Positions 1-33,446 of a DNA stretch of 33,446 nucleotides are shown here, in pieces. Each line of letters begins with the position of its first letter. The first letter of the stretch is position 1. Made by a program: the position numbers and the translations under genes. Location of the stretch: contig JAKPNF010000020.1 in NCBI GenBank assembly GCA_029548565.1, positions 1-33,446 on the forward strand, in the 5' to 3' direction. The stretch is from Verrucomicrobiota bacterium (GTDB lineage Bacteria; Verrucomicrobiota; Verrucomicrobiia; Opitutales; JAKPNF01). The notes below the pieces were generated by a model that was not told the DNA's origin, did not search any database, and was given only the letters and a program-made list of their open reading frames with translations.

Positions 1-1
1 G

Positions 2-550
2 CGCAGCCGCGTGGGCGTTTTGGAGGGCGAAGTGGCCAAGGCCAAAGCCGATTTGACCGCCGCCAAGCAAGAGTCCCGCGACAAGGACGCCGAGATGACC
101 GGCCTGCGCAGCCGCGTCAGCTCCATGATGGTGGAGATCGACGAGCTTAAGAAAATGGGCTCGCCCGCCGAGCTCAACGCCAAGATCGCCGAGCTGCAGA
201 CACAGGTCGACACTTTGAGCCAGGAACTGGCCGCCGCGCAGTCCGCCACCAAGACGGTGGTCGACCCCGCCACCGGCAAAACGGTCGTCGTGGAAGCCGA
301 CAAGGCGCTCGTCATCGACGGGGTGTACAAGGTGCTTTACACCGACAAGGGCCACAAGCAACTGGTCTTGAGCCTGGGCAAAAACAACGGCCTGAAGACC
401 GGGATGGTTCTGGCGCTGACCCGCAACGACGCGCCTTATGCCGACGCCGTGGTGCTCGACGCCTCGGAGGCCGACATGACGGTCGTGCGCGTGGTGGGCA
501 AGACCCTATTGCGCGTGGGCGACGAAGTCAAGATCACCAGCGCCGAATAA
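2..550 (+). CDS. Coiled-coil protein, C-terminal part (5' end outside window)
   Basis: The frame is open to the left edge of the window, so this is the 3' part of a longer gene; a GTG at 11 is unlikely to be the true start. About the first 80 residues are Ala/Glu/Lys/Leu-rich with heptad character, consistent with a coiled coil. They are followed by a compact domain of about 95 residues rich in Val and Gly, with hallmarks such as GKTVVVEADKALVIDGVYK and TGMVLALTRND, ending in VGDEVKITSAE. I do not recognise a named family. A short lipoprotein gene starts 18 bases downstream on the same strand, and a terminator follows that, so the two are probably cotranscribed. An envelope role is possible but is only inferred from the neighbouring lipoprotein. 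Confidence 0.7.
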   Translation, partial: RSRVGVLEGEVAKAKADLTAAKQESRDKDAEMTGLRSRVSSMMVEIDELKKMGSPAELNAKIAELQTQVDTLSQELAAAQSATKTVVDPATGKTVVVEADKALVIDGVYKVLYTDKGHKQLVLSLGKNNGLKTGMVLALTRNDAPYADAVVLDASEADMTVVRVVGKTLLRVGDEVKITSAE

Positions 551-568
551 GCGCTTTCTCCTTTTTCG

Positions 569-763
569 ATGCGAAAACTGGTCCTCTGGTTTCTGGGCGC
601 GCTGTTTGCCCTGCTGCTGACAGGCTGCGAGTCTGACAGCGCCACGCAAACCGCAGATTCCAGCGTCCCCTGGAGCCGTCCGGCTCAATGGGAGGGCGGC
701 ATGGGAATGGGCAGCAGTATGCCCGGCGGCTACGGCCCCAGCTCCAGCGGCTACAATCGCTAA
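569..763 (+). CDS. Small predicted lipoprotein
   Basis: A 64-residue protein starting MRKLVLWFLGALFALLLTGC. It has a basic N-terminus, a hydrophobic stretch and a lipobox (LLTG followed by Cys20), so it should be lipidated at Cys20 by signal peptidase II and anchored in a membrane, probably the outer one. The mature part is only about 45 residues, rich in Gly, Ser, Met and Pro (GGMGMGSSMPGGYG) and low in predicted structure. It lies 18 bases after the coiled-coil gene and directly before a strong terminator, so it is probably the last gene of that transcript. The function is unknown. The signal sequence makes it more credible than a random ORF of this size. Confidence 0.7.
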   Translation: MRKLVLWFLGALFALLLTGCESDSATQTADSSVPWSRPAQWEGGMGMGSSMPGGYGPSSSGYNR

Positions 764-773
764 AGTTTAAAAC

Positions 774-803
774 AAAAACGCGGCCGACAAAGCCGCGTTT
801 TTT
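774..803 (+). terminator. Rho-independent terminator after the lipoprotein gene
   Basis: The stem ACGCGGC (778-784) pairs with GCCGCGT (792-798) around a 7-base loop, flanked by an A-run (774-777) and a T-run (798-803). It is 11 bases after the lipoprotein stop. It ends only 17 bases before the rsmI start codon, so rsmI needs either readthrough or a promoter inside the hairpin region. Confidence 0.8.
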
Positions 804-820
804 ATTCGTTGTTTTTTATA

Positions 821-1516
821 ATGGAAATTCAAAAACAGACGCTCTATGTGGTGGCGACGCCGCTGGGCAACCTCGAAGACCTCTCCCAGCGCGCCACCCA
901 AGTGCTGCACCAGGCCGATTTCGTAGCCTGCGAGGACACCCGCAGTTCCCGCAAGCTGCTGGACAAAATCGGCAGCCAGGCGCCCACGATTCCCTATCAC
1001 GAGCACAACGAAAAACAGACCGCCGCCCACCTCGCCGACAAAATCGAGGCGGGCGCCAGCGCCGCCATGATCAGCGACGCGGGCACCCCCAACATCAGCG
1101 ACCCGGGCTTTCGCCTCGTGCGCGAATGCCGCAGGCGCGGCATTAACGTTGTGCCCGTGCCCGGCCCCTGCGCCCTCGTCACCGCGCTGTGCGCCAGCGG
1201 CCTGCCCACCAACGCCTTTTTCTACGCGGGCTTCCTGCCGCCCAAATCGGCGGCGCGCAAAAAGTTTTTGGAAGCCCACAAAGATTTTACGCACAGCATC
1301 GTCCTGTACGAGTCCTGCCACCGCATCGTGGCGTTCGCCGAAGAAATGTGCGAGGTGCTCGGCAACGAGCGCACCGTGTGCATCGCCCGCGAATTGACCA
1401 AGCTGCACGAGACTTTTTTGACCGGCAGCGCCGCCGAAGTGTGCGTGCGCCTGAAAGCCGGTTCGCAAAAAGGGGAATTCGTCGTCATCATCGCCCCCAA
1501 CGATTACACGCTATGA
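821..1516 (+). CDS. rsmI: 16S rRNA 2'-O-ribose C1402 methyltransferase RsmI
   Basis: RsmI uses S-adenosylmethionine to methylate the 2'-OH of C1402 in the ribosomal decoding centre. The 231-residue product opens with the family hallmark LYVVATPLGNLEDLSQRA. It continues with CEDTRSSRKLL, the ISDAGTPNISDPGFRLVREC loop and VVPVPGPCALVTALCASGLP, all typical of the tetrapyrrole-methylase fold. ATG 821 is preferred over an in-frame TTG at 809, because the family's conserved start follows it directly. There is no clear ribosome binding site; the T-run of the terminator lies immediately upstream. The protein stops after GEFVVIIAP and lacks the C-terminal extension of the E. coli enzyme. Its TGA overlaps the ATG of the next gene (ATGA), implying translational coupling. 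Confidence 0.93.
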   Translation: MEIQKQTLYVVATPLGNLEDLSQRATQVLHQADFVACEDTRSSRKLLDKIGSQAPTIPYHEHNEKQTAAHLADKIEAGASAAMISDAGTPNISDPGFRLVRECRRRGINVVPVPGPCALVTALCASGLPTNAFFYAGFLPPKSAARKKFLEAHKDFTHSIVLYESCHRIVAFAEEMCEVLGNERTVCIARELTKLHETFLTGSAAEVCVRLKAGSQKGEFVVIIAPNDYTL

Positions 1517-2412
1517 AGCGCGTGCGCGTCATCGACATCGGCTCCAACACGATAAAATCCCTCGTGGCCGAAGGCGGCACAACAGCGGAAACAAGCGCCC
1601 TTTTTCAAGACGCCAAAGAAACACGCCTGTCCTGCGGCATGAGCGCCGACGGCACGCTCGTCGAAGCCGCCATGAACGCCGCCACGGCAGCCGTCTCACA
1701 ACTGCTCAATGACGGCTTTCCCGTCGACGAAACGCTACTTATCGCCACCAGCGCCGTGCGCGAAGCGCCCAACCGCGCCGTCTTTTTAAAAAAGATTTTT
1801 GACGCCTGCGCCCTAAAGGTTCACACGCTTTCAGGCGAAGAAGAAGCCGCCCTCAGCGCGCGCGGCGTCTGTACCGACCCCGCCCTCAAAAGCCAACAGA
1901 ATTTCCAACTGCTCGACATGGGCGGCGGCTCGCTGGAGATCGTGAAAATCAAAGCCAAAAAAATTTCCGCCGCCGCCAGTTTCTCTCTGGGAGCAGTGCG
2001 CCTGACACGCCAATTCCTTCCCGACCCACAAACACCCGCGCCCGAAAATCTGCCCAAAACCATCGCCCAGGAAACACGCGACCGGTTAAAAGATTTTTTA
2101 GAACCGTCACAACTCGTCGGCACCGGCGGCGCCTTCACTGTCGCCCGCGCAATCCTGGCGCCACAAGCAGGCTTTGAAACAGCCCACGAATTGCAGATAA
2201 ACCAAATACAATCGCTCTACGAAAAAATCGCGCCCCTGTCTGTCCCAGAACGCTGCGCCCATTTCCCCGCCCTGCCCCCTTCCCGCGCCGACATCATGCC
2301 CGCCGCCCTATGCGTGATCATAGAAGCAATGCGCCTGGCCAAACAAAAAGCCATTCTGCACACCCTACGCAACCTACGCTGGGGCACAGCCGATCAGTGG
2401 CTAAAAGCATAA
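1513..2412 (+). CDS. Ppx/GppA-family phosphatase (exopolyphosphatase-like)
   Basis: Members of this family hydrolyse polyphosphate or the 5'-phosphate of pppGpp, using an actin-like ATPase fold. The start MKRVRVIDIGSNTIKSLVAE carries the first phosphate-binding loop. The family's other motifs follow: ATSAVREAPNR, SGEEEAALSARG (catalytic Glu region), LLDMGGGSLEIV (second phosphate loop), SLGAVRLT and VGTGGAFT. At 299 residues it is the short, two-subdomain form and lacks the C-terminal HD-like domain of E. coli Ppx and GppA. The sequence does not decide between polyphosphate and pppGpp as substrate. ATG 1513 overlaps the rsmI stop codon. The gene ends convergently with rluD, with a hairpin repeat between them. 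Confidence 0.85.
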   Translation: MKRVRVIDIGSNTIKSLVAEGGTTAETSALFQDAKETRLSCGMSADGTLVEAAMNAATAAVSQLLNDGFPVDETLLIATSAVREAPNRAVFLKKIFDACALKVHTLSGEEEAALSARGVCTDPALKSQQNFQLLDMGGGSLEIVKIKAKKISAAASFSLGAVRLTRQFLPDPQTPAPENLPKTIAQETRDRLKDFLEPSQLVGTGGAFTVARAILAPQAGFETAHELQINQIQSLYEKIAPLSVPERCAHFPALPPSRADIMPAALCVIIEAMRLAKQKAILHTLRNLRWGTADQWLKA

Positions 2413-2421
2413 CCCAGCACC

Positions 2422-2507
2422 AGGATGCGCAGCATCCGTCATCAAAGTTTTTTGGGAAAGGGGGCGCGGGGGAAAGCCCTTTTTTTCAAAAAAGGGTTTT
2501 CCCCCGC
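2422..2507 (+). repeat. Intergenic hairpin repeat, copy 1
   Basis: The element has a 36-base head (2422-2457) that is identical to the reverse complement of 4784-4819. The head contains the small palindrome GGATGC-GCA-GCATCC. A G-rich spacer follows, then a long hairpin: 2466-2485 pairs with 2488-2507 over 20 positions, all paired if one G-T pair is counted. It lies between the convergent ends of the Ppx/GppA and rluD genes and may act as a bidirectional terminator. The head also encodes a spurious peptide starting MRSIRHQ, which should not be annotated as a protein. Confidence 0.85.
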
Positions 2508-2519
2508 ATCCAAATCCAT

Positions 2520-3524
2520 TCATTCCTTCTCCCCGAAATCCTTTTCGATCGCGGCGATGCCTTGTTTAAAATCTTCGGGCAGCGGGGCGATGAAGGTCAT
2601 TTCTTCTTTGGTGACCGGGTGGGTGATGGTCAGGCGTTCGGCGTGGAGCATGACGCGGGGGGCTTTCCAGGGGTCGTTGGGCAGCGGCCGGTCGCCGTAG
2701 AGCGCGTCGCCTAAAATGGGGAAGCCCATGTGCGAGAGGTGCGTGCGGATTTGGTGCGTGCGGCCGGTGTGCAGCCACAGGCGCAGGAATGAAAAATTTT
2801 TGCCAAGATGTTTTTCGACCGCCCAGTCGGTGCGGGCGGGTTTGCCGCCTTCGTTCTCGCGCACGGCCATGCGGGTGCGGTGGGTGGGGTGGCGGTCGAT
2901 GTTGCCGCGCAGCACCCCCGAGAGCAGCGCGGGGGCACCGCGTGTGAGGGCCAAGTATTGCTTGTCGAGCTTGCGGCTGGCAAAGGCGCGCGTCAACGGC
3001 CGGTAGGCGCGGTCGCTTTTGGCGAAGATGATGACGCCGCTGGTTTCCTTGTCCAGACGGTGCACGACGCCCGGGCGGATCTCGCCCGCGTTGGTGGTGA
3101 GATTGCCTTTCGTGTGGTGTAGCAGCGCGTGCACCATCGTGTCCTCGCCGGTGGCGTTGCCTGGATGCACCACCATACCCGGGCGCTTGTTGACGACCAC
3201 GATGTGCTCGTCCTCGTAAAGAATATCGAGCGGAATATCGACCGGCGCCGGGATCGCGATCTTTTGCGCGGGCTCGGTCAAGGTGAGCACCGCCCCCTCG
3301 CTCACGCGCGTTTTTTTAGAGGCGGGCTTGCCGTCCAAAAAGACTTTGCCCTCATCAAAAACCTCCTGCAGCCGCGCGCGAGAGTACTGCGGAAAATGCG
3401 CGGCCAGCAGCTTGTCGGCGCGCTCCATGAACACGCCCTGCGGCACGGTCAGCGTGAGATTTCCACCGTCCGACACGCCCGCGGGCGTCTCGGATTCCAA
3501 AAGTTCGTCGTCGTCGTCGGTCAT
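2520..3524 (-). CDS. rluD: RluD-type 23S rRNA pseudouridine synthase
   Basis: RluA-superfamily enzymes isomerise uridines in rRNA; RluD itself acts on helix 69 of 23S rRNA. The 334-residue protein has an acidic N-terminus, then an S4 RNA-binding domain (about residues 30-80: [20 protein letters not shown]). The catalytic domain follows with [20 protein letters not shown], the active-site motif HRLDKETSG containing the catalytic Asp, the Tyr motif KQYLAL and [20 protein letters not shown]. Its ATG overlaps the stop codon of the upstream aminopeptidase gene (ATGA), so the two are translationally coupled. The gene ends about 13 bases from repeat copy 1. The exact rRNA target cannot be assigned from the sequence, but the S4 domain and length fit RluD best. 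Confidence 0.9.
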
Positions 3525-4648
3525 TTGCGTTTGCCCTTGAGCAAGTATTCGGGATTGAGTTTTTGCAGCGCTTTCGGGATAAAGCGGCCGTTTTTGCGCA
3601 CGAGTTTCCCGTCGAAATAAATCTCGCCGCCGCCCATTTCGGGACGCTGGATACTCACCAAATCCCAGTGCACCTGCGAACGGTTACCGTTGTCCGCCTC
3701 CTCGTACGCCTGTCCCAGCGCCATATGAAAAGAGCCCGCGATTTTTTCGTCAAACAAAATGTCGCGCATAGGCTCGGTGATGTGCGGGTTAAAACCCAGC
3801 GCGAACTCGCCCACGTAACGCGCCCCCGCGTCGGAATCCAAAATCGCGTTCAAACGCTTCACATCGCCCTGCGCCGTGGCCTCGACGACCTTCCCCTTCT
3901 CAAACACCAGGCGAATCTTGTCAAAGGAAGCCCCCTGATAAATCGTCGGCGAATTAAAAGTGACAACCCCCTGCACGCTCTCGCGCACCGGCGCCGTGAA
4001 AATTTCACCGTCCGGAATGTTCATCTGCCCGCCACAAGGAATCGCGCTCATGCCCTTGATCGAAAACTCCAAGTCCACCCCCGGCGCCTTGATGCGCACG
4101 CGGTCGGTCTTTTCCATGAGCGCCTTCATCGCCCGCATCCCGGGAATCATGCGCGCGTAATCCAGCGTGCACACCTTGAAGAAAAAGTCCTCAAACTGCT
4201 CCGTGCTCTTGCGCGAGAGCTGCGCAAAAGCCGGCGTCGGCCAGCGCAATACCACCCACCTGGTCTTGTTCACGCGCCAGTTAAGCGCCGGGCGCAACGC
4301 CTTCATCCAAGCCTTCGCCCGCTCGGCAGGCACGTCACTAGACTCAAAAATATTATGCCCCCCGCGCACCGCTATGTACGCGTCCATCAGTTTAATGCGC
4401 GCCAACTCCACCCGCGCCTGCGCCACAAACGCCTTGTCCGAAGCCTCCCGCACCCACTGCCGCATCACCCGCGCACTGTTAAGCTGCACAAACGCATTGG
4501 CCCCGCATTCCTTCGCCGCACGCTGCAACGCCCCCACCATCTCCTCGGGAATGTCGTAAGCATCAATCAGCACATTGTCCCCCCTCTTAAGCCGAGTGGA
4601 AAAACGGGCAAGCACCTGCGCCAACTGCGTGTATCGCGGATCGTTCAT
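3521..4648 (-). CDS. M29-family metallo-aminopeptidase (aminopeptidase T-like)
   Basis: M29 aminopeptidases remove N-terminal amino acids using two metal ions. The 375-residue protein shows the expected metal ligands in order: Glu in [16 protein letters not shown], Glu in [11 protein letters not shown], His and Tyr in HMALGQAY, and the His-x-Asp pair in VHWDLV. The final [12 protein letters not shown] is also typical. ATG 4648 ([11 protein letters not shown]) is chosen because family members begin about here. The frame stays open to 4837, but that stretch is repeat copy 2 and low-complexity sequence, so a longer N-terminus is unlikely. It overlaps rluD by four bases. The likely role is intracellular peptide turnover. 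Confidence 0.88.
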
Positions 4649-4738
4649 ATTTATCCACGATACCTGCGCCAACAAATATTCGCCAACAAAAAAGGTGAAA
4701 TAGGGGGCGCGGGAAAAGAATGGGGCGCTGAGAATATA

Positions 4739-4819
4739 TGCGGGGGAACCTTTTTTTGAAAAAAAAGGTTCCCCCGCACCCCCTCCCAAAAAACTTTGAT
4801 GACGGATGCTGCGCATCCT
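4739..4819 (-). repeat. Intergenic hairpin repeat, copy 2 (inverted relative to copy 1)
   Basis: Positions 4784-4819 are the exact reverse complement of the 36-base head of copy 1. The tail is a perfect 19-bp stem (4739-4757 with 4760-4778) around a two-base centre, made of G5, AACC and T7 and their complement. The G-rich spacer between head and hairpin is similar but not identical to that of copy 1. It lies upstream of the M29 gene and downstream of the sulfatase gene on the minus strand, so it could end sulfatase transcripts. Confidence 0.85.
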
Positions 4820-4912
4820 TACGTATACACGTAACATATAGATGCCCGTCAGCCCTTCTAAAATAATACTGCACTACGGCCACCTTTGCTCCGTGCAACT
4901 TTCCCGCAAGTG

Positions 4913-5013
4913 AAAATCCTTCAGGGCGGATTTTGCCGCAGGATAGATGGGGGGCTGTGCGAGATCACTGCTCCCCATCGTAAGACCAGGCGAAATTCGC
5001 CCTGAAGGATTTT
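4913..5013. repeat. Nested inverted repeat (16-base perfect arms)
   Basis: AAAATCCTTCAGGGCG at 4913-4928 is the exact reverse complement of 4998-5013. Inside the 69-base centre a second, imperfect pair occurs, GATGGGGGGC against GCTCCCCATC, so the whole block could fold into one long extended hairpin. No T-run follows on either strand, so it is not a simple terminator. It could be a palindromic dispersed element or a structured RNA. Confidence 0.7.
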
Positions 5014-5028
5014 CGCCGCGGGAACGGA

Positions 5029-5051
5029 AGAATAGCCCAACGGGATATTCT
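5029..5051. repeat. Short hairpin in the sulfatase/M29 intergenic region
   Basis: AGAATA (5029-5034) pairs with TATTCT (5046-5051) and CCC with GGG, with one internal mismatch and a three-base loop. It lies 15 bases beyond the larger inverted repeat and may belong to the same element. Confidence 0.5.
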
Positions 5052-5146
5052 TTCGGGTAGTCAAAAGCAGACTTCGCAGCCCCAATGCCCCCACGCCCAG
5101 CGCCAGCCCCCAAATCACTTAGCGCCGCAGGCGCACTGACTATTAT

Positions 5147-6598
5147 TCACTCCTGCAGGCGTTTCTGAATTCTCGCCTGCTTCTTCGCGTTTTTCTCCTT
5201 GGCCTCCTTAGAGCGCACAACAACACTCTTATGAAAAGGCACACTATCAGGCAACAACAACGGCTCCAACTCCCCGATAACGGAAGCATACTTGGGGTCT
5301 AAAGCCAGGTTTTTCGTCTGCCCGGGATCGGCCTTGTCGTCATAAAGCTGGAGCGAGCCGTCCGGCCATTTCATAAAGGAATATTGATCGGTGTGCACAC
5401 TGCAGCCCAGTTGCAGCTTGTTATCTTTTCTGCCGCCGCGCACGGCGACGCAGCGGGCGTATTTTTTCCAATCGGGCGCGTCCGGGTCTTTCAACAGCGG
5501 CACAAGGCTTGTGCCATCCAAGCCCGGCTGCGGGGGAATGGCGCAAAAATCCGCCAAGGTGGGGAAAATATCCACAAACTCCACGGCGCGGCCGCACAGC
5601 TTTGCGCGCGACATGCCGGGAGCCGAAATAATCATCGGCGGGCGCGCCGAGCCGTCCATCAAGTCGTGCTTGCCCCAAAAGCCGCCATGCTCGCCAAGGT
5701 TGTAGCCGTTGTCGCCGATAAACACGATGATCGTGTTCTTGCGCAAGTCCAGGCGGTCGAGGGCGTCCAACAGCACGCCCACCTGCGCGTCCATGAAAGT
5801 GACGCTCGCGTAATAAGACTGCAGATATTCGCGCTGCTTTTTCTCGGACATGTCCGCGCTATACGAGGGCGGATAGGCGATTTTCGGAATGTCCGCCTCC
5901 GTGACGCCGCCGGCCAGTTTCAACGAGTCTATCGGATACATGTCAAAATACTTTTGCGGGGCCACGCGCGGGGCGTGGGGGCGGTGGAAACCGGCGGCGA
6001 TGAAGAAAGGCTTATCCGCGTTCTCCTCCATCAGGCGCACACACTGGCGCGCGGAAACCCCGTCGGGATGCCGTTCGTCCGGCCAGGTGCGCATTTGTTG
6101 GGCGTCGCCTTTGTAGGTGCCGTCGGCGTCGTACTCTTGCGCGTCGAGCGCGTAGTCCCAGCTGATGGAGTTTTGGTGCTCGGGCGTGTGCGCGACCTTG
6201 CCCAAACCCGCCGTGAAATATCCGTGCGCGCGAAAATACTCCGGCATGAATTGAAAATCCTTGCCCAGCACCACGCGCGGGTCGTGCCCGTTGCCGACGA
6301 CCTCGGTGTTCTTCGGATAGCGCCCGCTCAAAAACGAGACCCGCGACGGCGAGCAAACGGGATAATTGCAATACGCCCTGTCAAAACGCACGCCCTCGCG
6401 CGCAAGCCGCTCGAGGTTGGGTGTTTTCACCTGCGATTTTCCATACGCGCTGATTTGGCAGCACAAATCGTCGGAGATAATGAACAAAACATTGGGCTTT
6501 TGCGCGGGAGCCTGCGCAAAAGCGGGGCTGAAACAAGCCAGCGCGATGGCTGTCAAACTTCCGGTGGCGACACTGCGGGTAATGGCGGGGGATTTCAT
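5147..6598 (-). CDS. Secreted Cys-type sulfatase, iduronate-2-sulfatase-like
   Basis: Family S1 sulfatases cleave sulfate esters, here probably from a sulfated polysaccharide outside the cytoplasm. The 483-residue protein begins with a signal peptide (MKSPAITRSVATGSLTAIAL, cleavage near AFAQA). PNVLFIISDDL supplies the metal-binding Asp pair. CSPSR at about Cys82 is the formylglycine modification site. GFHRPHAPRV and IGDNGYNLGEHGGFWGKHD complete the metal and sulfate pocket and resemble iduronate-2-sulfatases. ATG 6598 is preferred over an in-frame TTG at 6607. Activity requires a formylglycine-generating enzyme or anaerobic maturase; neither is in this window. The substrate cannot be read from the sequence. 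Confidence 0.9.
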   Translation of the reverse strand: MKSPAITRSVATGSLTAIALACFSPAFAQAPAQKPNVLFIISDDLCCQISAYGKSQVKTPNLERLAREGVRFDRAYCNYPVCSPSRVSFLSGRYPKNTEVVGNGHDPRVVLGKDFQFMPEYFRAHGYFTAGLGKVAHTPEHQNSISWDYALDAQEYDADGTYKGDAQQMRTWPDERHPDGVSARQCVRLMEENADKPFFIAAGFHRPHAPRVAPQKYFDMYPIDSLKLAGGVTEADIPKIAYPPSYSADMSEKKQREYLQSYYASVTFMDAQVGVLLDALDRLDLRKNTIIVFIGDNGYNLGEHGGFWGKHDLMDGSARPPMIISAPGMSRAKLCGRAVEFVDIFPTLADFCAIPPQPGLDGTSLVPLLKDPDAPDWKKYARCVAVRGGRKDNKLQLGCSVHTDQYSFMKWPDGSLQLYDDKADPGQTKNLALDPKYASVIGELEPLLLPDSVPFHKSVVVRSKEAKEKNAKKQARIQKRLQE

Positions 6599-6721
6599 AG
6601 TCTTCAAGCGGGTTAAACGTTCGCACAGCGCACAAACGCGCCTGCGTGCTTACCTTTGCTTTAGCCCGGAAACAAAAATATGAATCCGTTTCCTTTTGGG
6701 AGCACAAGAGAATGTGTCCTA

Positions 6722-7066
6722 TCAATGACTGACAGCGTTTGAAAACGCGTTGACGACGACGACTCCCGCCACAATCAGTCCCAGCCCGATGCAGGCGGCC
6801 AGGTCGAGCGATTGTTTGAACACAAACACTCCTATCAGCGAAATCAACACGATGCCTAGCGCGCACCAGATCGCGTAGGCGATGGCCACGGGCAGCGTCC
6901 GGAGCGTCACCGACAGCAAATAAAACGAGCACGCGTAGCTGACCAAGGTGATAACTGTCGGCCACAGGCGCGTGAACTGTTCGGACTGTTTTAAAAAAGA
7001 AGTGCCCGTCGTCTCAAAGACAACGGCCAGCAACAAAGCGCCATAGGCGACAACTAACGGGTGCAT
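6722..7066 (-). CDS. SMR-family small membrane transporter (EmrE-like)
   Basis: The 114-residue protein has four predicted membrane helices covering nearly its whole length, the standard size for small multidrug resistance transporters, which work as dimers and exchange protons for cations. The first helix, VAYGALLLAVVFETTGTSFL, carries the conserved membrane Glu (in FETTG) that binds proton and substrate in EmrE. The later segments SYACSFYLLSVTLRTLPVAI and AIAYAIWCALGIVLISLIG match family hallmarks. Substrate could be quaternary cations, guanidinium or polyamine; the sequence does not decide. It stands alone between the sulfatase and a small Cys-rich protein gene, all on the minus strand with gaps of 51 bases or more. 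Confidence 0.88.
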   Translation of the reverse strand: MHPLVVAYGALLLAVVFETTGTSFLKQSEQFTRLWPTVITLVSYACSFYLLSVTLRTLPVAIAYAIWCALGIVLISLIGVFVFKQSLDLAACIGLGLIVAGVVVVNAFSNAVSH

Positions 7067-7117
7067 GGATTTTTATATATCTAGGGAATCAGGTTAACTA
7101 AAAAGTGCGACAAGCCC

Positions 7118-7267
7118 TCAGCCATTGCACAACGGGCAACCGCAATGCGGGCATTGTTTTTGCGGCGCTTTTTTGGGGGCGGCGGACGCTTTAAGCGCGG
7201 GCAGCGCGAGCACGGCCACCGATAAACAGGCCGCCTTCAAAAACGTTCTGCGGGGTGTCTTTTTCAT
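7118..7267 (-). CDS. Tat-signal Cys-rich microprotein
   Basis: A 49-residue protein. The N-terminus MKKTPRRTFLKAACLSVAVL is a textbook twin-arginine signal (RRTFLK followed by a hydrophobic helix), with likely cleavage after LKASA. The mature part would be only about 15 residues, ending QCPHCGCPLCNG, with four Cys and a His, well suited to bind a metal or redox cofactor. ATG 7267 is chosen because the Tat motif follows it immediately; an upstream in-frame codon at 7300 would put extra residues before the signal. It lies between the zinc-ribbon gene and the SMR gene on the same strand. Function is unknown; the Tat signal makes it unlikely to be a chance frame. Confidence 0.65.
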   Translation of the reverse strand: MKKTPRRTFLKAACLSVAVLALPALKASAAPKKAPQKQCPHCGCPLCNG

Positions 7268-7324
7268 GCAGACAGTATAGCGCGCGAAACATTTTCGCAC
7301 AAGGCGCGCGGGGATTTTTTCGCA

Positions 7325-8029
7325 CTACGCATCCACGTAGACGATGCGCCCGCAGTTGCCGCAAAACACGGGCTTGCCGTCCGCGTTCTGAACGCTGGCC
7401 GAAGACGAGCGGATGTGGCAACCGCCGCACATCTGGTCTTTCAGGGGAACGACCCACGGGCCGCGTTTGCCCTGCGTTTTTACCTGGTCGTAAATTTTCA
7501 GCCAATCCGCGGGGGCGGCGGCGCGGGCTTTCTCATAGGCGGCGGCCTCGGCCGCGCGCTCGGTTTCAAATTCCTTCAACTGGGCGGCGAGGCGGTTTTT
7601 CTCGTCTTGCAAAACCGCGAGCTGCGCCTCGTGCGCTTTTTTCTCCTCGCCCAAAGCGGCGCCGGCCTCGTCGATTTTAAAGAGCAGCTCCAGCTCCTCG
7701 CTCTCCATCGCGCCCTTCTCGGCCTCGCCCTGCTCGATCTCTTTGGTGAGCGCCTGATACTCGTCGTTTTTGCGCACCTCGGCCTGTTGCGTGCGGTACT
7801 TGGTGAGCTTGTCCTCCAGCGTGCGGCGGCGGGTACGCAAGTCAGCCCGCTCGCGCTCCAGCGCGTTCAAGGCGGTTTTTTTGTCCTCAAAGGCCTTCTT
7901 TTCGGCCGCGATTTTCGCGTCGGCGCCCGCCAGCACCCTGGGGCCTTCGGCGATCTGCTTGTCCAGCGCCCCATGGCGCATATCGTGCGATTGGACTGAC
8001 AGGAGCGCGTCGATGGCGGGGGGTTTCAT
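7325..8029 (-). CDS. Coiled-coil protein with C4 zinc ribbon
   Basis: A 234-residue cytoplasmic protein. Residues about 25-175 form a long Ala/Glu/Lys-rich coiled coil (helical hairpin). The C-terminus has two CxxC knuckles, CGGCHIR and FCGNCGR, forming a four-Cys zinc ribbon. This matches the widespread C4-type zinc-ribbon family (Pfam zf-RING_7, as in chlamydial CT398), whose role is poorly defined; a nucleic-acid or secretion-related role has been suggested for some members. ATG 8029 (MKPPAIDALLSVQ) is the natural start, although the frame is open further upstream. It is divergent from argS with a 92-base gap that should hold both promoters. Confidence 0.82.
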   Translation of the reverse strand: MKPPAIDALLSVQSHDMRHGALDKQIAEGPRVLAGADAKIAAEKKAFEDKKTALNALERERADLRTRRRTLEDKLTKYRTQQAEVRKNDEYQALTKEIEQGEAEKGAMESEELELLFKIDEAGAALGEEKKAHEAQLAVLQDEKNRLAAQLKEFETERAAEAAAYEKARAAAPADWLKIYDQVKTQGKRGPWVVPLKDQMCGGCHIRSSSASVQNADGKPVFCGNCGRIVYVDA

Positions 8030-8121
8030 TGCAAGTGATTTTCTGCCCCATGGCAGCCTGTAGCAACCAAAAACGTAAAAACGGTCTTGACGAAAACGCC
8101 GTATCTGATTGCGCTTAAACA

Positions 8122-9900
8122 ATGGACATTTGGTTTCACATCGCCCGCGCGCTGGACGGCGCCCTGCGCCAATGCGCGCAAACACTGCCGCAGTTCGGCG
8201 CGGGGTTCGACCCCGCGATAAAACCTTCCGACCCGCGCCATGCGGACTTTCAGGCCAACGGCGTGCTGGGCTGGGCGAAGCGCCAGCAGAAAAACCCGCG
8301 CGAACTGGCCGGCCATCTGGCCGACGCGCTGCGCCCGCAGTTGGACGAAGCGCTCGTGGGCCTCGAGGTGGCCGGGCCGGGCTTTTTGAATTTCAAACTC
8401 TCGGCGCTGTTTCTTTTGCGCTGGCTGGAAGCCTACCGCAGCCACGCGGATTTTTCACAGGCGGCCGCCTCGCTGTTCAAGGGCGAAAAAATCGTCATCG
8501 ATTTTCCCTCCCCCAACACCGCCAAGCAAATGCACGTCGGGCACTTGCGCCCGATGATCATTGGCGAGGCCATCCAGCGCCTGCTCGGCTTTTGCGGCGC
8601 GGACATGCTGCGCGACAATCATATTGGGGATTGGGGCACCAATTACGGCATTCTCATCTTGGGCATCAAGCGCGCGGGTTACAGCCTCGACGGCAAAGGC
8701 CCCGAGGCGATCGAGGATTTGGAACGCCTGTACAAAGAAGGCTCCGCGCTTGTCAAAAGCGATCCCGCGCAGGCCGACGCCGCGCGCCACGAGCTGGTCA
8801 AACTGCAACAAGGCGACCCGGAAAACACGGTCTTGTGGAAAAAAATCAACGCCCTGTCGATGCAGGCCTGCGATGAGATTTACAAACTTTTAAACGTGAC
8901 GATCGACGTAACGCTCGGGGAGTCCTTCTACCGCGACAAGGTCACGCGCGTTTATCAGGAGCTGACCGAAACAAACATCGCCGAGGAAAATCAGGGCGCG
9001 CTTGTCGTGTGGCACGACGAAGTGCCGCGTTTTTCGCGCGATGCCGCCCCGTCGCAACCCTTCATCATCCGCAAGGCCGACGGGGCCTCCAACTACGGTT
9101 CCACCGACCTGGCCACGGTGCTGTACCGCCGCGAACATTTCAACGCGCAACAGATTGTTTACGTCACCGACGGTCGCCAGCAGGATCATTTTCAACAGCT
9201 CTTTTTGACGGTCGAAAAATGGTTCGCCAAAAAAGGCTACGAGCTGCCGCGGCTGCGCCACGTGTGGTTTGGCACGATTTTGGGCGACGACGGAAAAGCC
9301 ATCAAGACAAAGAGCGGCGACCCTGTTAAATTAAAAACCCTCTTGCAAGAGGCGGTCGAGCGCGCCGAAAAACAAGTCGCCGAAAAGAACCCCGAGCTGC
9401 CCGCAGACGAGCGCGCGCAGATCGCCCGCAGCGTCGGCATCGGCGCCGTGCGCTATGCCGACCTCTCGCAAAACCGCACGAGCGACTACGTGTTCTCCTG
9501 GGAAAAACTCCTGGCCTTCGAGGGCAATACCGCCCCCTACCTGCTCTACGCGGGGGCGCGCATCCACTCGATCTTGCGCAAGGCGGGCATCGAGCAGAAC
9601 GACCAAATTTGCGAGCGCGGCGCCACCGCGTTTGAGACGCCGGAAGAAATCGCGCTTGCGCGCAAACTGGCCGCCTTCCCGAGCGCGTTGGACAACACGC
9701 TCGAAGACCTGCGCCCGCATTTGCTGTGCACTTACCTGTACGAATTGGCGGGGCAGTTCTCCAGCTTTTACAACGCCAACAAAGTCCTCACGGACGACCC
9801 CGGCCAACGCGTCCGCCGCCTGATCCTGTGCCGCCGCACATTGACCGTGCTGGAAATCGGAATGCGACTGCTCGGCTTGGAGCCGCTGCAGCGGATGTAA
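8122..9900 (+). CDS. argS: Arginine-tRNA ligase
   Basis: ArgRS charges tRNA-Arg with arginine. The 592-residue length fits the family. An N-terminal tRNA-binding domain covers about residues 1-110. The class I HIGH-type motif is in SPNTAKQMHVGHLRPMIIG at about residue 130-145. GIGAVRYADLSQNRTSDYVF precedes the anticodon-binding domain, which ends LGLEPLQRM. The KMSKS equivalent is degenerate (DGKAIKTKSGD), as is normal for ArgRS. No strong Shine-Dalgarno site precedes ATG 8122. The gene ends 14 bases from the convergent STAS gene. Confidence 0.96.
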   Translation: MDIWFHIARALDGALRQCAQTLPQFGAGFDPAIKPSDPRHADFQANGVLGWAKRQQKNPRELAGHLADALRPQLDEALVGLEVAGPGFLNFKLSALFLLRWLEAYRSHADFSQAAASLFKGEKIVIDFPSPNTAKQMHVGHLRPMIIGEAIQRLLGFCGADMLRDNHIGDWGTNYGILILGIKRAGYSLDGKGPEAIEDLERLYKEGSALVKSDPAQADAARHELVKLQQGDPENTVLWKKINALSMQACDEIYKLLNVTIDVTLGESFYRDKVTRVYQELTETNIAEENQGALVVWHDEVPRFSRDAAPSQPFIIRKADGASNYGSTDLATVLYRREHFNAQQIVYVTDGRQQDHFQQLFLTVEKWFAKKGYELPRLRHVWFGTILGDDGKAIKTKSGDPVKLKTLLQEAVERAEKQVAEKNPELPADERAQIARSVGIGAVRYADLSQNRTSDYVFSWEKLLAFEGNTAPYLLYAGARIHSILRKAGIEQNDQICERGATAFETPEEIALARKLAAFPSALDNTLEDLRPHLLCTYLYELAGQFSSFYNANKVLTDDPGQRVRRLILCRRTLTVLEIGMRLLGLEPLQRM

Positions 9901-9914
9901 CAAAATCCGCGCCC

Positions 9915-10424
9915 TTATTTCTCGTCCTGCTTGAGCGCGGTGATGACGTCCTGAAATTTCGTCAGGTTGCCCTCGTCGGCGGCCACGAGGTTTTCGTGCG
10001 CCTTTAAAATGAGGCGCGCGTTGGCGATCTCGGTTTTGTCGAGGGTGGTCAGCGGCGTGGCTTTTTCCGCGCCCTCGCACTCAAAGCAAAGTTTTTTCGG
10101 GTCGGCCTCGACATTCAGGATGCGGTGCAGCCCCAGGTTGCGCACCAGTTCCAGGTTGCGCTCGCTTAGGCGCGTGAGCGTGAGCGTGCCTTTTTTTTGC
10201 TCAAGCGCCAGCGCGCAGCCGGCCAAAAGCCCCAAAAAGGTGCTGTCCATGCTGGTGCAGCGCGCGAAATCCACGACGATGTGCGTCTTGCCCGTTTGCA
10301 CCATCTTGTCAAAAAACTGCCCCGCGGGCGCGCAGTTCAGATAGGACGCCCGCCCGTTGACAAGCATCACCACCGGGTCGGAATAAGTGTCGACCAAAAA
10401 AACGTTTTGTGTTTCGTCTGCCAT
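9915..10424 (-). CDS. STAS-domain protein (anti-sigma antagonist-like)
   Basis: The 169-residue protein has a STAS domain in residues 1-110, with a central THIVVDFARCTSMDSTFLGL segment. This matches the loop of anti-sigma-factor antagonists such as SpoIIAA; Ser61 in MDSTFLG is the likely phospho-acceptor. About 55 residues of charged, mostly helical sequence follow, which is longer than a minimal STAS protein. The gene starts four bases after the acnA stop codon with no ribosome binding site of its own, so it is probably translationally coupled to acnA. No anti-sigma kinase or sigma factor is nearby. A partner-switching role is inferred from the domain only. Confidence 0.8.
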   Translation of the reverse strand: MADETQNVFLVDTYSDPVVMLVNGRASYLNCAPAGQFFDKMVQTGKTHIVVDFARCTSMDSTFLGLLAGCALALEQKKGTLTLTRLSERNLELVRNLGLHRILNVEADPKKLCFECEGAEKATPLTTLDKTEIANARLILKAHENLVAADEGNLTKFQDVITALKQDEK

Positions 10425-10428
10425 TTTT

Positions 10429-13098
<2,670 letters not shown>

Positions 13099-13175
13099 TT
13101 TGCCTGAGAAATAAAATCGAGAGAGACTTCTGCCCATCTTGGCGCAGCCGCCTCAAAAACGCAAGTTTTCCAAGC

Positions 13176-13204
13176 TTGAGATACCCGGGGCGTTCGGGTT
13201 AAAT
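13176..13204 (+). promoter_or_regulatory. Candidate sigma-70 promoter for tyrS
   Basis: TTGAGA (13176-13181), a 17-base spacer and TTAAAT (13199-13204) give a fair match to the consensus, with a start expected near 13211. A terminator-like hairpin would then fill nearly the whole leader. Confidence 0.4.
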
Positions 13205-13221
13205 AAGTTAGAAATTAACTC

Positions 13222-13251
13222 CGCCGCGCGCGTGAAGCGCGGCGTCTTTTT
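13222..13251 (+). terminator. Terminator-like hairpin in the tyrS leader
   Basis: CGCCGCGC (13222-13229) pairs perfectly with GCGCGGCG (13237-13244) around a 7-base loop, followed by TCTTTTTAT. No plus-strand gene lies upstream; acnA diverges. It ends 11 bases before the tyrS ATG, so it may attenuate tyrS transcription. Confidence 0.65.
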
Positions 13252-13262
13252 ATTTGGAAAAA

Positions 13263-14453
13263 ATGAATCAGGACATCATCGAACAGCTCGCACGCAACAC
13301 GGACACTTTTATCGGCGGGGATTCCCTGCGCGAACGCATCGCAAGCGGCAAGCGCCTGCGCGTCAAACTCGGCGTCGACCCCACCCGCCCCGACTTGACC
13401 TTCGGCCACATGGTCGTCTTGAACAAGCTGCGCCAATTTCAAGACTTGGGGCACGAGGCCGTGCTCATCATCGGCGACTACACCGCCGCCATCGGCGACC
13501 CTTCCGGCCGCGACAGCACCCGCCCCGTCTTGTCCGCCGAGCAGATCGAAAAAAACGCCGAGACTTATCTTCAACAGGTTTTCCAAATCCTCGACGAGTC
13601 CAACACCGCCGTGTACCGCAACAGCGAATGGCTCTCGCAAATGCGCTTTGACGACGTGCTGCAGCTGGCCCGCCAGATGACGGTCGCCCAGATGCTCGAG
13701 CGCGACGACTTCGCCAAGCGTTACGATGAGAAAAACCCGATCTCGCTCGTGGAATTCATCTACCCCCTCATGCAGGGGCACGACTCGGTGATGGTGCACG
13801 CAGACGTGGAAATGGGCGGGCGCGACCAGCTCTTTAATCTGCTAGTCGGCCGCGTGCTGCAAAAAAACGCGGGGCAGCCCGAGCAAACGGTGCTGACGAT
13901 GCCGCTGCTCGTCGGCCTGGACGGCGCGAAAAAAATGTCCAAAAGCTACGACAATTACATCGCCTTTAACGACAGCGCCGCCGACATGCTCGGCAAGGTC
14001 ATGTCGATCAGCGACGAGACGATGTGGGAATACTACCGCCTGCTTTTGGAGACACCCGCCGAGCGCATCGCGGAGCTTAAGAAAGAACACCCGATGCAGG
14101 CCAAAAAAAATCTCGCCGCCGCGCTCGTGGGGCAGTTCCACACGATGGACGCCGCGCGCAAAGAACTCGAGCAATGGGAAAAAGTGCACTCGCAGCGCGA
14201 GATCCCTGACGAAATGCCGGAATTTTCCTGGGGCCAAAAAATCAACGCGCCCGACGCCGTGCTCGTGGACGCCGTGGCTTTGAGCGGCCTGTTCCCCAGC
14301 AAAAAAGAAGTGCGCCGCCTCATCGAGCAGGGAGCCATTCGCCTCAACGACGAGCAGCAGCGCAACCCGATGAAACGCATCGCCGCTCCATCGGCAGACG
14401 CGCCGCTTGTGATCCAGTCCGGCCGACGCATTTTCTTTAAATACCTGCCGTAA
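13263..14453 (+). CDS. tyrS: Tyrosine-tRNA ligase
   Basis: TyrRS charges tRNA-Tyr. The 396-residue protein has LGVDPTRPDLTFGHMVVLNK (HIGH-type motif is FGHM), GDYTAAIGDPSGRDSTRP and the KMSKS loop as KKMSKSYDN at about residue 222. A C-terminal S4-like RNA-binding domain runs from about residue 335 (SKKEVRRLIEQGAIRLND). The features fit the bacterial TyrRS group related to TyrZ. ATG 13263 follows GGAAAAA, a weak ribosome binding site; a TTG at 13254 is the alternative. The SulP gene starts 13 bases after the stop. The leader has a terminator-like hairpin but no T-box consensus. Confidence 0.95.
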   Translation: MNQDIIEQLARNTDTFIGGDSLRERIASGKRLRVKLGVDPTRPDLTFGHMVVLNKLRQFQDLGHEAVLIIGDYTAAIGDPSGRDSTRPVLSAEQIEKNAETYLQQVFQILDESNTAVYRNSEWLSQMRFDDVLQLARQMTVAQMLERDDFAKRYDEKNPISLVEFIYPLMQGHDSVMVHADVEMGGRDQLFNLLVGRVLQKNAGQPEQTVLTMPLLVGLDGAKKMSKSYDNYIAFNDSAADMLGKVMSISDETMWEYYRLLLETPAERIAELKKEHPMQAKKNLAAALVGQFHTMDAARKELEQWEKVHSQREIPDEMPEFSWGQKINAPDAVLVDAVALSGLFPSKKEVRRLIEQGAIRLNDEQQRNPMKRIAAPSADAPLVIQSGRRIFFKYLP

Positions 14454-14466
14454 TTTCCCAGCCGCA

Positions 14467-16335
14467 ATGAGCGACACCCCGCAAAGCACACCCTACCGGC
14501 GCAAAAGTTTTTGGGCCGAGGTGTGGATGTATTTGCGCCAGTCGCGCCTCAAACCGCTGCCGCTGCTGGGGACATTAAAAAAATACACGTTCAAAGACGC
14601 CAAGGCCGACGCCAAGGCCGGGCTGAACGTCGCGCTGCTGGACTTCCCGCAATCCATGGCCTACGCGATGATTGGCGGGCTGCCGATCGTGTTCGGGCTT
14701 TTGGGCTCGGCCATCTCGTCGATCGTGGGACCGTTTTTTGCCAGCTCGCGCTTTGTGATGATGGGGCCGACCAACGCCTCCGCCGTGCTGCTGCTGTCCG
14801 GCCTGTTGTCCATTAATTTACCGCCCGAGCAGTGGCCGACCGTGCTGCCGATGCTGCTGGTCATGATCGCGGTGATGTTGTTGCTCGGCGCGCTGCTGCG
14901 CGTGGCCTCGTTCGTGCAGTACATTTCGCGCAGTGTGCTGACTGGCTACATCTCGGCGGCGGCGCTGCTGATCATCGTCAACCAAATTCCCTTGATCTGC
15001 GGCTTTCTTTCGCCCGAGCGCAAGAGCACCGTGGCGCAGACCTTCATGGAAACCATGCGCCATTGGCATGAGTTCGACCCATTGATCTTCGCGATCGCGG
15101 CGGCCACGCTGGTCATCTTCCTTTTGGGAAAGCGCTTCACCCCCAAGGCGCCCAACATCGTCATCGCCATTGTCGGCATCTGCGCCTTGTGCGCGCTGGG
15201 GAAATATTTTTGGCCGACGATCTTTGTCTACCCCACGCTCGATGTTGTGCAGATCGAGGCGTTTTCAACGCCTGTCTTCAACCTGGATCTGCTCGGGCAA
15301 CTGGCCAGCCCCGCTTTTGCGATCGCGTTTTTGTGCATTTTGGAAAGCGCCTCCATCGCCAAAACCCTGGCCGCGCGCAGCGGCGACCGCTTCAACCCCA
15401 ACCAGCAAATGTACAGCTTGGGCATGGCGAACCTGGCCAACGCCTTCGGCGGCGGAATGCCCGCCAGCGGCTCTTTGACGCGCTCGACCCTCAACTGGTC
15501 CAGCGGCGCGCGCACGGGCGTGTCCAGCATCATCAGCGGGGTGCTGCTGCTGCTCGGGCTTTTCCTGCTGGGCGACCTTTTAAAATACATCCCGAAAGCC
15601 GCGCTGGCTGCCCTCATCGTGACGATCGGCTGCTCGCTGCTTAACCGCGGGCAAATCGGCGTGATCGTGCGCTCCACCCGCTCCGACGCCACGGCCTTTT
15701 GCTTCACCTTTTTCGGCGGCATCATCTTCCCGTTGGACACCGCCATCTATGTCGGTGCGGCCGCCTCGATCATCCTATTTTTGCGCAAGGCCGCTAACCC
15801 CGAGCTTGTGGAAATCGGCTTTAACGACGAGGGCGAGCTGACCGAAAAAACCCCCGAGGACGCCGAGACGCTGCACGAGATCCCCGACATTTCCATCGTC
15901 CACGTGGAAGGCGACTTGTTCTTCGGCGCCTCCGACCTTTTTTTGGAACAGGCCCGCATCCTGGTCAGCGACCCGAACAAGCGCATCACCGTCTTGCGCC
16001 TGCGCAACGCCCGCCACCTCGACGCCACCGCCGCGATGGCCATAGCAGACCTGATAAAATTCGCCCGCGCCCACGGCCGCGACATCCTCATCAGCGGCGC
16101 CACCCCCGACGTCGAGCGCGTCCTAAACAACTCCGGCACCCTCGACCTCCTCGGCCGCGAAAATTTCTTCCCGCTGATAACCGGCAACCCCAACATTTCC
16201 ACCCGCAACGCCCTCAAACGCGCCCAGGAAATCTTGGGCCACAAAGACGCCAACATCGTCATCTACGCCAAACCCAAGCAGGCGGAGGAAGAACATCCGG
16301 CAGGCGGACGAGACGAAACAACACCCGCGTCCTAA
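14467..16335 (+). CDS. SulP-family anion transporter with STAS domain
   Basis: SulP (SLC26-like) proteins carry anions such as sulfate or bicarbonate across the inner membrane. The 622-residue protein has a cytoplasmic N-terminus, then a membrane domain from about residue 50 to 445 with many hydrophobic helices. The family signature LLDFPQSMAYAMIGGLPIVF is near the first helix, and GGGMPASGSLTRSTLNWSSG lies in the transport core. A STAS domain follows at about 470-580 (ISIVHVEGDLFFGASDLFLE). It begins 13 bases after tyrS and is probably cotranscribed. Its stop codon overlaps the stop codon of the convergent yraN. The transported anion cannot be told from the sequence. Confidence 0.9.
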   Translation: MSDTPQSTPYRRKSFWAEVWMYLRQSRLKPLPLLGTLKKYTFKDAKADAKAGLNVALLDFPQSMAYAMIGGLPIVFGLLGSAISSIVGPFFASSRFVMMGPTNASAVLLLSGLLSINLPPEQWPTVLPMLLVMIAVMLLLGALLRVASFVQYISRSVLTGYISAAALLIIVNQIPLICGFLSPERKSTVAQTFMETMRHWHEFDPLIFAIAAATLVIFLLGKRFTPKAPNIVIAIVGICALCALGKYFWPTIFVYPTLDVVQIEAFSTPVFNLDLLGQLASPAFAIAFLCILESASIAKTLAARSGDRFNPNQQMYSLGMANLANAFGGGMPASGSLTRSTLNWSSGARTGVSSIISGVLLLLGLFLLGDLLKYIPKAALAALIVTIGCSLLNRGQIGVIVRSTRSDATAFCFTFFGGIIFPLDTAIYVGAAASIILFLRKAANPELVEIGFNDEGELTEKTPEDAETLHEIPDISIVHVEGDLFFGASDLFLEQARILVSDPNKRITVLRLRNARHLDATAAMAIADLIKFARAHGRDILISGATPDVERVLNNSGTLDLLGRENFFPLITGNPNISTRNALKRAQEILGHKDANIVIYAKPKQAEEEHPAGGRDETTPAS

Positions 16336-16772
16336 CGCAACAGCTTCACGTTTTCGTAGTGAAAAATCTCGGCGCTGTCGTCTAAAGAAAAGCGCACTTC
16401 GACAACATCGGCGCGATGGGAAACGGGGCGTTGTTTCAGCAAATTCAAATAGGCCTTGCACGCGCGCGCGAACGCTGCGCGTTTGCGTTTGGTCAAGGAA
16501 TGGTAACCCTGCACCAGCGCCTTTTCATCACGCGCGCGCACCTCGACAAAAACAAGGCACTGGCCATCCTTAGTGACAATATCCCACTCTCCCCCGCCCC
16601 CGCGCCAATTCTTAAGGAGAATTTTGTGCCCCTTGCGCTTCAAAAATTCCGCCGCCTTGCGCTCCCCCAGCCTCCCCCGCCGCGCACGCGCGTTATCGGG
16701 CTTTTTCTTGAAAAGAGAAGAAACCCAATTTTTAAACGCGCTGAAAAATTTTTCCCGCACCTCTGAGAGCAT
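16332..16772 (-). CDS. YraN/UPF0102 family nuclease-like protein
   Basis: The 146-residue protein carries the nuclease-like core of the YraN family: GRLGERKAAEFLKRKGHKIL, then GGGGEWDIVTKDGQCLVFVE with the conserved Glu, Asp and Glu of the PD-(D/E)xK fold, then VRAR. The N-terminal 30 residues are basic and longer than usual. ATG 16772 is the only reasonable start. Unusually, it directly abuts the T-run of the terminator that follows pyrE, so there is little room for a ribosome binding site apart from the G-run in the hairpin. The biological role of this family is uncertain; DNA processing is suspected. Its stop codon overlaps that of the SulP gene. Confidence 0.85.
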   Translation of the reverse strand: MLSEVREKFFSAFKNWVSSLFKKKPDNARARRGRLGERKAAEFLKRKGHKILLKNWRGGGGEWDIVTKDGQCLVFVEVRARDEKALVQGYHSLTKRKRAAFARACKAYLNLLKQRPVSHRADVVEVRFSLDDSAEIFHYENVKLLR

Positions 16773-16806
16773 AAAAAAGCCCCCCACATGAAAGCGAAGG
16801 CTTTTT
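16773..16806 (-). terminator. Terminator after pyrE, abutting the yraN start
   Basis: On the minus strand AAAAAGCC (16806-16799) pairs with GGCTTTTT (16781-16774) around a 17-base loop, followed directly by the yraN ATG. The T-run is six bases (16778-16773). It lies about 60 bases after the pyrE stop. Confidence 0.6.
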
Positions 16807-16865
16807 AAAGGTATTTGGTGATACAAATATTGACGTTCTTAAAACTGCACAGCCCGGCAACACGC

Positions 16866-17435
16866 CTAACTGCCCGGCTTGGTCACCGGCAGGGCGGCCA
16901 GCGCGGGGGGGAGTTTATCGGCCTCGTAGGTGGGGTAGCTCATCTGTAACAGGGCGGTGTGCGGCGTTTCAAAATGCGTCTTGCTCTCGCTGCGGTCGAC
17001 TAAGATGGCAATGCCGGCCACCTGCGCGTTGTGGGCTTTGACGATGTCGATCGCCTCTTGCACGCGGCCGCCGCGAGTGATGACGTCCTCCACGATCAAG
17101 ACCTTTGAATTTTCGGGGATTTTGAAATTGCGACGCAGCTCAAGTTTCCCGTCCACTTTTTCGACAAAGATGAAACGCTTGCCAAGCTGCCGCGCCGCTT
17201 CCTGCCCGAGCACGAGGCCGCCCATCGCGGGGGAAAGCACGGTGTCGCAGTCAACGGTGCCGAGTTTTTGCAGCAGAAGCTCGACTAGCCGCGTGACCTT
17301 GTCCATGTACTGGCACACCTGCGCGCATTGGAAAAAATGCCCGCTGTGCAGCCCGCTGCGCAGCACAAAATGGCCTTCCAGCAGGGCTTTGGAGTCTTTG
17401 AACAGTTGGAGGACTTCGGCGTCGGTTTGGCTCAT
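16866..17435 (-). CDS. pyrE: Orotate phosphoribosyltransferase
   Basis: PyrE joins orotate to PRPP in de novo pyrimidine synthesis. The 189-residue protein has the PRPP-binding motif VLIVEDVITRGGRVQEAI, and upstream DTVLSPAMGGLVLGQEAAR and RFIFVEKVDGKLELRRNF, all typical of OPRT. LRSGLHSGHFFQCAQVCQY is the usual N-terminal substrate region. The start MSQTDAEVLQLF is the first ATG of the frame. It is divergent from smc; the 186-base gap must hold both promoters, where I saw no strong consensus. Confidence 0.93.
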   Translation of the reverse strand: MSQTDAEVLQLFKDSKALLEGHFVLRSGLHSGHFFQCAQVCQYMDKVTRLVELLLQKLGTVDCDTVLSPAMGGLVLGQEAARQLGKRFIFVEKVDGKLELRRNFKIPENSKVLIVEDVITRGGRVQEAIDIVKAHNAQVAGIAILVDRSESKTHFETPHTALLQMSYPTYEADKLPPALAALPVTKPGS

Positions 17436-17621
17436 GGAGATGGGATTTTTAAACAGGTGTTTTATTTATCTAAAGGGGCGGAAAATCTTTAGGCAAGAGG
17501 GAAGTCGCGCGAGGGTCATCTTTTTCGATTTTCCCTGCGAAAAGCGGGAAAAACGGCCGGGCAAAGGATTTTTCGTTGCGCCATGTGCCCGCCCAATTCA
17601 GAATGGAATTTTTTATAGCGC

Positions 17622-20600
17622 ATGTATCTTCGCGAGATCGTCATCAACGGGTTTAAAAGCTTTGCCGAGCGCACCAAATTGGGGCTGGATCGCGGCATTG
17701 TGGCCATTGTCGGGCCCAACGGCTGCGGCAAGAGCAACATCGTGGATGCCATCCGCTGGGTGCTCGGCGAACAAAGCGCCAAGGCGCTACGCGGCGGCAA
17801 AATGATGGACGTGATCTTTGCGGGCACCGACCAGCGCAAACCCCTGCCGATGTGCGAGGTGTCGCTGACTTTTACCGACTGCGAAAAAGACCTGGGCACC
17901 TCCTATCACGAGGTGCAGATCACCCGCCGCGTTTCGCGCGACGGGCAGAGCGATTATTTTTTAAACGGCAAGCACTGCCGCTTGAAGGATATTCAAAACC
18001 TGTTCATGGACACGGGGGTCGGGCGCGTTTCCTACTCCTTCATGGTGCAGGGGCAGATCGACCAGATTCTCTCGGCCAACCCGGCGGACCGCCGTGTCAT
18101 TTTCGAGGAGGCCGCGGGCATCACGCGCTACAAAAGCCAGCGTAAGGAGGCGATGAACAAGCTGGCGCTCGTCGACCAAAACTTGGCCCGCGTCACCGAC
18201 GTGATCGAGGAAGTCAACCGCCAGATCGGCTCGCTCAAGCGCCAGGCGGGCAAGGCGCTGCGTTATAAGCGCCTCAAGCACCGTTTCACGCATTTGGATT
18301 TGGCCTCGCAGAGTTTCGCCTTCGGCAAGCGCCACCGGCTGATCAGCGAGTTGGAGGAGCGCATCGCCTCTTTAAGAAAAGACACCGAGGGCATCCGCGA
18401 GGGGCTGCGCGAGCGCGAGCAGGCGCTTTCGTTGGCCAAGGAAAAGCAGGACGAGATTTCCCAAAAATTGCAGGAGACCCAGCAGATCGCCGCGAATTTG
18501 CGCAGCGAGAAGGAGCAAGGCGAAAACGCCGCCCAGACCGCCGACGTGCGCGCGGGCGACCACAAGGCCCGCATCGCGCAGATCGAAAAGGAGATCGCCA
18601 CGCTCGACGAATTTTTAAAGGAAATCGAGACGCGCCTGGCCGCCGACTCCGAGCAAAAGCGCAGCGCGCTGGACACGGTCGGCTCGTCCGACGAGGTGTT
18701 CCAAAAGCACAACAAAACCTTTGAGGAAATCCTCGCGCGCATCGCGCAGGGCGAGCGCGAGACGCAGTCCGCCCGTCAGGATTTGCTGATGCTCGAAAGC
18801 GGCATCACGCGCATCCGCTCCAACTCGACCAACCTCGAGGTGGAGTTGAAAACCTTTGAAGTCAAGCACGCCGCCCTGGGCGACACGCTTTCGCAGTTGC
18901 GAAACGAGCGCGCCGCGCACGAAAAGCGCCGCGACGAGATCGCCGCGGCCGACAAGCTGCGCAAGGACGAGGCCGCCGCCGCCACGCAACAGGTGGAACA
19001 GTCGCTGGCCGAGACCACGCGCCTGCGCGGGGAGTTCCGTACTTGCCAGCAGCAGATACAGGAGCTGGACCGCGAGGTCGCCCGCACCGCCGCGCACTTG
19101 CAGGCGCTTGAGGCCATGCAGGCCAAGCTCGAGGGGTTTTCGGAAGGTGCCAAGGCCGTTCTCAAGGGCGAGCTGGGCGACATCGTGCCCGCCGATTCCG
19201 CGGCCTTGCTCGGCCGCTTTGCCGACGTGGACGAGGCAAACGTGGCCGCCTTTGAAACGCTGCTGGGCCGCGCGATGGACGCCATCGCGCTCAAGGATTT
19301 TTCGCAGGCCGGCGCCGCGATCGCGCAACTGGGCGAGCGACGCCTGGGCCGTGCGGCCTTCCAGGTGCCCATCAGCGGCGCGAAAACTTACGACGACGCG
19401 CCCGAGGGTTTTTTAAACGCGCTGGATATCGTGAAGGTCAAGCGCGAGGACTTGCAGGGGCATTTTTCGCAACTGCTGGACGGCTGCTTTGTCGCGCAGG
19501 ATTTACCCGGCGTCTTTGCGCTGCTGGAGAAAAATCCGAATTTTAAATTTGAACGCATCGCGACGCTGGCGGGCGAATTGGTCGACCGCCGAGGCCTTGT
19601 CTACGGCGGGCGCGACAAGGGCGAATCGAAGCAGACCTCCTTCGTCGCGCGCCAGGCGCAGATCAAAAAGTCCAAGGCGCTGTTGTCCGAAAAGAACGAC
19701 GCGCTGACCGCGCTGAATGAAAACGCCATGCGCTTGCAAGGCGAGATGGACGCCGCCGAAAAGGTCGTCGAGCAGCGCCGCGCGCGGCTGATGGAAATTC
19801 AGCAGGAACTGGGCACCCTGCAGGCCGAACAAAAGACGATCGAGCAAACTCTTTCCCAAAACACGGAACAACTCGCCCGCCAAAAAGCGCAGCTCGAGGC
19901 GCTTGAGGCCAGCCGCGCGGAAATGACCGGGCGGCTCGAAAAAGGCCGCGCCGAACTGGCCGAGGCCGAGGGCAAAATCGAGGCGCAGAAAAAGCTCATC
20001 GAGGAAAAACAGGCGCAGACCCAGGCGGTGCAGGCCGAACGCGAGCAGCATCAGGAATCTTTAAACCAAATCCGCATCGACCTGGCCGAAAAGCGCCAGA
20101 AGTTGCAACTCATCGACCGCGGCTTGGGCGACCTGGAGCGTCAGAAATCCGACGCACTCGCCCGCCTGACGCACCGCAAACAGGAGATCGAGACGCTCAC
20201 GCGCCAGATCACCGAGTTCGCCGCGCAGGCCGCGCAAGCGCGCGAAAAGGCGCAGGAGCTGGACAAGACCTTAAGCATCACCAACGAGTCTTTGGAAAAA
20301 GACCGCGCCGCGCTCAAGCAGGTGCAGCAGGACATCCGCGAACGCGAGGGCGCCATGGGCGACGAGCGCCGCCAGCAGGGCGAGAAAAATGCCGCGCTCA
20401 ACGAGTGCGAGGTCAAGCTCGCCGAGGAGCGCGCGCAGGCGCGTTTCATCGAGGAAAAAGTGTTTTCCGACCATCAGACGGATGTGCGCACGGTCGACTG
20501 GAAACAATCGCTGTGGCTGGCCGACGAGAATTTTGAAAAGCGCGTAAACTTCGACGAGCTGGACGACGACGACGAGTTGGAAGCCAAGCCCAAAAAGGCG

Positions 20601-21329
20601 CGCGGCGAACCCACCGAGGCCGATCTGGCCGCCATGGACTCGACCGACTGGGAGCCGCTGGAGCGCGAGGCGTCGGACTTGCGCGAGCGCATCTCCAATA
20701 TGGGCCCGGTCAACACGCTGGCGATTGAGGAATACGCCGAGCTAAAGCAACGCTACGATTTTCTCAAAAGCCAGAGCGACGACTTGTGGAACTCCAAGAA
20801 CGAATTGGTCACCGCGATCGACGACATCAACAAGACCTCGCAGGAACTGTTCCGCCAAACCTTCGAGCAGATCCGCCAGAACTTCCACTTCACCTTTGAA
20901 AAACTGTTCGGCGGCGGCGAGGCGGACTTGCACCTCGTGCAGTCCGAAGACCTTTTGGACAGCGGCATTGACATCGTCGCCCGCCCCCCCGGAACGAAGC
21001 TGCGCAGCCTCTCGCTTTTATCCGGCGGCCAAAAAACAATGACGGCGCTCTCGCTGTTGTTCGCCATCTACATGGTAAAGCCCAGCCCCTTCTGCGTGCT
21101 GGACGAACTCGACGCCCCCTTGGACGACGCCAACGTCGGCCGCTACACGGAGATCGTGCGCGACTTCACCAAGTATTCGCAGTTTCTCATCATCACGCAC
21201 AACAAGCGCACCATCGCCGCCGCCGACCGCATCTACGGCGTTACCATGCAAGAACGCGGCGTGACAAAAATGGTCTCCATGCGCTTCGACGAACGAAAAG
21301 GTGACACCGTGGCGCAGCCGCAGGAATAA
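17622..21329 (+). CDS. smc: Chromosome segregation protein SMC
   Basis: SMC is the ATPase of bacterial condensin and organises the chromosome as a dimer with ScpAB. The 1235-residue protein starts [20 protein letters not shown], with Walker [10 protein letters not shown] at about residues 31-39. Two long coiled coils flank a hinge at about 520-670 ([20 protein letters not shown]). The ABC signature LSGGQKTM and Walker [13 protein letters not shown] lie near the C-terminus. An in-frame stop two codons upstream fixes ATG 17622. An acidic, Lys-containing insert ([20 protein letters not shown], about residues 976-995) interrupts the returning coiled coil just before the conserved [11 protein letters not shown]. 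Partners scpA and scpB are not in the window. Confidence 0.96.
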
Positions 21330-21503
21330 AATTCATCACCCCAAGTTATCCGCTTGGAAGGATTACTGCCCTACCCCTGCCTGCGCTGTTTTCTCGCGCC
21401 CAAAATCTTCCCGCCATGGCGCCGCCTCGAGTTTCCTTCGCGCTTGCGCTTGAGGGGCTTTGGGGTCAAAATGGAATTTTTGTTTCCTCAAAAATTTCGT
21501 TTT
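21330..21503. other. Intergenic region between smc and the lyase gene
   Basis: No terminator with a T-run follows smc. One small hairpin, CCAAG-CTTGG (21344-21360 approximately), is visible. I looked for a TnaC-like leader peptide with a key Trp before the lyase and found none. An alternative lyase start (ATG 21471) lies inside this stretch with GGGG seven bases upstream. Confidence 0.4.
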
Positions 21504-22997
21504 ATGAAAGCTCCGCGTAAAAAAACCTCCAAGGCCAAGCCCGCCATGGCGCCCATTGTCAAATTCGCCAGCGGTGAAAAAATTCCGTTGGAAATGCACA
21601 AGGTGCGCGTGGTGCAAAAGCTGCACCTGGTGCCCATCGAGCGCCGCCTCAAGGCGATCCGCGAGGCCGGGTTCAACACCTTTCAGCTCAGCACGCGCGA
21701 TGTCTTTTTGGACATGCTGACGGACTCCGGCACCAACGCCATGAGCGACATGCAGACGGCCGCCATGCAGCGCGCCGATGACGCTTACGCCGGCTCGCAG
21801 AGCTTTGAGCGTTTTCAGCAGGCCGTCGAAAAGGTGTTTGGCAAAAAGCACCTGCTGCCCGCCCACCAGGGGCGCGCCGCCGAGAACATCATCTCGCGCA
21901 CCTTCATCAAGCCCGGGCAGCTCGTGGCGATGAACTACCACTTCACCACGACGCTCGCGCACATCGACGTGTGCGGCGGCAAGATCGTCGAGCTGCTGTA
22001 CCCGGGTGCGCTGGACATCAAGAGCAAGAACCCTTTCAAGGGCAACATCAACATCCCCGCGCTCAAAAAGCTCATCAAGGAAAAGGGCGCCGAAAAGATC
22101 GCGTACATCCGCATGGAGGCCTCGACCAACCTGATCGGCGGACAGCCGTTCTCGATGGCGAATTTGCGCGAGGCGCGAAAAGTTGCCGACGAAAACAAAC
22201 TCATTTTGGTGCTGGACGCCAGCCTCATCGGCGAGAACGCCTGGTTTATCAAAACCCGCGAGCCGCAGTACAAAAACGCCACGATTTCCGACATCCTTTT
22301 GGAGATGTGCGCGCAGGCCGACATCGTGTACTTCTCGGCGCGCAAGGTCAGTTCCTCGCGCGGCGGGGGCATTTGTTCCAACGACAAAAAGCTCATTTCA
22401 CAGATGACGCCGCTGGTGCCGCTGTTCGAGGGCTTTATGACCTATGGCGGCATTTCCGTGCGCGAGATCGAGGCGATCGCCGTGGGGCTGGACGAGACGC
22501 TGGACGACACCGTCATCTCGCAAAGCCCGTCTTTCATCGCTTATCTGGCCGAGCAGCTCGAAAAGCGCGGCGTGCCGGTGGTGACGCCCCCGGGCGGCCT
22601 GGGCTGCCATGTCGACGCGATGAGCTTTGTCTCCCACCTGCCGCAGCGCGAATACCCGGCCGGCGCGCTGGCCGCAGCGTTTTACCTTATCTCCGGCGTA
22701 CGCGGCATGGAGCGCGGCACGGTCTCCAGCGTGCGCGACGAAAAGGGCGAGGACATTCTTTCCGACGTCGAGCTGCTTCGCCTGGCGATGCCGCGGCGCG
22801 TGTTCACGCTCTCGCAGGTCAAGTACGTGGAAGACCGCCTCGTGTGGCTGCATAAAAACCGCAAGCTGATCGGCGGCTTGAAGTTCGTCGAGGAGCCGCC
22901 GATTCTGCGCTTTTTCAACGGCAAACTCGCCGCAACGAGCAAGTGGCCGGAAAAGCTGGTCGCCAAGTTCCGCAAGGATTTCGGCGACTCGCTGTAA
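21504..22997 (+). CDS. Tyrosine phenol-lyase/tryptophanase family PLP enzyme, divergent
   Basis: Beta-eliminating lyases split tyrosine to phenol or tryptophan to indole, giving pyruvate and ammonia. The 497-residue protein matches from about residue 45 on: LTDSGTNAMSD, DDAYAGSQSF, HQGRAAEN, IGGQPFSMANLREAR, YGGISVREIEAIAVGL. From memory of the Citrobacter tyrosine phenol-lyase, specificity residues agree with that enzyme (FTTT at 147-150, MERG at 402-405, RFF at 469-471) rather than tryptophanase. The Schiff-base Lys should be Lys281 in FSARKVSSS. Two pocket residues differ: Arg280 for the preceding Lys, and Leu241 where an Arg normally contacts PLP. Substrate is therefore uncertain. ATG 21504 is chosen; ATG 21471 is possible. 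A strong terminator follows. Confidence 0.85.
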   Translation: MKAPRKKTSKAKPAMAPIVKFASGEKIPLEMHKVRVVQKLHLVPIERRLKAIREAGFNTFQLSTRDVFLDMLTDSGTNAMSDMQTAAMQRADDAYAGSQSFERFQQAVEKVFGKKHLLPAHQGRAAENIISRTFIKPGQLVAMNYHFTTTLAHIDVCGGKIVELLYPGALDIKSKNPFKGNINIPALKKLIKEKGAEKIAYIRMEASTNLIGGQPFSMANLREARKVADENKLILVLDASLIGENAWFIKTREPQYKNATISDILLEMCAQADIVYFSARKVSSSRGGGICSNDKKLISQMTPLVPLFEGFMTYGGISVREIEAIAVGLDETLDDTVISQSPSFIAYLAEQLEKRGVPVVTPPGGLGCHVDAMSFVSHLPQREYPAGALAAAFYLISGVRGMERGTVSSVRDEKGEDILSDVELLRLAMPRRVFTLSQVKYVEDRLVWLHKNRKLIGGLKFVEEPPILRFFNGKLAATSKWPEKLVAKFRKDFGDSL

Positions 22998-23003
22998 GGC
23001 TTC

Positions 23004-23045
23004 AAAAAAGCGCCTGCTTCCAAACGGAACGGGCGTTTTTTTTTT
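23004..23045 (+). terminator. Rho-independent terminator after the lyase gene
   Basis: The stem pairs AAAAAAGCGCCTG-CTTCC (23004-23021) with GGAACGGGCGTTTTTT (23026-23041) with small bulges, around an AAAC loop, followed by a run of ten T. It lies a few bases after the lyase stop at 22997. Confidence 0.8.
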
Positions 23046-23076
23046 CGCCCAAAATTTCGCACGGATTTTGAGTTTC

Positions 23077-23082
23077 TAAAAT
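23077..23082 (+). promoter_or_regulatory. Possible -10 element for surE
   Basis: TAAAAT matches five of six consensus bases and sits 30 bases before the surE ATG, just after a terminator. No convincing -35 precedes it, so this is tentative. Confidence 0.25.
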
Positions 23083-23111
23083 TGGGGTGCTTGCGTTAGG
23101 ATGGAAGGATT

Positions 23112-23894
23112 ATGGCAAACGCGCGCACGGTTTTGGTGACGAACGACGACGGGATAGACTCGTTGTTTTTGCGCGCGCTGCTCGAGGCGCATTTGCAGGC
23201 GGGTTTTGAGGCGATTGTCGCTGCGCCGCTACAGGAGCAAAGCTGGATCTCCCGCGCGCTGACACGCCGCGGCGAGGTGGCGGTGCACCCGCAAAACGGC
23301 TGGCCGTGCAAGGCGTGGGCCTTGGACGGCACGCCGACGGATTGCGTCAACATCGCGCTCGGGCATCTTTTGGAGAAAAAGCCCGACGCCGTCATCTCCG
23401 GCATTAACCTGGGTTACAACGCCAATCTGCCCTTTGTGCTGGGTTCGGGAACGGTCGCGGGGGCGTTGGAGGGGGCGTTTTGGGGGCTGCCCGCCGCCGC
23501 CTATTCGCTGCAGCTTCCCATCGAACAATTCGAGCAAATCCGCGCGAGCAAGGGTGTTGTCTCGGGATTGGCCGCCGAAAGTTTAAAACACGCCGCCGCG
23601 CACGCCGCCGAATTGACCGCGCAGGTGATCGAACAGGAAAGCGGTCGCCCGATGCACGCCCCGCGCGTGCATAATTTCAATTTCCCGCGCGTGACGCTGC
23701 CCGACACGCCGGTGGAAGACACCCACATGGGTCGCCTGCGCCAGGACACTTATTTTGAAAAAACCCCGCAGGGCACTTTCCGTTTTAAATTTCCCTACTC
23801 GCCGCCGTGCGACGGGCGCGAGGACACCGACGAGCACTGCCTAAACATGCGAGCGCGCATTTCGCACACGCTGATCGATTACGGAAAACTCTAG
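23112..23894 (+). CDS. surE: 5'-nucleotidase SurE
   Basis: SurE is a metal-dependent phosphatase acting on nucleoside monophosphates and some polyphosphates, linked to stationary-phase survival. The 260-residue protein opens MANARTVLVTNDDGIDSLFL, with the metal-binding Asp pair in NDDG. It continues with VAAPLQEQSWISRALT, DGTPTDCVNIAL and SGINLGYNANLPFVLGSGTV, all SurE hallmarks. GGAAGGA lies just upstream of ATG 23112 as a ribosome binding site with tight spacing. It is isolated between a terminator and the convergent pseudouridine-synthase-like gene, with only 42 bases after its stop. Confidence 0.94.
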   Translation: MANARTVLVTNDDGIDSLFLRALLEAHLQAGFEAIVAAPLQEQSWISRALTRRGEVAVHPQNGWPCKAWALDGTPTDCVNIALGHLLEKKPDAVISGINLGYNANLPFVLGSGTVAGALEGAFWGLPAAAYSLQLPIEQFEQIRASKGVVSGLAAESLKHAAAHAAELTAQVIEQESGRPMHAPRVHNFNFPRVTLPDTPVEDTHMGRLRQDTYFEKTPQGTFRFKFPYSPPCDGREDTDEHCLNMRARISHTLIDYGKL

Positions 23895-23936
23895 GGTGTG
23901 CTTGAGAATCAGGTGTTTTGAATGTATGGGCCGTTT

Positions 23937-24719
23937 TTAAGAGGAAAATTGTCTTATCTTCTGCATCAACAACGCGAATTTTTTCGGCGGTGGCGCCTCG
24001 ATAATCTGCCCGTCCGGCAACTCTATTTTCCCCAAATGCGCGCACAACTCGCCGTAGATGGGTTTTTCGTCGGCGCGGTTTTTGTAGCGGGGTTTTAGGG
24101 AGGATAGCAATGGTTCGGGTGTTTGGCCGTAGAGTATCTCGCCCACGATATCCAAGGCGCATTCATGCGCGTGCAGGCGGATTTGGTGGGGGCGCGGGTA
24201 GTCGGTGGTCGCCTGCCAGCGATCAAAAGCGCCAAGGCGTTCCACACGTTCAAAAATGGTCTGCGTGCGCTTTCCCTGCGTGTGGGTGACGAGCATTTTT
24301 AACTGCTCGCTGTGCTGGGTGATTGGCAAGTCGCACAAGAATTTCTCCTCTATGTCTGTCGCCTTTGCCAGCAGCTCAAACGAAAATTTCATCTGCCGCG
24401 AGCCAAAGGCATTGCGCCAGTATTCGATGTTTTTTTCATCCGATGCAAAGAGCGCGATGCCGCTGATTTCCGGCTCCGGATGAAAAACGCCCGAAGGGTT
24501 TTTCAGGGCGTATTTTCGCAACGCATCCCTGCCCTGCACCGCACGCAGCGCGTCGCGCAGATTGGGCGCATCCGGCCACAACGGGTGCGGCTGCGCCGCC
24601 ACGAGCGCGGGCTTTTCCAACGCCAGCAGCCCCCGTTCGAAATAAAGCACGCGCACACGCGCGGCCTTTTCCCCAAGCACCCCCGGGACAAAGCTGATGA
24701 TTTCGTGTGTATCAGGCAT
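23937..24719 (-). CDS. Pseudouridine-synthase-like protein lacking the catalytic Asp
   Basis: The 260-residue protein is clearly related to the RluA superfamily: VRVLYFERGLLALEKPALVA matches the early strand, SGIALFASDEKNIEYWRNAF the centre, and PRPHQIRLHAHECALDIVGE the late RNA-binding motif. The universal active site HRLDxxTSG reads HPEPEISG here (His80 to Gly87), so the catalytic Asp is missing. The usual Tyr of the next motif is Phe (KFSFELL). Isomerase activity is therefore unlikely; it may bind RNA without modifying it. No S4 domain is present. It starts 22 bases after the fic stop (ATG 24719, or GTG 24740) and is probably cotranscribed with fic. Confidence 0.72.
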   Translation of the reverse strand: MPDTHEIISFVPGVLGEKAARVRVLYFERGLLALEKPALVAAQPHPLWPDAPNLRDALRAVQGRDALRKYALKNPSGVFHPEPEISGIALFASDEKNIEYWRNAFGSRQMKFSFELLAKATDIEEKFLCDLPITQHSEQLKMLVTHTQGKRTQTIFERVERLGAFDRWQATTDYPRPHQIRLHAHECALDIVGEILYGQTPEPLLSSLKPRYKNRADEKPIYGELCAHLGKIELPDGQIIEAPPPKKFALLMQKIRQFSS

Positions 24720-24741
24720 GGGTTTTTTAATGGCGGGCACT

Positions 24742-25869
24742 TCAGCGCGCGTCTTTTATCTCGGAGATGTTTTTTGGCAGGCGATAACTGGTACTGCGGC
24801 CGCCGCCGGGGTTTTGGATAAAGATTCCACGTTTCTTCAAATCCTGAATGTCGCGTAGCGCCGAGTCGTTTGAGCACTTGGCCAATTTCGCGTATTTGGA
24901 GGTGTTCATGTGGCCTTCAAAATCATTTTCGAGCATGCGGTTGATGACCAAGCGCTGGCGTTCGTTGGGCGGCTGGCGGTTGATTTTCTCCCAGAGCTGC
25001 GCCTTGAGCAAAACGCCGCCGAGCGTTTTCTCGGCCGTGGCCAGCGCACGGCAAAGGCAGTCCAGAAACCATGCAAGCCAGCCGGTGATGTCGGTGGAGG
25101 CGCGCTGCTGTTTTTCCAAGCGTTCGTAATAGGATTTGCGCTCGGCCTCTATCTGGGTCGAGAGACTGTAAAAGCGCTCCGCGCTGTGGTCGGCGCGCGC
25201 CAACAATAGGTCGCTCATCGCCCGCGCGATGCGCCCGTTGCCGTCCTCGAAAGGATGGATGCTCACAAACCAAAGGTGGGCGATGCCCGCCTTCAAAACG
25301 GGATCAAGATCGTTTGCCTTGTTGAACCATGCGAGAAAATTTTTCATCTCCCGCGCAAGTCTGGCCGCCTGCGGCGCCTCAAAGTGAACGCGCTCGCGGC
25401 CGATAGGGCCGGAAACCACGCGCATCGCTCCGGCACGCGCCGGGCGCCACGCGCCCACGGTGATGCGCTGCAATCCGTTGCGCCCTGTCGGAAACAGCGC
25501 GCTGTGCCAGCCAAACAGACGTTCCTTTGTCAGCGGTGATGAAAAATTGCGCGTGGCATCAAGCATCATTTCGACGACACCTTCCACGTGGCGGCTCTCG
25601 GGAACAAGCCCTGCCACCTTCATCCCCAGCCGACGCGCGATCGAGGAGCGCACTTCGTCGCAGTCCAAGCGCTCCCCCTCGATGGCCGAAGATTTGACGA
25701 CGTCGCTGGTGAGCGTGCTGAGGCTCGCCTCTTGTTTCAGCCCAAAGCCCAGCGCCTGCATTCGCCCAAGCAAATGCCCCTGCCGGTGACGAATGTCCGC
25801 CAGCTTCGTGGCGATCGCCTCTGCACCCCATGTGAAACGGGGCCAGTCTTTGTGTTCATGTATCCACAT
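24742..25869 (-). CDS. Fic-family protein (class II) with C-terminal winged helix
   Basis: Fic proteins transfer AMP or other nucleotide groups onto target proteins. The 375-residue protein has an N-terminal domain of the DUF4172 kind (MWIHEHKDWPRFTWGAEAIA). The inhibitory helix motif SSAIEG (Ser60xxxGlu64-Gly65) places it in class II, with self-inhibition built in. The complete catalytic motif HPFEDGNGRIARA is at His205-Ala217. The C-terminal 65 residues (NTSKYAKLAKCSNDSALRDI) look like a winged helix that could bind DNA. Upstream are a good promoter and four copies of one short motif, so it may repress itself. The pseudo-synthase gene follows. Confidence 0.9.
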   Translation of the reverse strand: MWIHEHKDWPRFTWGAEAIATKLADIRHRQGHLLGRMQALGFGLKQEASLSTLTSDVVKSSAIEGERLDCDEVRSSIARRLGMKVAGLVPESRHVEGVVEMMLDATRNFSSPLTKERLFGWHSALFPTGRNGLQRITVGAWRPARAGAMRVVSGPIGRERVHFEAPQAARLAREMKNFLAWFNKANDLDPVLKAGIAHLWFVSIHPFEDGNGRIARAMSDLLLARADHSAERFYSLSTQIEAERKSYYERLEKQQRASTDITGWLAWFLDCLCRALATAEKTLGGVLLKAQLWEKINRQPPNERQRLVINRMLENDFEGHMNTSKYAKLAKCSNDSALRDIQDLKKRGIFIQNPGGGRSTSYRLPKNISEIKDAR

Positions 25870-25883
25870 GCTTTTGCACTTTA

Positions 25884-25912
25884 ATCATGGAACCTATTCA
25901 CCGCACCGTCAA
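25884..25912 (-). promoter_or_regulatory. Candidate sigma-70 promoter for fic
   Basis: On the minus strand TTGACG (25912-25907), a 17-base spacer and CATGAT (25889-25884) form a good promoter, with a start expected near 25877, a few bases before the ATG at 25869. The spacer contains a complete GTGCGGTGAATAGG motif, where a bound protein would block RNA polymerase. Confidence 0.5.
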
Positions 25913-25961
25913 GAATATTCGCCGCAATTTGTGCGGTGAATAGGACGCTTATTCACCGCAC
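25893..25961. promoter_or_regulatory. Cluster of four operator-like motifs upstream of fic
   Basis: The motif TATTCACCGCAC occurs exactly at 25895-25906 and 25950-25961 on the plus strand and at 25931-25942 on the minus strand. A one-mismatch version (TATTCGCCGCA) is at 25916-25926. The first and third form a perfect 14-base inverted repeat (25893-25906 and 25931-25944). Centres are about 21, 15 and 19 bases apart. One site falls between the fic -35 and -10. This is the pattern of a repressor array; the Fic winged helix is the obvious candidate ligand. Confidence 0.65.
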
Positions 25962-25974
25962 GTTTTCTTGCCAA

Positions 25975-26020
25975 AAACAAAAGGCCGTCGCGCACACAGT
26001 GCGCAAACGGCCTTTTGTTT
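25975..26020 (-). terminator. Terminator after rpsT
   Basis: AAACAAAAGGCCGT (25975-25988) pairs perfectly with ACGGCCTTTTGTTT (26007-26020), with an inner pairing of GCGCAC with GTGCGC. Read on the minus strand it ends in a T-rich run, 30 bases after the rpsT stop. The A/T flanks on both sides could make it work in both directions. Confidence 0.8.
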
Positions 26021-26049
26021 CGCGTCGGGCGCCCGGGGCGCCGAGCGCT

Positions 26050-26283
26050 TTATTTCTTCTGCGCCTGTTTGGCGAGCTTGCTTTTCATGCGCGCGACTTT
26101 GTTCTTGTGCACGACGTTGGTCTTGACGGCCTTCTCCAGCGCGCTGATGTAGCCGCGCGCGTCGGCGGGGGATTTGTCCGCCTTCTTGGACATGGTCTTC
26201 AGGCGCGACTTGGTCGCCACGTTGCGGGCCGCGCGACGGGTCGTGCGGCGGATGTCTTTTTTGGAGCTCTTGATGTTGGCCAT
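26050..26283 (-). CDS. rpsT: 30S ribosomal protein S20
   Basis: S20 binds the 5' and 3' minor domains of 16S rRNA early in 30S assembly. The 77-residue, very basic protein starts MANIKSSKKDIRRTTRRAAR and continues SRLKTMSKKADKSPADARGY and NVVHKNKVARMKSKLAKQ, all typical of S20; the length is a little under the usual 85-90. A near-consensus promoter lies 26 bases upstream and a strong terminator follows, so it is a single-gene transcript. No clear Shine-Dalgarno site is present in the roughly 19-base leader. Confidence 0.95.
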   Translation of the reverse strand: MANIKSSKKDIRRTTRRAARNVATKSRLKTMSKKADKSPADARGYISALEKAVKTNVVHKNKVARMKSKLAKQAQKK

Positions 26284-26308
26284 GAAAAAATGAAGTTATA
26301 AAGGATTG

Positions 26309-26337
26309 ACTATAAAAATGACCGCGAATCAAGTCAA
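26309..26337 (-). promoter_or_regulatory. Strong sigma-70 promoter for rpsT
   Basis: On the minus strand TTGACT (26337-26332), exactly 17 bases, and TATAGT (26314-26309). The predicted start is near 26302, giving a leader of about 19 bases. The -35 overlaps the stop codon of the upstream SNF2 gene. Confidence 0.75.
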
Positions 26338-28916
26338 GGGTTTGTTGCTTGTAATTCGGGCTGCGGGGCGGGCGCCGGGGCGCTCATCTCGGCGACGGCC
26401 TGCTGGTCGGCATTGGCTTCGCCGATGTTGGGGATCAGTTCGATCAGCTCGTTTAGGCTCTTGAAATAGTTGCCAAAGTCCGACACGTCGATGAGTTTGC
26501 CCACCACGCGGTCGAACTGGCTGCGTTTTTTGGCCTTGAGCTGCTGGATGCGCTCCTCGATGCCGCCCACGGCGATCATGCGGTAGACAAAGACCGTGCG
26601 GTCTTGCCCGATGCGGTGCACACGGTCGACCGCCTGGTCTTCCACGGCGGGGTTCCACCAAGGATCGAGCAGGAAAACATAGTCCGCCGCGTGCAGCGTG
26701 ATGCCTGTGCCGCCGGCGCGCAGCGAAACCAAAATACACGCGGGGCCTTGTGTTTTTTGGAAGGCCGTCACCGGCACGGCGCGGTCGAGCGTCTGGCCCG
26801 TCAGCTCAAAAAGCGGAATTTGCGCGAAGCGCTCGGACAGCAGCGTGCGCACGCGGTTAAGCAACGTGACAAACTGGCTGAAGATGACAACTTTGTGCCC
26901 GCTGGCGAGCACCTCGGCCAGCTTCTCGGCCAGCGCGTTGAGTTTGCCGGATTGGGAAAGGTCGGTCTTGCCCTTGCACCAGGGCAGCAAATCCGGGTCG
27001 CACGAAACCTGGCGCAGGCGCGTCAGCAGCGTGAGGAAGCCCATCGAGCGCTGCTGCACAGCCTCGTTGATGTTGGTGCCCAGCGATTGCAGGCCCTCCT
27101 TGGACAGGCGCTCGTATTCTTCGCGCTGCAAGTCCGTCATCGGGCACATGAGGTCGACCTCGACCTTCGGCGGCAATTCGGAGGCCACGTCCTTTTTCGT
27201 GCGGCGCAGCACAAAGGGCGCGATCTGCGTGCGGATGCGTTCGCCGAGGGCCTCCATCGCGTGGATATCCAAAGAACCCTCGAAGTGGCGGCGCACGCCC
27301 AACAGCCCGGGCATGAGAAAACGAAAGAGCGTCCACACGTCCAGGTAGCGGTTTTCCAGCGGCGTGCCGGTGAGCGCCAGGCGGTGCTTGGCCTTGAGCA
27401 ATTGGCAGGCCTTCGTGACCTTGGCTTCGGGGTTCTTGATGAACTGCGCCTCGTCCAAAACGACGTAGCCAAACTGCGCCTTGTCCAAAAGGTTTTTGTG
27501 GCGGCGCAACTGCGTGTAGCTGGACAACCACAAATGCGGCCCGGGCTTTTGCACAAAATCGTGGCCGTTTTTGAGCACCTCGATCTCGCAGCCCGGGAAG
27601 AAACGGTCGATCTCCGCCTTCCACACCGGCACGACGGAAGCCGGGCACACGATGAGCGTCGGCAGCCCGTCAATCGGGTAGGATTTTATCAGCGAGAGGA
27701 TCTGGACGGTTTTGCCCAAGCCCATCTCGTCGGCCAAAAGCGCGTGGCAGTTCTTTGAAATCAAATGCGCCATCCAGCGCACACCCTGCTTTTGGTAACC
27801 GCGCAAAAATTCGGGCAAAGGCGTGTTGTCCTCATCGGATGAAGCGCACAAACTGTCGCGCCAGCGCAGCAATTCCTGCGAGATGTTGATCTTCAGCCCG
27901 GGCTGGTCGATCAACGAAAAGAGCATGTAGTTGGGCAGCAACCCCGAGAGCGGGTTTTTCACGACGCCCTTCCAGTCCAGCAGCCACTGCGCGCGTTCGC
28001 TGGGCAGGCGCACCAGCCCCCTGCCCTTCAAAAACACGGGCATATCCGGCGTGCGCAGGAGCTTTTTGCCCTCGGGCGCGGTCAGGCGCTCGCGGCCGAT
28101 GGCCAGCGTCCAGTCGAGTTTCAACTGGTCGTCGCCTTTTGCGGTGGCCTTGCCGGAAACATCCACATCGCGCACGCCGCGCGCCAAAAACGGGAACGCC
28201 TCGCACTCGTCGATCGCGGCAAAATATTTTTTCCAGTCGGCCAGCCCGCGCGTGACAAATTCGGGCACGCAGTCGTAGCCTTGGGTCTGGTAGCGCGCCT
28301 TGGCGCCGTTGAGCTGGAAGCCGCTCTTTCGCGCAAGCGACGCGATGCGGATGAGTTTTTCGCGCTCCAAACTCGACATCTCGGGCAATCCCTCCTGCGA
28401 ACCGAGCGCGGGGATGCTCTTGCCCTGCGTCTCCCAAAATAATTCCAGCGACAGCCCGGAGGGCAGCGGCTCGAATTTAAAACGCAGCGGGCGCGCGGCG
28501 GTGGCCTCGCCGATTTTTTGCGCGCTTTTTTCCGCTTTGGGGGCGGTCTTTGCTTTTTTGCTCGCCTGCTTTTTTTCGGGCGGCAACGCGGAGACTTCCT
28601 CGCCCACCAATTCCTCGATCTCGTACATGCCTGCCGCCGCCAGCGCCCAGCCGTATTGCTCCTTGTCGGTCGAGCAGCGCACCTGCAGCGCGCCGTCGTG
28701 CGGCCAGTCGAGCATCGCGTAAAATTCCTTGGCCCCGCGCCGCGCGTGCACGCTGGCGCCCTGCGCGGTCAATTCCAGCGTGTGCACCTCGTCCTTGCGG
28801 TAGAGGCTGCGCCCCATCGCCAGCACCTTGGAGTCAAAGCTCTTTTCCCAGCTCTCAAACCACGCCTCGAGCGCGCTGGAGCTGTAAATGCGTTTGGGTG
28901 TGCGGTGCGGTGCCAT
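26334..28916 (-). CDS. SNF2-family helicase-like ATPase
   Basis: SNF2 proteins use ATP to move along DNA and remodel protein-DNA complexes. The 860-residue protein has the full set: DEMGLGKTVQILSLIKS (Walker A), LDEAQFIKNPEAK (Walker B as DEAQ), LTGTPLENRYLDVWTLF, then the C-terminal lobe with VIFSQFVTLLNRV, LRAGGTGITLHAADYVFLLD and VDRVHRIGQDRTVFVYRMIA. The first 110 residues resemble a degenerate SWIM-type domain (LQVRCSTDKEQYGWALAAAG), without the full Cys/His set. A Lys/Ala linker follows at about 115-140. A candidate promoter lies about 115 bases upstream. Bacterial homologues may act in repair or transcription recycling; no specific role can be assigned. Confidence 0.92.
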   Translation of the reverse strand: MAPHRTPKRIYSSSALEAWFESWEKSFDSKVLAMGRSLYRKDEVHTLELTAQGASVHARRGAKEFYAMLDWPHDGALQVRCSTDKEQYGWALAAAGMYEIEELVGEEVSALPPEKKQASKKAKTAPKAEKSAQKIGEATAARPLRFKFEPLPSGLSLELFWETQGKSIPALGSQEGLPEMSSLEREKLIRIASLARKSGFQLNGAKARYQTQGYDCVPEFVTRGLADWKKYFAAIDECEAFPFLARGVRDVDVSGKATAKGDDQLKLDWTLAIGRERLTAPEGKKLLRTPDMPVFLKGRGLVRLPSERAQWLLDWKGVVKNPLSGLLPNYMLFSLIDQPGLKINISQELLRWRDSLCASSDEDNTPLPEFLRGYQKQGVRWMAHLISKNCHALLADEMGLGKTVQILSLIKSYPIDGLPTLIVCPASVVPVWKAEIDRFFPGCEIEVLKNGHDFVQKPGPHLWLSSYTQLRRHKNLLDKAQFGYVVLDEAQFIKNPEAKVTKACQLLKAKHRLALTGTPLENRYLDVWTLFRFLMPGLLGVRRHFEGSLDIHAMEALGERIRTQIAPFVLRRTKKDVASELPPKVEVDLMCPMTDLQREEYERLSKEGLQSLGTNINEAVQQRSMGFLTLLTRLRQVSCDPDLLPWCKGKTDLSQSGKLNALAEKLAEVLASGHKVVIFSQFVTLLNRVRTLLSERFAQIPLFELTGQTLDRAVPVTAFQKTQGPACILVSLRAGGTGITLHAADYVFLLDPWWNPAVEDQAVDRVHRIGQDRTVFVYRMIAVGGIEERIQQLKAKKRSQFDRVVGKLIDVSDFGNYFKSLNELIELIPNIGEANADQQAVAEMSAPAPAPQPELQATNP

Positions 28917-29030
28917 TTTAAGTTATGCGCAAACTAAAGAGATGCCAAAATGGAAGAATCTTAACTGTCCAAAGTACCATTTAAGAACCATCCTCACCCC
29001 CGCGCAAGAAAAAAGCCGTCGCCCCGCCCC

Positions 29031-29060
29031 ATTATAACAGCCAAAAAATTAACCTGACAG
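29031..29060 (-). promoter_or_regulatory. Candidate promoter for the SNF2 gene
   Basis: On the minus strand CTGTCA (29060-29055), an 18-base spacer and a perfect TATAAT (29036-29031). The leader would be about 108 bases long and begins very G-rich. Confidence 0.45.
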
Positions 29061-29132
29061 ACACTTTGCCGCCGCGCAACCAACACACAGGTTGCCCTTT
29101 GGAAACTTCAAGGCTGCTTGCGACAGGCAGGG

Positions 29133-30506
29133 TTATTTTCTGCGCCGCACGGCCAAGGCCAAACTCAATAGCGCCAGCAACGCCGCGCTCAGGGCCGGTT
29201 CAGGGACGGGGGTGACAGTCAAAAACAGGTTGTTTCCGATCCATTCAAAATTGGCTTCATAACCTTCCATCAGGCCGTTGAGTTGCCACACGATGTCTTT
29301 GACCGATTGGTCGACATCCGAGGCCACTTCGGCGATCCACACTTGCGTGTCGACAGAGACGGCGCCGAGGTTGTCCAGCGTGACGGCGTAGCCGCCCAGC
29401 ACATCGAGCGACAACGCGCCGGCGTTGAAAATCGGGCTGGAGGCGTCCGCCAGCGACAGGTCCGCGAAAACTTCAAGCGTGCCGTTGGCGCCCACCGAGA
29501 GCGTCTGGCCGATCGAGACATTGTCCGTGGCGTTGGAAATGCCCAAATAGCCTTTGCCCGTGCGCACGCCCACATTCACCGCACCCGTAAAAGCGGCATT
29601 GCCGCCCGTCAGGTACATTGACCCGGTTCCATAATGACCCAGCGTGGCGGTTGACGCGACCAGCGAACCGCCGCTGACCGTCATCGTGCCCGTGGCCGCG
29701 CTGCCGCTGCCCACAAGCAGCGCGCCGGCCAAAGTGACGGCGCCGCCGTTGACGTGCAGCGAGCCTTTGCCCCAGTAGCCCACGGACGCCGTGGAGCCGA
29801 GCGCCAGCGAGCCGCTGGACACCGTCATCACGCCCGAGGAGTTGGTGTACATGCCCAGCGAAAAAGTGCCGCCGACCGTGGCGGTACCGCCGTTGACATG
29901 CACCGTGCCCGAACCGGAATAGCCCACGCTAAAAGAACTGTTCATCCGCATCGTGCCGCCTGTCAGGGTCAGCGTGCCCGTGCCGGGTGCGCTGTAGCCG
30001 AGCACCACGGGGCCCATCGTGGCCGTGCCGCCGCTGATCAGCAGCGAGCCCGTGCCGTTGGTGCCGATGTAGGAATACGAGCTGACGCTCAGCGTGCCGC
30101 CGGAAAGGGTCACCTGCCCCACCACCCCGCTGCCCGTGCCTATGAAAAAGCGCCCGAGCCTGGCCTCGCCATTGCTGATGAGCATGGAACCGGTCGAACC
30201 GGTGCCGTAGCCCACGTAAAAATAATTGCTGGTGCCGGATTTGAGCAGCCCGCCATCCACATGCAACGAGCCCTCGCCGTAGCGCCCCAGGTAAAAGTAA
30301 TTGCTCGTCACGCTCAAGGTGCCGCTGGAAAGGGTGACCACCCCGCTGCTGCCCGCGTTGGAGCCAACATGGATGCTGCCGGCCGTCACCTCGCCGCCGG
30401 AGATACACAGCGTGCCCGTGCCGCTGACTCCCACATTAAAGGTGTTGTAGGTGCTCACGCTCACGGAGCCGCCGCTGACCGTCACCACGCCGCGCGAGCC
30501 GGTCAT
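29133..30506 (-). CDS. PEP-CTERM beta-strand-repeat surface protein, C-terminal part
   Basis: A frame of 457 residues built of repeats of about 22-25 residues of the type GTGSLLISGGTATMGPVVLG, typical of autotransporter-associated beta-strand repeats that fold as a beta-solenoid outside the cell. The C-terminus is a PEP-CTERM sorting signal: VPEPALSAALLALLSL, then a hydrophobic helix end and basic RRRK. Such proteins are cut and sorted by exosortases, and one is encoded at 32533-33446. The apparent ATG at 30506 lies inside a 31-bp duplication and is not preceded by a signal peptide. The true start is the fragment at 30517-30906, out of frame because of the duplication. With one unit removed the gene reads as one protein of about 580 residues. 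Confidence 0.75.
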   Translation of the reverse strand: MTGSRGVVTVSGGSVSVSTYNTFNVGVSGTGTLCISGGEVTAGSIHVGSNAGSSGVVTLSSGTLSVTSNYFYLGRYGEGSLHVDGGLLKSGTSNYFYVGYGTGSTGSMLISNGEARLGRFFIGTGSGVVGQVTLSGGTLSVSSYSYIGTNGTGSLLISGGTATMGPVVLGYSAPGTGTLTLTGGTMRMNSSFSVGYSGSGTVHVNGGTATVGGTFSLGMYTNSSGVMTVSSGSLALGSTASVGYWGKGSLHVNGGAVTLAGALLVGSGSAATGTMTVSGGSLVASTATLGHYGTGSMYLTGGNAAFTGAVNVGVRTGKGYLGISNATDNVSIGQTLSVGANGTLEVFADLSLADASSPIFNAGALSLDVLGGYAVTLDNLGAVSVDTQVWIAEVASDVDQSVKDIVWQLNGLMEGYEANFEWIGNNLFLTVTPVPEPALSAALLALLSLALAVRRRK

Positions 30507-30550
30507 GTTTCCGATGTTAGCCGCGCGAGCCGGTCATGTTTCCGATGTTA
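30489..30550. repeat. Perfect 31-bp tandem duplication inside the PEP-CTERM gene
   Basis: Positions 30489-30519 and 30520-30550 are identical and adjacent. Since 31 is not a multiple of three, the second unit shifts the frame: the upstream part stops at TAA (30519-30517) and the downstream part has an ATG ten bases later (30506). Removing one unit makes the combined coding length exactly divisible by three. Confidence 0.95.
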
Positions 30551-30894
30551 AAGTGCATGCTGGGCGTCATCGCCCCGCCGCTGATGAGCATGGAGCCGCT
30601 GCCATAATGCCCCACATGCACATTGCCGGCTCTCACCGCGCCGCCGGAAATCGTCATCGTGCCCACGCCGGCGGAATTGTTGCCCAAACTCAGGATATTG
30701 CTGGCCGTCAGCGCGCCGTCGGACACCGTCAGGGCACCCGCGCGCGTGTCGCCCACCAGCACATTGCTGGTGTTGACCGAGGTCGTCCCTCCCGTGATGC
30801 TCGGAGACACATTGCCGCTGGCGGTAATCGACGCGCACAGCAAACCACTTCCCGACGCGCACAGCAGCAGGCTCAGCGCCCATTTGTTAAGCAT
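30517..30894 (-). CDS. PEP-CTERM surface protein, N-terminal fragment
   Basis: This fragment of about 125 residues starts with a signal peptide (MLNKWALSLLLCASGSGLLC, then AS) and then the same beta-strand repeats as the next frame (LTVSDGALTASNILSLGNNS, GTMTISGGAVRAGNVHVGHY). It ends NIGNMTGSRG followed by a stop created by the 31-bp duplication. The next frame begins MTGSRGVV, so the two parts would join at this point. A GTG at 30906 (MIKN) is the alternative start. No ribosome binding site is visible. The fragment alone would be exported but not anchored by the sorting signal. Reinitiation at the ATG ten bases downstream is possible, but that product would lack a signal peptide. Confidence 0.7.
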   Translation of the reverse strand: MLNKWALSLLLCASGSGLLCASITASGNVSPSITGGTTSVNTSNVLVGDTRAGALTVSDGALTASNILSLGNNSAGVGTMTISGGAVRAGNVHVGHYGSGSMLISGGAMTPSMHFNIGNMTGSRG

Positions 30895-30907
30895 ATTTTT
30901 GATCACT

Positions 30908-30936
30908 ATAATATTAGGACAGCCTGATTCCGAAAA
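30908..30936 (-). promoter_or_regulatory. Weak candidate promoter for the PEP-CTERM gene
   Basis: On the minus strand TATTAT (30913-30908) matches the -10 well, but TTTTCG (30936-30931), 17 bases upstream, is a poor -35. The 30895-31056 gap is markedly AT-rich compared with its surroundings. If this promoter is used, the leader before ATG 30894 would be very short. Confidence 0.3.
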
Positions 30937-31056
30937 GGTTTCAGTAAAAGCATATTTTTATATGAAAACTTTTAAACAGGCAACAAGTTTTTGATTTCTA
31001 TAAAGTTAAGATTCTGAAACTTTATTTTAAAACTAAAATTTAGCGTAAGCGCTTTC

Positions 31057-32517
31057 CTATCTGCGAGCACTGCGCGCCCACTGGTAGACCTGCTCGTATT
31101 GGGCGGCGGAGCGTTTCCAGGAGAAATCGCGGCTCATGGCGTTTTGGCGCAGGGAGGCGAAATCTTCGGGACGGTCGTAGTAGGTGGAGTTCGCCCAACC
31201 GATCGCGTAGTACAGCGCGTGGGCGCTGGGTTCTTGAAAGAGAAAGCCCGTGCCCTGCCCCGTGTTTTCCTGGTATTGTTCGACCGTGTCGACCAGCCCG
31301 CCCGTGGCGCGCACGATCGGCAGCGTGCCGTAGGCCATCGAGTACATTTGGTTCAGTCCGCACGGCTCGAAGCGGCTAGGCATGAGAAAGAAATCCGCGC
31401 CCGCCTCGATCAGGTGCGAGAGCGCCTCGTCGTAGCCGATATGCACGCCGACTTTGCCCGGGTGATAGGCCGCCAGTTCGCGGAAACGGTTTTCCAACGC
31501 GCTGTCGCCCGCGCCGAGGATCACCAATTGCAGGCGCATGTTTTTCAAAAGCCCCTCGGCAATGTCGGCCAGCCAGTCGAGTCCTTTTTGGTCGTACAGC
31601 CGCGCGATCGCCGCGAATATCGGGACAGTGTGGTCGCGATCCAGATCGAAATGCGTTTGCAAAATTTCTTTGCAATAGCCCTTGCCGTCCAGTTCAAAAC
31701 GCGAATAGCGCATCGGCAGCAACGAGTCGGTCTGCGGGTTCCACACCTGCGTGTCGATGCCGTTCAAAACCCCGACCAGATCGCCCGCGCGAAAACGCAA
31801 CAACCCGTCCAGCCCGCAGCCATATTCCGACGACTTAATCTCGCGCGCGTAGTTGGGCGAGACGGTTGTGATCTTGCTGGCGTGGTACAGCCCGCCTTTG
31901 AGCATGTTAAAATTGCCCAGCGCCTCGAAGCCGTCGGCCTTGAACAAATCGGCAGGCAGGCCGCTCATCGCAAAGCTCTCCTTTGAAAAAATGCCCTGAT
32001 GCTGCAAGTTGTGAATGGTCATGACGCTGGCGGCCTGGCCAAGGTCGTTGCCGCGTTCAGTCGTGTTCAAATAAGCGGGCGCAAGCGCGCTTGTCCAGTC
32101 GTGGCAGTGCACAACGTCGGGGTACCACAGCAGCGCGTGGCACAAGTCCATCGCCGCGCGGCTCATGAAGGTGAAGCGCTCACAATTGTCGCCATGCCCG
32201 CCCCAAGGGCCCTCGTAAATCTCAGGGCGCCCGAAATATTTTTCGTGCTCGAGGAAATAAACTTTTGATTCCGGCGCGCCGGGAATCCGCTCCTCCCACA
32301 CGCGGGCGTACTGTTCAAACCCGCCCAGGTGCACTATCAGCGGCTCAAGCGCCACGCGGCGCTGCGCGGAGGGTTTCACACTACCGTACAGCGGCGTGAC
32401 CACCCGCACGTCGTGCCCCATCAGCGAAAGTTCCTTGGACAACGAACCCGCCATGTCGCCCAAGCCCCCCACTTTGGAAAAGGGAGCCACCTCGGGAGAG
32501 ATCATCAAAATTTTCAT
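31057..32517 (-). CDS. glgA: Glycogen synthase (ADP-glucose type)
   Basis: GlgA (GT5) extends alpha-1,4-glucan chains using ADP-glucose. The 486-residue protein begins MKILMISPEVAPFSKVGGLG, with the KxGGLGD substrate loop at residues 15-21. HDWTSALAPAYL and TIHNLQHQGIFSKE occur in the N-terminal lobe. The C-terminal lobe has the donor-binding FEPCGLNQMYSMAYGTLPIV followed by TGGLVDTVEQYQ. It starts 15 bases after the exosortase stop and is probably cotranscribed with it. Other glycogen genes (glgB, glgC, glgP) are not in the window. A cre-like palindrome near its stop was considered and rejected. Confidence 0.94.
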   Translation of the reverse strand: MKILMISPEVAPFSKVGGLGDMAGSLSKELSLMGHDVRVVTPLYGSVKPSAQRRVALEPLIVHLGGFEQYARVWEERIPGAPESKVYFLEHEKYFGRPEIYEGPWGGHGDNCERFTFMSRAAMDLCHALLWYPDVVHCHDWTSALAPAYLNTTERGNDLGQAASVMTIHNLQHQGIFSKESFAMSGLPADLFKADGFEALGNFNMLKGGLYHASKITTVSPNYAREIKSSEYGCGLDGLLRFRAGDLVGVLNGIDTQVWNPQTDSLLPMRYSRFELDGKGYCKEILQTHFDLDRDHTVPIFAAIARLYDQKGLDWLADIAEGLLKNMRLQLVILGAGDSALENRFRELAAYHPGKVGVHIGYDEALSHLIEAGADFFLMPSRFEPCGLNQMYSMAYGTLPIVRATGGLVDTVEQYQENTGQGTGFLFQEPSAHALYYAIGWANSTYYDRPEDFASLRQNAMSRDFSWKRSAAQYEQVYQWARSARR

Positions 32518-32532
32518 GCGCGGAAAAATTTT

Positions 32533-33446
32533 TTATTCGCAAGGCGTTTGTGAATCAGCCAACTCCTCGTCCGTGGGTGGCGGGGGAATCCACTGTTTGG
32601 TCATCAGGTGCACGAGCACCAGCAACAGCACGCAAGTCACGCCCAAAACGGCGTAGCCTGTCACGTCGTGAATGGTACCCTCGATCGCCTGAGGGCCCTC
32701 GTTGTAGGCCACCGCCGTCAGGATGATGCTGCGGATGACGTTCGTGCACACGGCCAATATCCCGGCCATGACGACCAGAAAAATCTTTTTGCCCCAGCCC
32801 TCGAAATAAATCGCCGCCAGAAAACAGCCGGCGAACAAGCAGCCCGTCAGCGAGCGGATGCCCGAGCACGCGTCGGCCACGCCGACATTGCCCTTGGGCA
32901 AGACGAGCACGTTGCCCTCCTGCGTGATGGGGTAGCCAAGAAAGTCAAACAACCCGAAGACGACGGTGGTCACCACCAGCAGCAGCCAGGTTTTTATGCG
33001 CGTTTCCAATAGCACCAGCAGCGGCGCGGAAATCAGCCAGGCAAAGGACGGGAACCAGAACTGGTTGACCAACTGCAATCGCCGCGGCACCCCCACGGGG
33101 CGCCCGCGCGCGTCGGCCGCGCTGATCACGTAGACCACGCTCATCCAGTAAAAGCCAAAGCCCAGCGTCATCATCACGGTGCTAAACTCGTTGATGCCGG
33201 TGATCAGGCGGAAAAAGACCCCGATCATGAACATGATCAGCGCGGCAAAAAGCCCCGTGTAAAAGGTCAGGCCGAAAAACGCGCGTTTGGCGGGCTTATC
33301 CGGCGGGTCGGGCGCGGCATTGGGCTCGCCGACGAGCACCGAGCGGATTTTTCCCCAGCGCTCGTGCACCACGTACATCACGAAAATCGAGACCAGAAAG
33401 CCGAACTCGTAGTCCTCGCGGTTGAGCCAGTAGTACATCTGGTCGT
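32533..33446 (-). CDS. Exosortase/archaeosortase-family protein (N-terminus outside window)
   Basis: Exosortases are membrane cysteine proteases that process PEP-CTERM proteins for export and anchoring. The frame is open to the right edge, so the start is missing; about 303 residues are seen. Several hydrophobic helices are present. The catalytic set is complete: Cys in VADACSGIRSLTGC, Arg in NVIRSIILTAVAYNEG, and His in IEGTIHDVTGYAVLG. The N-terminal motif DYEFGFLVSIFVMYVV matches the usual start of the conserved domain. A cytoplasmic stretch is seen around GEPNAAPDPPDKPAKRAF. glgA follows after 15 bases. The likely client in the window is the PEP-CTERM protein at 29133-30906. Confidence 0.88.
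   Translation of the reverse strand, partial: DQMYYWLNREDYEFGFLVSIFVMYVVHERWGKIRSVLVGEPNAAPDPPDKPAKRAFFGLTFYTGLFAALIMFMIGVFFRLITGINEFSTVMMTLGFGFYWMSVVYVISAADARGRPVGVPRRLQLVNQFWFPSFAWLISAPLLVLLETRIKTWLLLVVTTVVFGLFDFLGYPITQEGNVLVLPKGNVGVADACSGIRSLTGCLFAGCFLAAIYFEGWGKKIFLVVMAGILAVCTNVIRSIILTAVAYNEGPQAIEGTIHDVTGYAVLGVTCVLLLVLVHLMTKQWIPPPPTDEELADSQTPCE

Follow-up and report, generated by a model that had tools for sequence, protein, structure and literature searches.

The window analysed here, 33,446 bp in length, spans the whole of contig C16, one of 170 in the 2.14-Mb draft genome of an uncultured Opitutales-like bacterium. On its minus strand lies a split gene for a predicted PEP-CTERM surface protein, in which an extra 31 bp parts the piece that carries the signal peptide from the piece that carries the sorting signal. 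The upstream piece (30517..30894, minus strand) encodes 125 residues from an ATG at 30894, the more likely start, or 129 residues from a GTG at 30906. It begins with the signal peptide MLNKWALSLLLCASGSGLLCAS, continues with two to three T5SS/PEP-CTERM repeats, and ends on TAA. The downstream piece (29133..30506, minus strand) encodes 457 residues of T5SS/PEP-CTERM repeats and lacks a signal peptide of its own; its C-terminal end, VPEPALSAALLALLSLALAVRRRK, is a sorting signal of the VPEP-transmembrane-RRRK type.

Both pieces scored above the cut-off of 23 for TIGR04393, the T5SS/PEP-CTERM repeat (24.7 bits upstream, 70.9 bits downstream). The sorting signal scored 15.9 bits for TIGR02595, just below the cut-off of 16; the PEP motif, the hydrophobic stretch and the basic end are all present on reading, and this ending is common to many paralogues. 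Neither piece has a Pfam match. Taken alone, the downstream piece was predicted by AlphaFold2 from the single sequence to form a beta-solenoid, with a mean pLDDT of 81 and mostly above 90 over residues 20-310. A structure search of the PDB yielded nothing significant (best E 0.02), only a weak likeness to other beta-solenoids. The duplication junction falls within a solenoid repeat, from which we infer that the two pieces were once one protein.

Exosortases are the enzyme class that processes PEP-CTERM proteins, and a gene for one (EpsH family; 32533..33438, minus strand; PF09721 at 5e-46; TIGR04178 at 61.9 bits against a cut-off of 23) is found one gene away from the broken gene. The gene between them, downstream of the exosortase gene, is glgA, which encodes a glycogen/starch synthase (31057..32517, minus strand; PF08323 at 2e-78) that is 59% identical to the closest named GlgA. 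The exosortase gene and glgA adjoin here (31057-33438) and in about 20 Opitutales loci examined, a conserved pairing of a protein-sorting enzyme with glycogen synthase. Just two of those other loci, L079 and L078, have a PEP-CTERM gene next to glgA, and in L078 it is on the opposite strand. Elsewhere in the window, a Fic/DUF4172 protein is encoded at 24742-25869 within a run of housekeeping genes.

A perfect 31-bp tandem duplication breaks the frame

Tandem Repeats Finder (TRF) reported a single array at 30489-30550, with a period of 31, 2.0 copies and a 100% match, and direct comparison established that both 31-mers are identical letter for letter. From base composition only, such a repeat would be expected by chance about 2e-14 times in the window. 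In the reading direction, the first unit (30520..30550, minus strand) is in phase with the upstream frame and the second (30489..30519, minus strand) with the downstream frame; the first base of the second unit begins the TAA stop at 30519-30517. The downstream ATG, at 30506, follows that stop by ten bases.

By frame arithmetic, a single unit gives an open frame of 576 residues when translation starts at the ATG and 580 when it starts at the GTG. At each higher copy number from two to six, the frame ends after residue 125, at the same codon, because the stop arises where the second unit begins. Further expansion therefore never restores the frame, and a single unit is the only ON copy number. 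The original prediction, made from the DNA alone, had described two identical and adjacent units, a signal peptide upstream and a sorting signal downstream, an exact joining of the frames at about 580 residues on loss of one unit, and an ATG ten bases after the new stop. The TRF and exact comparisons, the open reading frames with their translations, and the frame arithmetic agree with it in each of these respects. As assembled, the signal peptide and the sorting signal lie in different frames and not in the one frame of a PEP-CTERM sorted protein. The locus has the form of a duplication-type loss-of-function allele, in that a perfect, short tandem duplication breaks the frame and loss of one copy regains it, the restoration being a matter of frame arithmetic only.

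Direct comparison of the flanks with the unit found zero matching bases on either side, so the duplication lacks the bordering short direct repeats that often mediate duplications of this type (PMC4169377). Our sample of the genome comprised about 906 kb of readable sequence in 81 stretches, from which ten short N-masked contigs had been left out. Within it, no other exact tandem duplication has a unit of at least 19 bp, and the next longest units are 18 and 14 bp. Comparable surveys found one such duplication, with a 22-bp unit, in about 0.98 Mb of related and other loci, and another, with a 27-bp unit, in about 0.76 Mb sampled from two further genomes of the order. Exact tandem duplications with units of 18, 22 and 27 bp lie at L222 16091-16128 (this genome), L078 7509-7554 and L232 17257-17312, respectively. 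The 31-mer is absent from viral contigs.

The two pieces carry no visible sign of decay. Both have a GC content of 0.825 at third codon positions, and there is no second stop in the 457-codon downstream piece, where about 1 extra stop would be expected at 3% divergence and 3.3 at 10%. Together, these observations make the break look young. The identity of the units sets no more than a loose bound on their divergence, since 31 identical bases would be retained with a chance of 20% at 5% divergence and 4% at 10%. A young duplication fits these sequence features, though not decisively.

Interrupted members of the PEP-CTERM family

Family members were counted with a regular expression and reading by eye, and the frames at each break were likewise read by eye. 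The sampled 906 kb contains 48 frames with a PEP-CTERM ending; five that reach the end of a stretch and one doubtful case were left out, giving 42 assessable frames. A signal peptide lies in the same frame as the ending in 32 of these, and the other 10 are interrupted. Besides the gene in C16 with its 31-bp duplication, they include C37 (L151, about 2500-2650, minus strand), which has both an in-frame TAG and a frameshift at the six-A run that immediately follows its start codon. C106 and C154 are each interrupted by a TAG, C89 by a TAA, and C118, C161, C60, C12 and C140 by small frameshifts. The lesions of these nine other broken paralogues are thus nonsense codons or small frameshifts, and none is a tandem duplication. 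The six-A run of C37, taken alone, would be a classical slippage site.

Two further genomes of the order were sampled in part, and all 22 PEP-CTERM genes in those stretches are intact (Fisher p = 0.012 against 10 of 42). A second comparison set, about 54 other genes in this genome, comprises 19 genes of the window, 15 full-length sulfatases and about 20 ABC proteins, and none is interrupted (p = 1.3e-4). Both sets are small, and the domain-based controls do not span whole genes, being blind to a frameshift outside the domain. The sulfatases, ABC domains and acetyltransferases of this genome contain no internal stops. A coding-potential scan of the sample was also tried as a control and was dropped as too noisy, as antisense and operon junctions were flagged while known cases escaped it. 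For the paralogues with in-frame stops, stop-codon reassignment was rejected, given that both TAG and TAA occur in the broken genes and that the sulfatase, ABC and acetyltransferase families are free of in-frame stops. The estimated completeness of the genome, 97.07%, argues against general frame errors.

Discussion

PEP-CTERM beta-solenoid surface proteins form a large family in this genome, and we consider it probable that the duplication is a recent spontaneous loss-of-function allele of one member. With 31 bp added, the frame shifts and a TAA is formed as the second unit begins, so that one product would be an exported fragment of 125 residues without a sorting signal. The other, at most, would be a reinitiated protein of 457 residues that lacks a signal peptide and would stay in the cytoplasm. 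The full-length protein would then be absent from the surface. Slippage or recombination between the identical units could remove one of them and bring back the frame of 576 residues; any tandem duplication shares this revertibility, which does not amount to an evolved switch. On the simplest reading, this large and probably redundant family has lost several members in the lineage by different mutations, the duplication being one of them. Recent inactivation had been named as an alternative in the original prediction, and we now favor it, as the nine other sampled family members with unrelated nonsense or small frameshift lesions point in this direction. A counterpoint is that the C16 lesion differs in kind from these nine, no other broken member having a tandem duplication.

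The same prediction had allowed for an assembly error. An artefact of assembly or sequencing, in which a failed merging of overlaps gave the assembly a second unit that the genome lacks, is unlikely but deserves to be kept in view. The draft is divided into 170 contigs, and an array of exactly 2.0 copies with no homology at its ends has the look of an unmerged overlap. Exact 141-bp overlaps link three pairs of the sampled contig ends, which suggests that the assembly was made as a de Bruijn graph at k=141. A single word of that length would hold all 62 bp of the array, which speaks against an unmerged overlap as its origin. A unit length of 31 is also not a step in the usual k list of MEGAHIT, the assembler whose list ends at 141. 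A systematic artefact should recur, whereas no other tandem duplication of 31 bp or similar size is found in the 906 kb, and the array lies about 2.9 kb from the closest contig end. The 141-bp overlaps and the lack of recurrence make an assembly error less likely.

The principal suggestion of the original prediction was a candidate ON/OFF switch giving phase variation. For this, the second 31-bp unit would have to be gained and lost so frequently that the surface protein is switched OFF and ON within a population. We find this improbable. The gene does encode a predicted surface protein and loss of one unit restores its frame exactly, but the frame is open at a single unit only and two to six units all end at the same codon. 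Arrays in which ON recurs at every third copy number behave differently. Alternation between ON and OFF with copy-number change in both directions, as at a contingency locus, is not what we find here, with one ON state and OFF states at two to six units. Simple-sequence-repeat contingency loci, as reviewed in PMC11868660, resemble the C16 gene in that a surface factor has its reading frame set by a tandem repeat within the coding sequence; they differ in having many short units and several ON copy numbers, where C16 has two 31-bp units and one. The site is also unmarked for recurrent duplication, as there is no array and zero end bases match. Similar mutable elements in related genes were not found in the 906 kb: this is the sole exact tandem duplication with a unit of at least 19 bp, none occurs in the other broken paralogues, and C37 has a nonsense codon as well as its six-A frameshift. 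Moreover, a single allele is seen, in one draft assembly. The proposed switch is thus not supported, given one ON copy number, no bases shared at the unit ends and no similar element in the other family members examined.

Precedents for revertible duplications do exist, and they lend the switch some credit. Spontaneous tandem duplications in the pneumococcal genes cap3A, cap8E and tts (Waite et al. 2001, 2003; as cited in PMC4022640) have been called phase variation. As at C16, a short, perfect tandem duplication in coding sequence inactivates a surface structure, and precise loss of one copy restores it. Unlike C16, the capsule duplications reportedly vary between isolates and their reversion has been observed, whereas C16 offers a single allele of a PEP-CTERM protein gene in an uncultured bacterium, and no reverted form is seen. 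Burkholderia thailandensis provides a second case, the de novo tandem repeats in its penA gene (PMC4169377), which are likewise of two units and similar size, and revertible by slippage without special sequences; those repeats kept the frame and changed enzyme specificity under drug selection, while the frame is broken in C16. According to the same paper, penA duplications of 9-60 bp revert by general pathways, at 3.6e-5 for a 60-bp duplication and 9.3e-7 for a shorter one. By analogy, a reversion rate in or near this range is plausible here.

A broader form of the idea would treat the dozens of surface solenoids as a contingency repertoire, a changing fraction of which is silenced by mutation, with some lesions, such as a revertible duplication, permitting later re-exposure by a clone; we regard this as quite unlikely. 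Least credible of all is a functional split. It would depend on translational coupling through the ATG at 30506, which is preceded by GGA and lies ten bases past the stop, and would yield two proteins by design. Against it, the junction lies inside a solenoid repeat, the downstream protein has a sorting signal without a signal peptide and so could not be exported and sorted, and both signals lie in one frame in 32 paralogues of this genome and in 22 from the two others.

A recent loss of function therefore remains our preferred reading, and by itself the duplication is nothing out of the ordinary, a loss-of-function allele that can revert. The case also carries a practical lesson, namely that the copy numbers that are ON should be checked before a frame-restoring duplication is called a switch. 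In its repeat family (TIGR04393), its terminal signals including TIGR02595-type sorting, an exosortase (PF09721) one gene away and its many paralogues, the C16 gene resembles other systems of this kind; it differs from them in that this copy is interrupted, as is nearly a quarter of the assessable family in this genome. That about a quarter of the sampled, assessable PEP-CTERM genes are broken while other genes are apparently intact suggests either rapid turnover of the displayed proteins or relaxed selection on a redundant set.
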